Of a stretch of DNA of 64,000 nucleotides, positions 1 to 64,000 are shown one piece after another. The translations under genes were made by a program, and so were the position numbers. The notes under the pieces are model-generated. The model worked only from the letters and a program-made list of their open reading frames with translations, did no database searches and was not told the DNA's origin. Source of the DNA: Aristophania vespae (GTDB lineage Bacteria; Pseudomonadota; Alphaproteobacteria; Acetobacterales; Acetobacteraceae); the NCBI RefSeq assembly GCF_009906835.1, contig NZ_CP047652.1, forward strand, positions 1,364,001 to 1,428,000. Direction: 5' to 3'. Each line of letters opens with the position of its first letter. The first letter of the stretch is position 1.

Positions 1-716
1 CCGTCTTTTAAGGGCGAATCATTTTGTCCTTTTTGGGAAGGACTTTTTCCTGGCTGCTTTTTTTCTGCAAAATTAGGTGTTTTATTATTGGTGTTAGTCT
101 GAACCTGTTCTTTGCGGGGGTGATAGGCTGGAAAATCTTTTAACATTTTAGAGCTATAAGCCCCTAATCCCATACCAATAAAGAGTAAAACCAGCGGCAT
201 AACCGCTAAAATCAATCCTCTTTTAAGGATCGAATAGCGCACCCAAAAATACCCGATCAAAAGCAGCCACCACCATAATGAAGGCGGTTTATAGCCATGT
301 TCAGCCAGAGTTTTGCGATCGTACCACATTGCAATAAAAGTGATCCCAGCAAAACAAATCGTTTCCAGAATTGAACCTGATCTCTGCATCGGGTCAACAC
401 CGCGCACGATATCGATAATAAATATGAATATCTCAAGAAAGCTCGGCAACATCATCAACCATGCCCAATGTGAAGGCACTGTTGCGGGGTCTTTCTTTTC
501 TCCCAGTGGAGGTTTTACCCGAGATGCCGAAGAAACCATCACGCTAAAAGAAGGCGTAATTAAACCGGCCTTTGACGCAGGGCGCCACTGATCACCAAAA
601 TCGGGAGTCCATACAAGTGTGTGTGGCTTGATACGGTGCTGTACAATTAAACGAATGATCTCCGCTCGGGATACAGGTCCCATTTGTTGACCATTATGTT
701 CGTAAAACCACTCCAT
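1..716 (-). CDS. GYF_2-domain membrane protein (partial, cut by left edge)
   Basis: An open frame runs from ATG at 716-714 to the window edge without a stop, giving about 238 codons. The N-terminus (MEWFYEHNGQQMGPVSRAEI, followed by a TLVW and a W-x-P-A segment) fits the GYF_2 (DUF4339) domain, usually a protein-interaction module at the start of membrane proteins. Three or four hydrophobic stretches follow (around residues 80-102, 115-132 and 150-190). The tail is then hydrophilic and rich in K, Q, N and P up to the edge. The ribosome-binding site is weak. The gene points away from the CsbD-like gene and may be monocistronic. Its specific function is unknown; the domain call rests on the N-terminal pattern only. 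Confidence 0.75.
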   Translation of the reverse strand, partial: MEWFYEHNGQQMGPVSRAEIIRLIVQHRIKPHTLVWTPDFGDQWRPASKAGLITPSFSVMVSSASRVKPPLGEKKDPATVPSHWAWLMMLPSFLEIFIFIIDIVRGVDPMQRSGSILETICFAGITFIAMWYDRKTLAEHGYKPPSLWWWLLLIGYFWVRYSILKRGLILAVMPLVLLFIGMGLGAYSSKMLKDFPAYHPRKEQVQTNTNNKTPNFAEKKQPGKSPSQKGQNDSPLKD

Positions 717-768
717 AAAACCAAACCGCACCCTTAAATTTACACATTATGTATCGTTAATTGATCAT

Positions 769-813
769 AAATAAGGCTTCCTGATGCATTTAAACACCCA
801 GGAAGCCTTATTT
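769..813 (-). terminator. Rho-independent terminator behind the CsbD-like gene
   Basis: Perfect 15-bp inverted repeat (769-783 with 799-813, 15-nt loop) with A/T-rich flanks on both sides. It lies 25 bases past the stop of the 838-1119 gene and would end its transcript. The AT flanks could let it work in both directions, but no gene arrives from the left on the + strand. Confidence 0.8.
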
Positions 814-837
814 TAATCAAAAATTCTTAGATTATTA

Positions 838-1119
838 TCACTTCTTAAAGAAAACTCTTCCAATAACCAACCCTATAACAGTTGCTATAAGGAGAGCCAT
901 GACAGGATGATCTTGAATAAAGCTTGTTGCAGCCTCTAATTTGGATTCATTTGCATCATAAAGATCAGCAAATTCCTGTTGAGCTTTGCCAGAAAGCTGA
1001 TCTTTTTTGCCACCAAGTTGCATGCCCATATCACCCGTTAGGCCACCTGCGGCATCTTTAGTGCGGCCTACAGCTTCATCAAGAAGGCCTTCGGCTTTTT
1101 TACCAATTGACTCTGCCAT
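838..1119 (-). CDS. CsbD-like stress protein with C-terminal membrane tail
   Basis: 93 residues. Residues 1-50 (KAEGLLDEAVGRTKDAAGG, then GKKDQLSGKAQQEF) match the CsbD family of small stress-induced proteins of unknown mechanism. Residues 68-93 (DHPVMALLIATVIGLVIGRV, then FFKK) form a glycine-containing transmembrane segment with basic end, like the tail of DUF883/ElaB/YqjD proteins that anchor to the inner membrane. Canonical CsbD proteins are soluble and lack this tail, so this is a two-part protein. A good Shine-Dalgarno sequence (AGGGA) lies upstream of ATG 1119. A strong terminator follows, so the gene is probably transcribed alone. A role in stress is inferred from the family. Confidence 0.8.
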   Translation of the reverse strand: MAESIGKKAEGLLDEAVGRTKDAAGGLTGDMGMQLGGKKDQLSGKAQQEFADLYDANESKLEAATSFIQDHPVMALLIATVIGLVIGRVFFKK

Positions 1120-1444
1120 GTGATTATCCCTTTTTCATAAATGGACGATAAGAAGCAAAGTTCCGAGCTATACTCCTTATCGGAGCATTCATAGGATATG
1201 ACATTTATAGCTCAAACCACAAGAGAATTGAGAGATAAACTTACTGTAATCCTCAGTTAACACTTTATTGATAGAAGCTCACTAACTTTTTTTAAAGAAA
1301 AATAAGAGGATTTACGAACTAAGGATTATGTAAATCTCTCATTCATGAGGGCTATAAGTTTAGGTGCAAATCATATTATTAAATATTATAGTCCCTACTT
1401 CGAAACCAGCAATAAAATCTTAATAAGAGGTGAAAGCTGCATTT
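1120..1444. other. Divergent intergenic region, CsbD-like gene / efflux operon
   Basis: About 325 bases that must hold the promoters of the leftward CsbD-like gene and the rightward efflux operon. It is AT-rich. I see no gene, no tRNA and no convincing paired -35/-10 boxes. A Shine-Dalgarno-like AGAGG at 1426-1430 serves the efflux adaptor gene. Confidence 0.5.
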
Positions 1445-2617
1445 ATGAATAAGCAACCTCCTGCTTCCTCAAAAAAACGGAAAAAATGGGTTATTGGTAG
1501 CATTTTTGCTCTCCTTTTGCTTCTTATAGGATGGCAGCTTATTATTCACGCTCACTTTGGCACCAAAAAAAACGCACATTCAAAAAATCAGGCTCAGGCT
1601 GTTGCAGTGACGACTGCCCAAAAAGGGCATATGCCGGTTATTCTGCAACTTTTAGGAACAGTCGTTCCCGTTGCTAATGTTACAATCACGCCACGCGTTA
1701 ATGGTCATATTCTCAAAGTTTATTACCAAGAAGGCCAACATGTTCATGCTGGTGACGAATTAGAGCTTATCGATCCGCGCCCTTATGAAGCAACTTTAGC
1801 TCAATATGAAGGAACCTTAGCTGCTGATCGCGCGCAATTAGCACGCGCCCGCATTGATAATGCCCGCTATCAAAGACTGATCAAGCAAAATTCAACGTCA
1901 GCCATGACTGCAAAAGACCAAGAATTTACGGTCAAACAGTTAGAAGGTCAGGTCAAATTTGATGAAGCTAATGTGCGTAATGCCAAACTCAATGTAAATT
2001 ACTGCCATATCCTTGCCCCCGTAGATGGGCGGGTTGGTATTCGTGCCTTGGACGTTGGAAATTACGTCACAACCGGGCAGTCGGGCGGTTTGACAACATT
2101 AACGCAAATGCAGCCTATATCAGTGATATTTACTCTGCCACAAAATGATCTTCCCGAAGTACAGAAACAACTCTCCAAGCAGCAATTTTTAAAACTTGAG
2201 GCCTGGAATAGTGATAACACCCAAAAACTTGCCGAAGGCACGGTTAAAGCTCTGGACAGCCAAATAGACACAGCAACGGGAACAGTGCGGTTACGCGGCA
2301 TTTTTGCCAATGAAGATGAAAGACTTTTTCCTAATGAATTTGTCAATGCGCATCTTCTTGTCAAAACACTCAATGACGTTTTGCTTGTGCCCGGCGGCGC
2401 AGTTCAGACAGGGCCGGACGGTTCTTTTCTTTACGTCATTAAAGACGATATGACCGTTGAAATAAGAGCCATCAAAACAGGACAAAGCGATGATAACAAC
2501 ACCGTTATTCTCTCAGGTTTAAAACCAGGAGAAAAAGTTGTCACAGACGGCATTAATCACCTCAAAGAAGGCAGTAAAGTGTTCATTACATCATCAGAAG
2601 GTCGTCCCTCACCGTAA
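1445..2617 (+). CDS. mdtA: RND efflux periplasmic adaptor, MdtA-like
   Basis: Membrane fusion protein of a tripartite RND pump. It links the two inner-membrane permeases encoded next to the outer-membrane channel. The N-terminus has a lysine-rich start and one transmembrane anchor (about residues 16-35). The body then shows the lipoyl half-motif GQHVHAGDELELIDPRPYEA, an alpha-helical hairpin rich in A, Q and R, and the second lipoyl half (HILAPVDGRVGIRALDVGNY), which is the HlyD/MdtA layout. Of two possible starts, GTG 1430 overlaps the only Shine-Dalgarno sequence, so ATG 1445 is preferred. First gene of a four-gene operon (adaptor, permease, permease, channel). The substrate cannot be read from sequence. 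Confidence 0.9.
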   Translation: MNKQPPASSKKRKKWVIGSIFALLLLLIGWQLIIHAHFGTKKNAHSKNQAQAVAVTTAQKGHMPVILQLLGTVVPVANVTITPRVNGHILKVYYQEGQHVHAGDELELIDPRPYEATLAQYEGTLAADRAQLARARIDNARYQRLIKQNSTSAMTAKDQEFTVKQLEGQVKFDEANVRNAKLNVNYCHILAPVDGRVGIRALDVGNYVTTGQSGGLTTLTQMQPISVIFTLPQNDLPEVQKQLSKQQFLKLEAWNSDNTQKLAEGTVKALDSQIDTATGTVRLRGIFANEDERLFPNEFVNAHLLVKTLNDVLLVPGGAVQTGPDGSFLYVIKDDMTVEIRAIKTGQSDDNNTVILSGLKPGEKVVTDGINHLKEGSKVFITSSEGRPSP

Positions 2618-2668
2618 AATCACCGAGGCCTTTATCTTTACCTTTCTGACGACTGAAAGTGCATTTTC

Positions 2669-5600
2669 GTGAATCCTTCTCGCCTGTTTATTGACCGCCC
2701 TGTAGCAACCAGCCTCCTTATGGTGGCCATTTTGCTGGCGGGCCTGCTAGGCTATCACTTCCTTCCCATTTCAGCATTGCCAGAGGTTGAATACCCCACC
2801 ATAACGGTTTCGACCTTTTATCCTGGCGCCAGCCCTGATGTCATGGCGACCTCCGTCACAGCCCCCTTAGAAACGCAGCTCGGTCAAATGGCGGGCCTAG
2901 AGCAAATGACGTCTCAATCTTCGGGAGGCGCTTCAGTTGTTACATTGCGTTTTGGGCTAGATATGGCAATGGATATTGCTGAACAGGAAGTGCAGGCAGC
3001 GATCAATAATGCTCAATCACTTTTACCTAGTGATCTGCCTGCTCCTCCAATTTATGCCAAAGTTAATCCGGCTGATACACCCGTTTTGACACTTGGCATT
3101 ACATCTAAAACAATGCCACTTGTGCAAGTAGAAGACTACGTAAATACACGCTTAGAACAAAAAATAAGCCAAATTTCAGGCGTAGGATTGGTTAGTCTTT
3201 CGGGAGGTAATCGCAAAGCCTACCGAATACAAATTAATATCCCCAAGCTAACTTCTTATGGCATTGCGATTGATACAGTTAGAACCATTATTGGCACAGT
3301 CAATGTAAATTCCCCTACGGGCACATTTGACGGTCCCAAACATTCCACATCTTTGCGCATTGACGGCCAAATCCAGTCTGTAGAGCAATTATTGGACCAG
3401 GTTATTGCCTATCAAAATAATGGTCCCATTCGCTTACGTGATGTAGCAACCGTCATAGAAGGAGCCGAAAATAATCAGCTTGCAGCATGGTCCAATAATG
3501 TTCCTGCTCTCATTTTAAATGTACAGCGCCAGCCCGGCGCCAATGTTATCGCTGTCGCTGATAATGTGCGGGCCATGTTGCCCCGCCTTAGACAAGACCT
3601 GCCCACCGGAATTGACATTACCCCTCTCACTGACCGCACAACAACTATCCGTGCTTCAGTTCACGATGTAGGGTTTGAACTTATATTAGCGATGTTTCTT
3701 GTTGTCGCCGTTATTTTCGTTTTTTTATGGAATGTTCCTGCAACGCTCATACCCGGCCTGTCAGTTCCGCTTTCTTTGATCGGAACGCTTGCTGTTATGC
3801 ATTTACTTGGGTTTTCGCTTGATAATTTATCTCTCATGGCTTTGACCATCGCTTCAGGCTTTGTTGTTGATGACGCCATTGTTGTGATTGAAAATATATC
3901 ACGCTACGTCGAAGCAGGTGACGACCGCCGCACAGCAGCTCTCAAAGGAGCAAAGGAAATAGGATTCACCATCATTTCCTTAACCGTGTCTCTCATAGCA
4001 GTACTCATTCCACTGCTATTTATGAGTGACGTTGTGGGACGTCTTTTTCATGAATTTGCCACCACACTGGCAATTACGATCATTATTTCAGCCATCGTCT
4101 CAATTACGCTTGTGCCCATGATGTGCGCCCGTATGTTGAGCGAAAAACCCGCTCAAAAACGTCTTTCAGAAGCAGAACATCAAGACAGAAAACGCTCTTT
4201 TTCTGAGCGGATAACACAGTTTACGCACTGGATGATTGCTCATTATGACAGAGCCTTAAATATAGTTCTACGGCACCAAAAACTCACACTCACTATTACC
4301 CTAGGAACAATTTTACTAACCGGATTTCTGGCTTGGTCTATTCCAAAAGGCTTTTTCCCTGAACAGGATACAGGCGTTCTGCAAGGTGTATCTGTCATGG
4401 CCCAGAGCATATCTTTTGAAGGTATGAAAGAAAAGCAGGCTGCCTTGGGTAAAAGACTTCTTCAAGACCCCGACATAGAAAGCCTGTCATCTTTCATCGG
4501 GGTTGATGGCCAGAATATGACTCTTAATGTCGGGCGTTTTCTAATTAATCTTAAACCCAAAGATAAACGCACTAGCTCTCTTACTACGATTTTGCAAAGA
4601 TTGAGCGATGCAAGCCATGATGTTGTAGGAACCCAATTATTTGTCCAGCCTGTTCAAGATTTATCACTTGATTCAACAGTCTCGGCTATGCGCTATCAGT
4701 TTGTATTGGAAACACCTGATTATCAGGACTTCGAAATTTGGGTCCCGCGCTTTTTAGACGCTCTTAAAAAAGAACCAGCCATTGCTTCAATGACATCTGA
4801 CCTTCAGTCAGATGGTCTCACCGCCATGATCACGCTCAACCGAACCAATGGAGCGCGTTATTCTATTACCCCACAAACAGTCGATAACGCCCTTTATGAT
4901 AGTTTTGGTCAAAGACAAGTTTCTACCATTTACACACAGGCTAACCAGTACCGTGTCATTTTAGAAGCTGAACCTCGCTTGCATAAAGACATAAGCAGTC
5001 TATCACAACTTTACTTACCTGGTATTTCATCTGAAGCCGGTGGCAGTACTTCAGGGCCCGAACGTAAGCCCACCTCAGGGCTTGTCCCTTTATCGCAAGT
5101 CACACAACTTTCACGCATGAAGTCACCGCTACTCATTACTCACTTTGGGCAGTTCCCCGCTACAACAATTTCATTTAATGTCACGTCGGGCTATGCACTG
5201 GGTGAAGCAACGCAGGCTATTGAACATACAAAAGATAAAATTAATCTTCCTGCCAGTTTCCAAACCGCTTTCCAGGGCACAGCAGCAGCTTTCCAGACAT
5301 CTTTGGGGCACGAACTAGCGCTTATTATAGCCGCTATTGTAGCTGTATATATTGTTCTGGGAATGCTTTATGAGAGCTTCATCCATCCTATTACCATTCT
5401 ATCAACTCTACCTTCTGCCGCTATAGGGCTTTATTAGGGCTTTATGCCTTTGGCATGGCGCTTGATATTATGGGAATTATAGGCATTGTCCTGCTCATTG
5501 GTATCGTGAAGAAAAATGCCATCATGATGATTGATTTCGCCTTAAATGCTGAAAGGCAAGAAAATCTATCACCTCTTGAGGCCATTCATCAGGCAGCCCT

Positions 5601-5856
5601 CCTCCGCTTTCGTCCAATTTTAATGACAACTTTGGCAGCTTTATTTGGTGCCTTGCCACTCATGATGAGCACGGGCACAGGAGCAGAATTGCGTCGTCCT
5701 TTGGGTGTAGCGATCGTTTTTGGGCTGCTTTTGTCACAGCTTCTTACTCTTTTTACCACGCCCGTAATGTATCTTTTTATGGATAAAATCTCACGACGTG
5801 TCAGAGATTTTTTTCAGCCCTCTTCCGATGAAGAAAAGATAACGGAAAGACCGTGA
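2669..5856 (+). CDS. mdtB: RND efflux permease, MdtB-like, single-base frameshift
   Basis: Inner-membrane proton-driven pump subunit of about 1062 residues when the frame is corrected. The GTG start gives [20 protein letters not shown], typical of MdtB. The TM4 proton-relay motif is present ([17 protein letters not shown]), as is the TM10 lysine region ([20 protein letters not shown]). The frame opened at 2669 stops at 5435-5437 after LPSAAIGLY. The rest of the protein continues in another frame from about 5429. Adding one G to the GGG at 5426-5428 restores [20 protein letters not shown], matching the paralogue downstream. The loss is probably technical (see findings). The end overlaps the start of the mdtC-like gene (GTGA), which indicates translational coupling. 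Confidence 0.88.
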
Positions 5857-8800
5857 AACTCGTTAGGTTTTTTGTCAGACGACCTGTTGGCACCACCCTT
5901 ATGGCACTGGCCATGTTTTTAGGTGGTATACTCGGGTTTATTGGCCTCCCGGTTGCGGATTTACCTAATGTTGAATACCCCGTCATTATGGTCACCGCAA
6001 CCCAGCCAGGAGGATCACCTTCAGAAATTGCAAGCACAGTTGCTGAACCTCTGGAACGCCATTTAGGGGCTATTGCGGGTGTGCGAGAAATCACGTCTCA
6101 ATCAACCGTAAATCAAACACGTATCCTGCTACAATTTGAGCTCACACGCGATATTAATGGAGCCGCTCGAGACGTTCAGGCAGCCTTAAGGGCAGCAAGA
6201 CAGGATCTACCGACGTCTCTGCGCCAGGACCCTAAATACATGAAGGCCAATGCTAATGGGCCGCCCATCATGGTGCTAAGTGTCGTCTCCTCTACGCGCA
6301 CCCCTCAGCAGCTTTTCGATTTTGCCACTAATATTATTGTGCCTGGTTTAAGCCAGGTTGAAGGTGTGGGTAATGTTGCCATTAGAGGGAGTGCTCTACC
6401 AGCAGTACGCGTCGAGCTTAATCCCTTAAGGCTCTTTCGTTATGGCATTGGTTTTGAAGATATACGCGCCGCCCTGGCCTCCGCTAATGCCCATACACCT
6501 AAAGGTTTTATAGAGGTTCATGGTCAGAGACTTACTCTGGCTACAAATGATCAGGCCAATGGAGCAAAAGCTTACCGTGATCTCATTATAGCCTATCGCA
6601 ATAACCAGCCTGTTCAACTCTCAGACGTTGCTGATATTATCGATAGCAAAGAAGATCTAAGGCAGGGTGGTTATATTAACGGCCAGCCTGCCATTATTTG
6701 CACGGTCTATGCACAGAGCGGCGCTAACATTATTAAAACCATTGATCACCTCAAAGCCCGTTTCCCCTCCATTGAGGCGTCTTTACCAGGAGATAGTACT
6801 CTCACATTACACCTTGATCGCTCAACAGCTATTCGTGCTGCCCTTACGGATACAGAGAGAACCCTTATTCTTTCTGTATTATTAGTGGTGCTTGTCGTCA
6901 TGTTGTTTCTTCATGATTTAAGAGCAACTTTTATTCCAGCTTTAATCGTTCCTTTAGCCACCGTAACGACATTTGGAGTTATGAAGCTTTTTGGCTACCA
7001 GCTGGATACACTTTCACTCATGGCATTGACTATCGCGACAGGATTTATTGTCGATGATGCGATTGTTGTACTAGAAAATATAATACGTTATCTTGAAAAA
7101 GGTCATACACCTTACAAGGCTGCTATATTAGGCGCTTCAGAGGTCACTTTTACCGTTATATCAATTACCTTATCGCTTATTGTTGTTTTCCTGCCAATTT
7201 TATTGATGCAGGGCATAGCAGGTATGTTTTTTCATGAATTTGCTATGACGATGATTATCGCACTGACAGTTTCACTCATTTTATCATTAAGCCTCACCCC
7301 TATGATGAGTGCTGTTTTTCTTAAAAAAAATTCTATTTCTGTAAGGCACAACTTTAAAGCAGCCTTTAACGTTATTTATTATTGCCAAAATATATTTCAG
7401 TCCTGTTTTAACTACCTGATAAAAGCTTATGAACGTTCATTAAATAAAGCCTTAAATCATCCCCGTTTAATTATTTTATCTCTCCCTCTTACTCTGGCCT
7501 TAGCTGCCTTGATGTTTATTATTTTACCCAAAGAGCTTTTTCCTCAGCAGGACCACGACATGATCATGGGGCGTTTAGTCGCTGATCAGTCCGTTTCTTT
7601 TCATGCTTTACAATTATTAACTCAAAAAATAGAACGCAAACTCGCTGATGATCCTGACGTTATAAGTGTGATTGGTGGCTTGGGTAAGCGCTCAGCTAAC
7701 TCAGTTAATTTTTTCGTTACCCTCAGGCCACGGAATGAACGCAAAGACGATATTTCCACGACAATCCATAGGTTAAATCAAAGCTTTTCCCACCATGCTG
7801 GTGGTGCGCTACGCTTGCGTCTCCCCAGCCTTATTGGAGGAGGAGCACGATCCTCTGACGGTGCTTATCAATATAGTTTGCAAGGCTCTTCGGCTGAGGA
7901 ACTTTATAGTTGGACCCCAAAACTCGTAAAAGCGCTCTCTCATTTGCCCTTATTAACTGATGTCACTTCAGACACTGAGCAAAACGGCAGGGGCATAACT
8001 CTATTTTTAAATCGTGATGTTGAGGCGCGTTATAAAGTTACCCCTCAGCTTGCTAGCCAGACACTTTATGATGCTTTTGGGCAACGCTCGGCTTCCGTCA
8101 TATATGGTGACTTAAACCAATATCATGTCGTCATGGAAGCAGCACCACGCTTTTGGTCTGACCCCTCTTTTCTTAAGCAAATGTGGGTTAGTACAGCAGG
8201 TGGTACAGCGCATGGAGGAACAGCTTCTAATAATGTGCGTGTCAGAACAAATAAACTAGACACATCTTTAAGCCAAAGTGAAATTTCTTACCGAAATTCT
8301 ATTGCAAATGCTTTAGCAGGTGGAAAATCTGCCTCAAATGGCGCCGCTGTTACAACCTCACGTGAGATAATGATACCTCTTTCCCTTATTGGTCAGTTAA
8401 ACAACGTTAATGAACCTTTAGCTGTTAACCATCAAGGGCAGTTCGTCTCCACCACAATCTCATTTAACCTTGCACCCGGTGCCTCATTGGGTCCCGCTAT
8501 TACCTCAGTGCAGGAAGCTCTTATAAAGCTCCATATTCCGCCTTCAATTCATGGCGGATTTGCTGGCAGTGCAGCAAATTTTAAGAAGACGGTTAATCAG
8601 GAACCTCTATTAATATGCGCGGCCCTTATCGCAGTTTATATCGTCCTTGGCATTCTTTATGAAAGCCTCATCCATCCCCTAACAATTCTTTCAACTCTAC
8701 CTTCAGCAGGGGTTGGCGCGCTTATTGCCACAGCCTTATCAGGCAAAGCATTTTCACTTTTAACGCTTATTGGTATTATTCTTCTAATCGGCATTGTAAA

Positions 8801-9137
8801 GAAAAACGCCATCATGCTCATTGATTTTGCTCTTCAGGAGCAGAAAAAAGGCCTTAGCGCTTACAAAGCCATTCATAAAGCTAGTTTACTGCGTTTTCGC
8901 CCTATTATTATGACCTCTTTTGCCGCCGCTCTAGGAGCTTTACCCTTGCTCATTGGGCATGGCTCTGGTTCTGAATTACGACGTCCTCTTGGTATCTCTA
9001 TTTTAGGAGGGCTATGTTTAAGCCAGCTTTTCACACTCTACACAACACCTGTTGTGTATCTTTATTTAGATCGCTTTGGCCGCTTTGTTAAAAAATCGCG
9101 TAAGGATTTCTCGTATCGCTTTTCACTGATTAAGTAA
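5853..9137 (+). CDS. mdtC: RND efflux permease, MdtC-like
   Basis: Second RND permease, 1094 residues, a paralogue of the gene before it. The [20 protein letters not shown] start, the TM4 motif [20 protein letters not shown] and the TM10 segment [20 protein letters not shown] mark the HAE1/MdtBC class. In E. coli the MdtB and MdtC subunits assemble into a mixed trimer, and two adjacent paralogues here suggest the same. Two spots are longer than usual: a spacer near residues 490-520 and a Ser/Asn/Gly-rich insert around residues 780-840. The GTG start overlaps the previous stop by four bases. The reading frame is intact. Confidence 0.92.
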
Positions 9138-9161
9138 TCATTCCACAACCAGGATCATCAC

Positions 9162-10676
9162 GTGGCCCGTTTCTCACCTCACCGTAATTTTGTTAGTTTT
9201 GCCCCTATTTTCCTATTACTAAGCAGTTGCATGGTGGGGCCGGATTATCATCGCCCTAAAGCCATTATTAGTACTCACTTTAAAGAGGCTCCCCCTCCAC
9301 AGGGCTGGGTAAAATCTCAGCCAGATAAAGCCGCTCTAGCAAAAGGAAAATGGTGGACAATCTTTAATGATCCTACCCTTGATGAATTGGAAGAGCGCGT
9401 TAATAAATCTAACCAAAATATAAAACAATATGAGGCGCAATACCGCAAAGCGCGGGCAATGATTGATTCAGTTCGTGCTAATCTCTATCCAACACTTAAT
9501 GGGCAATTTTCATTTAACCGCAATTCACGTGGTGGTTCTGCTATTGATAGTTCTGGCATTAGCCATACTCAAACTTTTACAACTAACAGTTGGACCACCG
9601 GACCAAGCGCTAGCTGGACGATTGACGTTTGGGGAACAATTAGACGTCAAATTCAGCAACAGGTGACAGCTGCTCAATCAAGTGCCGCACTTTTGGCAAA
9701 TATGCATCTTTCTTATCAACTAGAATTAGCGACTGACTATTTCAATCTTCGTTATCAAGATAGTTTGATTGATTTATTTGACCGCAACGTCGGACTATAT
9801 AAACATAATCTTGAAATATTAGAAAATCAGCTTGAAGCTGGCGTTGCCGACCCTACTAGTGTGCTTCAGGCACGTTATCAATTACAATCAACCCAGGCAA
9901 GTCTTGCTAATGCTCATGTTGCTCGTGCTCAATATGAACATGCTATTGCAGTACTAACAGGTAGAGCACCTGCTGATTTAACTCTAACCCAGGCTCCGCT
10001 GCCCTCTATTTTGCCTCCCCCTCCCGAGGCCATACCCTCTACTTTGTTAGAAAGACGACCAGACATTGCTCAGGCTGAAAGAGAGATGGAAAGCTATAAT
10101 GCTGAAATTGGCTATCGCATTGGCAGCTTTTTTCCACAAATTACGCTTAATGCAAGTTACGGCTATAGTGGCGACCCTCTAAGAAAACTTATTCAGACAG
10201 CAACCCGTACTTGGTCACTCGGTGCTGGTGCTACAGAAACAATATTTGCTGGTGGTGCACGCTCCGCTGCCGTGAGAGAAGCCGAAGCAGATTACGACAA
10301 TGCTGTTGCATCTTATAGACAAACTGTTTTAACAGCCTTACAAGATACCGAGGATCAGCTATCGAATTTACGTTATCTGAACGAGCAAATGATCTATCAG
10401 GACCAGGCGGTAAAAAGCGCAGAAGAGGCCATTCGTATTTCTATGAATGAGTACCTTGCTGGGACACAAATTTATACAACCGTCATCGCAGCTCAACAGA
10501 CTGCCTTACAATATGAGCAAACGCGCTTACAAATTCAGCAACAACGTCTTTTATCAGAAATCCGTTTAATCACAGATCTTGGTGGAGGCTGGGATTCCGA
10601 CAAACTTCCAAGTAAAGCCTCTTTACAAACGGATAACCCAATTTTACCAAGCTTTATTCAAAAAGATAAAAACTAA
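9162..10676 (+). CDS. Outer-membrane efflux lipoprotein, NodT/OprM family
   Basis: 504 residues. A signal peptide ends in the lipobox LLSSC with Cys23, followed by MVGPDYHRP, the usual opening of NodT/OprM-type channels. The rest contains two copies of the TolC-like repeat. LLERRPDIAQAEREM begins the second half, and GGGWDSDKLP lies near the end. It should form the trimeric outer-membrane duct for the MdtABC-like pump encoded just upstream. The GTG start is 24 bases after the permease stop. A terminator follows immediately, closing the operon. Confidence 0.92.
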   Translation: MARFSPHRNFVSFAPIFLLLSSCMVGPDYHRPKAIISTHFKEAPPPQGWVKSQPDKAALAKGKWWTIFNDPTLDELEERVNKSNQNIKQYEAQYRKARAMIDSVRANLYPTLNGQFSFNRNSRGGSAIDSSGISHTQTFTTNSWTTGPSASWTIDVWGTIRRQIQQQVTAAQSSAALLANMHLSYQLELATDYFNLRYQDSLIDLFDRNVGLYKHNLEILENQLEAGVADPTSVLQARYQLQSTQASLANAHVARAQYEHAIAVLTGRAPADLTLTQAPLPSILPPPPEAIPSTLLERRPDIAQAEREMESYNAEIGYRIGSFFPQITLNASYGYSGDPLRKLIQTATRTWSLGAGATETIFAGGARSAAVREAEADYDNAVASYRQTVLTALQDTEDQLSNLRYLNEQMIYQDQAVKSAEEAIRISMNEYLAGTQIYTTVIAAQQTALQYEQTRLQIQQQRLLSEIRLITDLGGGWDSDKLPSKASLQTDNPILPSFIQKDKN

Positions 10677-10709
10677 AAAAACCGCCCTTATTAAGTGAGG
10701 GCGGTTTTT
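10677..10709 (+). terminator. Rho-independent terminator of the MdtABC-like operon
   Basis: Twelve-bp stem (10677-10688 with 10698-10709), nine-base loop, GC-rich core CCGCCCT/AGGGCGG and a T run on the 3' side. It starts one base after the stop codon of the outer-membrane channel gene. Confidence 0.92.
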
Positions 10710-10728
10710 ATATAAACGGCGTCAATTT

Positions 10729-10893
10729 TTAACATTTTTTGCGCTTTTTACAGCAACAATGACGCCCCATTAAAATACCAACAATACCAGCCGCGATTGT
10801 CCATAACCATGAATGATCATTTACAAGATCTTTAACCAGGCACTGAGCTTGGCCTGTCAGCGGGCATAATTTGTCTTTAACACAAGTACTCAT
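10729..10893 (-). CDS. Small cysteine-rich single-span membrane protein, 54 aa
   Basis: Open frame of 54 codons from ATG 10893 to TAA 10731-10729, preceded by a good Shine-Dalgarno sequence (GAGAAAGGG). The N-terminal part holds three cysteines (MSTCVKDKLCPLTGQAQC). A tryptophan- and glycine-containing hydrophobic segment follows (about residues 29-43, WLWTIAAGIVGILMG). The end is RHCCCKKRKKC. The DHSW plus glycine-zipper tail resembles the C-terminus of the CsbD-like protein at 838-1119 and DUF883-type anchors. It sits alone between two terminators. Function unknown. The call rests on the frame, the ribosome-binding site and the domain-like pattern. Confidence 0.6.
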   Translation of the reverse strand: MSTCVKDKLCPLTGQAQCLVKDLVNDHSWLWTIAAGIVGILMGRHCCCKKRKKC

Positions 10894-10933
10894 GCTTTTA
10901 CCCTTTCTCTCATACCAAAATAATAGTTCAATA

Positions 10934-10964
10934 AAAAAGGGATTAGCGCCAAAGCACTAACCCC
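10934..10964 (-). terminator. Terminator at the end of the ribosomal/alpha operon
   Basis: Eleven-bp stem (10939-10949 with 10954-10964) containing two G-U pairs, loop of four, then a T run on the transcript side (AAAAAA at 10933-10938 on the + strand). It lies 30 bases past the rplQ stop and ends the long leftward ribosomal transcription unit. Confidence 0.85.
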
Positions 10965-10993
10965 TTATATTATTCTCCCAATAGGGAAAAAGT

Positions 10994-11413
10994 TCAAGCG
11001 GCTTCTGAATCCTCAGAAGTTTGAACTGGACCGCTATCTTGGCCTTTAGCATCAACATCACGATCAACAAGCTCAATGATCGCCATGTCAGCATTATCAC
11101 CATAGCGAACGCCCGCTTTAAGAACACGTGTATAACCACCAGCGCGGCTTGTATAACGGTCTTTAAGAGCAGAAAATAGCTTCGCAACCACTGCTTCGTC
11201 ACGCAACAGGGCATGAGCCTGACGGCGTGCGTGAAGGTCTCCACGTTTACCGAGAGTGATTAGCTTTTCTGCAACAGGACGAAGTTCTTTCGCCTTTGGA
11301 AGTGTTGTTGTGATCTGCTCATGTTTAAGCAGCGCGACAGCCATGTTACGAAACATTGCCGCCCGATGAGATGATGTGACGTTAAGCTTACGTCCACTTA
11401 CATTATGACGCAT
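10994..11413 (-). CDS. rplQ: 50S ribosomal protein L17
   Basis: 139 residues. The start [20 protein letters not shown] and the core [20 protein letters not shown] are diagnostic of L17, which binds 23S rRNA near the exit-tunnel side of the large subunit. The C-terminal 20 residues are acidic and extend past the E. coli protein, as in many alphaproteobacteria. Last gene of the alpha operon, following rpoA by 44 bases. A terminator lies directly downstream. Confidence 0.97.
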
Positions 11414-11457
11414 TTTATTTTCCTAATCGTTACCCAAAGCTTCCCAGCTGAGGCTTC

Positions 11458-12483
11458 TTAGAATGTCTCATCAAGACGACGAGCGAGATCCTCAATACTT
11501 TCAGGTGGCCATGCAGGTACATTCATACCTAGTGACAGCCCCATTCCTGTAAGCACTTCTTTAATCTCATTAAGTGACTTACGACCAAAATTAGGTGTAC
11601 GTAGCATTTCCTGCTCTGTCTTTTTAACAAGATCACCAATATAGACGATATTGTCATTTTTAAGACAGTTGGCACTACGCACTGATAATTCGAGCTCATC
11701 CACTTTACGCAGCAAGTGACGGCTGAATGGCAGGTCGTCTTGAGCTTCTTCCTGCTGAACAGGACGTGGCTCATCAAAGTTAATAAAGAGCTGGAGTTGA
11801 TCCTGAAGGATACGGGCTGCAAGAGCCAAGCCATCTTCAGGTGTAACAACACCATTTGTTTCTACTGTGAGGCGTAATTTGTCATAGTCTGTGACTTGGC
11901 CAACACGCGTAGGCTCAACTTTATAGGAGACACGACGCACAGGCGAATAAATAGCATCAATAGGGATAAGCCCGATTGGTGCATCTTCAGGACGGTTAGC
12001 TGAAGCCGGAACATATCCCTTTCCGGTATCGACCGTGAATTCCATGCCAAATGTGACATCATCGTCAAGGGTACAAATCACTAACTCAGGATTCATGATT
12101 TCAATATCATGACCTGTTTGGATTTGCCCTGCTTTCACCTCTCCAGGACCGGTTGCCGTAAGCATCATGCGTTTCGGCCCCTCTCCATGCATTTTAATGG
12201 CGAGCTGCTTAACGTTCAGAATAATATCTGTAACATCTTCGCGCACACCTGCAACGGATGAGAATTCATGCAAAACGCCATCAATTTGAATAGCTTTTAC
12301 AGCAGAACCTTGCAGAGAAGACAAAAGAATACGGCGGAGCGCATTGCCAATTGTCAAACCAAAGCCACGCTCTAGCGGCTCCGCAATGATCGTGGCAATA
12401 CGTGATGGAACCGGGCCGGGCTCGACTTCAAGCTTCTCCGGTTTGATGAGGGACTGCCAGTTTTTCTGGAGAACCAAGGTCAT
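11458..12483 (-). CDS. rpoA: RNA polymerase alpha subunit
   Basis: 341 residues, normal length. The N-terminal domain (residues 1-230) shows [20 protein letters not shown], the dimerisation and assembly surface. The C-terminal domain (about 255-325) shows [20 protein letters not shown] and [13 protein letters not shown], the helix-hairpin-helix that contacts UP elements and activators. It dimerises to start assembly of the polymerase whose beta and beta-prime genes lie in this same window. Located between rpsK and rplQ, the conserved alpha-operon position. Its 117-base leader contains three hairpins (annotated separately). Confidence 0.98.
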
Positions 12484-12503
12484 GGCCTTTCAAACAACGA
12501 AGC

Positions 12504-12591
12504 CCACTGAAATATCAGTGGCGCCAGGCCCGCACTATTCGTGCGGTAATAACTACACCAGATGGAAACTGCCTTTTTGCAAAGGCAGTTT
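12504..12591 (-). promoter_or_regulatory. Three tandem hairpins in the rpsK-rpoA leader
   Basis: In the 117-base gap between rpsK and rpoA three perfect inverted repeats follow each other: 12566-12576 with 12581-12591 (11 bp, 4-base loop), 12530-12535 with 12541-12546 (6 bp, 5-base loop) and 12504-12510 with 12515-12521 (7 bp, 4-base loop). On the transcript the first lacks a clean U run, so a processing, stability or translational-control role is as likely as attenuation. Function is inferred only. Confidence 0.6.
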
Positions 12592-12600
12592 TTCCACCAA

Positions 12601-12993
12601 TTAAACGCGGCGACGCTTACGCGGACGACAGCCGTTATGAGGAATTGGAGTCATATCACGAATTGATGTAATCGTGAATCCAACCGCTTGAAGAGCTCTA
12701 AGAGCACTCTCGCGGCCCGACCCTGGACCAGAAACTTCAATTTCTAAAGTTTCCATACCATGTTCACGAGCTTTACGCCCTGCATCCTCAGCAGCAACCT
12801 GCGCGGCATAAGGTGTAGATTTTCGTGAACCTTTAAAACCCTGTGCACCAGAAGAAGACCACGCAATAGCATTGCCTTGTGCATCAGAGATCGTAATCAT
12901 TGTATTATTGAACGTAGAAAGAACATGTGCAACACCAGAAATGATGTTCTTACGCTCTTTTTTACGAAGACGTGGGGCAGGAGCCTTGGCCAT
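12601..12993 (-). CDS. rpsK: 30S ribosomal protein S11
   Basis: 130 residues. The central [20 protein letters not shown] segment and the basic end [15 protein letters not shown] identify S11, which lies on the platform of the small subunit and contacts mRNA near the E site. It is 48 bases downstream of rpsM and is followed by the structured rpoA leader. Length and sequence are normal for alphaproteobacteria. Confidence 0.98.
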
Positions 12994-13041
12994 AATATGC
13001 TTGTCCTATTTGTTCGCAGATGCTTGTGAGAAAAGTAACAC

Positions 13042-13419
13042 TTAGCGTGTGACTTTTTTCTTACCAGCGATTGCCACAGCCTTACCTTTACGCGTACGGG
13101 CATTTGTGTGTGTTCTCTGACCACGCACTGGTAACCCGCGACGATGACGCAACCCGCGGTAGCAGCCAAGATCCATTAAACGTTTAATGTTCATAGCTAC
13201 TTCGCGGCGAAGGTCACCCTCTACGCGATATTCATTATCAATAAGCTCACGAATCTTGACGACCTCGTCGTCAGAAAGTTCGTTTACGCGCTTAGCATCA
13301 GGAATCCCGAGCTTACTGCAGATGGCCTGCGCGCTCGACGGACCAATGCCATAAACATAGCGCAGACTGATGACCACACGTTTGTTGGTCGGAATGTTTA
13401 CGCCGGCAATACGTGCCAC
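13042..13419 (-). CDS. rpsM: 30S ribosomal protein S13
   Basis: 125 residues. [20 protein letters not shown] at the start, the helix-turn-helix region, and the tail [20 protein letters not shown] are typical of S13. The protein sits in the 30S head, contacts the P-site tRNA and forms an intersubunit bridge. It follows adk after a 212-base gap, large for this cluster, so a separate promoter for rpsM-rpsK-rpoA-rplQ may lie there. Confidence 0.98.
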
Positions 13420-13631
13420 GCCAATTCTCCAATCAACGCGGCACTTTCACCGCGTTCCCTTAATTTCGTGCCCTATTGGGAGACAACCGACACAATGTCA
13501 GACAGCCCCCTCTCCTGAAGCGATTCCAGCTTTTAAACAAAGCTACGCTCATAACTACTGGGCCAGATATACTGCCCAGCTCGTTAAGTCAAACTTTATT
13601 GATCACTTTTTTGTGATCATTCTTTACGCTG

Positions 13632-14210
13632 TTAATTATTACACGCGTTAAGAATCGTATCTATAGAATGTGCAACATCGCTTATTGTTTGCAGCCCGTC
13701 AACCTGTTTTAAGCGTCCATCCTTCTCATAATATGGAAGAATAGGTTTTGTCTGGCTCTCATATATTTCTAAACGAGACCGTACAACCTCAGGTTTATCA
13801 TCCGCACGACGGGTCCCATCATCCCCTACACGCTGAGAAATACGCTGAACAAGCTCTTCTGTTGGCACTTTAATAAGGATAACTGCATCAATAGATATTT
13901 TCTTTTTTTGCAGCATATCGTCTAAAGCAACAGCCTGGCTCGTTGAACGTGGGAAACCATCTAATATGAAGCCTTTTGCACAGTCTGGCTGTTCAATGCG
14001 GCTCTCAATCATGGCGATGATAATTTCGTCAGGGACTAATTTACCCTCATCCAAAAGCCCTTTGATTTTTTGACCAGTTTCCGAAGCTGCAGCAACTTCA
14101 GCACGAAGCATATCACCCGTTGAGATCTGCTTCAGCCCATATTCTGTTTCTAATCTTTTAGCTTGAGTGCCTTTACCGGCGCCTGGAGGCCCTAAAAGAA
14201 TGATATTCAT
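13632..14210 (-). CDS. adk: Adenylate kinase (short-LID form)
   Basis: 192 residues. Catalyses ATP + AMP = 2 ADP. The P-loop GPPGAGKGTQ is at residues 7-16, the AMP-binding ISTGDMLR follows, and FILDGFPRS is the next conserved block. The LID region (QRVGDDGTRRADDKPEVVRS) is short and lacks the four-cysteine zinc site, making the protein about 20-25 residues shorter than E. coli Adk. Short-LID enzymes are known in bacteria. It starts two bases after the secY stop, the conserved secY-adk arrangement, so it is expressed with the translocon. Confidence 0.97.
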   Translation of the reverse strand: MNIILLGPPGAGKGTQAKRLETEYGLKQISTGDMLRAEVAAASETGQKIKGLLDEGKLVPDEIIIAMIESRIEQPDCAKGFILDGFPRSTSQAVALDDMLQKKKISIDAVILIKVPTEELVQRISQRVGDDGTRRADDKPEVVRSRLEIYESQTKPILPYYEKDGRLKQVDGLQTISDVAHSIDTILNACNN

Positions 14211-14212
14211 TC

Positions 14213-15574
14213 TTACTTTCCTCTTTCTTTAACTCTACCAGTACCACGACCGCGCTGCTTGCGTATAAGACCCTGATATTGATGCGCCACTAAATGTGAC
14301 TGAACCTGCGTCACAGTGTCTATCGTAACAGAAACGATAATAATCAAACTCGTTCCACCAAAATAGAAAGGCACATTATATCGGCTGATAAGAATTTGCG
14401 GTAGCAAACATACCAAAACCATATAAGCCGCGCCAATTGTGGTAAGCCGGGAAAGGATTTTATCAAAATAGCGCGCTGTATTCGCACCAGGCCGAATCCC
14501 TGGAACAAAACCACCTTGCTTCCGCAAATTCTCTGCTGTTTCTTCTGGGTTAAAAGTAACCGCTGCATAAAAATAGGAGAAGAAGATAATCATCAGGGCA
14601 TAAAACACCATGTAAAGTGGATGTCCCTGCGAAAATAGCTGTCCAATTTTGCCTAGCCATCCCGTGTTGTTATGCAAAAAACCTGTCAGAGTCGCTGGAA
14701 TAAGCAAAACAGATGAAGCGAAGATTGGAGGAATAACACCGGCCGTATTGACCTTGAGAGGCATATGGGTGGAATCGCCGCCATAAACACGGTTACCTAC
14801 CTGCCTTTTAGGATATTGTATAATAACACGGCGCTGTGCTTGTTCCATGAAAACGATAAAAGCAACAACGGCTAACGCTAGAACAAGGAAAATAGCGACA
14901 AACAAAGGAGACAAAGCTCCTGTGCGTCCTAGCTCAAACAAACTTGCCGTAGCGTGAGGTAAGTTAGCAACAATACCTGAGAAAATAATCAGCGATATTC
15001 CGTTCCCAATGCCACGCGATGTAATTTGTTCACCTAACCACATCAAAAACATGGTTCCAGTAACAAGCATGACAATATAAGAAAAAATAAAGCTAAAACC
15101 GGGAGAGACAATAGCACTAAGCCCATTTTGGGTATGAAGGCTACTCAACCCCATAGCAAACCCATAAGCCTGCACAATCGCTATAATGACAGTCAGGTAG
15201 CGCGTATACTGATTAAGCTTTTTGCGTCCACTTTCACCTTCTTTTTTCAAAGCTTCCATGGAAGGAAGAGCTGTTGATAAAAGCTGAATGATAATTGACG
15301 CGCTAATATAAGGCATAATGTTCAGGGCAAACACGGTCATACGACCTAAGGCGCCACCTGAGAACATATCAAACATACCAAGAATACCACCCTGGTTTTG
15401 AGACACTATTTGTCCCAAAACTGATGCATCAATCCCTGGCACAGGTATAAACGTCCCTAAGCGGTAAACAATTAACGCCCCGAGAGTAAACCAAATACGC
15501 TTTTTTAATTCTGTCGCTTTAGAAAAAGCGTTAAAATTAAGGTTCGCGGCTAGCTGCTCTGCTACGGAAGCCAT
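14213..15574 (-). CDS. secY: Preprotein translocase channel subunit SecY
   Basis: 453 residues with ten predicted membrane spans. The N-terminal region carries RIWFTLGALIVYRLGTFIPV, and GMFDMFSGGALGRMTVFALN is the plug/TM2 area. A conserved cytoplasmic loop FNPEETAENLRKQGGFVPGI holds the ribosome/SecA-binding surface. SecY forms the protein-conducting channel with SecE and SecG, which are not in this window. It follows rplO by 95 bases, a gap that contains hairpins, and is tightly coupled to adk. Confidence 0.98.
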   Translation of the reverse strand: MASVAEQLAANLNFNAFSKATELKKRIWFTLGALIVYRLGTFIPVPGIDASVLGQIVSQNQGGILGMFDMFSGGALGRMTVFALNIMPYISASIIIQLLSTALPSMEALKKEGESGRKKLNQYTRYLTVIIAIVQAYGFAMGLSSLHTQNGLSAIVSPGFSFIFSYIVMLVTGTMFLMWLGEQITSRGIGNGISLIIFSGIVANLPHATASLFELGRTGALSPLFVAIFLVLALAVVAFIVFMEQAQRRVIIQYPKRQVGNRVYGGDSTHMPLKVNTAGVIPPIFASSVLLIPATLTGFLHNNTGWLGKIGQLFSQGHPLYMVFYALMIIFFSYFYAAVTFNPEETAENLRKQGGFVPGIRPGANTARYFDKILSRLTTIGAAYMVLVCLLPQILISRYNVPFYFGGTSLIIIVSVTIDTVTQVQSHLVAHQYQGLIRKQRGRGTGRVKERGK

Positions 15575-15592
15575 CTCCCCGTCCTTTCATAG

Positions 15593-15659
15593 AAACAGCG
15601 CCACCGCACACAGTGCGGGACGCTGTTTACTAAAACACCACATTTCACTTAACGTGAAA
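15593..15659 (-). promoter_or_regulatory. Hairpins in the rplO-secY gap
   Basis: A two-tier hairpin has an outer stem 15593-15600 with 15621-15628 (8 bp) and an inner stem 15604-15609 with 15613-15618 (6 bp). A second stem is 15643-15648 with 15654-15659. They lie on the transcript between the rplO stop and the secY start. Neither is followed by a U run, so mRNA processing or translation control is more likely than termination. The role is inferred. Confidence 0.5.
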
Positions 15660-15669
15660 AGTAGAAAAC

Positions 15670-16158
15670 TTAAGCCTCAGGCTTAGCACTGCCTTCAGAA
15701 GCCAAAACTTTAACAGTCCCACCAGCTTTCTCAACAGCAGCAATAGCCGCAGCCGATGCACCAGCAACTTCAAAGTTAAGACCAGAAGAAAGCTCACCTT
15801 TTGCCAATAAGCGAACACCTGCAACTTTACGGGACCCAACTAAACCTGCTGAGCGCAAAGTTTCAATTGTGACTGTTTCAGCAGAAGAAAGCTTACCAGT
15901 TTCAAGAGCTTTAGAAATAGCACCCAGATTAACCGAGGCATATTCCTTACGGAAAATATTCACAAAGCCCCGTTTAGGCATACGACGATAGATCGGTAGC
16001 TGACCACCCTCAAAGCCATTAAGGGAAACACCCTCACGAGCTTTTTGACCTTTATGGCCTTTTCCGGATGTTTTGCCTTTACCTGATCCAATGCCGCGAC
16101 CTAGACGTTTCTTGCGATAACGTGCACCAGCATTGTCACGTAGTTCATTAAGATTCAT
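15670..16158 (-). CDS. rplO: 50S ribosomal protein L15
   Basis: 162 residues. [20 protein letters not shown] and [20 protein letters not shown] form the glycine/lysine-rich N-terminal extension of L15 that threads into 23S rRNA. The globular C-terminal domain follows, with about ten extra residues at the end. It starts immediately after rpmD (one base between stop and start), in the usual spc-operon order before secY. Confidence 0.97.
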
Positions 16159-16159
16159 C

Positions 16160-16351
16160 TTAATCCTCCACCTTCAGAAGGTGGGCTACTTTACGGATCA
16201 TCCCACGAACTGAAGGTGTATCCTCCAGTACGCGAGAAGTGCCAATACCGCGCAGACCCAATCCTTTGATTGTCTCAGCTTGACCTGGTTTGCGGCCAAT
16301 TACAGAATAGATCTGTGTAACGCGCAGAGTTTTACCCTGAGATTCAGACAT
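16160..16351 (-). CDS. rpmD: 50S ribosomal protein L30
   Basis: 63 residues from ATG 16351 ([20 protein letters not shown]). The frame is open further upstream, but that part lies inside rpsE and is not conserved L30 sequence. The core [20 protein letters not shown] and [16 protein letters not shown] are typical. The start overlaps the rpsE stop by eight bases, suggesting translational coupling. L30 is a small peripheral large-subunit protein. Confidence 0.95.
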
Positions 16352-16913
16352 TCGCAGCCTCCGTCTCAGAATTTTCACGACGTCCAAAAAGCTCAAATGT
16401 CTTTTTACCACGGCGTGAAGCAACCTGGCGAGGGCTCGCTACTCTCTCAAGAGCATCAAATGTCGCTTTGATCATGTTGTGCGGGTTACGTGTACCAAGG
16501 CTTTTAGCAACAACGTCGCTTATACCTAAGCTTTCAAAAACCGCACGCATTGGACCACCAGCAATAATACCCGTTCCGGCATCGGCTGCACGAATAACGA
16601 CTTTACCTGCACCAAAATGCCCAAAAGCATCATGATGAAGGGTACGGCCTTCTTTCATAGGAACGCGGATCATGCGACGACGTGCACGCTCCGTTGCTTT
16701 ACGAATGGCCTCAGGCACTTCGCGGGCTTTACCTGCACCGTAGCCAACGCGACCTTTTTGGTCACCTACAACTACAAGAGCAGCAAACGCGAAACGACGT
16801 CCACCTTTAACAACTTTAGCTACACGGTTGATGGTAACGAGCTTGTCAACAAGCTCATCACCTTGCTCACGCTCACGACCACCACGGCCGCCTTCTCTTG
16901 GCTCACGTGCCAT
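16344..16913 (-). CDS. rpsE: 30S ribosomal protein S5
   Basis: 189 residues. The first 25 are rich in R, G and E (an extension common in alphaproteobacteria). The double-stranded-RNA-binding fold follows ([20 protein letters not shown]), then the second domain ([20 protein letters not shown]). S5 lies near the mRNA entry site and affects decoding accuracy. Normal spc position between rplR and rpmD. Confidence 0.98.
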
Positions 16914-16925
16914 GTGTGATCCTCC

Positions 16926-17288
16926 TTAGAACGAAAGCCCGCCCTCACGGGCAGCCTCAGCCAGAGCTTTCACTCGGCCATGATAAAGATACGCGCCGCG
17001 ATCAAAAACGACTTCCTTGACGCCAGCAGCTACGGCACGCTCTGCAACGAGTTTACCAATAACTGTAGCCGCCTGAATATCCGCGCCGGTTTTGCCAGCA
17101 CTGCGAACGTCTTTTTCAAGTGTGGATGCACTTGCCAAAGTATGCCCGCGCGCGTCATCAATGACCTGAGCATGAATATGTTTGCTAGAACGGAAGACCG
17201 ACAAACGCGGCCGGCCGCCGCTCTTGCGACGAAGCTGGAAACGCAACCGCCGGCGGCGACGTTCCTGCAATCCTTGCAGCGATGCCAT
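16926..17288 (-). CDS. rplR: 50S ribosomal protein L18
   Basis: 120 residues. The arginine-rich start is followed by [20 protein letters not shown], and the end has [20 protein letters not shown], the L18 signature. L18 binds 5S rRNA with L5 and L25 in the central protuberance. The start codon overlaps the last base of the rplF stop, so the two are translated in tight succession. Confidence 0.98.
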
Positions 17289-17824
17289 TACTTCTTCTTA
17301 CCTTCCTTACGACGCAGAACTTCAGTCTCATAGCGAACGCCTTTGCCTTTATAAGGCTCTGGGCGACGGAAATTACGAATATCCAAAGCTACTTGACCGA
17401 CACGCTGCTTATCATTTCCCTCAACAACGATTGCCGTCGGACGCGGCGTAGTAATTTTAATATCCGATGGAATCGGATAAATTACATCGTGTGAAAAGCC
17501 GAGGTTCATGACCAAGTTTGAACCTTGCACCGCTGCACGGAAACCCGTTCCTTGAATCTCAAGACCCTTAGTAAAGCCTTCAGAAACACCTTTGACCATA
17601 TTAGCCAGAACGGCACGTGTGGTTCCCCACATTGTCCAGCTCTGACGGGAACGACCACCTAACGGCGATACGACGATCTTTCCGTCCTCAATCTTCACAT
17701 CAACATTAGAAGAAACAGGAACTTTAAGCTCACCACGCTTGCCTTTAATGGCAATCTGGCCGTCAGCGATTGTCGCTTGAACGCCAGCAGGAAGCTCAAT
17801 AGGATTTTTACCTACGCGAGACAT
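17288..17824 (-). CDS. rplF: 50S ribosomal protein L6
   Basis: 178 residues. The duplicated L6 fold is visible. [20 protein letters not shown] begins the first copy, and the conserved end [20 protein letters not shown] begins the final rRNA-binding segment near the sarcin-ricin loop. Eleven bases separate it from rpsH. Normal length and spc-operon order. Confidence 0.98.
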
Positions 17825-17835
17825 GCTTCTCTCCC

Positions 17836-18234
17836 TTAGAAGACGCGGCAGAGGATCTCACCACCAACATTGGCAGTACGAGCCTCGACGTCAGAAAGAA
17901 CGCCACGCGGAGTGGAAAGAATTGAAACGCCTAGCCCAGCATAGACACGAGGCAGTTCTTTAATCTTAGAATAGACACGACGTCCTGGACGTGAAACACG
18001 ATGAATTTCACGAATAACAGGCTGGCCATCGGTATATTTAAGCTCAATGCGTAATTGAGAAATTCCTTTACGAATTTCTTCTGTAGCATAGCCACGAATA
18101 TAACCTTCGCGCTTAAGAGCTTCAAGAACACTTGCCCGCAACTTTGAAGCAGGTGCAACACAGGCTGTGTGGCGTGCTCGCTGTGCGTTACGAATCCGGG
18201 TAAGCATATCACCCAGCGGATCAGACATAGACAT
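17836..18234 (-). CDS. rpsH: 30S ribosomal protein S8
   Basis: 132 residues. The start [20 protein letters not shown] and the end [20 protein letters not shown] identify S8, which binds helix 21 of 16S rRNA early in assembly. In E. coli S8 is also the repressor of the spc operon, acting on mRNA near rplE. Whether that holds here is not shown by the sequence. A second in-frame ATG two codons in is an alternative start. Confidence 0.97.
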
Positions 18235-18247
18235 TTAAACTATCCTC

Positions 18248-18553
18248 TTACCAGCTGGATTTGACCATACCGGGAATTTGACCCGTAGAAGCAAGATCGC
18301 GCAGCGCAATACGGCACAACTCAAACTTACGGTAATTCGCACGGGGGCGACCTGTAACTTTACAACGCAGTCTCACACGTGTTTGTGAACCATTGCGAGG
18401 AAGGCTTGCAAGTTTAAGGGTCGCTTCAAAACGCTCTTCCATAGGAAGTTCGCGGTTTTTAATAATATTTTTTAATGCGGTCCGCTTTTCACGATCGCGC
18501 TTAGCTAACGCAGCACGATTGTTATTACGGATAATCGCAGAGGTCTTCGCCAT
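18248..18553 (-). CDS. rpsN: 30S ribosomal protein S14
   Basis: 101 residues, the long form without the paired CxxC zinc site. [20 protein letters not shown] and [20 protein letters not shown] are the conserved blocks. S14 is a late-assembling protein of the 30S head. A 122-base gap separates it from rplE, longer than neighbouring spacers. I see no convincing signal in that gap. Confidence 0.97.
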
Positions 18554-18675
18554 CTCGAATTATCTCCCGGAACCTGTCAGGACTATCCCAACGGTTTTCC
18601 AATTAGTCATCATTTAGCGGGATTTAATCAGAAGATAAACCCCTAAACCCCACTAAATAATTATTAAACTTAGAG

Positions 18676-19242
18676 TTAGGACAGGAAGGGAAGGTCAAAG
18701 GCCTTAAGAAGGGCTTTTGCCTCGGCATCAGTTTTCGCTGAAGTGACGAAAATGATATCCATTCCGCGAACGGAATCAATTTTATCATAATCAATTTCAG
18801 GGAAAACGATCTGCTCTTTAATGCCCATGGCAAAGTTACCACGACCATCAAAGCCTTTATTTCCTGGCAAACCGCGGAAATCACGAATGCGCGGCATTGC
18901 AATCGTTACAAAACGATCAAGAAACTCATACATACGGGTACGGCGAAGAGTAACCTTACAGCCGATTGGCAAACCTTCACGGATCTTAAAGCCTGCAATA
19001 GCTTTTTTAGCTAGAGTTTTAACCGGCTTTTGACCTGAGATTAAAGCCATTTCGGCTACAGCAGAATCTAATTTTTTCTGATCACCAGCAGCTTCACCAA
19101 CGCCCATATTAAGGACGATTTTTTCTAGCTTAGGAATCTGAAAATCATTCTCATAGCCGAATTGTTCTTTAAGTTGTGCCTTTAACACGTCCCGATAATG
19201 CTGATGCAAACGGGGCAGCACACCATTTTTGTTGTCGCTCAT
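18676..19242 (-). CDS. rplE: 50S ribosomal protein L5
   Basis: 188 residues. [20 protein letters not shown] near the N-terminus and [20 protein letters not shown] in the C-terminal half are diagnostic. L5 binds 5S rRNA in the central protuberance and touches the P-site tRNA. It starts ten bases after rplX and has normal length. Confidence 0.98.
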
Positions 19243-19252
19243 CGTTTGCTCC

Positions 19253-19573
19253 TCAGCCTTCGATTACGTCGCCCGTTGCCTTGGCAACGCGAACTTTGCG
19301 ACCATCCTCAAGCACACGAAAACCAACGCGCGTTGGTTTACCGCTCTTAGGATCGACGAGCTTCAGGTTAGAAAGATGGATTGGCATCTCACGTTCAATA
19401 ATGCCACCATTTTCACCCATACGATTTGGCTTTGTGTGGCGTTTTGCCACAGCAACACCGCGAACAATTGCTTTTTCTGTTTTAGGGAAAACAGAAAGAA
19501 CTTCTCCGCGAACGCCTTTTGAGCGACCTGTAAGGACCAGTACCTGGTCCCCTTTTTTAATACGTGCTGCCAT
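19253..19573 (-). CDS. rplX: 50S ribosomal protein L24
   Basis: 106 residues. The KOW motif region ([20 protein letters not shown]) at residues 5-24 and the [20 protein letters not shown] block are typical of L24, an assembly initiator bound at the 5' domain of 23S rRNA. The start overlaps the rplN stop by one base. Confidence 0.98.
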
Positions 19574-19941
19574 TATAGCACCTCCGGAGCCAAGGAGATG
19601 ATTTTCATAAACTTACGGGCACGCAGCTCACGAACAACCGGGCCAAAAATACGTGTTCCGATTGGTTCTTGCTGCTTATTAATTAATACTGCAGCATTGC
19701 GATCAAAGCGGATCGCTGAACCATCTGGACGACGTACAGGATATGATGTGCGAACGATCACAGCTTGGTGAACGTCACCTTTCTTAACCTTGCCACGGGG
19801 AATTGCCTCTTTGACGGATACGACAATGATGTCGCCGACCGAAGCGGTTTTCCGTTTGGAGCCACCCAGTACCTTAATGCACTGCACCCGACGTGCACCT
19901 GAGTTATCAGCTACGTCTAAGTTGGTCTCGGGATGAATCAT
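19573..19941 (-). CDS. rplN: 50S ribosomal protein L14
   Basis: 122 residues. [20 protein letters not shown] and the end [20 protein letters not shown] are conserved in L14, which forms part of the intersubunit surface. It is a normal-length copy in standard order between rpsQ and rplX. Confidence 0.98.
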
Positions 19942-19953
19942 CTGCCTACCCCC

Positions 19954-20229
19954 TTACGCGTCAGCAGATGTTGACGTATTTTTAGCTACGTCAGCACCGT
20001 TGCGTGAAACGACTGTCCAGGTTTTACGCTTGGAGATAGGAGCGCATTCTTCAATACGAACCATATCACCAATCTGGCATGAATTTTCTTCGTCATGCGC
20101 CGCATATTTTTTTGAACGGCGGATAAATTTCTTATACAGGGGATGCATAACACGACGATCGACAAGAACGGTAACCGTCTTGTCCATCTTATCGCTCGTC
20201 ACCCGACCTGTTAGGACGCGCCTTGGCAT
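19954..20229 (-). CDS. rpsQ: 30S ribosomal protein S17
   Basis: 91 residues. [20 protein letters not shown] is a typical S17 start, and the OB-fold strands end at SKRKTWTVV. About ten extra serine/threonine/alanine residues follow at the C-terminus. S17 binds the 5' domain of 16S rRNA early in assembly. Thirteen bases separate it from rpmC. Confidence 0.97.
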
Positions 20230-20242
20230 CGTCCGTCTCCTC

Positions 20243-20476
20243 TCAGGACTTGTGCGCGGACGTTTGTGCGCCCGTGCTGTTCTTCGATTGATGCAGCAGT
20301 GTTTTGATGCGCGCTACAGCACGACGCACCATTTTAACACGGCTGGTGTTCTCAGTTTGGCCAGTAGCCGCTGAGAAACGCTGATTAATCTGCTCGCGCT
20401 TAAGCTCGATTAGAAGAGCATTTAACTCATCTGCAGATTTTGCGCGCAGATCAGAAACTTTATAAGCTTCAGCCAT
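20243..20476 (-). CDS. rpmC: 50S ribosomal protein L29
   Basis: 77 residues from ATG 20476 ([20 protein letters not shown]), chosen because a strong GGAGG lies seven bases upstream; the longer frame would run into rplP. The helical hairpin ends near ARIKTLL. A Ser/Thr/Ala/Gln tail of about 15 residues makes it longer than E. coli L29. L29 sits at the exit of the peptide tunnel and helps dock SRP and trigger factor. Confidence 0.95.
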
Positions 20477-20477
20477 A

Positions 20478-20894
20478 TCAAGCCTCCTCAATGCGCTGAA
20501 CAAACTTTGTCTTAATTGGCAACTTAGCAGCAGCTAAGCTTAAAGCCAAACGAGCTACATCAGGTGGAACCCCTTCGATCTCGAAAAGGATACGACCTGG
20601 TTTCACACGAGCTGCCCAGTACTCTGGGTTACCCTTACCGGAACCCATACGCACTTCTGCAGGTTTTGTCGAGACAGGAAGGTCAGGAAAAATACGAATC
20701 CAGACACGACCAGCACGTTTCATAGCACGTGTGATAGCACGGCGTGCAGCCTCAATCTGACGAGCCGTAATTCTTTCAGGCTCGAGAGCTTTAAGACCAT
20801 ATGCCCCAAAGTTTAGCTGGGTTCCCCCTTTTGCTAAACCATGGATGCGGCCCTTGCGGACCTTGCGGAATTTTGTCCGCTTTGGAGAAAGCAT
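20478..20894 (-). CDS. rplP: 50S ribosomal protein L16
   Basis: 138 residues. [20 protein letters not shown] and [20 protein letters not shown] are diagnostic of L16, which helps position the A-site tRNA near the peptidyl-transferase centre. Normal length. It follows rpsC by 56 bases and is separated by a single base from rpmC. Confidence 0.98.
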
Positions 20895-20950
20895 GTTTTA
20901 TACCCTCACTTTAAACACCAATGACGTAGAACGAAGACTTATGCCTCGTC

Positions 20951-21628
20951 TTAACGCTGAGGTGCCTGCTCCGCAGCTCGGCGATCTTGAGCCATAGGAT
21001 CATGAGAAAGGATTTCACCTTTAAAGATCCAGACTTTTACACCACAAGAGCCATAAGTTGTATGGGCCGTTGAAGTCCCATAATCGATATCAGCACGCAA
21101 TGTATGCAAAGGAACACGTCCCTCACGATATTTTTCATCACGAGCAATCTCAGCACCACCAAGACGACCGCTACAGGTAATACGAATACCCTGGGCGCCA
21201 AGTCTCATAGCTGACTGAATTGAACGTTTCATTGCACGGCGGAAAGCGACGCGCCGCTCTAACTGCTGAGCAATACTATCAGCAACTAAAGTAGCATCAA
21301 TTTCTGGCTTGCGAATTTCAACGATATTCAGCGCAACATCGGTCTTAGCCATACGGCTAAGCTCTTTGCGGAGCGCATCGATGTCTTGCCCTTTTTTACC
21401 AATTACTACGCCTGGACGGGCTGCATAAATGGTAACGCGAGGTTTTTTCGCAGGACGTTCAATAACAACACGTGAAACGCCAGCACTACTTAATTTTTTA
21501 CGCAAGAAATTACGCAGCTTAAGATCTTCATGAAGAAGACGTGCATAATCGTTACCTGCGTACCAACGGCTGTCCCAAGTGCGGTTTACACCCAGCCGAA
21601 GACCGATTGGATTAACTTTATGTCCCAT
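20951..21628 (-). CDS. rpsC: 30S ribosomal protein S3
   Basis: 225 residues. [20 protein letters not shown] is the classic start. The KH domain GXXG region ([18 protein letters not shown]) and the C-terminal domain ending in [12 protein letters not shown] are present. S3 lies at the mRNA entry tunnel and contributes to helicase activity. It is three bases downstream of rplV. Confidence 0.98.
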
Positions 21629-21631
21629 AGG

Positions 21632-22060
21632 TCAGGCTGCCTTCTGTTCTTTGACGCTTTTCTTGGATGCTGCATCTCCTTCTGGAGCATCAGCACGCTC
21701 AGCGACAACAATCTTCAGATGACTAAAGAATTTCTCAATACGTGCTGAACGGCCACGGCCGCGTGCATGAAAGCGTTTCATGACGATCGATTTGCCAACT
21801 TCGGCTGATTTAACCACAAGACGATCAACATCTAACTGATGGTTGTTTTCAGCGTTAGCTAAAGCACTCTCCAGCGTTTTTTTCACTTGCTGAGCAATAC
21901 GGCGACGTGAAAAAGTCAGGGCAGCAATAGCTTTGTCAGCAGGCTGATTGCGAATCATTGCAGCTACAAGATTTAACTTGCGAGGGCTAACACGCATATT
22001 GCGAGCAATAGCCTGAGCTTCTGTATCAGCCAATGTACGAATGTGCTTCGGTTTGCTCAT
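21632..22060 (-). CDS. rplV: 50S ribosomal protein L22
   Basis: 142 residues. The N-terminal [20 protein letters not shown] and the hairpin sequence [20 protein letters not shown] identify L22, whose loop lines the exit tunnel. The last 20 residues (charged, E/A/K) extend beyond the E. coli protein, a difference seen in several alphaproteobacterial versions. Two bases from rpsS. Confidence 0.97.
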
Positions 22061-22062
22061 AA

Positions 22063-22341
22063 TTAGCCCCGCTTCGATTTTTTATCGGAGCCATGGCCAG
22101 TGTAGGTACGTGTTGGTGAAAATTCACCAAATTTGTGACCCACCATATTTTCCGAAACCTGAACAGGCAGGAATTTATGGCCGTTATAGACACCGAAAGT
22201 TAATCCGACAAACTGAGGAAGAATGGTGGAACGACGTGACCAAATTTTGATCACCTCGTTACGACCAGAAGCCCGCACTTTTTCGGCTTTACCAAATAGA
22301 TACCCGTCGACGAACGGGCCCTTCCAGACGGAACGTGCCAT
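22063..22341 (-). CDS. rpsS: 30S ribosomal protein S19
   Basis: 92 residues. [20 protein letters not shown] and the end [20 protein letters not shown] are diagnostic of S19, a 30S-head protein that pairs with S13. Normal length. It follows rplB by 15 bases in S10-operon order. Confidence 0.98.
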
Positions 22342-22356
22342 CTCTATAGCCCTCTC

Positions 22357-23187
22357 TTATTTACCAGACTTGCGACGACGGATAATCAGGCTGTCCGTCC
22401 GCTTATTGACACGGGTTTTATAACCCTTTGTTGGTACGCCCCAAGGTGTGACAGGATGACGACCACCAGATGTACGACCTTCACCACCACCATGTGGGTG
22501 ATCGACTGGGTTCATGACAACACCACGAACATGAGGGCGACGACCTAACCAACGGTTACGGCCGGCTTTACCAAAATGCTGGTTCATATTGTCTGGGTTA
22601 GAGACGGCACCAACTGTTGCCATACATTCACCGCGGACCAGACGAAGCTCACCAGATTGTAATTTAATCTGAGCGTAACCAGCGTCTTTACCAACGAGTT
22701 GAGCGTAATTACCAGCAGAACGAGCAAGCTTGCCACCCGCACCCTGTTTTAACTCAATATTATGAACGATGGTTCCAACAGGCATTGCTGCCAATGGCAT
22801 AGCATTGCCAGGACGAACATCAACCTGCTGACCAGAAACGACACGGTCACCAATTTTAACGCGCTGAGGTGCAATAATGTAGGAGAGCTCTCCATCATCA
22901 TAACGAATAAGCGCAATAAAGGCTGTTCTGTTGGGATCGTATTCTAAACGCTCAACTGTTGCTGCCACGTCAAATTTACGACGTTTGAAGTCAACATAAC
23001 GATATGACTGTTTATGCCCGCCACCACGGAAACGCACAGTCGTACGACCATAATTGTTACGACCACCAGAGTGATTTTTACCTTCGGTAAGCTGTTTTAC
23101 AGGCTTACCTTTCCAAAGGCCACTCCGGTCAATGAGCACTGTGCCTCTAGTACTCGGCGTCGTGGGATTAAAGTGCTTTAATGCCAT
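22357..23187 (-). CDS. rplB: 50S ribosomal protein L2
   Basis: 276 residues. [20 protein letters not shown] opens the protein. The conserved end [20 protein letters not shown] contains the histidine region implicated in peptidyl-transferase centre assembly. L2 contacts both subunits and is required for their association. Seventeen bases from rplW. Confidence 0.98.
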
Positions 23188-23204
23188 AGTAACTTCCCCG
23201 CGCG

Positions 23205-23546
23205 TTAGCTAATTTTTGCGGTCAAGTCGATGGACTGACCTTCAGCTAGCTTAACATACGCCTTCTTAATGTCGGAACGACGTCCAAGACGCCCTTTGAC
23301 ACGCTTTGTCTTACCCTTTTGAACGAGGGTGTTAACATCTAACACCTTTACGTCAAAAAGTTTTTCTACAGCTGCCTTAATTTGTGGCTTTGTTGCAGAA
23401 AGAGAGACTTTGAAAACGACTTGATTACGCTCTGAAAGAAGCGTTGCCTTCTCCGTGATAAGAGGAGCACGTACAACTTCGTAAATCGCCTCATCCGAAA
23501 GAGCGGCTGCGCTTTTACGCGCATTCATTACTGCGTTAGTTGTCAT
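23205..23546 (-). CDS. rplW: 50S ribosomal protein L23
   Basis: 113 residues. [20 protein letters not shown] begins the conserved fold after about 20 extra N-terminal residues, and [20 protein letters not shown] is near the end. L23 is the tunnel-exit docking site for trigger factor and SRP. The ATG overlaps the rplD stop by four bases, consistent with coupled translation. Confidence 0.97.
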
Positions 23547-24157
23547 GCTAGGCGCTCCTTGAGACCCTCAAGACCAGAACGCGTAATGACAAGCGTTTCA
23601 TGCTTAAGGATATCGTAAACATTCGCACCGACAGTCGGCAGAAGGTCAATCTTTGGCAGATTGGAAATCGCTCTTAAAAAAGAAGCATCAACGTCTTTAT
23701 CGACGATCAATGCTGAAGTCCAACCGAGAGCTTTAAGCTGCGCAGATGCTTCACGTGTTTTTGCAACGCCGCTTGCAGCTTCAATAATGACCAGCTTGCC
23801 TTCAGCTACCTTCTGAGAAAGAGCAGAAATTAAACCAAGGCGGCGCACTTTTTTGGGTAGGTCATAACCATGATCACGAACAACCGGACCATGAACAACA
23901 CCACCTGTACGGAACTGAGGCGCTCTCAAAGAACCTTGACGAGCAGAACCTGTCCCTTTTTGACGGTATGGCTTTTTAGTCGTACCAGAAACAGCACCCA
24001 TGCCCTTTGTAGCATGTGTTCCAGCACGACGTTTAGCTAATTGCCAGTGGACGACACGCGCCATAATATCTTGACGCGGAACAATTCCGAAAATCTCTTC
24101 CGGCAGTGCGACAGTGCCTGCACTCCCGTTATCGAGGGTTTTGACTTCGTATTCCAT
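23543..24157 (-). CDS. rplD: 50S ribosomal protein L4
   Basis: 204 residues from ATG 24157 ([20 protein letters not shown]). A GTG nine bases upstream is an alternative, but then the start would overlap the rplC stop. [20 protein letters not shown] and [18 protein letters not shown] mark the long loop that lines the exit tunnel. In E. coli L4 also represses the S10 operon; its leader here is upstream of rpsJ and is not proven to do the same. Confidence 0.95.
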
Positions 24158-24162
24158 ATCCC

Positions 24163-24846
24163 TCACCCGGCGGCCCCGACGGTCGCAGCCGGATATGGTG
24201 CGTCCGCATGGCGGGCCTTCTTGATTGCATCGCGAACCAGGACATAACCATTCTTGGCACCAGGAACAGCACCACGAACCATAATTAGGTTACGTTCTTC
24301 ATCGACAGCCGCAATTTCTAAATTCTGTGTCGTAACGCGTTCATCACCAAGATGTCCGGCCATCTTCTTACCTTTGAAGACTTTACCTGGATCTTGACGT
24401 TGCCCCGTTGAACCGTGTGAGCGGTGACTAATCGACACACCGTGAGTTGCTTCGAGACCAGCAAAGTTGTGGCGTTTCATAACACCAGCAAAGCCTTTAC
24501 CCTTACTTTGGCCCGTCACATCAACTTTCTGACCCACAATAAAGTGAGAGGCAGAAATCTTTGTGCCTGGCTCTAAAAGAGCGTCTTCAGCAACGCGGAA
24601 CTCAACAAGTTTACGCTTGGGTTCAACTTTAACGCGAGCAAAATGTCCGCGGTTCGCTTTTGTAACGTGCTTAGTTTTCGCGTTTGTAATACCAAGCTGC
24701 ACGGCTGTATAGCCATCGCGATCATTGGTACGAGCGTCTACTACCTCTACATTATCGAGGTGCAGCACCGTCACAGGCACATGTGTGCCATCTTCTTTAA
24801 AGAGTCGGGTCATGCCCAACTTTTTTGCAATCAATCCGGTACGCAT
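24163..24846 (-). CDS. rplC: 50S ribosomal protein L3
   Basis: 227 residues from ATG 24846 ([20 protein letters not shown]), the family start; the frame extends upstream into rpsJ and that part is not conserved. [20 protein letters not shown] and [20 protein letters not shown] carry the conserved W-finger and methylated glutamine region. L3 is an early 23S rRNA assembly protein. Ten bases separate it from rpsJ. Confidence 0.97.
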
Positions 24847-24856
24847 CGTCTGGACC

Positions 24857-25165
24857 TTAAAGTTTAATCTCGACATCAACGCCAGCGGCGAGGTCGAGCT
24901 TCATGAGGGCGTCCACGGTCTGCGGGGTTGGCTCAACAATGTCAAGCAAGCGGCGGTGAGTTCTCATTTCAAACTGTTCGCGGCTTTTTTTATCCACATG
25001 AGGTGAACGATTCACGGTAAACCGTGCAATATGCGTAGGTAGAGGGATGGGACCCCGAACCCGCGCACCCGTACGTTTCGCCGTATTGACGATCTCTCTT
25101 GTGCTATTATCAAGCACGCGATGATCGTAAGCCTTAAGGCGAATTCGGATGTTCTGGTCGTCCAT
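24857..25165 (-). CDS. rpsJ: 30S ribosomal protein S10
   Basis: 102 residues. [20 protein letters not shown] and [20 protein letters not shown] are diagnostic. S10 (NusE) also takes part in transcription antitermination with NusB and couples RNA polymerase to ribosomes through NusG. First gene of the S10 group, 120 bases after tuf across a GC-rich hairpin. Confidence 0.98.
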
Positions 25166-25225
25166 GGTCTGTTTTTATCCAACTAAATATTCAGACTGTC
25201 CTCCTACAGCCATTAATCCTGAAAT

Positions 25226-25261
25226 GGAACCCCGGCCAATAAAAAAATCGACCGGGGCTCC
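25226..25261 (-). terminator. GC-rich hairpin between tuf and rpsJ
   Basis: Ten-bp stem (25226-25235 with 25252-25261, one G-U pair) with CCCCGG/CCGGGG core and an A/T-rich loop. No long U run follows on the transcript (ATTTCAGG), so it may be a weak terminator or attenuator that lowers read-through from tuf into the S10 group, or an mRNA stability element for tuf. Confidence 0.55.
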
Positions 25262-25285
25262 ACAGATTCAATGGCTTAGTAGGAT

Positions 25286-26476
25286 TTAAGCCGTGATTGT
25301 AGCAACCACGCCAGCACCTACCGTACGACCACCCTCACGGATAGCGAAACGGAGGCCTTCATCCATAGCAATCGGAGCAATCAGCTCGACATCCATAGCA
25401 ACGTTGTCACCAGGCATGACCATCTCTGTGCCTTCTGGCAGATGAACAACACCTGTAACGTCTGTTGTGCGGAAGTAGAACTGTGGACGATAGTTTGTGA
25501 AGAATGGTGTATGACGACCACCTTCCTCTTTCGTCAGAATATATGCTTCTGCTTTGAATTTGCTGTGTGGTGTAATTGAACCTGGTTTAGCAAGAACCTG
25601 ACCGCGCTCAACGTCCTCACGCTTCGTGCCACGAAGAAGAGCGCCGATATTGTCGCCAGCTTCACCACGGTCAAGAAGTTTACGGAACATTTCAACACCA
25701 GTGACGGTTGTTTTCGTTGTGTCACGAAGACCAACGATTTCAATTTCGTCACCAACGTTAACAGCACCACGCTCGACACGGCCTGTAACAACGGTTCCAC
25801 GACCAGAAATCGAGAAAACGTCTTCAATTGGCATCAAGAATGGGCGGTCGACTGGACGCTCTGGTTGAGGGATATAAGAATCCACTGCATCCATCAGGTC
25901 TCTTACGCGGTTTTTACCAAGTTCTGGATCACCATCTTCAAGGGTAACAAGAGCTGAACCTTTGATAATGGGGATATCATCACCAGGGAACTGGTAAGAA
26001 GATAGAAGCTCACGAACTTCCATTTCAACCAGCTCAAGAAGCTCTGGGTCATCGACTTGGTCAACTTTGTTCAAGAAGACAACAAGTGCAGGAACGCCAA
26101 CCTGACGAGCAAGCAGAATGTGCTCACGTGTCTGAGGCATTGGACCATCAGCAGCAGAAACCACCAGAATTGCGCCGTCCATCTGGGCAGCACCGGTGAT
26201 CATGTTTTTCACGTAGTCAGCGTGTCCTGGGCAGTCAACGTGAGCATAGTGACGTTTGTCTGTCTCATACTCAACGTGAGCTGTAGAAATCGTGATACCA
26301 CGAGCGCGTTCTTCAGGTGCTTTATCGATCTGGTCGTAAGCACTGAAAGTAGCGCCACCTGTTTCAGCAAGTGTTTTTGTAATAGCAGCAGTCAGCGAGG
26401 TCTTGCCGTGATCGACGTGACCGATGGTGCCGATGTTGCAGTGCGGCTTGTTCCGCTCAAATTTAGCCTTTGCCAT
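25286..26476 (-). CDS. tuf: Elongation factor Tu
   Basis: 396 residues. G1 GHVDHGKTS (about residues 18-26), G2 region [15 protein letters not shown]3 [20 protein letters not shown] and G4 NKVD are intact, followed by two beta-barrel domains ending in [11 protein letters not shown]-Tu delivers aminoacyl-tRNA to the ribosome. A clear Shine-Dalgarno sequence (GGAGAG) precedes the ATG. It follows rpsG directly; fusA, usually between them, is missing here. No second tuf gene is in the window. Confidence 0.98.
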
Positions 26477-26491
26477 CGTCTCTCTCCATAA

Positions 26492-26572
26492 CCCTTACTC
26501 ACATTTAAGTAAGGGATAAGACTAAAACTTTAATCCAGATTTTACTAATGCTTTCGCTTTAGCAAAATCTGG
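26492..26572 (-). promoter_or_regulatory. Two hairpins in the rpsG-tuf gap
   Basis: The 118-base gap holds two inverted repeats. The first is 26535-26551 with 26556-26572, a 17-bp stem with one mismatch and one G-U pair closed by a GAAA tetraloop on the transcript. The second is 26492-26499 with 26508-26515, 8 bp, just upstream of the tuf ribosome-binding site. They occupy the place where fusA normally stands. They may stabilise tuf mRNA or act as a partial terminator; function is not established. Confidence 0.6.
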
Positions 26573-26594
26573 AAATAAGGTCACTGGTAACAAA

Positions 26595-27083
<489 letters not shown>

Positions 27084-27455
27084 TTATTTCGGCCGCTTCG
27101 CGCCATACAGCGAACGACGCTGACGACGTTTAGCAATACCTTGTGTGTCCAGCACACCACGAAGAATATGGTAGCGCACACCCGGAAGGTCTTTTACACG
27201 CCCGCCGCGGATAAGCACAACACTGTGCTCTTGCAGGTTGTGACCCTCACCTGGGATATAGCTAACCACCTCATACCCATTGGTCAGACGCACTTTGGCA
27301 ACCTTACGCAGGGCGGAGTTCGGTTTCTTCGGTGTAACTGTATAGACACGCGTGCAAACACCACGCTTTTGCGGACAGCCCTGTAATGCAGGGACCTTGT
27401 TCCGCTTGGCGGCCGGCTCGCGGCCCTTTGCGATCAACTGGTTGATGGTCGGCAT
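27084..27455 (-). CDS. rpsL: 30S ribosomal protein S12
   Basis: 123 residues from ATG 27455 ([20 protein letters not shown]); the frame extends further upstream without conserved sequence. [11 protein letters not shown] and [16 protein letters not shown] are intact, with lysines at both positions where streptomycin-resistance changes usually fall, so the sequence looks wild type. S12 monitors codon-anticodon pairing in the A site. First gene of the str group, behind a long leader. Confidence 0.97.
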
Positions 27456-27778
27456 GCGCCCTTCCCAATCCTTTGTCCATATGCTGACAAGAGACAATCC
27501 CTTGTCACGACATCCGTTCAAACCGACACGCGGAATGAACCGCCTGTCTTTGCACAATTAGTCCTAAAGAAACGATTCTTCGTTTCCCGGACCACTCCTA
27601 ATATGCTCGTTCTTTACTATTTTCTTAATAGAAAAAGTAGATCCGAGCACGACTCGTTAACCTTTGGACGAATCCTTCACCAAATAAGGGAGGAACCGTC
27701 TAGCGAGCGGACCCTAAAAGTGCGCGCTCATTAAGTCAAGCCTCTCCTTTACAGGAGAGACTAAAACTTATCAAAGGT
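27456..27778 (-). promoter_or_regulatory. rpsL leader with candidate promoter and hairpins
   Basis: The 323 bases between the rpsL start and the rpoC stop contain no gene. A candidate promoter on the - strand has -35 TTGACT (27734-27739), a 17-base spacer and weak -10 TAGGGT (27711-27716). A structured leader follows, with a perfect 7-bp hairpin at 27569-27575 with 27580-27586, extended by GTCC/GGAC (27561-27564 with 27588-27591). A CTCTCCT/AGGAGAG hairpin near 27742-27759 lies between the rpoC stop and the promoter and may weakly end the rpoBC transcript; it has no U run. Confidence 0.5.
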
Positions 27779-30700
27779 TTATTCAGCAGCGTCCTCAATT
27801 TCTGAAGAAGGCTGCTCAATTTGTGACTGAGACTGCTGCATTGCAATATGTCTCAATCGACGCATCGTGCCACCTGTTCCCGCAGGAATGAGGCGACCAA
27901 CGATAACATTTTCTTTTAGACCACCTAGCGTGTCGACCTTACCTGACGTTGCAGCTTCAGTTAAGACACGCGTGGTCTCCTGGAAGGATGCTGCTGAGAT
28001 AAATGAGTGTGTCTGCAGAGATGCCTTAGTGATACCCTGTAGCACTGGGAGTGCCTTAGCAGGTTCACGACCACTAGCAAGCAGCTCTTCGTTCTCACTT
28101 TCAAACTCAACACGATCTACCGTCTCACCGATCAAATAGGTCGTATCTCCAGGTTCAAGAATTTCAACCTTTTGCAGCATTTGACGAACAATGACTTCAA
28201 TATGCTTGTCATTGATCTTCACACCCTGCAAGCGATAAACATCCTGAATTTCATTTACAAGATAATCTGACAGAGCCTCGACACCCATGACTTTAAGAAT
28301 GTCATGTGGAACACGAGGACCATCGACAAGTGGATCGCCCTTACGGACAAAATCCCCTTCCTGCACAGAAATATGTTTACCTTTAGGGATAAGGTAATCT
28401 GTCTGTTCACCCGTCTCATCATTTTTGACAATGATGCAACGTTTTGCTTTGTAGTCCTTACCAAATTCTACGCGACCATCAGCCTCGGCGATGATGGCGT
28501 GATCTTTTGGACGTCGTGCTTCAAAGAGTTCAGCAACGCGTGGAAGACCACCGGTAATATCACGTGTTTTGGAGCCTTCACGAGGAATACGTGCAAGCAC
28601 GTCACCAGCATGAACAGTAGCGCCGTTTTCAACAGACAGAATACTGTCAGGTGAAAGGAAATAACGTGCCTCATTGCCATTGGCAAGACGAACGACTTCA
28701 CCATCGGCCGCTTTAAGCTGAAGACGCGGACGAAGATCCACACCTTTAGAAGCTTGCTTATAATCCACCACGACGCGTGATGTCAGACCCGTCACCTCAT
28801 CCATGCGCTCAACGAGCGTGATGCTATCGATAAGGTCAAGATATTCAACCGTTCCGGACTGCTCTGTGATGATCGGTAAGGTATATGGATCCCACTCAGC
28901 CATTTTCTGACCGCGTGTGACCATTTGTCCTTCTGATACCATAAGACGGGCACCATAAGGAACACGATAACGAGCTCTCTCAACACTGTTTTCATCAAGG
29001 AGAAGAATTTCACAGTTCCTTGACATAACGACAGGAACATTTTGTGAATTCTCAACAACGTTAAGATTATTGATCGTTACTTTACCATCACGTAATGCTT
29101 CAACCATTGATTGCTCAGCACCGCGCGTTGCGGCACCACCAATATGGAAGGTACGCATCGTTAGCTGCGTTCCTGGCTCACCAATTGACTGAGCTGCAAT
29201 AACACCTACAGCTTCGCCAATATTAACAGGTGTGCCTCGTGCAAGATCACGTCCGTAACAACGTCCGCAAATTCCAACTTTGCTATCACATGTAAGCACC
29301 GAGCGGATTTCAACATTTTCGACGCCGGAATTCTCAAGAACTTCAACGTCAGCTTCTCCAAGAAGCGTGTTGCGCTTGAGAATCAGCTCACCTGTAGCTG
29401 GATGGTGAACATCACGCGCTAAGGTACGTCCTAACGTTCTTTCTGAAAGTGAAGAAACGACTTCACCACTATCCATAACCGCACGAACAGTCAGACCGCG
29501 CTCTGTGCCACAATCTTCTTCAGTAATGATGCAATCTTGCGCAACATCAACGAGACGACGTGTCAAGTAACCTGAGTTAGCAGTTTTAAGCGCTGTATCA
29601 GCAAGACCTTTACGAGCACCGTGGGTAGAGGTGAAGTAGTCGAGAACCGACAAACCTTCTTTAAAGTTTGCGATAATAGGCTGTTCGATAATTTCACCTG
29701 ATGGCTTCACCATCAGACCACGCATACCGGCAAGCTGTTTCATCTGAGCTGGCGACCCACGAGCCCCGGAGTGGCTCATCATCCACACAGAGTTTGTAGG
29801 CTTACCAATAACTTGCTTGGAGATCTCTTTGAGCATGGCGGCCTGCACTTCATCGGTGCAACGTGACCAGGCATCGACCACTTTGTTATAGCGTTCGCCA
29901 GCCGTGATGAGACCTTCTTGATATTGCTGCTCAAACTCTTTGACTTCAGCCGCTGTACGATCAACAAGCACAGCTTTTTCGGCTGGGACGATCATATCGT
30001 CCTTACCGAACGAAATCCCGGCCATTGCAGCATGTCTAAAGCCTAGAGCCATCAAACGGTCACAGAAGATAACGGCTTCTTTTTGACCACAATGACGATA
30101 AACAGCGTCAATAACGTCAGAAACGTTCTTTTTGGTTAGCTGTTTATTAATGAGGCTAAAGGGGATAGCAGCATGTTGTGGTAGAATCTGTGCGATAAGA
30201 GCGCGACCTGGCGTTGTCACAAATGTCTTGCGAATGGAATTACCACTCTCATCCACTGTGTCCATACGCAGGCGAATCTTGTCATGCAGTTTTAAAGCGC
30301 CTGAAGCGATTGCTGATTCGATTTCAGCAACGTTAGCAAAAGCTGTAGGACCTGCCTGAACAATCTGATTATCTTTAATCACTGGCTCGTCAGGTGTCTG
30401 ATGATATTCAGGCACCTCTAAGCTGAGATAATAAAGACCAAGAACGATATCCTGTGAAGGAACGATAATAGGTTTACCGTTTGCAGGGCTGAGGATGTTA
30501 TTTGTGGACATCATCAGCACGCGTGCTTCAAGCTGTGCTTCCAGAGACAGAGGCACGTGAACAGCCATTTGGTCACCATCGAAGTCTGCATTAAACGCAG
30601 TACAAACGAGCGGGTGTAGCTGAATAGCCTTACCTTCAACCAGAATGGGTTCGAACGCCTGAATACCTAATCTATGCAAAGTAGGGGCACGGTTAAGCAT

Positions 30701-32095
30701 AACAGGATGCTCAGAGATAACTTCTTCTAAGATATCCCAAACTTCCGGGCGTTCTTTTTCAACCATACGCTTTGCAGCTTTAATGGTTGTAGCATGACCG
30801 TACTTTTCGAGCTTTGAATAAATAAAAGGTTTGAAAAGCTCTAGCGCCATTTTTTTCGGCAGGCCACACTGATGTAACTTCAGTTCTGGTCCCACCACAA
30901 TGACTGAACGTCCAGAATAATCGACGCGCTTTCCAAGGAGGTTCTGACGGAAACGGCCTTGCTTACCTTTCAACATGTCTGAAAGGGATTTTAAAGGTCG
31001 TTTATTAGCACCGGTGATTGCACGACCGCGACGCCCATTATCAAAAAGCGCATCTACCGCTTCTTGAAGCATGCGTTTTTCGTTACGTACGATAATGTCA
31101 GGCGCTCTTAATTCAATAAGGCGTTTCAGACGATTATTACGGTTGATAACGCGACGGTAAAGATCATTAAGATCAGACGTTGCAAAACGACCACCATCGA
31201 GCGGCACAAGAGGACGTAACTCTGGCGGAATGACCGGAACGATATCAATAATCATCCACTCAGGCCGCGCACCGCTTTCTACAAATGCTTCAACCATTTT
31301 AAGGCGTTTGACGAGCTTTTTACGAGCGGCTTCAGACGTTGCTTTGCGCAGTTTCTTGCGCATAATCGTCTTTTCAGAATCGCCTTCTATGACCTCGGCA
31401 TCATAGTCAAAAGGATCTGGCTCACCACGCTCGCGCGCTGCAAGGCTTAGCTCGCGCTCTTGAGCATTAGGAATACCCCAGTCATAGCTCGATAGAGCAC
31501 GCTTAATAGCCTCTGCTCCGATACCAACTTCAATACCGGCATCGGGGTAGGTATCAAGCAACTCCTCACAGCGAACCTCATCTAAAAGATATTGATCGCG
31601 ACGCTTACCATGCTTGTAAGATTCAATTTCGTCTGATTCGAAAATACCTCTATCAAGGACGAGAAATTTTTCGAAATAAAGGACCGGCTCAACATCCTTA
31701 AGAGGGAGATCAAGCATGGTTGCAATACGGCTGGGGAGCGACTTTAGGAACCATATGTGAGCAACAGGAGACGCTAGCTCAATATGACCCATACGCTCAC
31801 GGCGTACTTTGGCCAGAGTAACTTCTACCCCGCATTTTTCACAAACGATTCCGCGGAATTTCATCCGCTTATATTTACCGCAAAGACATTCATAATCTTT
31901 GGTTGGACCAAATATACGTGCGCAGAAAAGCCCGTCACGTTCTGGTTTAAACGTACGGTAATTAATCGTTTCTGGTTTTTTGATCTCGCCATAAGACCAG
32001 GAACGGATTTGCTCACTAGAGGCAAGCTGAATCCTAATCTGGTCAAAAGAAACAGACTGACCAGATTGCCCCAAAATCTTCATGAGTTCGTTCAT
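27779..32095 (-). CDS. rpoC: RNA polymerase beta-prime subunit
   Basis: 1438 residues from ATG 32095 ([10 protein letters not shown]); an ATG five codons upstream is possible, but neither start has a strong ribosome-binding site. The N-terminal zinc-binding cysteines (CLCGKY, CEKCG), the catalytic [20 protein letters not shown] that holds the three Mg-binding aspartates, and the trigger-loop region are all present and in frame. The C-terminus is rich in Q, S and E. It forms the clamp and active site with RpoB, whose stop is 82 bases upstream. Confidence 0.97.
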
Positions 32096-32177
32096 GCACC
32101 GAAACCCCATTGTGCCAGGCGTCGTTCCGCCAACACGTTAAAAAAGAACTGCAGAGAGAAAGAGGAAAGCACCGTAA

Positions 32178-35100
32178 TTACGATGCTCCCTGCTCAAGTT
32201 CAACATTCAAGCCAAGTGACTTCAACTCTTTAACCAGAACGTTAAAGCTCTCTGGTATACCTGCCTCAAAGTCATCTTGTTCACGTACAATAGCTTCATA
32301 CACTTTTGTACGTCCTGAAACGTCATCGGATTTGACAGTAAGCATTTCCTGGAGCGTATAAGCAGCGCCATACGCTTCAAGAGCCCACACTTCCATCTCA
32401 CCAAAGCGCTGGCCACCAAATTGCGCCTTACCACCAAGTGGCTGCTGTGTAACCAGCGAGTAAGGACCAATTGAACGTGCGTGAATTTTGTCATCAACTA
32501 AGTGATGCAATTTCAGCATGTAAATATAGCCAACTGTCGTTTTACGTTCAAAAGCTTCGCCTGTACGACCATCGATCAACTGTGACTGACCAGATGTATC
32601 AACGCCTGCTTTTATGAGCATTTGCTCAATATCAGGGATTGAAGCCCCATCGAACACTGGTGTAGCGATAGGCACGCCCTTGCGAAGATTTTCACAAAGC
32701 TCGATCAGCTGATCATTGGTAAGAGTTGCGATGTCTTGCTCAAATATGTGATCGCCGTAAACATCTTTCAAGCGGTCAAGAAGTTCCTGACGACGTTCAC
32801 CGGTGCGCTGATATTCATCAACCATTTCACCGATATTTTGACCAATATTTGCGCAAGCCCACCCAAGATGGGTCTCAAGAATCTGACCGACATTCATACG
32901 CGATGGCACGCCGAGCGGATTAAGCACAAGATCAACCGGCTGACCATTTTCAAGGAATGGCATATCTTCTACAGGAACAACGCGTGAAACCACACCTTTA
33001 TTCCCGTGACGACCAGCCATTTTGTCACCTGGCTGTAGCTTACGCTTTACAGCAATGAAGACTTTAACCATCTTCATAACGCCAGGAGGTAGCTCATCAC
33101 CACGCTGAAGCTTTTCGACCTTGTTATCAAAGCGCTGATTAATACGGCGCATTGCCTCGTCAAATTCACGAGAAAGAGTTTCAAGCTCAGCGCTTACAGC
33201 AGCATCTGCTACTGGAATGTTACGCCATGCACCCCTTGGAATTTCACCAAGCACTTCTGGTGTAATGACCGTTCCAGAACGGACAGCCTTAAAGCCAGCC
33301 GCAGCGGTTTGGTTCATTAAACGCTCTTTTAAGCGATTATAAAAACTTCTTTCCTGGATATAACGCTCATCGTCACGGTCTTTTGCAAGACGTTCGATCT
33401 CAGAGCGTTCAATAGCCATTGCGCGCTCATCTTTATCAATGCCGCGTCGTGAGAACACACGAACATCAACAACAGTACCACTTGTTCCAGGAGGAAGCTT
33501 TAGTGATGTATCACGAACGTCCGAAGCTTTTTCACCAAAAATGGCGCGAAGAAGTTTTTCTTCAGGCGTCATTGGGCTTTCGCCCTTTGGCGTCACTTTT
33601 CCGATGAGGATGTCACCAGGATTAACTTCGGCACCTACATAGACAATGCCTGCTTCATCAAGATTACGAAGGGCTTCTTCGCCAACATTTGGTATGTCGC
33701 GTGTAATTTCTTCCTGACCTAATTTTGTATCACGAGCCATGACCTCAAATTCTTCAATGTGAATTGAAGTAAAGACGTCATCACGAGCAATACGCTCAGA
33801 AATCAGGATGGAGTCCTCGAAGTTATAGCCATTCCAAGGCATAAACGCGACGAGCACGTTACGACCGAGAGCCAACTCACCTAGTTCGGTAGATGGGCCA
33901 TCAGCAATAATATCACCAGCAGCAACCAGATCACCAACTTTCACAAGAGGACGCTGGTTAAGGCATGTGGACTGGTTTGAACGCATATATTTACGCAAAC
34001 GGTAAATATCTACGCCCAAAGTAGCGCCATTTTCGTCCGTGGCACGCACCACGATACGTGCACCATCAAGCTGGTCAACAATACCACCGCGCTTTGCGAT
34101 GATTGTGGCCCCTGAATCATGAGCCACAGCGGCTTCCATGCCAGTACCAACAAGTGGTGCATCAGCTTTAAGAAGCGGCACCGCCTGACGTTGCATGTTC
34201 GAGCCCATAAGAGCACGGTTAGCATCATCGTTTTCAAGGAACGGAATTAGAGCCGCAGCAACAGAAACAAGCTGCTTTGGAGATACGTCACACGCTGTAA
34301 CATATTCAGGGGAACAAGACGGAAGTCACCCTGCTGGCGGACTGAAACGAGATCATCACTCAAGCGCATGCCATCAAGCTTAGCATCAGCCTGTGCAACG
34401 ATCAGTTTTTCCTCTTCCATAGCGGAGAGATATTTCCAACCATCTTGCAGAACACCATCTTGAACGAGGCGATAAGGTGTTTCGATAAAGCCGTACTTAT
34501 TCACTTTGGCATATGTTGCCAGTGAGTTGATCAGACCAATATTCGGTCCTTCTGGCGTTTCAATTGGACAGATACGACCATAATGCGTTGGATGAACGTC
34601 ACGGACTTCGAAGCCTGCGCGTTCACGTGTTAACCCGCCTGGGCCAAGCGCTGAAAGACGACGTTTATGAGTTACTTCAGATAACGGGTTGGTCTGATCC
34701 ATAAACTGGCTGAGCTGTGAAGAACCAAAGAATTCTCGCACAGCAGCGGCAGCAGGCTTTGCGTTGATAAGGTCATGAGGCATAACCGTATCAATATCGA
34801 CTGACCCCATACGCTCACGAATAGCGCGCTCCATACGGAGCAAGCCAATACGATATTGGTTTTCCATTAGCTCGCCCACTGAGCGAACACGACGGTTACC
34901 CAAGTTATCGATATCGTCAACCTGACCACGACTATCTTTTAAATCACAAAGAATTTTGATAGTGCGGATGATATCTTCTTTGCGTAACGTCCGATGTGTG
35001 TCAGGAGCATCAACATCCAGACGCATATTCATCTTTACGCGACCAACCGCAGAAAGATCATAACGATCAGGATCAAAGAAGAGCCCCTGAAGCATAGCTT

Positions 35101-36346
35101 CAGCCGTTTCGCGTGTTGGTGGCTCACCTGGACGCATGATGCGGTAAATATCGATCAATGCTTCTTCACGCGAAGTATTTTTATCAGCCAATAGCGTATT
35201 ACGAATCCAAGGACCGTGTGTGCTATCAATTGCTAATGTTTTAAGCTCTGTGATACCCAGAGTCTCAAGAGATTCCAGAAGCTCTTCAGTTAGCTCTTCA
35301 CCAGCTTCGGCGTAGATTTCACCTGTATTTTCATTGACCAGATCACAAGCAATGAAACGGCCAATAACATCCAGGCGACCAACACGCACAACGCGTGTTT
35401 TCTCTGCAATTTTTTTAACTGTTCGTGCCGTAAGCTTTGTTTCAGCTTCAGCAACAACTTCACCCGTATCTGCGTCAATGAGTGGGCTGAGTAGTTTCAA
35501 ACCACGAAAAGCGTCTGGCTCAAAAGGACGCGCCCAATCATCTCCCGTGCGGGTGAAAGGCACGACACCATAGAAGTTAGCAAGGATTTCATCTTCATCC
35601 ATGCCAGAGACTTCTAGGCTCTCAATATCACCGCCTTCGCTACGCTTTTCTTCAAGTGCAGTAAGATAATTCTGCCCGTGCATTGCATAAAGCAATGTCG
35701 TCACTGGCAATTTACGCTTACGGTCAATACGCACATGAATAATGTCTTTCGCGTCAAACTCGAAATCGAGCCATGACCCACGATAAGGGATTATTCTTGC
35801 AGCAAATAAGTATTTACCAGATGAGTGCGTTTTACCTTTATCATGATCAAAGAATACACCGGGACTACGGTGCATCTGAGATACAATAACACGCTCAGTA
35901 CCATTGATGATGAAGGTACCGTTCTCAGTCATTAAGGGCATATCACCCATATAGACAGGCTGCTCTTTCAAATCGCGAATTGAGCGTGTGCCGGTATCTT
36001 CGTCAATATCCCATGTTGTAAGGCGTAATACGACCTTCAGGGGAGCTGAATATGTCAGGCCCCTTTGAATACACTCTTCAACATCGTATTTTGGTTCTTC
36101 AAATTCATAATAAATGAAATCCAGGCGCCCTTTGCCTGCGAAATCATGAACAGGAAAAACTGAACTAAAAACCTCCTGAAGGCCTTCCATACGACGGCTA
36201 TCAGGACGTACATTCATTTGCAAAAATGCTTCGTAAGAAGCGCGTTGCACATCTATCAAATTGGGCATTGGCGCAATTTCGGGAATGCGCCCAAAGCTTT
36301 TGCGGATCCTCTTACGCCCTGTGAACGATTTCGTGATTGCGTTCAT
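32178..36346 (-). CDS. rpoB: RNA polymerase beta subunit, single-base frameshift
   Basis: About 1389 residues when the frame is corrected, the normal length. The N-terminal part from ATG 36346 ([20 protein letters not shown]) contains the rifampicin-pocket region [18 protein letters not shown] in wild-type form. It leaves frame after GDFRLVPL and stops at 34247. The C-terminal part resumes at [20 protein letters not shown] and runs to 32178. One extra C in the CCCC at 34312-34309 (- strand) restores [20 protein letters not shown], the conserved family sequence. A real break here would be lethal unless another copy exists, so the base is most likely lost in sequencing. Confidence 0.93.
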
Positions 36347-36507
36347 CTCATCCTGCCTCTGCACCAGACCTCCGAGTCGCCTGCCTATAAGTCTCTCCTC
36401 ACGAGAGACGTTTTCATGTCAGACGACTTGAACGACTGGCTCCTGTTCAAAACACAAAATTACAAAGATATTCTTATATAAGAACTTTTTTTGCAAACGG
36501 CAACAAA

Positions 36508-36531
36508 GCGGGCACTGCGTACAGCGCCCGC
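36508..36531 (-). terminator. Hairpin between rplL and rpoB, likely attenuator
   Basis: Ten-bp GC-rich stem (36508-36517 with 36522-36531, one G-U pair) closed by a four-base loop, followed on the transcript by TTTGTTG. It lies in the 238-base gap between rplL and rpoB. In E. coli an attenuator at this site lets L7/L12 be made in excess over beta. The same role is inferred here from position and structure. Confidence 0.7.
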
Positions 36532-36584
36532 CTGTTTTTCGTCCAAAAGAATATCTTAGACTAAGATATTCGTTTGATCGAGTC

Positions 36585-36956
36585 TTATTTAATTTCGACT
36601 GTAGCGCCGTTATCTTCAAGAAGTTTCTTGATTTTCTCGGCTTCGTCTTTGGAAACACCTTCTTTAAGGGTTTTAGGAGCACCCTCAACGAGGTCTTTAG
36701 CTTCTTTCAGACCAAGACCGGTAATACCGCGAACTTCTTTAATGACGTTGATTTTCTTGTCACCAGACTTAGCAAGAACAACGTCGAACTCTGTTTTCTC
36801 AGCAGCAGCTTCACCGCCAGCAGCTGGTGCAGCAGCAACTGCAACAGGAGCAGCAGCAGAAACGCCCCATTTTTCTTCTAAAAGCTTGGAGAGTTCAGCA
36901 GCTTCAAGAACGGTCAGGGCTGACAGTTCGTCAACCAATTTTGCCAAATCGGCCAT
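36585..36956 (-). CDS. rplL: 50S ribosomal protein L7/L12
   Basis: 123 residues. The N-terminal dimerisation helices ([20 protein letters not shown]) are followed by an Ala/Pro/Gly hinge (about residues 35-52). The C-terminal factor-binding domain has [20 protein letters not shown] and the end GATVEIK. L12 forms the stalk that recruits EF-Tu and other GTPases. 61 bases after rplJ, with an attenuator-like hairpin downstream. Confidence 0.98.
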
Positions 36957-37017
36957 GTGAGTTTCCTTAATAATGCAATAAGTCTATGTGCTTCCCTACG
37001 GAAAGCTAACACGATGT

Positions 37018-37542
37018 TTAAGCGGCTTCTGAGTCGCCGGTACTGGCATAGGCACCAAGAACACGAGCAAGCTGACCAGCCGGTGCTTGAGTGATACCTG
37101 CAATACGTGTTGCTGGAGTATTGATCATACCCACCAACTTAGCACGCAGCTCATCAAGTGATGGCAGCTCGGCAAGAACTTTAATGGCATTCGCATCAAG
37201 CGACTGACCATCAAGAGCACCACCGAGAACAACTAGCTTGTCATTTTTCTTGGCGAACTCGACTAACACTTTCGCCACAGCTACAGGCTCATCTGCCCAC
37301 GCAAGCGCGGTAGGGCCTTTTAGCAGTGGCGCAATGCTGTCGAATGGGGTCCCATCCAGAGCACGGCTGACCAGCCGGTTTTTCGCGACCTTGTAAGACG
37401 CTCCCGCTGCACGGATGTTACGGCGAAGCTCTGTGACATCGGCAACCGTAAGACCTTTATTTTCGGTCACGATGACGATGTTAGCGCTGCCAAACACCTT
37501 AGCGAGGAAGTCAACAAAGGCCCGTTTTTCCGTACGGTCCAA
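37018..37542 (-). CDS. rplJ: 50S ribosomal protein L10
   Basis: 174 residues. MDRTEKRAFVDFLAKVFGSA and NKGLTVADVTELRRNIRAAG begin the 23S rRNA-binding domain. The C-terminal helix that holds L12 dimers ends in LARVLGAYASTGDSEAA. In bacteria the L10-L12 complex represses its own operon by binding the leader upstream of rplJ. A suitable structured 275-base leader is present here. Confidence 0.97.
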   Translation of the reverse strand: MDRTEKRAFVDFLAKVFGSANIVIVTENKGLTVADVTELRRNIRAAGASYKVAKNRLVSRALDGTPFDSIAPLLKGPTALAWADEPVAVAKVLVEFAKKNDKLVVLGGALDGQSLDANAIKVLAELPSLDELRAKLVGMINTPATRIAGITQAPAGQLARVLGAYASTGDSEAA

Positions 37543-37817
37543 AACCTGTCTCCTCGTCAGTCTGAATTAACAGACTAAGTTACCCATAGACTAACTCTGA
37601 AATCAGAATTAGCCCGCTCGCCTGTCCACAGAAGGGAAATCCGCCGCGACGCACTATTAAGTGCAAAAAACGGTTTCGCCCGTCTGACGTCCGCGATTTT
37701 ACAATCCTTAGGATAATACCCGTTTGAGTATTATCACGTACGCTCTTGGACAGGATGGGGCAGTAAACCACCCCTACACTGCCCCGCAGGGCAGCGATTC
37801 TTTGTCTAGAAGACTTA
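37543..37817 (-). promoter_or_regulatory. L10-type leader RNA upstream of rplJ
   Basis: 275 bases between rplA and rplJ. Inverted repeats on the transcript are 37778-37785 with 37757-37764 (8 bp, GGGGCAGT/ACTGCCCC), 37728-37735 with 37712-37719 (8 bp, GATAATAC/GTATTATC) and 37660-37664 with 37651-37655. A competing stem, GCCC/GGGC at 37781-37792, shares bases with the first, so the two cannot form together. A short GC stem followed by six U residues (about 37665-37680) resembles an attenuator. The position matches the known L10(L12)4-binding leader; the kink-turn itself I could not assign. Confidence 0.65.
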
Positions 37818-38510
37818 TTAGCCTTCTAAGCTGGAAACGTCTAGATGCACACCTGCTCCCATTGTAGAAGAAAGGGCAGCCTTTTTCAGATAGGTGCCTT
37901 TTGCTCCTGCTGGACGAGCTTTTTGAACTGCATCTACAAAAGCCTTTAAGTTTTCAACGAGTTGAGACTCACTGAAAGAGGCTTTACCGATACCGGCATG
38001 CACGATACCAGCTTTTTCAGCACGATATTCGACCTGACCAGATTTAGCGGCTTCAACAGCACCTTTTACATCCATGGTCACTGTACCCAGACGTGGGTTT
38101 GGCATTAAGCCACGTGGACCAAGGATTTTACCGAGACGACCAACTAAAGCCATCATGTCAGGTGTTGCAATGCAGCGATCAAAATCGATATTACCGGCCT
38201 GAATTTTTTCAGCCAACTCTTCTGCACCGACAACGTCCGCACCAGCTGCCTGAGCTTCTTCAGCTTTAGCACCACGGGCAAAAACGCCAACGCGAATTGT
38301 TTTACCTGTTCCATGAGGAAGAGACACAAGGCCGCGAACCATTTGGTCAGCATGGCGAGGGTCAATACCAAGATTCAGAGCGACTTCTACTGTCTCATCA
38401 AATTTGGCTGTTGCATTCTTTTTTACAAGAGCAACAGCTTCGTTTGCAGCATAATTTTTGCTTGAATCAACATCTGCACGGATGGCGGCTAAACGTTTAT
38501 TTTTTGCCAT
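37818..38510 (-). CDS. rplA: 50S ribosomal protein L1
   Basis: 230 residues from ATG 38510 ([20 protein letters not shown]). The frame is open upstream into rplK, but that part is not L1-like. [20 protein letters not shown] is the conserved motif. L1 forms the mobile stalk near the E site and in E. coli represses rplKA translation. It starts four bases after the rplK stop, so translation is coupled. Confidence 0.97.
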
Positions 38511-38514
38511 GGGA

Positions 38515-38949
38515 TTAGCCCTCCACCACATCAAGGCCCATTGACATCGCTGAACCGGCGAGCATGCGCACGGCCCCATCAATGTCATTAGCGTTCATGT
38601 CTTTAAACTTCGTCTCGGCAATTTCACGTAGCTGAGAAATTTTGACTGAACCAACAGAAGCAGATTTACCAACTGTCTGGCTGCCTTTAGAGATTTTGGC
38701 AGCTTTCAGTAGGAAATATGTATTTGGTGGGGTCTTTGTAATAAAGCTGAATGTGCGATCCGCGTAAGCTGTAATAACTACTGGAATCGGCATCCCAGGC
38801 TCAAGGCCCTGGGTTTTGGCATTAAACTCTTTACAGAATTGCATGATGTTCAAACCACGCTGACCAAGAGCTGGACCCACTGGTGGTGAAGGATTGGCCT
38901 TACCGGCCGGAATTTGTAGCTTGATGTAGCCAACGACTTTTTTGGCCAT
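38515..38949 (-). CDS. rplK: 50S ribosomal protein L11
   Basis: 144 residues. [20 protein letters not shown] and [20 protein letters not shown] form the N-terminal domain where thiostrepton binds, and the C-terminal rRNA-binding domain ends in [15 protein letters not shown]11 controls factor binding and RelA activation. The Shine-Dalgarno GAGGAG lies upstream. Normally nusG and secE precede it; here an efflux gene does. Confidence 0.98.
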
Positions 38950-39033
38950 ATCCGGGACTCCTCAACATTTCTGTTCCCGAACCGCGGTCTGGCGGAAGAT
39001 GATTATCCCCCTCCCGCGTTCGATGAGTGACAG

Positions 39034-39062
39034 CCCGTAAACGAGATTAACTCATTCGTCAA
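39034..39062 (-). promoter_or_regulatory. Candidate rplK promoter
   Basis: TTGACG (39057-39062) overlaps the stop codon of the upstream efflux channel gene. It is followed after 17 bases by TACGGG (39034-39039), a weak -10. No terminator was found between the efflux operon and rplK, so rplK could also receive read-through from it. Low certainty: the -10 fit is poor. Confidence 0.35.
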
Positions 39063-40642
39063 GGTTTATGTGCTGTTTGAACAGAAGCTGAAAGATTATT
39101 TACATTTTCTTCTGGTTTCGTTTTTATATCAGCAACATCTTTAGGACGGTCTAAATTTTCATATTGAAGAGGTCCAAAAGGATCTATGTCTTTTATTTTA
39201 GGCATGTCACTAACCTGCCAGCCACCTCCTAATGCTCGAATAAGTCTAATAGTTGCCTGAAGCTGTGAAGATTGAGCTACCACTTCTTGCAAACGTGCTT
39301 CAAGCGCATCCTGCTGCGCCACTAAGGCATCGAGATAATTGGACAGCCCACCCGTATAGAGCGCCATTGTCATGGCCTGCGTACTGAGGGCAGCTTCTAC
39401 GGCTTGATGTTGATGAAGTTGTTCCTGATGATATAATTTTGTTTGACTTAAGCTATCTTCAACATCGCCAAACGCGCTCAAGACAACGCTACGATAATTA
39501 TCGACGCTCTCCCTATATTGCGACCATGCTCTTTGCAGGGCAGCACGTCGCAAACCGCCTGTAAATACCGGCTCTACAGCCTGAACGGCAATACTCCAAA
39601 ATGCTTTGGAAATACTGGCCAAATCAAACCCGCCATCTTCAAAGCCGCCATTAGCACTAAATGTGATATGGGGGTAGAAAGCGGCGCGCGATACACCGAT
39701 GGCACGTGAGGCTGCTGCCATATGGCGCTCGGCAATGGCAATATCTGGACGGCGTTCCAAAAGAGTAGAAGGTACACCAGCCTTGATTGCGATGACCCCA
39801 AAATGCATGTGGGAATCTTTTATGGGTTTAATATGAAACGCAGCGGGCACTGTATTTAACAATACTGCGATCGCATGTTCCATAACTTGGCGACTTGCCT
39901 GCAACCTGTCCTGAGCAGCGAGCGCTGCGTAAAGTTGGTTTTCAGCACGTGAAACGTCTAAACCCGCTCCAATAGCGCCACCTTGCCTCAAACGAGTTAT
40001 TTCGACAGCAGCGCGGAAATAACGAACAGAGTCATCATAAACTGATAATTGAGCGTCTATAGCCCGTAAGGCAACATAATCAGAAGCTAATTCGGCCTGT
40101 AATGATAGCCGAGTTAAAGCGTAATCAGCAGCACTCGCTTGAGCTAAATTTTTCTGAAGTCTTGTGGAATTTCGTATAGAGTTCCAAAAATCAGGTTCCC
40201 ATGTTGCGGCTCCGCTATAAGCTTCGTTTGATTCATAAACTATAGAGTCATTATTGTTACGATGAAAAATCCGCCCTTCAGATGCTTTATTTTTACTCAT
40301 TTTACCTGAGGCTGTGAGCTGAGGATAAAGCTGGCTTTCACTTTCTTTAGCAAGATCTCTTGCCTGGGTAAAAACTTCTGAAGCAGCCTGTAAATCTGGG
40401 TTTGAAGCCAGCATTTTTCCTTCAAGCTGATTAAGTGTTGGATCTCCTAAAAGCTTCCACCATTTACCACGAGGCACAGAATCAGCAGGCTTGGCATTGC
40501 TCATAATTCCCTTGCCAGCCCACCCATTGGGATAAATATAATGGGGCACCTTATAATTTGGTGCGAGATCACAGCCCGATAAAGTGAGCGAAACAGCCCC
40601 CACAAATAAGACGGCGAAACGAGAATATGCAAAAAATCTCAT
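39059..40642 (-). CDS. Outer-membrane efflux lipoprotein, NodT family (second system)
   Basis: 527 residues. The signal peptide ends at the lipobox LSGC (Cys24), then DLAPNYKVP. Two TolC-like halves follow; the second begins near LLERRPDIAIAERHM, and RALGGGW is near the end. A hydrophilic C-terminal tail of about 60 residues is longer than in the first system. It should be the exit duct of the pump encoded just upstream (adaptor stop eight bases away). It is last in the operon and its stop overlaps the candidate rplK promoter. Confidence 0.92.
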   Translation of the reverse strand: MRFFAYSRFAVLFVGAVSLTLSGCDLAPNYKVPHYIYPNGWAGKGIMSNAKPADSVPRGKWWKLLGDPTLNQLEGKMLASNPDLQAASEVFTQARDLAKESESQLYPQLTASGKMSKNKASEGRIFHRNNNDSIVYESNEAYSGAATWEPDFWNSIRNSTRLQKNLAQASAADYALTRLSLQAELASDYVALRAIDAQLSVYDDSVRYFRAAVEITRLRQGGAIGAGLDVSRAENQLYAALAAQDRLQASRQVMEHAIAVLLNTVPAAFHIKPIKDSHMHFGVIAIKAGVPSTLLERRPDIAIAERHMAAASRAIGVSRAAFYPHITFSANGGFEDGGFDLASISKAFWSIAVQAVEPVFTGGLRRAALQRAWSQYRESVDNYRSVVLSAFGDVEDSLSQTKLYHQEQLHQHQAVEAALSTQAMTMALYTGGLSNYLDALVAQQDALEARLQEVVAQSSQLQATIRLIRALGGGWQVSDMPKIKDIDPFGPLQYENLDRPKDVADIKTKPEENVNNLSASVQTAHKP

Positions 40643-40650
40643 CGTTACCC

Positions 40651-42042
40651 CTATTTCGCATCATGAGAAGATGGGGTGGTTTTTGCTGCTTTTGCTCTAT
40701 CCTCTGGCTCTTTTTTAGCTGAAGCATCATCAGATGATGCCTCAGATTTATCACTTTCTTCTGCCTCAGTTTCTTCAGGGAGGGCAGCAGCTGCCCGCCG
40801 CAAATCACCAGGCGTTACGTTTTTAAGGGGGTGTGGCGTTACTTTGGGTTTTTCAGATGAATTATAACCGTGAGTACTTGGCACAATTTTGACCTGATCA
40901 CCATCAAGCAAATCTGCTGTAGGGTTGGCTACTATTTTATCAGTGGCCTTAACACCGCTTAAAATTTGCATTGTTGTGCCATAATTAATGCCGAGTTTTA
41001 CATTTTCTAGATGGACATGATTCCCCTCTACCTTAGCAACTTGAGTCCCGTGAGCTCGAAAAATGAGAGTGCTTGTTGGCAAAATTAAAATAGAAGGGTC
41101 ACTTGGAGCTTTAATTTCGGCGGTAGCATAAGAATTTGGCCAAAGAAGACGGTCTTTATTTTCCAGCATCAATTCCGTCGTAACAGTTCGCGTAGAAGCA
41201 TTAAAAGCTTTGGCTGTTGCCAGAAATTTTGCATGGAAGGTTCGCCCCGGATATTGAGGTACAGTTAAGTCAGCGCTGATATCAGGAGAGATAACATTTG
41301 CGTAGTCTTGTGGAACTGAAACAAAAACACGTATCTTTCTGACATCTGCAACTGAAAAAAGCTCGGCAACGGAACCGCGGGCATTTAAATTTCCACCATC
41401 TCCATTAACGTAGTCCCCGACATTGACAAGTCGTGAAGTAACAATCCCATCAAATGGGGCGACAATCTTTTTAAAATTTTCTAATGCCTGATATCGTTCT
41501 ACTTCATGTGCGGCAGCTTCTAACTCAGCCTTTTGAGCGGCTGCATTGGCAGCTTGCACATCAACTTCCTGACGGGACACAGCCTGAGTGCTTTTAAGGG
41601 CACTCCAACGTTCAGATGTGATTAAAGCAAGTTTGTAACGAGCCATGACCACATCATAATGTGCTTTGGCAGCGGCAAACTGTGCATCTAAACTTGGGGT
41701 GCTGATTTCAGCTAAAACGTCACCTTTTTTGACATGAGCTCCATAATCTTTGTACCACATTTTTACATAGCCTGAGACCTGGGCATAAATAGGTGCTTCG
41801 TACCAGGCTGCCAGATTGGCTGGCAAGCTAACTGTGCGCATTTTAGGTCCAGGCTGTGGCATAACGAGAGCTACCCTGGGGATGGAAGCATCTTCCGTTT
41901 CCTGCACCAAATTATGCATATGAATACTACGCTCAATAATGCCCCACCCTGCCAGACATAAAGCAGCAAGAAGAACACCAAAAAGGATAAGACGAGCTTT
42001 TAGGCGAGAGGGATTGTGATAAGAATTGGGAGATAATTTCAC
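40651..42042 (-). CDS. RND efflux periplasmic adaptor with acidic C-terminal tail
   Basis: 463 residues. One N-terminal membrane anchor (about residues 17-35) is followed by a lipoyl half (YKDYGAHVKKGDVLAEISTP), a helical hairpin rich in A, K and E, the second lipoyl half (VAPFDGIVTSRLVNVGDYVN) and the barrel and membrane-proximal domains to about residue 385. The last 60-70 residues are low-complexity and charged (EETEAEESDKSEASSDDASA), unusual for this family and probably disordered. The start overlaps the permease stop by four bases (ATGA). Confidence 0.9.
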   Translation of the reverse strand: MKLSPNSYHNPSRLKARLILFGVLLAALCLAGWGIIERSIHMHNLVQETEDASIPRVALVMPQPGPKMRTVSLPANLAAWYEAPIYAQVSGYVKMWYKDYGAHVKKGDVLAEISTPSLDAQFAAAKAHYDVVMARYKLALITSERWSALKSTQAVSRQEVDVQAANAAAQKAELEAAAHEVERYQALENFKKIVAPFDGIVTSRLVNVGDYVNGDGGNLNARGSVAELFSVADVRKIRVFVSVPQDYANVISPDISADLTVPQYPGRTFHAKFLATAKAFNASTRTVTTELMLENKDRLLWPNSYATAEIKAPSDPSILILPTSTLIFRAHGTQVAKVEGNHVHLENVKLGINYGTTMQILSGVKATDKIVANPTADLLDGDQVKIVPSTHGYNSSEKPKVTPHPLKNVTPGDLRRAAAALPEETEAEESDKSEASSDDASAKKEPEDRAKAAKTTPSSHDAK

Positions 42043-45000
42043 AATACTTCTCCTTCTTTTGGCTTAGGATGGGATGAAGAAGCTGATTTATGATGCATAA
42101 GGGCAAAAACGCAGGGCACTAATAGTAAAGTTGCTACAGTTGCAATCATGAGGCCACCAATCACAGCCTTGCCCAAAGGCGCATTATCGGAATTACTTAC
42201 AGACATAGGAATCATACCGATCATCATAGCTAAGGCCGTCATCAGCACTGGACGGATACGCTCATACCCTGCCTCTATAGCAGCTTTAAGTGCATCACCA
42301 TGCGCGTCCAGGCGCTCTCGGGCAAAGGCAACAACCAATATGGCGTTGGCGGTTGCAGTGCCCATACACATGATAGCCCCTGTCAAGGCCGGTACGGACA
42401 AGGTCGTATGCGTAAGAAATAAACTCCATGAAATCCCTGCCAAAGCACCGGGAAGCGCCATGATGATTACAAAAGGATCAAGCCAGGATTGGAAATTCAC
42501 GACAATGATCAGGTAAACAATGGCGATTGATAATGCTAACCCACCTATAAGCTGTATATAGGCATCATTCATTGTTACAGCCTGGCCTCGTACGACCATG
42601 GAGGACCCGCGAGGAAGATTTTTGCGTTCCTCTTTTACGAGTTTCTTCACAGCCCGCGAAACGGTTCCCAGATCAATATTTTCTGGAGATGCGTAAATAT
42701 TGAGCACGGGCATGATGTTATAATGTGATACCTCAGCCGGAGTACCCATTTGCGTAATATCACTTAGCGCCCCAAGAAGCTGCATAGTTTGGTTATGCGG
42801 GTTGCCATCACCCTTATCGACAGGGATCATTTCAAGCTGATTCATTGTTTGCAAGTAATTTGCTGGCATCTGTACATCGATCAGCTGAGACGTACCTTGT
42901 TTATTTAGATAATAACTTTGCCCGACCTGCGAACTACCTGACAAACTCACAAGCATATTAGAGGCAATATCTTTTTCTGTAATACCTGTCCCCAGGGCAA
43001 AGCTACGCCGCGCATTGACCTTAAGAGTTGGTTGGGTCATTGGCTCTTGGATGGAGACATCTGTAATGCCTGTAATATGACGCATTTTATGCGAGAGCTG
43101 GACAGCAAATTTATAATTTTCCTGTAAATTTCTTCCAACAATTTGAACGTCTATGGGAGATGGCAGGCCAAAATTAAGAATTTTAGCGGTCAAATCACCA
43201 GGCTGGAACGTAAAGACTGTGCCAGGAAAAGCCTCTGCCAATCCTTTGCGCAAGGTTCGCCTATATTCGGGTATTGGACTTTCAGGATTATTTAATTGAA
43301 CCGTAATATCGCAATCCTGTGTACCAACTGTTGGTGTAGGAAGCATTGCCTGATTTAAGTGACTGGCAGGTAGGCCGCAATTACTGACAACACTTTGCAC
43401 CTGACCCGGCAAAAGCAAATGAAGCTGTTTTTCAACAAGACCACTAATTTTGGCTGTTTCTTCTATACGTGTACCAATAGGAGCGCGCATATGAAGTTGA
43501 AGTGTGCCTGATTTAATTTCGGGAAAGAAATTTTGCCCAACGAAAAAGAGTAAGCATAAAGAGGCCAGTGCTGCCGCTAAGAAGAAACAGATAAAACGCC
43601 CTCTTATGGCAATCAGGCCCGTTAGAATATCTCTATAACTATTTCTAAAGCGCTCAAATCCTTCCTCGAATTTCAGTTGAAAACGCTGAAATATATTTTT
43701 CTGACCAGAAGAATTTTCGTGATTTTTCGATTGAGATGCCAAAAGCCAATTCGCCATTGTCGGCACTAATGTACGAGACAAAATAAAGGAGGCAATCATG
43801 GCAAATATAATTGCCTCAGCCATAGGCATAAAAAGCCAGCCAGAAATACCTGTCAGCTCAAACAGTGGAAACCACACAATACAAATACATGTGGTGGACA
43901 CAAAAGTAGGTACGACAATCTGGTTAGATGCATCGATAATGGCCGGTTCTAAATCTTTTCCCATATGTAAGTGAGCATCGATATTTTCGATCATGACCGT
44001 AGCGTCATCTACCAAGATACCCACAGCAAGAGCGAGCCCACCCAATGTCATGACATTAATAGACTGACCCGCTATACTTAGCCCTATCAAAGCCGATAAA
44101 ATAGCAAGTGGAATAGATGTCGCGACTATAATTGTAGAGCGCCATGAACCTAAAAAAAGCAAAACGACCAGGCTTGTTAAAATAGCCGCAATGATCATTT
44201 CACGCACAACATCTGTAATGGAGTCTTTTACAAAGCCCGAAGCATCTGTCAGCACTTTGAGTGTTGTGCCCTCAGGCAAAGTACGTTCAACCTGAGGCAA
44301 AAGCTTTTTAATGCCACTCACCACAGATAAGGTGGATGCATCGCCGCTCTTCATGATAACAATCATGACAGCCTGTTGACCGCGCACAAACACTGCGTTT
44401 GTCTGCGGAGGCCCTCCTTTATGCACCCAGGCTACATCACGTAAATAAACTACGGAATTACCAACCTGCTTGAGAGGCATTTTATTAAAAGCTTCAAGAT
44501 CCATTGGTGCAGAGTTGGAATGCACCATCATATCCAAGGGACCTAGTTTAAGATCACCTGAAGGGAGTACGATATTTTGCTTGTTAAGCGCCACAGCAAC
44601 ATCTTCGGGAGAGAGCCTATGTGCTAAAAGCTTAACTGGATCCAAATCCACCATAATATTGGCGGCTAATCCTCCATAAGGATGAGGGATAGCAGCACCC
44701 GCTACCGATACCAACTCGGGGCGGATCAAATTCATGGCCATATTATAAACTTCTGACCCTGACATTTTAGAGTTACTTACCCTTAATGTCATAACCGGGA
44801 CAGAAGAAGCATCCATGGCTAAAATAAGTGGAGGTGTCGCCCCTGTAGGGAGTTGTTTGATAATCGTTTGCGAAACAGATGTGATCTGTGTTTGCGCAAC
44901 TGAAGGATCTGTCCCAGGCTGAAAGAAGATTTTGACAATACCACGGCCATAATAAGAGTTACTCTCAATATGTTCGATATTACCAACTGTCGCGGTTAGC

Positions 45001-45212
45001 GCTCTCTCATAGTAATAAACTATACGGCCTGACATTTCCTCTGGCATTAAACCTGAATAAGACCATAAAACAGCCACTACAGGAATACGAATATTAGGAA
45101 AGACATCAGTCGGTGTACTAACAATAGCACGCACACCAAATATAACTATGACAATCGATAAGACGACAAAGGTATAGGGTCGACGAAGAGCGGTAATGAC
45201 AATGGCTTTCAT
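42039..45212 (-). CDS. RND efflux permease without the usual TM10 lysine
   Basis: 1057 residues with two six-span halves and large periplasmic loops. The TM4 aspartate pair is present (LAVGILVDDATVMIENIDAH). In the second half, TM10 reads MCMGTATANAILVVAFARER, where most drug pumps have a lysine (as IVKKNAIM in the first system). This places it in a distinct RND branch, and substrate and coupling details may differ. It opens a three-gene operon (permease, adaptor, channel) 217 bases downstream of a two-component pair on the same strand. The substrate cannot be assigned. Confidence 0.9.
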   Translation of the reverse strand: MKAIVITALRRPYTFVVLSIVIVIFGVRAIVSTPTDVFPNIRIPVVAVLWSYSGLMPEEMSGRIVYYYERALTATVGNIEHIESNSYYGRGIVKIFFQPGTDPSVAQTQITSVSQTIIKQLPTGATPPLILAMDASSVPVMTLRVSNSKMSGSEVYNMAMNLIRPELVSVAGAAIPHPYGGLAANIMVDLDPVKLLAHRLSPEDVAVALNKQNIVLPSGDLKLGPLDMMVHSNSAPMDLEAFNKMPLKQVGNSVVYLRDVAWVHKGGPPQTNAVFVRGQQAVMIVIMKSGDASTLSVVSGIKKLLPQVERTLPEGTTLKVLTDASGFVKDSITDVVREMIIAAILTSLVVLLFLGSWRSTIIVATSIPLAILSALIGLSIAGQSINVMTLGGLALAVGILVDDATVMIENIDAHLHMGKDLEPAIIDASNQIVVPTFVSTTCICIVWFPLFELTGISGWLFMPMAEAIIFAMIASFILSRTLVPTMANWLLASQSKNHENSSGQKNIFQRFQLKFEEGFERFRNSYRDILTGLIAIRGRFICFFLAAALASLCLLFFVGQNFFPEIKSGTLQLHMRAPIGTRIEETAKISGLVEKQLHLLLPGQVQSVVSNCGLPASHLNQAMLPTPTVGTQDCDITVQLNNPESPIPEYRRTLRKGLAEAFPGTVFTFQPGDLTAKILNFGLPSPIDVQIVGRNLQENYKFAVQLSHKMRHITGITDVSIQEPMTQPTLKVNARRSFALGTGITEKDIASNMLVSLSGSSQVGQSYYLNKQGTSQLIDVQMPANYLQTMNQLEMIPVDKGDGNPHNQTMQLLGALSDITQMGTPAEVSHYNIMPVLNIYASPENIDLGTVSRAVKKLVKEERKNLPRGSSMVVRGQAVTMNDAYIQLIGGLALSIAIVYLIIVVNFQSWLDPFVIIMALPGALAGISWSLFLTHTTLSVPALTGAIMCMGTATANAILVVAFARERLDAHGDALKAAIEAGYERIRPVLMTALAMMIGMIPMSVSNSDNAPLGKAVIGGLMIATVATLLLVPCVFALMHHKSASSSHPKPKEGEVL

Positions 45213-45270
45213 TGTCTTTTAGCACTCTCAGTACTACGAATCATTGAGCAACGCCTCATTTTATGGGTTT

Positions 45271-45288
45271 ATTAAACCTTGGTTTAAT
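45271..45288. promoter_or_regulatory. 18-bp palindrome upstream of the second RND operon
   Basis: ATTAAACCTTGGTTTAAT: perfect 8-bp half sites with a two-base centre, 59-76 bases upstream of the permease start. A possible -10 (TAAAAT) lies just downstream on the - strand, so the palindrome would cover the -35/spacer region, a typical repressor or activator position. OmpR-type regulators usually prefer direct repeats, so another regulator is equally possible. No regulator of TetR or MarR type is visible in the window. Confidence 0.45.
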
Positions 45289-45428
45289 TTAAAATTCTGA
45301 AATGTGTTCTAAATCTGTCCAGAACAATAGCCTCTTGCTCTCTAAGACGGTATCCTGTTTTTTATTAAAAGCTTTTTAGACTTTTACTCTCTATTTTCGA
45401 GACCTTTATGTCTCATGCTTTTATCATT

Positions 45429-46841
45429 TTATGAAGAACAAGCCGGAAAAAGTACCCTGAAAATACTGCCTTTGGCATTTTCATTATAGACATTATAATT
45501 AATATCCAATGTAGCATTATGCAGTTCTATAATTGGCATAACTAAGCTCAGCCCCAAACCATGGCCCGGAACCATGCGTGTTTTATCTGTTCTGTAAAAT
45601 CTGTTTAGAACAGCCTCACGCTCATTTTCTGCAATACCAACGCCTGTATCTCGCACCTCGATCCAAAGCTGGCGTTTGGCATCTTCGCCTACAGCTATAC
45701 TGACGCTCCCTCCCGGCTCTGTAAATTTAATTGCATTATCGACCAAATTTGCCACAACCTCGCTTAATAAATGCATATCAGCAAAAATTTGTCTTTCTTT
45801 AACCAGGAGTAAAACAGACAAAGAAACATTTTTTGTCTCAGCCATAGGCTCATATAAATCGGCAAGATCAATAATCAGCGAAACTACATCAAAAGTGGAA
45901 AACCCCTCTTTACGGAGGTTATTTTCAATTTCAGCTATTCTTAATAAAGCTTTGATTACCGTAAAACATTGTTCAATATCACCTCGACAGCGATCTACTG
46001 CTTTATTGAATTTTTCTATTTCTTGAGGTGTTGGGGATAAAGGTAATTTAGCAATCCTATTCATGCGTGCCTGCAAACGTGCAAGCGGTGTTCTGATGTC
46101 ATGGGCTATATCATTGCCAACATCACGGATTGCCATCATAAGACGTTCCAAGCGGTCTAACATATGATTAACAGATCCAGCGACCCGTTCCAAACCATCT
46201 CTTTCACGACCTATTGGTAATCGTTCCTGCAAATTACCTTTCATAATGCGTTCAATAGCATGATGAGTAAGCTCGACTCTGTTGAGAATCTTTTGGCTCA
46301 ATAAATAGCCAGCCACCAGAGCAAAAAGCAGGATCGGCAGCATTGAGAAAAGCGCTATATGAATAATGATCTGATGGAAATGGCTTGCCATCATATAGGT
46401 ATGAGCAAGGACTAAATAACGATCATGCCGCCCATCCAAGCCTTTAACCCTGACCACTAAAACACGCATTGAAGAAACGGTGCCATCACGTAGACGAAAA
46501 GAAAGAGTCTGGATTTTATTTACTGGCAACAGCCCTTTTGGCCATTGATGAATATCACCAACTATATAGCGTTCATCAATATCGAATAGTCCAGCACCAT
46601 TAAGTGAAACGCGCAATTCATTTGTGCTGCGGTCACGCACTTTAACTTCTAATTCGTGAGGGGCTTCCTGAGACAATAATTCGGCAGTACGCCTTAAAAT
46701 ACCCCTCGAATTTACATGTTCATAAGATTTTATTTGTTCATAAATTACGACAAGCTGTAAGCACATCCCTAATATAAGGACACCGGTTAAGGCTACCGTA
46801 AATCTGAATGTGATTGTTAAAAAGGGATTATGTCGAGACAT
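45429..46841 (-). CDS. Sensor histidine kinase, HAMP type
   Basis: 470 residues from ATG 46841; a GTG six codons upstream is also possible. Two membrane spans (about residues 8-30 and 160-182) flank a periplasmic sensor of some 130 residues. Then come HAMP, the phospho-acceptor helix NDIAHDIRTPLARL (His near 247), the N box NLVDNAIKF, G1 DTGVGIAENER and G2 GHGLGLSL. It should phosphorylate the OmpR-type regulator encoded just before it; the two genes overlap by 14 bases. The location upstream of an efflux operon suggests control of that pump, by inference. Confidence 0.93.
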   Translation of the reverse strand: MSRHNPFLTITFRFTVALTGVLILGMCLQLVVIYEQIKSYEHVNSRGILRRTAELLSQEAPHELEVKVRDRSTNELRVSLNGAGLFDIDERYIVGDIHQWPKGLLPVNKIQTLSFRLRDGTVSSMRVLVVRVKGLDGRHDRYLVLAHTYMMASHFHQIIIHIALFSMLPILLFALVAGYLLSQKILNRVELTHHAIERIMKGNLQERLPIGRERDGLERVAGSVNHMLDRLERLMMAIRDVGNDIAHDIRTPLARLQARMNRIAKLPLSPTPQEIEKFNKAVDRCRGDIEQCFTVIKALLRIAEIENNLRKEGFSTFDVVSLIIDLADLYEPMAETKNVSLSVLLLVKERQIFADMHLLSEVVANLVDNAIKFTEPGGSVSIAVGEDAKRQLWIEVRDTGVGIAENEREAVLNRFYRTDKTRMVPGHGLGLSLVMPIIELHNATLDINYNVYNENAKGSIFRVLFPACSS

Positions 46842-47574
46842 TGAGGCAGAATCCAACACCCCGAATGCTTTTGATCAAAGGTGTTTCGTCTTCCCCATCT
46901 ACTTTTCGGCGTAATTTGCCAATATGAACATCAACCAAATTCGTCTGAGGTGTAAACCGATAATTCCATACCTCTTCGAGCAACATTGAACGCGTAACGA
47001 CAGTATCGGGGCGCCGCATCATATATTCTAAAAGTCGGAATTCGCGCGGCAAGAGCTCTAATTCCCGATTCATACGCCAGGCTCTGCGCTCAATCAGATC
47101 CATTTTTAGTGATCCAACTTGCAAGATTGTTTGGCGTGAATCAGTGAGAGGGCGTCTGAGCAGGACTTCCAAACGAGCAGCTAATTCTTCGGGAGCAAAG
47201 GGTTTTGTTAAATAATCATCACCACCAGCTTTCAAACCCGTAACACGATCATCAACTGCTGATAGGGCCGACAAAACCAAAGCGGGCAACATTATTCCTT
47301 CATTACGCAGGGTTGCCACGACTGTTAGCCCTTCCATGCCTGGAAGCATACGATCTATGATCATAAGATTATAGATATCTTGTTTTGCAAGCTCCAGTCC
47401 TCTTATTCCTGAAACTGTATGATCTACGAGATAATGTCTTTCTTCTAAATCAGCTTTGATCTCATCCGCCAATTCTTGATCATCTTCGATTAAGAGCAGT
47501 CTTGGTTTTCTTTGTTCCTGACTGTTTTTTGAATCTACAGCTGAATCCATTGTACTTATCGGCATATTATCCAT
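46828..47574 (-). CDS. OmpR-family response regulator
   Basis: 248 residues. The receiver domain (about 24-140) has acidic residues E30, D31 and D32, phospho-acceptor Asp74 in MIIDRMLPG, and the switch lysine in YLTKPF. The winged-helix DNA-binding domain (about 150-245) contains ELLPREFRLLEYMMRRPDTV and TNLVDVHIGKLRRKVDGEDE. The first 20 residues are an unconserved polar extension. First gene of the regulator-kinase pair and the likely controller of the second RND operon. Confidence 0.93.
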   Translation of the reverse strand: MDNMPISTMDSAVDSKNSQEQRKPRLLLIEDDQELADEIKADLEERHYLVDHTVSGIRGLELAKQDIYNLMIIDRMLPGMEGLTVVATLRNEGIMLPALVLSALSAVDDRVTGLKAGGDDYLTKPFAPEELAARLEVLLRRPLTDSRQTILQVGSLKMDLIERRAWRMNRELELLPREFRLLEYMMRRPDTVVTRSMLLEEVWNYRFTPQTNLVDVHIGKLRRKVDGEDETPLIKSIRGVGFCLNVST

Positions 47575-47626
47575 TCTGCTCTTCTCTTAAGCTTTCAACA
47601 ATAAACCTATTTTCTTGCTATCTTAT

Positions 47627-48820
47627 TTACGGCGTTAAAAATTCATTTTCCATATCTTGCGACATATCCTCTAAAGCGTTTAAGCGACGGCCTAAAATAC
47701 GCGATCGGCGACGTGCTTCCTCGATCGTATTACCCATTGTGCCAGCATTACGCTGTAATTTCTCTAGAACTTGATCAATTTTTATCATTTCTTGGCGCGT
47801 CTCACCTAATAAACCAGCAATAACTTCTGTTCTTTCTTCCAGAGCAAGAGTTACGTAGCCCAAATGGACAGTCCGCAAGAGTGCAGGTAATAAGGCAGGC
47901 CCCATAATGATTATACGATGTAGGCGCCCTATTTCATCAATCAAACCGGGAGAACGGGCTATTTCAGCATAAAGACCATCAGTCGGGACATAGAGCACGG
48001 CGAAATCAACTGTCACAGGAGGACGGATATATTTCTGCGATATTTTCTTCGCCTCAAGTTTGACCACTGTCTCAAGCGCCTTACGAGCTTGTTTTTCTCC
48101 TTCTGCATCACCCATTTCGGCAGCATTAATAAGACGCTCATAGGCCTCTGTCGGAAACTTACAGTCTATAGCGAGACGCGGTTGTTCCTGATGACCGTGA
48201 GACGGCATTTTTACAGCAAACTCAACAACTTCCCCCGTTTGTGGTGATAATCTAAATTCACGGTCATAACTTCCTTCAGGTAAAATATCGTCCAATATCG
48301 CCCGACATTGCGTCTCGCCCCAGCCGCCTCTTGTTTTAACATTAGCAAAAAGTCTTTTTAGATCACTGATCTGGGCTGTAACGTTTCTGACCTCACCCAA
48401 TGCCTTTTGCATTGTTGCAAATTGCTCAACAACGCGTTGAAAGCTATTTTGCATTTGTTTTTCGACTGTGCCTTGCAAGCGTTCATTAACACTCTGCTGC
48501 AAGGTTGCTACTTGAGCCTGCTGTCTTTCTGCCATATCGCGCAGGGCTTCTGACAATAAAAGACGCATATCACTCTGATCTTGTTGCGATTTTTGTGATG
48601 AATTATCAAAAAACTGCCTATTTTCGAGGCGCAACTGCTCAATACGTGCGCTTAAAACACGCTCAAGCTCGGTAATTTGGTTTCTTTGATATTCTGCCTC
48701 GTAAGCACGAGCTTGAGCCTGTTGTGCTGCAAAATGGTTGCTGCCATTGCCGCGCAATATGGCAAAAAGGGCAAGTAAAAAAGACCCCCCTGCTATCGCC
48801 CATGGCAGAAAAATTTCCAT
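47627..48820 (-). CDS. rmuC: DNA recombination protein RmuC family
   Basis: 397 residues from ATG 48820 (MEIFLPWAIAGGSFLLALFA), chosen because the upstream extension would overlap the neighbouring gene. One N-terminal membrane anchor is followed by a long coiled coil (about residues 40-170) and the RmuC domain with GGWGETQCRAILDDILPEGS and the nuclease-like core RLAIDCKFPTEAYERL. RmuC limits inversions at short inverted repeats in E. coli; its biochemical action is unclear. It starts 16 bases after the flavoprotein stop. Confidence 0.93.
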   Translation of the reverse strand: MEIFLPWAIAGGSFLLALFAILRGNGSNHFAAQQAQARAYEAEYQRNQITELERVLSARIEQLRLENRQFFDNSSQKSQQDQSDMRLLLSEALRDMAERQQAQVATLQQSVNERLQGTVEKQMQNSFQRVVEQFATMQKALGEVRNVTAQISDLKRLFANVKTRGGWGETQCRAILDDILPEGSYDREFRLSPQTGEVVEFAVKMPSHGHQEQPRLAIDCKFPTEAYERLINAAEMGDAEGEKQARKALETVVKLEAKKISQKYIRPPVTVDFAVLYVPTDGLYAEIARSPGLIDEIGRLHRIIIMGPALLPALLRTVHLGYVTLALEERTEVIAGLLGETRQEMIKIDQVLEKLQRNAGTMGNTIEEARRRSRILGRRLNALEDMSQDMENEFLTP

Positions 48821-48836
48821 AGTCAGTTTACTGTCC

Positions 48837-50053
48837 CTATGTTGAGTTCCCTTGGGCGAACTGCGCTGCTGCCTGACCAGCAACATAACCGCTCGACCAA
48901 GCCCACTGGAAATTATACCCCCCAAGCCATCCTGTCATATCCACAGCCTCACCTATAGCATAAAGCCCCGGGACGCAGACTGATTCCATTGTTTTGGAAG
49001 AAAGAAATTTTGTGTCGATGCCGCCACGCATAACTTCAGCTTTACCATATCCTTCTGAAGAAAAGGGCGTCAAAACCCAGCGCTCTATAGAACCAGCAAG
49101 AGCGCGAATAGCCTTCATGGGTTGGGAGTTTAAGGGGCGGTCATCACAATGGTTTTTAGCTAAAACACGACCTAATCTTTGTGGTAATCTCTCAAGTAAA
49201 GCAGGCGGATGAGCCTGGGGCGTCTTGCTCTAATAGCCTCAAACTCATCCATCACTTTTAGGCCCGGCATAAGATTCAGTACGAGAGCTTGCTGCTTTTG
49301 CCAATATGATGAAATTTGCAAAATAGCAGGGCCAGATAAACCTTTATGCGTAAAAACCATACCCCCTGTAAATTGAGGTTTTTTCGTCCCTAATGAGACA
49401 GAAATATCTAAAGATACACCTGCTAAATCAGGATATGCCTCCTCCAAAATAAAAGGAACAAGCGCAGGAGCTGGCTGTATAATTTTAAGACCAAACCGGC
49501 GTGCTAACTGGAGAGAGAAATCTGTAGCACCCAATTTTGGTATAGCTAATCCACCAGTTGCCAAGATAAGGGCACGTCCCTTTACAACACCCCTAGACGT
49601 TTGAACGATAAAGCACTGCTCGTCACGAGAGACGTCGCCAATTTTATGACCTAATAAGAACTCAACATTTCCTTTATGACATTCATTCAGCAACATATCT
49701 AAAATATCACGTGCTGAATTTTGGCAGAAAAGCTGTCCTTTCTCTTTTTCTTCCCAGGCTATTTTATGCTGTTGCACCAGCTTGAGAAAATCGCTCGGTG
49801 TAAAACGGGCAAAAGATGAACGCATAAATCGTGTATTTTGGGAAAGGTAACAATTTTCCTGGGCATTTAAATTTGTAAAATTACAGCGCCCGCCGCCAGA
49901 GATCAGAATTTTACGTCCTGCTTGCTCTGCATGATCTATAACGACAACACGTGCTCCTTTTTGCCCCGCCTGAGCGGCAGCCATGAGGCCAGCCGCCCCC
50001 GCCCCCAGAATGATCACATCCCAGTTTTTACTATTATTTTTAATTGTCATCAT
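48837..50053 (-). CDS. HI0933/BaiN-type FAD-dependent oxidoreductase, single-base frameshift
   Basis: About 405 residues if corrected. The FAD-binding GAGAAGLMAAAQAGQKGARV and the family motif GRKILISGGGRCNFTN are in the first part. The C-terminal part ends with ESVCVPGLYAIGEAVDMTGW and GGYNFQWAWSSGYVAGQAA. The first frame stops at 49172 after RARRPRLIRLLYLRDYHKD. Adding one C to the CCCC at 49220-49217 (- strand) gives RARRPQAHPPALLERLPQRL and joins the two. The family is widespread but its physiological reaction is uncertain. Probably a sequencing loss (see findings). Confidence 0.85.
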
Positions 50054-50069
50054 TTTGAGAAAGGGTCTC

Positions 50070-50738
50070 TTAAAAATCTAAGTCAGCATAATGAGCTGAA
50101 GGCGTAAAACCACTAATTTTATCGGCAAGTAGCGGGCGGAAGCAGGGCCGGGATTTTACCCGCGCATACCAATCTCGTACTGAGGGTGCATGTGCCCAGT
50201 TAATATCACCCAAAAAGTCCAAAGCTGAGAGATGTGCTGCAGCTGCAAAATCCGCTGCCGAAAGAGAAGGACCAGCGAGCCAGGTACGCGTTTCAGCCAG
50301 ATAGCCAATATAATCAAGATGGAAGCGAAGATTTTTATAGCCAATACGTAAAACATTCCCGTCTGGCTGCCCTACACCAAAGAGCCGCTTCTCCACTTTC
50401 TCGCCTAACAAATTGACACTAACTTCATCTTGAAAAAGTCGGTCAAACCAATCAAGCAGGCGCCTCACTTCCACACGCTCAGCAATTGTACGTCCCATAA
50501 GAATCGTTTCTGGGTATACATCTTCAAGATATTCTGCGATGACAGACGCACCCGGTACAATTTGACCACTATCTTCGACCAAGACAGGAACTTCGCCAGC
50601 AGGATTAAGCGCCTGGAATGCCTCATTCTTCTCCCATATTTTTTCAAATACAAGCTCACAAGGTAAACGCTTCTCGCCCAGCAAGAGCCGAACAAGACGA
50701 GATTGCGGTGAAAGGGGTAGGTGGTGCAATATACGCAT
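50070..50738 (-). CDS. fzlA: GST-fold protein, probable FtsZ-binding FzlA
   Basis: 222 residues. The thioredoxin-like N-terminal half (MRILHHLPLSPQSRLVRLLL, with AGEVPVLVEDSGQI) and the helical C-terminal half (YIGYLAETRTWLAGPSLSAA) form a glutathione S-transferase fold. The ending SAHYADLDF resembles the conserved C-terminal tail of FzlA, a GST-like protein that curves FtsZ filaments and sets constriction rate in Caulobacter. The gene is divergent from minCDE, which supports a division role. If not FzlA, it is an ordinary GST of unknown substrate. Confidence 0.72.
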   Translation of the reverse strand: MRILHHLPLSPQSRLVRLLLGEKRLPCELVFEKIWEKNEAFQALNPAGEVPVLVEDSGQIVPGASVIAEYLEDVYPETILMGRTIAERVEVRRLLDWFDRLFQDEVSVNLLGEKVEKRLFGVGQPDGNVLRIGYKNLRFHLDYIGYLAETRTWLAGPSLSAADFAAAAHLSALDFLGDINWAHAPSVRDWYARVKSRPCFRPLLADKISGFTPSAHYADLDF

Positions 50739-50820
50739 AATTCTCTTTAAGTCTTTCTAGACGATCATAACAAGTGTCCTGTTAGTGGATTCGACACAAC
50801 TGCATGGTATATTTGCCCTC

Positions 50821-51603
50821 ATGTCCCACTCATCTGCTCCTCACCCCAACAAAAATACTCCTGAAGCTCTGCGCATTCGCGCGAGAGGACGGTCATTTTT
50901 GGCTCTTGTTCTAACACCAGAAGCTCCGCTTGATGCATGGCTAAAAGGGTTAGACATACAAATCAGTCATTCTGTCAATTTTTTCAATGGTCGACCTATT
51001 ATTATCGATCTTGAACTACTTGATCCCCAGACTGAAGGGCTAAGTTCTTTTTTGGCTGCCCTTAAAGAGCGAAAAATCCATATTATAGGCATTGAGGGCG
51101 CCGACCCCTCCTGGCCCGCTTTGGCAGGCTGGGAATGGCCTGCTGCCCTTAATGGAGGACGGCCTAGCGGGGCCGTTACCTTGCCCGATTCTCCGTCACA
51201 AAAAAACAGCCCAGAATCTGAATCTATAGAACAGAATTCTTATTCTCCAGATACAATAATAATAAATAGGCCAGTACGCTCAGGGCAAACAATTGAAAAT
51301 CTGAATGGCAATATCATTATTATCGGCGGCGTTTCATCAGGAGCCGAGGTTATAGCAGGCGGTTTTATCCATATTTACGGCACCTTAAGAGGGCGCGCTA
51401 TTGCAGGGATAAATCATCGTCCGCACGCACAAATTTTTACTACACGCTTAGAAGCAGAGCTTCTGGCCATTGACGGCTATTATCTCGTAGCTGAAGAAAT
51501 AAATGATGCCTGTCTTGGCCATCCGGCACAAATATGTTTAAAAGATGGCAAGGTATGTGTTTTACCTCTTCCAAGCATCCGCCCTTCAGAGACTAATGGT
51601 TAA
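50821..51603 (+). CDS. minC: Septum site-determining protein MinC
   Basis: 260 residues from ATG 50821; a GTG 36 bases upstream is an alternative and neither has a good ribosome-binding site. The N-terminal domain (RIRARGRSFLALVLTPEAPL) inhibits FtsZ assembly. A Ser/Pro-rich linker follows, then the beta-helix C-terminal domain (NLNGNIIIIGGVSSGAEVIA, GGFIHIYGTLRGRAIAGI), which dimerises and binds MinD. First gene of minC-minD-minE. Confidence 0.95.
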   Translation: MSHSSAPHPNKNTPEALRIRARGRSFLALVLTPEAPLDAWLKGLDIQISHSVNFFNGRPIIIDLELLDPQTEGLSSFLAALKERKIHIIGIEGADPSWPALAGWEWPAALNGGRPSGAVTLPDSPSQKNSPESESIEQNSYSPDTIIINRPVRSGQTIENLNGNIIIIGGVSSGAEVIAGGFIHIYGTLRGRAIAGINHRPHAQIFTTRLEAELLAIDGYYLVAEEINDACLGHPAQICLKDGKVCVLPLPSIRPSETNG

Positions 51604-51749
51604 ATAAAACTTGACGAAGTAAATTAAGAAAAAATACTTCAAAAAAAGTCTTCTTAGTAAGATAGATTAAGGTTTATCAGTGTAAGACATCTTTTTAAGA
51701 AATATTTCTTAGAGTCTCCTGAAGATGACATATAAAGGTTAGTAGCTAT
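51604..51749 (+). promoter_or_regulatory. minC-minD gap with candidate promoter
   Basis: 146 AT-rich bases. TTGACG at 51611-51616 and TACTTC at 51635-51640 (18-base spacer) could be a promoter for minD-minE, but the -10 is weak. A short AAAGG precedes minD. No gene or terminator is seen. Confidence 0.35.
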
Positions 51750-52564
51750 ATGGCAAAAATCATCGTCGTAACGTCAGGTAAAGGGGGCGTGGGCAAAACA
51801 ACAACTACTGCAGCACTTGGTGCTGCTCTTGCACGCAACGGCCAAAATGTCGTTGTTGTAGATTTTGACGTTGGCTTACGTAATCTTGATCTTGTTATGG
51901 GAGTTGAGCGACGTGTTGTATTCGACTTGATCAATGTCGTTCAAGGTGATGCTAAACTCTCTCAAGCGCTTATACGTGATAAACGCTGCGAAACTCTCTC
52001 TATTCTTCCTGCGTCACAAACACGCGATAAAGATGCTCTCACCTCAGAAGGTGTAGCGCGTGTTATGGAAGAACTGAAAGAAAAATTTGACTGGATCCTC
52101 TGCGATAGTCCTGCTGGAATTGAACGCGGGCTCAGCTTGCCATGTATCATGCCGATCATGCCGTGATTGTAACTAACCCTGAAGTCAGCTCTGTACGTGA
52201 TTCTGACCGCATCATAGGTATGTTAGATAGCCGCACTGCTCATTCTGAAAAGGGAGAGACGGTCGAAAAGCACCTTCTCATTACCCGATATGATCCAGCG
52301 CGTGCCGCACGCCGAGAAATGCTTGGCGTTGATGATGTTCTAGAAATTCTTTCTGTTCCGCTCATCGGTGTTATCCCTGAAAGTGAAGATATTTTAAAAG
52401 CTTCCAATATAGGAACTCCTGTTACTCTTGCTTCTCCTGACAGTATTTGTGCTCATGCTTACCTAGAAGCCGCCCGCCGTCTTGAGGGAGAAGATATTGA
52501 CGTCACAATCCCGACGGAAAAGCGAGGCTTGTTAGATTTCCTATTTAAAAAGAGGGGCGCATGA
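51750..52564 (+). CDS. minD: Septum site-determining ATPase MinD, single-base frameshift
   Basis: About 271 residues when corrected. The deviant Walker [11 protein letters not shown] is at residues 10-19. The switch region [20 protein letters not shown] and [12 protein letters not shown] are in the first part. The frame is lost after GIERG at 52130 and stops at 52166. The second part continues in a different frame with [20 protein letters not shown] and an amphipathic membrane-targeting end ([11 protein letters not shown]). Adding one G to GGG at 52128-52130 gives [19 protein letters not shown], the family sequence. MinD recruits MinC to the membrane and is released by MinE. The stop overlaps the minE start (ATGA). 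Confidence 0.93.
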
Positions 52565-52842
52565 GTTTTTTCGATAATTTCTTCTCACGCAAGCACCCTC
52601 CTACAAGTCGTGTCGCACGCGACCGACTTCAGATTCTTCTTGCACATGAACGCAGTTCCGGCACCGAAGGAGACTCAGATCTCATTAAAAAACTTCACAA
52701 AGAGATTTTGGAGGTATTGTCACGCCATGTCTCTGTCGATCAGGATAAAGTACAAATTAAGCTAGATCGAGGACAACAATATTCCACACTGGAAATAGAT
52801 ATTGAAGTTCCTGAAGGTAAAGACAAAAAGAAGACCATTTAA
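52561..52842 (+). CDS. minE: Cell division topological specificity factor MinE
   Basis: 93 residues. The start [20 protein letters not shown] holds the membrane-sensing N-terminal helix. [15 protein letters not shown] is the MinD-contact segment, and the C-terminal part is the dimerisation domain ([20 protein letters not shown]). MinE stimulates the MinD ATPase and drives pole-to-pole oscillation. It overlaps minD by four bases and is followed by a strong terminator. Confidence 0.96.
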
Positions 52843-52860
52843 ACCGGTCTTCATAAATTT

Positions 52861-52906
52861 AAAGACTTAGATATAAGGTTTTAAACTTTATATCTAAGTC
52901 TTTTTT
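52861..52906. terminator. Bidirectional terminator between minE and the YbiX-type gene
   Basis: Sixteen-bp perfect inverted repeat (52861-52876 with 52888-52903, 11-base loop) with a T run on the right and an A/T-rich left flank. It lies between convergent genes minE (+) and the dioxygenase (-), whose stop is at 52909-52911, so it can end both transcripts. Confidence 0.88.
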
Positions 52907-52908
52907 AA

Positions 52909-53592
52909 TTAGAGCTCTGACCACACTCTAAGAAGATTATGATAAATATTTGTCAGTCTTAAAACTTCATTATCTTTATCACCTCTTTGACGGGTAAGCT
53001 CCTGTATTGTCTGGTCAAATTCAAATAACAAAGTACGATTGTCTTGTGAGCGGATAAAAGACTGACTCCAGAAAAAAGAAGCAAGACGAGCACCACTTGT
53101 AACGGTTCGAACAGCATGTAAGGCAGTCGTAGGATAGACAATCATATCACCAGCCGGAAGCTTTATTTCTTGCTGCTCTGATGGACCAAACAGCACTAAT
53201 TCACCACCCTCATATTCGTCTGGTTCGCTAATAAATAATGTACTGGATACATCAGTGCGAATACGCATGCCCGCACCAGGAATAGGGCGTAATGCGTTAT
53301 CGACGTGCGCTCCAAAAGACATACCCACATCATAACGATTAAATAAGGGTGGTACGACACGATGAGGCAAAACGGCACTGTTAAAAAGAGGATTTACCCC
53401 TAATTTCTGCAATAAAAATGTAGAAAGCTCACGCCCTAAAGGACTATTGGGAGCAATTTGTAAATTATGTTTAGAAGCTGCTGATTGCTGCCCCGCCGTA
53501 GCACGGCCATCAACCCATTCTGCCTCTGAAAATTTAGAGCGTACCCACTTGAGTTCATCTTTACTCAGAACTTTTTCAATGTGTAAGAGCAT
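52909..53592 (-). CDS. Fe(II)/2-oxoglutarate dioxygenase, YbiX/PiuC family
   Basis: 227 residues, the usual length of this family of PKHD-type hydroxylases. The iron-binding triad is visible as His96 and Asp98 (GAHVDN) and His159 (ALHAVRTVTSGARLAS), with Arg169 positioned for 2-oxoglutarate. FNRYDVGMSFGAHVDN and YEGGELVLFG are family blocks. In other bacteria members often neighbour iron-siderophore receptors; no such gene is in this window. The substrate is unknown. The gene stands alone between a terminator and holA. Confidence 0.92.
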   Translation of the reverse strand: MLLHIEKVLSKDELKWVRSKFSEAEWVDGRATAGQQSAASKHNLQIAPNSPLGRELSTFLLQKLGVNPLFNSAVLPHRVVPPLFNRYDVGMSFGAHVDNALRPIPGAGMRIRTDVSSTLFISEPDEYEGGELVLFGPSEQQEIKLPAGDMIVYPTTALHAVRTVTSGARLASFFWSQSFIRSQDNRTLLFEFDQTIQELTRQRGDKDNEVLRLTNIYHNLLRVWSEL

Positions 53593-53696
53593 ATAAACGC
53601 TCCTTTTTCTGTCTTAACTCAAAAATTACATGATCAAAGACATATGAGATACAAATTTTAAACTATAAAAACAGAAAACTTCACATGCTGAAATTT

Positions 53697-54692
53697 TCAC
53701 TTTAGCTTCGCTATTCTCATTAAATGTCTTTGGCATAACAAATAATCAGGTGCCCCTGTTTGTTTACATCTTGTCTCAAGTTCCTGAGATTCAGAAGCAA
53801 TAATCGTAACCATGCGCAGATTTAAACGTGCTAAAGCCTTTTGAAAAAACTCCTTGCGCCGAAAAAATAGCGGCGGTCTTAAGCCAGCAATAGCCTCCTG
53901 CCGTGACTGTCCCTCTTGCTCAAGCAATAAAACATAATGGAGTTTATCAATAATATTTAAAACTGTACGGGCATAAGCAACAGGGACAGCACCATCTGCC
54001 AAAGCCCTTATTAGAGAAAGATCAGCCTGGCGGAACTCTCCTGCAAGCGCCTGATATACGGCATCTTCAAGAGAGGCATTGCCTGAATCCCCTACACAAT
54101 GGCGCACATCATCCAATGAAAGTGCACTACCAGGCACTGCGTATAATCTAAGTTTTTCAAGCTCATTCCGTACTAGCGCCCTATCTGAGGCTAAGCGTGA
54201 TTGCAGCCACATCAAAGCCTCACGGTCTATGCGAATATTATCTTGAAGCAGAGTTTCTGTGATTGTACGCGAAAGAGCACGCCCCTCTTCTGCATAACAG
54301 GCTATGGAAGCAATCTTTGGTTCTTTCTCAGCAAAATTACGCAATTTAGAACGTGGAGATAAACTTCCTGCTTCCATAATGAGAACTGTGTCACTCTTAA
54401 GAGCAACGACACGTTCTAATTGAGGAACAAGATTATCCTGCACCCCGCTAACCCATACAACACGCCGCCCTCCAACAAGAGAAAGGGCCGACATTTCTTC
54501 TTCTACCCTTATCTGCTCCTCGCCCTCTAAACGCGTCAGGCGGAAAGGGTCATTAAAATCATCAACAATTTTGCGTGCAGCTTTCGCCGCACGCTCGCGA
54601 ACAAGGCCGGTATCTTCACCATAAAGCAGTAAGCCCTGCCACGAGCCACTATCATCTAAAACACGATCTATTTGACGCGCTTCGATCTTCAA
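53697..54692 (-). CDS. holA: DNA polymerase III delta subunit
   Basis: 331 residues. The start [36 protein letters not shown] and RLASDRALVRNELEKLRLYA fit the HolA family. Delta opens the beta clamp in the clamp-loader complex. There is no functional P-loop, as expected for delta. The ATG overlaps the lptE stop by four bases, and the arrangement leuS-lptE-holA is conserved in alphaproteobacteria. Confidence 0.93.
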   Translation of the reverse strand: MKIEARQIDRVLDDSGSWQGLLLYGEDTGLVRERAAKAARKIVDDFNDPFRLTRLEGEEQIRVEEEMSALSLVGGRRVVWVSGVQDNLVPQLERVVALKSDTVLIMEAGSLSPRSKLRNFAEKEPKIASIACYAEEGRALSRTITETLLQDNIRIDREALMWLQSRLASDRALVRNELEKLRLYAVPGSALSLDDVRHCVGDSGNASLEDAVYQALAGEFRQADLSLIRALADGAVPVAYARTVLNIIDKLHYVLLLEQEGQSRQEAIAGLRPPLFFRRKEFFQKALARLNLRMVTIIASESQELETRCKQTGAPDYLLCQRHLMRIAKLK

Positions 54693-55393
54693 GGCTGAGT
54701 ATCTTCCAGTTGCTGCGTTGAATAGCTACGCTGCATCCGCCCTGTAGCCATTGCGGGGAAGCCATCACTATCCAAGAAACGATAGCGTCCACTATGACCA
54801 TCCTGCATTTCATCAACATCAAGATAACGACGAGGCGTTGTTTTATCGGGGCCCAAGGATATATTTGCTTTAAGCCAGATAGCGACCTGCTGCGTAATAT
54901 CATGAGCTAAGTTTTCAGAAACACGCTTCAAAGCTGTTTCATCATTGAGTGACTGGGCAAAATATTGCTGTATGTTAGGATTATATCCGTCCAAGGTTCG
55001 TGCAAAACCCTGCGCTAGCAATTTAGGCTGCTCTTCAACGCTATAAAGTTTCCATTGCGCTCTGCCTACCAAACGAGAGCGCCCAGACGTATTATCAAGG
55101 TGAATGTCGACAGCTTCAAACGAAGCCGAGCCATTCACCTTTAATGTATAACCATCTGGCTTTTCAGGACCATCTCCTGCCATATCTTTTTGCAATGCCA
55201 AACGCATTGTCTGACCAAAACGTGTAGGAATATTAGCCACATAAACACGCTTTAATTCATTTGAAGCATCTATGGACTGGGTGCCCTGATTTCCATAAAG
55301 TGGCTGAAAACCACACCCCCCCAGGCTCATAGCTGACAATGCCAGAAGCGTTAGGCCAGCAAAGACTTTTTTAGGCAGAAGAATTTTTATCAT
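54689..55393 (-). CDS. lptE: LPS-assembly lipoprotein LptE
   Basis: 234 residues. The signal peptide ends at the lipobox LGGC (Cys27), followed by GFQPLYG, the typical LptE opening. [20 protein letters not shown] and a C-terminal part rich in polar residues follow. LptE plugs the LptD barrel in the outer membrane and is needed for lipopolysaccharide export. The start overlaps the leuS stop (ATGA) and the stop overlaps holA. Sequence conservation in the family is low; the lipobox and gene order support the call. Confidence 0.88.
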
Positions 55394-58002
55394 TTTGGAG
55401 CCACAACAAAATTTACTATTCGGTTAGGAACGTGAATCTCCTTAACAATCTTTTTGCCTTCCAGTGCTTTGGCAACGTTGGGTTCAGCCTTCGCCTGCGC
55501 CAACACTGCCTCTTTAGGAGCATCAGGAGGACAGGTAATTGTCCCTCTCAATTTTCCTAAAACCTGCACGGCAAGAGTTACTTCATTAACAGCGAGCCAT
55601 TCTTTCTCGGCTTTTGGCCAGGGGCGCTCAGCCACCATTGCACCATCTGGCTCCAGAAGATTCATTAATTCTTCGGCTAAATGGGGCATCATTGGTGAAA
55701 TTAGCATCGCAAGAGCTAGCGCTGCTTCACGGCGTGCTGCCGCAAGGCCATCAGCCTGTGTTTTTTCAGCTTCAGCAAGAGCAGATGTTAGCTCATGGAT
55801 ACGGGCAACAGCAACGTTAGGGCTAAAGCCATCAAGCGCCTCTGTAACAGCTGCAATCGTTCTGTGCGTTGCACGACGTAAATCTTCGCCAGCTTTGCCA
55901 TGAGTAGCGTCAGGCTTATCTTGCGCAGCAACTGAAGCTATCAAGCGGTAAAGACGCTGCATGAAACGCCCTGCTGCGGTAACACCGGCTGCTGTCCACT
56001 CCATATCCCTTTCTGGAGGGCTATCGGAAAGCACGAACCAACGCGCTGTATCAGCGCCATATTGCTCAATAATATCAACCGGCGAAACAGTATTACGCTT
56101 CGATTTTGACATTTTTTCCGAACGACCAACAGTCACAGCCTGACCTGTATCTTTTCGGACTATCTGCTCTCCTCGACGTTCAACCTCTTCGGGATAGAGC
56201 CATTGTTGCCCATCACGATAGCTTTCATGTGTCACCATGCCTTGCGTAAACAGCCCGTTAAATGGCTCGTCAACATTCAAATGCCCGGTTTTATGCATGG
56301 CTCTGGTAAAAAAGCGCGCATAAAGCAAATGCAAAATTGCATGCTCAATACCACCAATATATTGATCAACAGCAAGCCAGCCATTTGCAGCATCAAGCTC
56401 AGTTGGTGCCGAGGAATGCGGGCTGGTAAAGCGAGCAAAATACCACGAACTATCTACAAAAGTATCAAATGTGTCAGTTTCGCGCCGTGCTGCTTTACCA
56501 CAATGAGGGCAGGAAACATGCTTCCAGCTAGGATGATGATCTAGCGGGTTTCCAGGACGGTCAAACGTCACATCGGTTGGTAATGTAACAGGTAGCTGGT
56601 CCTCTGGCACACCAACAGCACCGCAATCATCACAATAAATGATAGGGATCGGACAACCCCAATAACGCTGGCGAGAGACACCCCAATCGCGCAGACGCCA
56701 ATTTGTGACTTTCTGTCCGATGCCCAAAGCTTCTAGTCTTTCAATGGCAGCTTTTTTCGCATCTTGCGTATTTTTGCCACTTAAAAAACCAGAGTTATAA
56801 AGTGTGGCTTCACCGGTAACAGCCTTATTGCCTAGTTGGAAGCTCGCATCTTCACCAGCAGGAAGTAAGATTGATGGTGTTTCCAATCCATACTTACGGG
56901 CAAAATCTAAATCTCTTTGGTCTCCACAGGGGCATCCAAAAATAGCACCTGTGCCATATTCAGTCAGAACGAAATTGGCAATCCATACAGGAACAATCTG
57001 CTCAGGCCTGAAAGGATTAGCGACAGTAAGACCGGTGTCAAATCCGCGCTTTTCAGCTTTATTTAAAGCTTCTTCGGAAGTCCCTAAACGGCGACATTCT
57101 TCAATAAATTCGGCAAGTTTTGGATTTTCGTGAGCAAGTTTTGCAGCCAAGGGGTGATCAGCCGCAATTCCTATAAAGCTCATTCCAAATAAAGTATCTG
57201 GTCGGGTCGTAAAAACCTCAAGGGAATCTTGGTCAGCATCAAAACCCTTAGGCGGATTGTGAAGAGCAAAGCGAATTTTTGCCCCTTCTGAACGTCCTAT
57301 CCACCGTTCCTGCATGATTTTAACACGATCAGGCCAGCGATCCAGCTTTTGAAGTCCTTCAAGAAGAGGCTCGGCATAATCACTGATTTTCAAAAACCAC
57401 TGTGAAAGTGTTTTCTTCTCAATAAGTGCCCCAGAGCGCCAACCACGCCCATCAACAACCTGCTCATTTGCCAGGACCGTCTCATCAACCGGGTCCCAGT
57501 TAACCGAAGCATCACGGCGCTCTACAAGACCAGCCTTAAGCATATCAAGAAATAGCTTTTGCTGCTTGCCGTAATATTGAGGCTGGCATGTTGCTATTTC
57601 TCGCGACCAGTCGAGCGAAAATCCCAAACGTTGCAAGGTTTTGCGCATGGCCGCAATATTTTGCATGGTCCATTCACCAGGGTGAACACCACGCTCACGT
57701 GCTGCATTTTCGGCTGGAAGGCCAAAAGCATCCCATCCCATAGGATGGAGAACAGAAAAGCCCTGAGCCCGTTTATAACGAGCTACAACATCACCAAGGG
57801 CATAATTGCGAACATGCCCTACATGGAGCTGCCCCGAAGGATAGGGAAACATTTCCAAAACATAATATTTGGGGCGTCCCTTTGGTGGAACATCGGGAAC
57901 TTCAAAAACGCTTTTTTCTTCCCAGCGTTTTTGCCAATAAAGTTCGCGCTCTTGGAAATCAAACTGTGTTTGAATTGGCTGTGATGCTGCTTTGTCGCTC
58001 AT
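55390..58002 (-). CDS. leuS: Leucyl-tRNA synthetase
   Basis: 870 residues. The HIGH-type motif ([16 protein letters not shown], His59-His62) and the KMSKS motif ([20 protein letters not shown], about 625-629) of class I synthetases are intact. The CP1 editing domain contains [12 protein letters not shown], and a cysteine pair zone (YCDDCG, CPHCG) occurs in the middle. It charges tRNA-Leu. Followed by overlapping lptE and holA, and preceded by the DUF3576 lipoprotein gene six bases away. Confidence 0.97.
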
Positions 58003-58008
58003 TAAAAC

Positions 58009-58503
58009 TTACTTTCCACCACCATTTTCGGCTTTTAGTTGGCGCGCACGCTCTAAAATACGTGCTGTAATATCTGAAACAGTTGTCGGGGCAACGGGAG
58101 TATCTTGCCACTCTCCACCATTCAGGCGTGTCTGGCGGAAAATGGTCACTCTTATTGCATCTGAGCGAAGGCGGCGGTCAAGCACATAAGCAGCAATTTT
58201 AAAGCGCTCATCACTTGTGCTTGGGGGCTGATACCAATCAGTCAGGATAACACCGCCCTGCGCATCTGCTGAGAGCATAGGCATAAAGGACAATGTATCA
58301 ATAGCGCCACGCCACAAATAGGCATTAACGCCGCCTTTAAGCTGATCATGACCGCCTTCGGCTCCTCTATCCACTCCTAAAAGATGGTTACGAGGCTTGG
58401 TCAGAGTGCCGGGGTTTCTCTCGCTACTGCCGCAGGCCGTAAGCCCAATAAGGCCGAAAACAGCGAGACAAGATAAAAGAGTCGATTTTTTCAAGAAAGA
58501 CAT
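58009..58503 (-). CDS. DUF3576-family lipoprotein
   Basis: 164 residues from ATG 58503. The signal sequence has lipobox LTAC with Cys24. ATG 58554, with a better-spaced AGGA, would give a 17-residue longer leader and remains possible. The body has GVNAYLWRGAIDTLSFMPML and GGVILTDWYQPPSTSDERFK, the DUF3576 pattern. It is probably an outer-membrane-associated protein of unknown function, regularly found just upstream of leuS in alphaproteobacteria, as here. Confidence 0.85.
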   Translation of the reverse strand: MSFLKKSTLLSCLAVFGLIGLTACGSSERNPGTLTKPRNHLLGVDRGAEGGHDQLKGGVNAYLWRGAIDTLSFMPMLSADAQGGVILTDWYQPPSTSDERFKIAAYVLDRRLRSDAIRVTIFRQTRLNGGEWQDTPVAPTTVSDITARILERARQLKAENGGGK

Positions 58504-58728
58504 TTCCTTTAATCGACACAACAAAATATGAGGTTTTTGTGACTTTGAGGTCATAATAATCCTGCTGCACCGTGCCAGGGCTGGGTTACGAATAAGATTT
58601 AAAGGCTGGCTTGACCTAAAAACCATAAGTTCATCTCTTTCATAGAACGCCTCTCGCATAAGGCCAAGTCATGAGTTGCAGATCAATACTTGCGATAAAA
58701 ACAAATTAAGGGTACTGAACAATTGTGT

Positions 58729-59036
58729 GTCCGCGTAGCTCAGCAGGATAGAGCACAGGATTCCTAGTTTTAATTGGGCGCTAGGAGTGGGAAACCGCCT
58801 AGTGGATTCGCTCAAATTCGGGGAAAGCTCTGGTCTTCTGATCGTGCCAATCCCGAGCCAAGCTCTGGCTTTATAAGTCAGCAGAAGGTGTAGAGACTGA
58901 ACGGGTGACATCTGAGGCTTTGTGCTTATGATGAAGAGACAGTCCAGCTTACAAACACTCTCTCACGAGAGTGGCTATGAAAATAGTAGTGAGATGAATC
59001 CTGGGGCCGAAGGTTCGAATCCTTCCGCGGACACCA
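58729..59036 (+). tRNA. tRNA-Arg(CCT) interrupted by a group I intron
   Basis: Exon 1 is 58729-58765 and exon 2 is 58997-59036, with CCA encoded at 59034-59036. The cloverleaf is complete. The acceptor stem is GTCCGCG/CGCGGAC, the D stem GCTC/GAGC, and the anticodon stem CAGGA/TCCTG with loop TTCCTAA. The variable loop has five bases, and the T stem is GAAGG/CCTTC with loop TTCGAAT. The anticodon CCT reads AGG. The insert sits between positions 36 and 37 (after T58765), the same site as the published group I intron in Agrobacterium tRNA-Arg(CCU). The gene cannot work unless the insert is removed. It is 28 bases upstream of the phosphatase gene. Confidence 0.95.
58766..58996 (+). ncRNA. Group I intron, subgroup IC3-like, 231 nt
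   Basis: Self-splicing intron inferred from pairings read directly. The 5' splice site follows U58765, and guide GGG (58776-58778) pairs with exon CCU, giving the required U-G pair. P2 is 58779-58785 with 58798-58804 around a GGGAAACC loop. P3 is 58808-58813 with 58903-58908, and P4 is 58818-58822 with 58852-58856. P7 is 58895-58898 (GACT) with 58941-58944 (AGTC). P8 includes 58909-58912 with 58930-58933, and P9 is 58956-58962 with 58967-58973. The terminal G is 58996. Blocks such as TCAAATTCGG, AATCCCGAGCCAAGC and GAAGGTGTAGAGACT match the Azoarcus and Anabaena tRNA introns as I recall them. No open frame for a homing endonuclease fits. Confidence 0.93.
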
Positions 59037-59064
59037 TCTTTTTTCTCAATAAAAAGACGCTCTT

Positions 59065-59553
59065 ATGACAAAATCTTCTGAAAAACCGTCTTTTCTTTTT
59101 GTCTGCACAGGCAATATATGTCGCTCTCCTTTGGCCGAACTTGCCATGAGAGAAGAAGCACGTAAAAGGGGACTTGATCTTTTTATTGATTCAGCAGGAA
59201 CCGGAGACTGGCATTTGGGCTATCCTCCTGATCCACGTGCCCAGGCTGTTGCGAAGAGAGAAGGGCTTGATATTTCACAACTACGCGCCCGCAAAGTCAG
59301 CACGGCAGATTTCAGAAAATTTAGCCATATTATTGCTTTAGATAAATCTCATTATAAAACGCTAAACCGCCTTAAACCCGCTGGCTCTGATGCAAAAGTG
59401 ATCTTGCTACTTGATTGCGTTCAGGGACGTAAAGGGCAAGATGTAGAAGACCCTTATTATGGGTCTGACAAAGACTTTGATACTAGCTGGCATGACGTGC
59501 AAGAGGGCTGTCACGCTTTGGCTGAGCAAACACTCTCTTCATTATCGTCATAA
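59065..59553 (+). CDS. Low-molecular-weight protein-tyrosine phosphatase
   Basis: 162 residues. The active-site loop VCTGNICRSP has the nucleophile Cys14 and phosphate-binding Arg20. The general-acid aspartate lies in DPYYG near residue 130. Length and layout match the cytosolic LMW-PTP family (arsenate reductase-like fold). Bacterial members often act on tyrosine kinases of exopolysaccharide export, but no such kinase is nearby, so the target is unknown. It begins 28 bases after the tRNA and 29 bases before the dehydrogenase. Confidence 0.94.
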   Translation: MTKSSEKPSFLFVCTGNICRSPLAELAMREEARKRGLDLFIDSAGTGDWHLGYPPDPRAQAVAKREGLDISQLRARKVSTADFRKFSHIIALDKSHYKTLNRLKPAGSDAKVILLLDCVQGRKGQDVEDPYYGSDKDFDTSWHDVQEGCHALAEQTLSSLSS

Positions 59554-59582
59554 CCTTAGGATCAAATTACAAAGGAGTTAGC

Positions 59583-60536
59583 GTGTCCTCTTCTTCTACA
59601 CCCCCTCAAATTGATCTTCTCGTTCTCGATGATGTTAAAGACAGTATTTTAGAAACGCTTAAAAGCCACTTTATCGTTCATATTTATAAGGATGAAGAAA
59701 GCTTAAAGCCTATAGCGTCTAAAATTAGGGCTGTTGCCACAACGGGCGGTATGGGCATGATGAGGCCAGATCTCATGGCCAGTTTGCCTAATCTTGAAAT
59801 TATCAGTGTTAATGGTGTCGGAACGGACAGAATTAATTTAGAAGAAGCTGCAAAACGCAATATTGCGATTACAATTGCTACAAATGTTTCAACTAATGAT
59901 GTTGCCGACACAGCAATGATGCTGCTCTTAAATTTAAAACGTCATTTCCGCTTTAATGAAGATTACCTTTATGAAGGAAAATGGAGCAGAGAGGGCTACC
60001 CTCCCCTGGCACATAGCTTAGAAAAATGTCGCTTAGGCGTGGTAGGGTTTGGTCATATTGGCCAGGCCATTGCACGCCGTGCCACAGCGAGTGAAATGGA
60101 AGTCGCCTATTATAATCGCCGCCCTCGCTCTGAAACATCTTATAAATATATACCAGACCTTATAGAGCTTGCCAGCTGGTCAGATATATTGGTTCTGGCA
60201 GTTCCTGGTTGCGCTGAAACAGACAAAATGATCGACGCTTCCATATTAAAAGCGCTCGGTCCACAAGGCGTTTTAATCAATATCGCTCGTGGTAGCGTTG
60301 TGGATGAAGAGGCCCTTATTAAAGCCTTAGAGAATGGCACAATTGCCGGGGCAGGATTAGATGTTTTTTGCAACGAACCCCATATAAATCCTGCATTTTT
60401 AAAACTTAAAAATGTGACGCTGCAACCTCATCAGGGTTCAGCCACCGAAGAAACACGACAGAATTTAGGCCAAAATATGATTGATAACCTCTTGGCCCAC
60501 TTTTCTGGAAAAAAACTTTTAACGCCCCTCACTTAA
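59583..60536 (+). CDS. D-2-hydroxyacid dehydrogenase (glyoxylate/hydroxypyruvate or 2-ketogluconate reductase type)
   Basis: 317 residues. The GTG start has a good AAAGGAG. The nucleotide-binding motif GVVGFGHIGQAIARR is near residue 150. Catalytic Arg is in INIARGSVVDE, Glu in CNEP and His in LQPHQGSATEE, the standard triad. An arginine pair after the second beta strand (YYNRRPRSE) suggests preference for NADP. In acetic acid bacteria related enzymes reduce 2-ketogluconate, glyoxylate or hydroxypyruvate; sequence alone does not settle the substrate. Probably co-transcribed with the phosphatase. Confidence 0.9.
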   Translation: MSSSSTPPQIDLLVLDDVKDSILETLKSHFIVHIYKDEESLKPIASKIRAVATTGGMGMMRPDLMASLPNLEIISVNGVGTDRINLEEAAKRNIAITIATNVSTNDVADTAMMLLLNLKRHFRFNEDYLYEGKWSREGYPPLAHSLEKCRLGVVGFGHIGQAIARRATASEMEVAYYNRRPRSETSYKYIPDLIELASWSDILVLAVPGCAETDKMIDASILKALGPQGVLINIARGSVVDEEALIKALENGTIAGAGLDVFCNEPHINPAFLKLKNVTLQPHQGSATEETRQNLGQNMIDNLLAHFSGKKLLTPLT

Positions 60537-60601
60537 GGCATCTTTTTTAAGAAGGGTCAAACAAGAACTACCCCGCTTTTAAAAGCCAGCTCGAAATATT
60601 T

Positions 60602-60636
60602 CGCCCCTAAAACAACCTTAAAACAAGGAAGGGGCG
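60602..60636. terminator. Nested inverted repeat between convergent genes
   Basis: Outer stem 60602-60608 with 60630-60636 (CGCCCCT/AGGGGCG) and inner stem 60616-60619 with 60625-60628. It lies between the convergent dehydrogenase (+) and NAD kinase (-) genes. Neither side has a good U run, so termination strength is uncertain. Confidence 0.5.
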
Positions 60637-60641
60637 ATTAT

Positions 60642-61400
60642 CTAACCTGTAAATTGCTCTGCAATAATCCTGTCAGATAGACTATGGCCGGGATCGAATA
60701 ACAAAGTGGCTTTTTTCTCCAGCTCTTCACGAATAACAACCTCTTCCACATTCCTAATTTCCTGAGGGCCTGCAACGGCAGAAACAGGACGTTTTTCAAC
60801 CTGAGCTAGTTTAAAACGCACAATAGATGAAGCCGGCAATAAGGCCCCACGCCAATGACGTGGATGAAAAGGTGAAACAGGTGTCAAAGATAAAAGATCA
60901 GAGCCTAGAGGGATAATCGGCCCACGAGCTGAAAGATTATAAGCCGTAGAACCGGCTGCCGTAGAAAGAATAATGCCATCACAGCATAATGTATCTATAC
61001 GCTCTTTGCCGTCTACTTCTACTGTAATGCGCGCTGTTTGGCGTGTTTGTCTATAAAGATAGACATCATTAAAACTGCGCCCTTCGTGAACAACCCCATC
61101 CACCGTTTTTGCAATCATATGAAGTGGTGAAATAATTGTGCGCTCAGCAAGCTGGAGGCGTTCAATCAAACCCTCCTCTCTGGCAGGATTCATTAAAAAA
61201 CCCACCGTGCCGTAATTCATGCCAAAGACAGGAATATTACGACCAAGAATTGCCAGTAACGTTTCAAGGAGGAAACCGTCTCCTCCCAAACAAACGAGCA
61301 CCTCGGCTTGATCAAGACCAACATTACCATATTTATGCGTAAAATGCGTAAGAGCATTTAAAGCGCGCTCTGTCGGGACTGCGGCGAAAGCAATTTTCAT
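60642..61400 (-). CDS. nadK: NAD kinase
   Basis: 252 residues from ATG 61400 (MKIAFAAVPTERALNALTHF); the upstream open frame lacks family sequence. The ATP-site motif LGGDGFLLETL (GGDG at 39-42) and the conserved STAAGSTAYNLSARGPIIPL are present. It phosphorylates NAD to NADP, supplying reducing equivalents for biosynthesis. Length is close to other alphaproteobacterial enzymes. The gene stands alone, with a non-coding region upstream. Confidence 0.93.
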   Translation of the reverse strand: MKIAFAAVPTERALNALTHFTHKYGNVGLDQAEVLVCLGGDGFLLETLLAILGRNIPVFGMNYGTVGFLMNPAREEGLIERLQLAERTIISPLHMIAKTVDGVVHEGRSFNDVYLYRQTRQTARITVEVDGKERIDTLCCDGIILSTAAGSTAYNLSARGPIIPLGSDLLSLTPVSPFHPRHWRGALLPASSIVRFKLAQVEKRPVSAVAGPQEIRNVEEVVIREELEKKATLLFDPGHSLSDRIIAEQFTG

Positions 61401-62442
61401 GACTTGGTCTTCTTTCAGCTCCAACGAACTGAGTTTGGCAAATATTAACACCCTCTTGACTATCTCAAAGTAATGACAATAGTACGAGGATGGACTATGA
61501 CGGGTCTTCATCACCATCACGGTCCCATCACCGACTAAGAGCAATCACTTAGAAGGCAACTATTTGCAGCAATAGCATGTTTGATCATGCTAAATCTAGT
61601 ATAGTTTCTAACTTTGATATTGCTAGGCGCCTATTGAGCTCCAGGCTTATCCATATGTTGTGTTAGCATACAAACCTGATGCTATTTTAGAAATACCTAC
61701 TATTTGCAAGAACTAGTTTCTACTTAGCCATATCCCTTACAGATAAAATTATTATAAATTAGATAAAACCAATTTTAGAGCTAGTTAAATTTGGTAAAAC
61801 TTTTCACTCTACAAAAAAGACTATGCTGATTACGAGCTCTAAATACCAGAATTACATAAAATTTTTTCTAGTTTGATATTTATAACGTAATTAAATGAAA
61901 AGACTTTTTTGAGAGAATTTTGGTACTGACATCTGAGAACGGACTAAAATTGTGTAATAAGTTTTTATGTCCAGTTGTAACTATACACCAGGGGCCATGC
62001 TATAAAAGCACCAAGAACGTTATTGCCTGCCTTGGCCTTTTCTCATTAGTAAAAGCGGGTAAGAAAATAGATTATAATAGTAATATAAAACCATCTTACT
62101 TTTATCACTAGGCTGGCAATAACTTAGATTATGGCTAGTCAGGCAGCATGGTCTTATCGTGCTAAAGTCAGATTTGCTTTTAGCAGGCCACGCTAATGCA
62201 CATTCACAGCGCCATTTTTACACAAATTTTTATAAATAAAATTTTTAGTAACTCAGAGTAAGGACGTCGACAGCCCCGCAAAACAACTTTGGTAAAATAT
62301 TCTTTTATTTAATAAAAAATATTATCGATAGTAGAAAAGAAAGAGTAGAGATACTCGTAATCTCTTTTCTATTATCAACATCTACAACCGAAATAGCCTG
62401 AACTAAAACTTATTCAAAACGTTAAAGTCGCAGGCTGAACTT
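61401..62442. other. AT-rich region without a convincing gene
   Basis: About 1040 bases, visibly AT-richer than the genes on both sides, especially 61,700-61,950 and 62,220-62,420. The longest frames are short, start without a clear ribosome-binding site and have no recognisable sequence. Hairpins occur at 61573-61579 with 61586-61592 (7 bp) and around 62333-62341 with the TCTTTTCTA that ends near 62372. It may be decayed DNA, a regulatory stretch of nadK, or hold a small RNA; I cannot decide from sequence. No tRNA-like or transposase-like pattern was found. Confidence 0.5.
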
Positions 62443-62853
62443 TTATTTTTTGTCCGATTGTTCTTCATCTGGGTTGATAATGTCATAAGCTGCTGAACCA
62501 GGATAAGGCCCTTTTTTGACATCTATATTGGAAGGACAAATAAATTGATCACCTTCTTGCAAGGCTAAGGCCCAAATCTTTTTCTCCACCATGCTATGCA
62601 GACCACGCACTGTAATCTCATGTTCTAAACGCATAAGGGGTAAAAGTGATTCAGGCAAAATAACCTCAGTTCCATCCTCTAACAGTACGCCTTGCGGTGT
62701 AATTCTTGTCACTTCTGCAGTTACAGAAGGTAAGGGCTTGACGTCATAATCACAGGGCACTGCCCATGATTGCGGCGCTAAAAATAGCCACCCTATCACG
62801 GCACAACATGCCAACCACAATGACGTAACTGTTAAAGAACGGAACAAAGTCAT
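62443..62853 (-). CDS. Hypothetical secreted protein
   Basis: 136 residues. A signal peptide with hydrophobic core (about residues 8-26) is followed by a likely cleavage site at SWA|VPC. The mature part contains VTRITPQGVLLEDGTEVILP, which reads like a small beta-barrel or nuclease-like strand pattern, and two cysteines (VPCDYD, FICPSN) that could pair. The end is acidic and lysine-rich. I do not recognise a family. It starts two bases after the purH stop and is probably co-transcribed with it. Confidence 0.75.
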   Translation of the reverse strand: MTLFRSLTVTSLWLACCAVIGWLFLAPQSWAVPCDYDVKPLPSVTAEVTRITPQGVLLEDGTEVILPESLLPLMRLEHEITVRGLHSMVEKKIWALALQEGDQFICPSNIDVKKGPYPGSAAYDIINPDEEQSDKK

Positions 62854-62855
62854 TT

Positions 62856-64000
62856 TTAATGCCTAAAATGTCTCATACCAGTGAAGACCATAGCGATCCC
62901 TGCTTTATTAGCAGCATCAATCACCTCTTGATCTCTAATTGACCCACCTGGCTGAATGACAGCTGTAGCACCGGCTGCAACGACAGACTCCAGCCCATCA
63001 GCAAAGGGGAAGAAAGCATCAGACGCTGCAACAGATCCTACAGTCAAGGCCTCTTTTAGGCCAGCTGCCTGTGCCGCATCCTCGCTTTTACGTGCAGCAA
63101 TACGAGCACTATCAACGCGTGACATTTGGCCAGCACCAATCCCTACAGTAGCCTGGTCTTTGGCATAAATCACAGCGTTGGATTTAACATGTTTGGCGAC
63201 ACGAAATGCAAAGAGTAAATCTTTCATTTCCTGTTCGCTCGGTGCTCTTTTGGTCACAACTTTAAGTGACTCAAGACTAACATGCCCATTATCGCGGCTT
63301 TGTGCCAAAAACCCACCTGAAACAGAACGCACGACCAAGCCAGCTTCTGTTGGGTCAGGCACACCTTCAGTTAGCAGAAGACGTAAATTTTTCTTTTTTG
63401 CCAACAACTCAATAGCTTCTGAATCTGCCTCGGGAGCCACAACAACCTCTGTAAAGATTGTGCTAATCTGCTCTGCTGTTGCAAGATCAAGCTTGCGATT
63501 AAGGGCTACAATCCCCCCAAAAGCAGAGACTGGATCACAACGTAAGGCAGCTTCCCACGCTTGAAGCAACGTTGGGCGAGATGCCACACCGCAAGGATTA
63601 GCATGTTTTACGATAACAACGCTCGGTTCACTAAATTCGGCAACCGCTTCAAAGGCAGCATCTGTATCGTTAAGGTTGTTATAGCTTAATTCTTTGCCTT
63701 GCACCTGACGCGCTGTAGCAAGACCGAAACGTTTTTCGCCTGTCTGGTAAAAGGCCGCCTGTTGATGAGGGTTTTCACCATAACGGAGTAAAGCACCTCT
63801 TTTACCAGAAATTGTGACTGTTTCTGGTAAAGCAACCTCACCTTTTGGTGTTTGTTCCTGAACAAACCACGAGGCGATCATGCTATCATAAGAAGCTGTA
63901 TGAGCATAAGCAGAGCTTGCCCACTGACGACGCTCGGTTAAAGTTGTGCCCCCTTGCTTAAGAGCGGCAAGAAATTCTTTATATTGCGCAGGTGCTGTCA
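62856..64000 (-). CDS. purH: Bifunctional AICAR transformylase/IMP cyclohydrolase PurH (partial)
   Basis: The frame is open to the right edge, so the N-terminal IMP cyclohydrolase domain lies outside the window; about 380 codons are present. An internal ATG at 63881 is not the start, because conserved sequence continues upstream ([20 protein letters not shown]). [47 protein letters not shown] and the end [20 protein letters not shown], with [13 protein letters not shown] last, are typical of the AICAR formyltransferase domain. It carries out the last two steps of IMP synthesis. The small secreted protein follows two bases later. Confidence 0.95.

Follow-up and report, generated by a model that had tools for sequence, protein, structure and literature searches.

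Does the genome of Aristophania vespae carry a tRNA-Arg(CCU) gene that is interrupted by a group I intron, how would this intron leave the transcript, and how did it come to reside there? These questions are raised by a locus in a 64-kb stretch of DNA (the window, taken at its full length), for which a sequence-only reading had proposed a tRNA-Arg(CCT) gene split by a 231-nt group I intron. The coordinates of this gene proved exact, and the Rfam search, ARAGORN and a comparison with homologues agree on it.

At its default setting, without introns, ARAGORN found no tRNA in the 64-kb window, and the gene is also absent from the listed matches of the Rfam tRNA model. When introns were allowed, the program reported a tRNA-Arg(cct) interrupted by 231 nt after its nucleotide 37, which is position 36 in canonical numbering and the same site that had been read from the letters. 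The joined exons yield a complete cloverleaf with an encoded CCA (ARAGORN); hence, the cloverleaf is indeed complete only after removal of 58766-58996, and the expectation that intron-blind tools would miss the gene is borne out for ARAGORN at its default setting. Position 36 is what we take to be the insertion site of the alphaproteobacterial tRNA-Arg(CCU) intron family. The gene consists of the following parts:

58729..58765, + strand: 5' exon of tRNA-Arg(CCU), with the acceptor, the D arm and the 5' half of the anticodon arm, the anticodon CCU standing at its end (ARAGORN)
58766..58996, + strand: group I intron of 231 nt (RF00028, 53.2 bits; ARAGORN i(38,231); all three forward frames broken by stops)
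58997..59036, + strand: 3' exon of tRNA-Arg(CCU), with the remainder of the anticodon arm, the variable loop, the T arm, the acceptor and the encoded CCA (ARAGORN)

The covariance search for which the sequence-only reading had asked gave a full-length match to RF00028 (model positions 1-253 of 253) at 58760-58959, which scored 53.2 bits (gathering score, 50) and had an E-value of 1.1e-10 (cmscan). This is the sole Rfam match at the gathering threshold in the window (cmscan), and RF00028 has a single match at E <=0.001 in the entire genome, which comprises 2.02 Mb in two contigs and is 99.98% complete. Collectively, the intron-split tRNA-Arg(CCU) is beyond chance, and the A. vespae intron is a real, ordinary and new member of a known alphaproteobacterial intron family, close relatives included. 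What is mended here is a gap in annotation, as tools that ignore introns overlook the only AGG-specific tRNA gene that we found in the genome; tRNAscan-SE 2.0, according to the paper describing it, is not designed for the detection of group I introns.

No homing endonuclease is encoded in the three forward frames of the intron, all of which are broken by stops. A mechanically called ORF of 80 codons on the - strand (window 58669-58911) overlaps the intron and the 5' exon and is probably a product of chance. Scans in the vicinity of the gene detected no terminator and a single promoter site, which lies within the intron, compared with 0.7 sites in shuffled sequences.

Anatomy of the intron and conservation of its helices

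We drew the structure by hand on the window sequence and scored it on 51 distinct same-site sequences taken from 61 loci; the alignment of 51 rows includes one sequence (L167) with a run of N. All the pairings named by the sequence-only reading (P1, P2, P3, P4, P7, P8 and P9) can be drawn, and P5, P6, P6a and P10 can be added to them:

58773..58778, + strand: internal guide sequence (AUUGGG), in which GGG is the partner of CCU of the 5' exon in P1, with U.G at the splice site, and AUU the partner of AAU of the 3' exon in P10
58779..58804, + strand: P2 with a GAAA loop; 470/510 cells paired, 7/10 pairs changed on both sides
58808..58813, + strand: 5' strand of P3, pairing with 58903-58908; double changes in 3/6 pairs
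58818..58856, + strand: P4 (58818-58823 with 58851-58856) around P5 (58827-58847) (homologue alignment)
58857..58889, + strand: P6 (58857-58859 with 58887-58889) and P6a (58863-58884) (homologue alignment)
58893..58899, + strand: 5' strand of P7, the guanosine-binding helix, pairing with 58940-58945 (homologue alignment)
58903..58908, + strand: 3' strand of P3 (homologue alignment)
58909..58933, + strand: P8; 305/405 cells paired, 7/8 pairs double-changed, distal part variable in length
58940..58945, + strand: 3' strand of P7 (homologue alignment)
58948..58993, + strand: P9 stem (58948-58952 with 58989-58993), P9a (58956-58973) and P9b with a GAAA loop (58975-58986)
58996..58996, + strand: terminal guanosine of the intron (omega G); ARAGORN sets the same boundary independently in the window

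The guide can base-pair across the junction of the ligated exons (CCU|AAU). P1, including its U.G pair next to the 5' splice site, is identical in all 51 distinct homologues (153 of 153 cells paired). P10 is paired in 142 of 153 cells, the 11 misses representing one A.C combination. The omega G is a G in 51/51 rows, a count that is partly built in because the rule used to extract the sequences demanded a G at this place.

The pseudoknotted P3/P7 core is present together with P4-P6 and P8, and P3 (306/306 cells), P4 (306/306), P6 (153/153) and P7 (306/306) are paired throughout. P4 shows no two-sided changes, P6 is invariant, and the identical pair occurs in 51/51 rows at all six positions of P7; P1, P4, P6 and P7 are therefore uninformative by covariation, being paired in every cell without two-sided changes. 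P2, P3, P9a and P9b do covary, with double changes in 6/7 pairs of P9a (326/350 cells paired) and in 4/4 pairs of P9b (204/204 cells). Measured against shuffle controls, which ignore kinship among the 51 rows, the paired fractions stand at 306/306 versus a mean of 0.91 for P3, 0.92 versus 0.77 for P2, 0.93 versus 0.58 for P9a, 1.00 versus 0.88 for P9b and 0.96 versus 0.88 for the P9 stem (245/255 cells). By the same measure the weaker helices are P5 (288/355 cells; 0.81 versus 0.74), P8 (0.75 versus 0.68) and P6a (230/400 cells; 0.57 versus 0.50). A lengthened P1 does no better than the best shuffle (105/140 cells; 0.75 versus a shuffle mean of 0.72 and a best of 0.75). Hence, the core pairs are invariant or covarying in the 51 distinct homologues, and the outer stems are less consistent. 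One Arg(CCU) intron of the collection (L066; G066:C1:533826-534072) measures 314 nt, a long additional segment separating its guide from the 5' splice site.

Relatives, distribution and descent of the intron

The tRNA-Arg(CCU) group I intron family of alphaproteobacteria was reportedly treated by Reinhold-Hurek and Shub in 1992, and again by Paquin et al. in 1999 in a paper whose title is said to refer to its patchy distribution and horizontal transmission. We found no substantive difference between this family and the intron studied here: the tRNA, the anticodon, the small group I intron and the patchy distribution are the same, and A. vespae is a further host species.

The family was first found in Agrobacterium (PMC7717549). 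The same paper describes BbgpI of Bartonella bacilliformis, a group I intron whose host, a tRNA-Arg(CCU) gene, had been left without annotation. BbgpI splices in vivo and self-splices in vitro, and its stems P1 to P9 were drawn by the authors. BbgpI and the A. vespae intron share the type of intron, the host tRNA and, to judge from the flanking CCT repeats, the site; however, BbgpI belongs to another bacterium of the class and was tested at the bench, whereas the A. vespae intron is known from its sequence.

Within the Acetobacteraceae, a footnote to table 1 of the Asaia bogorensis genome paper (PMC4596401) marks five genera in which a group I-like sequence splits one tRNA-Arg, namely Asaia, Acetobacter, Gluconobacter, Komagataeibacter (row name inferred) and Gluconacetobacter; Granulibacter is unmarked in the same table. 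These cases resemble that of A. vespae in the bacterial family and in the insert homologous to group I introns in a single tRNA-Arg, but the footnote gives neither the anticodon nor the site. In our collection, the Asaia and Acetobacter loci carry the intron at the same tRNA-Arg(CCU) site. The intron is common in the Acetobacteraceae and is already in print.

To follow its distribution, we used a pattern covering the exon and the guide, not the whole intron, which was present in 90 of the 249 Acetobacteraceae genomes sampled (40 of 102 genera); this count misses some genomes in which ARAGORN detects the intron (G066, G148 and G209) and includes one (G014, locus L221) that ARAGORN does not confirm. 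The pattern for an uninterrupted gene matched 66/249 genomes (38/102 genera), and 94/249 genomes matched neither. RF00028 itself has matches in 67/249 genomes of the family, some of them within other tRNA genes. Both states occur within four genera (g21, g64, g68 and g76); in g68, for instance, the intron is present in G223 and the gene is uninterrupted in G068, G139 and G186. G014 is the only genome that matches both patterns (interrupted at G014:C293:2969-2999 in L221, uninterrupted at G014:C356:4186-4212). Since it is listed as 7% contaminated and ARAGORN reads no split tRNA in L221, it may represent a mixture or a broken copy. In a sample of the class, 27 of 289 genomes have RF00028 matches, four of them belonging to the Acetobacteraceae; ARAGORN reads 23 of the 26 loci newly drawn from this search, and two (L249 and L250) are Arg(CCU) with the intron at the same site.

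Ten genomes, represented by nine loci and the window, were used to compare the intron with LeuS, and the two distances are correlated with r 0.91, a value reached in 0 of 5000 permutations. By LeuS, no named relative in the searched collection is nearer than Acetobacteraceae bacterium ESL0709 (88% identity, best segment). A tree was calculated from 60 of 68 sequences, eight having been dropped at core extraction (including one Arg(CCU) intron, L250). In this tree, which is rooted at its midpoint, has some long-branched non-Arg(CCU) rows and contains no row named as the Agrobacterium or Bartonella intron, all 29 Arg(CCU) introns fall on one side of one branch (support 94/99). They group with each other and not with the introns of other tRNAs, whose host labels were assigned from the exon and intron ends. 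These data offer a further case for a long-known intron family, with descent and patchy loss or gain traceable across one bacterial family.

Splicing, decoding of AGG and alternative explanations

Splicing of the A. vespae intron can be proposed from the group I mechanism, as set out in PMC3984707, and by analogy with the Bartonella tRNA-Arg(CCU) intron that splices. The small intron sits between positions 36 and 37, and its forward frames contain no endonuclease gene. The transcript would adopt the group I core fold, in which the GGG of the guide docks exon CCU (P1, with its U.G pair), and a guanosine held by P7 would then attack after U36. The released 5' exon would in turn attack after the terminal G58996 while the AUU of the guide pairs with exon AAU (P10), and the product would be a normal tRNA-Arg reading AGG.

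The sequence-only reading had also suggested that viability depends on splicing if this tRNA is the only reader of AGG. The Rfam tRNA model gave at least 50 matches in the genome at E 0.001, and at least 50 at E 0.1. Among the 50 matches listed, ARAGORN identified arginine tRNAs with the anticodons UCU, CCG and ACG (two genes), and none with CCT. A loose anticodon-loop pattern hit 29 places, compared with 47 for its backward control, and ARAGORN detected a tRNA at none of the 29; one of the loci concerned (L266) contains a tRNA-Gln elsewhere. The joined exons, searched against the genome, recovered their own two halves at 100%, followed by the two Arg(ACG) genes at 75% over letters 6-77. A second, uninterrupted tRNA-Arg(CCU) gene was thus not found among the 50 listed tRNA matches, by the pattern or by the joined-exon search, and the interrupted gene is likely the sole CCU gene of the genome. 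This half of the suggestion is supported. A requirement of splicing for viability, however, does not follow, because a tRNA-Arg(UCU) gene exists and its product may read AGG by wobble. The codon AGG accounts for 51 of 16,517 codons (3.1 per thousand) in 41 mechanically chosen, non-overlapping ORFs of >=150 codons in the window.

We are highly confident in reading the locus as a tRNA-Arg(CCU) gene that holds a small group I intron, without an endonuclease in its forward frames, which would splice to give an AGG-reading tRNA and whose inheritance in the family was largely chromosomal, though it was repeatedly lost or gained. There are two rival explanations. The gene could be a decaying pseudogene whose intron no longer splices, AGG being read by tRNA-Arg(UCU) alone. 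The presence of the latter gene, the rarity of AGG in the window ORFs and a competing helix of 9 bp at the 5' splice site would agree with such a state, but the exons still yield the full cloverleaf with its encoded CCA, all drawn pairs of P1, P3, P4, P6 and P7 are kept in the window sequence, and the intron persists across lineages whose LeuS and intron sequences have diverged by as much as roughly a third, so that we regard decay as highly improbable. The competing helix appears in the minimum-energy fold calculated without pseudoknots (z -2.93), in which the exon/intron junction (AUUCCUAGU) pairs with the 5' strand of P2. It could, as modelled, slow splicing; we give it little weight because the P3/P7 pseudoknot is beyond what such folds can represent, and it is probably incidental, since its length of 9 bp is peculiar to the window sequence, the remaining 50 distinct homologues having 4-8 bp. 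That this modelled pairing might act as a switch which restrains splicing and so governs how much tRNA-Arg(CCU), the reader of a rare codon, is available in A. vespae is a notion to which we attach hardly any probability.

Alternatively, the intron might be a mobile element that arrived in this lineage recently by horizontal transfer and not by descent. Its presence is patchy even within genera, a distribution that would also fit transfer between lineages, related group I introns interrupt other tRNA genes of the family and the class, and the 1999 paper on these introns reportedly names horizontal transmission in its title. Against this, the forward frames contain no endonuclease, the intron distance tracks the LeuS distance in the 10 genomes, the 29 Arg(CCU) introns cluster together in the tree, and phage records yielded no match (0 in 50,697 when a phage source was considered). 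Recent transfer is thus unlikely, though less so than decay, and transmission of the intron within the family would have been mostly with the chromosome, with loss or gain occurring repeatedly. Knowledge of splicing and of tRNA biology is left unchanged by the locus.

Group I introns in other tRNA genes

Group I introns also interrupt several other tRNA genes of the Acetobacteraceae, namely those for Thr GGU (L206, L217, L219), Arg UCU (L211), Asn GUU (L047), Leu CAA (L058) and Leu UAA (L059, L213-L216, L222, L223), where several of the anticodons were read from ends in U and G and differ from the ARAGORN call (e.g., L211, L213, L222); L207, L208 and L210 gave no clear reading. A literature search on the Thr case returned a fungal report only. 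The tRNA-Leu(UAA) introns share with those of tRNA-Arg(CCU) a related core, a position in the anticodon loop and the bacterial class, but they differ in the host tRNA, in their insertion after position 34 and in their separate placement in the tree.

One tRNA-Leu(UAA) gene with a group I intron is carried by a Salmonella IncI plasmid (L046:1447-1745; NZ_CP028312.1, 55,435-55,733). It has an AAA ATPase gene and aac(3)-IId in its vicinity, and is absent from the plasmid gene table, which omits RNA genes. Among 72,556 plasmid records, 1293 contain a match to the stretch of 311 bp, and in 1272 of these the identity is >=99%. Although three small proteins adjoining the gene match nothing in the loci compared, the plasmid tRNA and its intron are 85% identical to L238, from a genome of the Alphaproteobacteria, and the intron groups with alphaproteobacterial Leu(UAA) introns in the tree, a hint from sequence comparison that this segment may have come from the Alphaproteobacteria.
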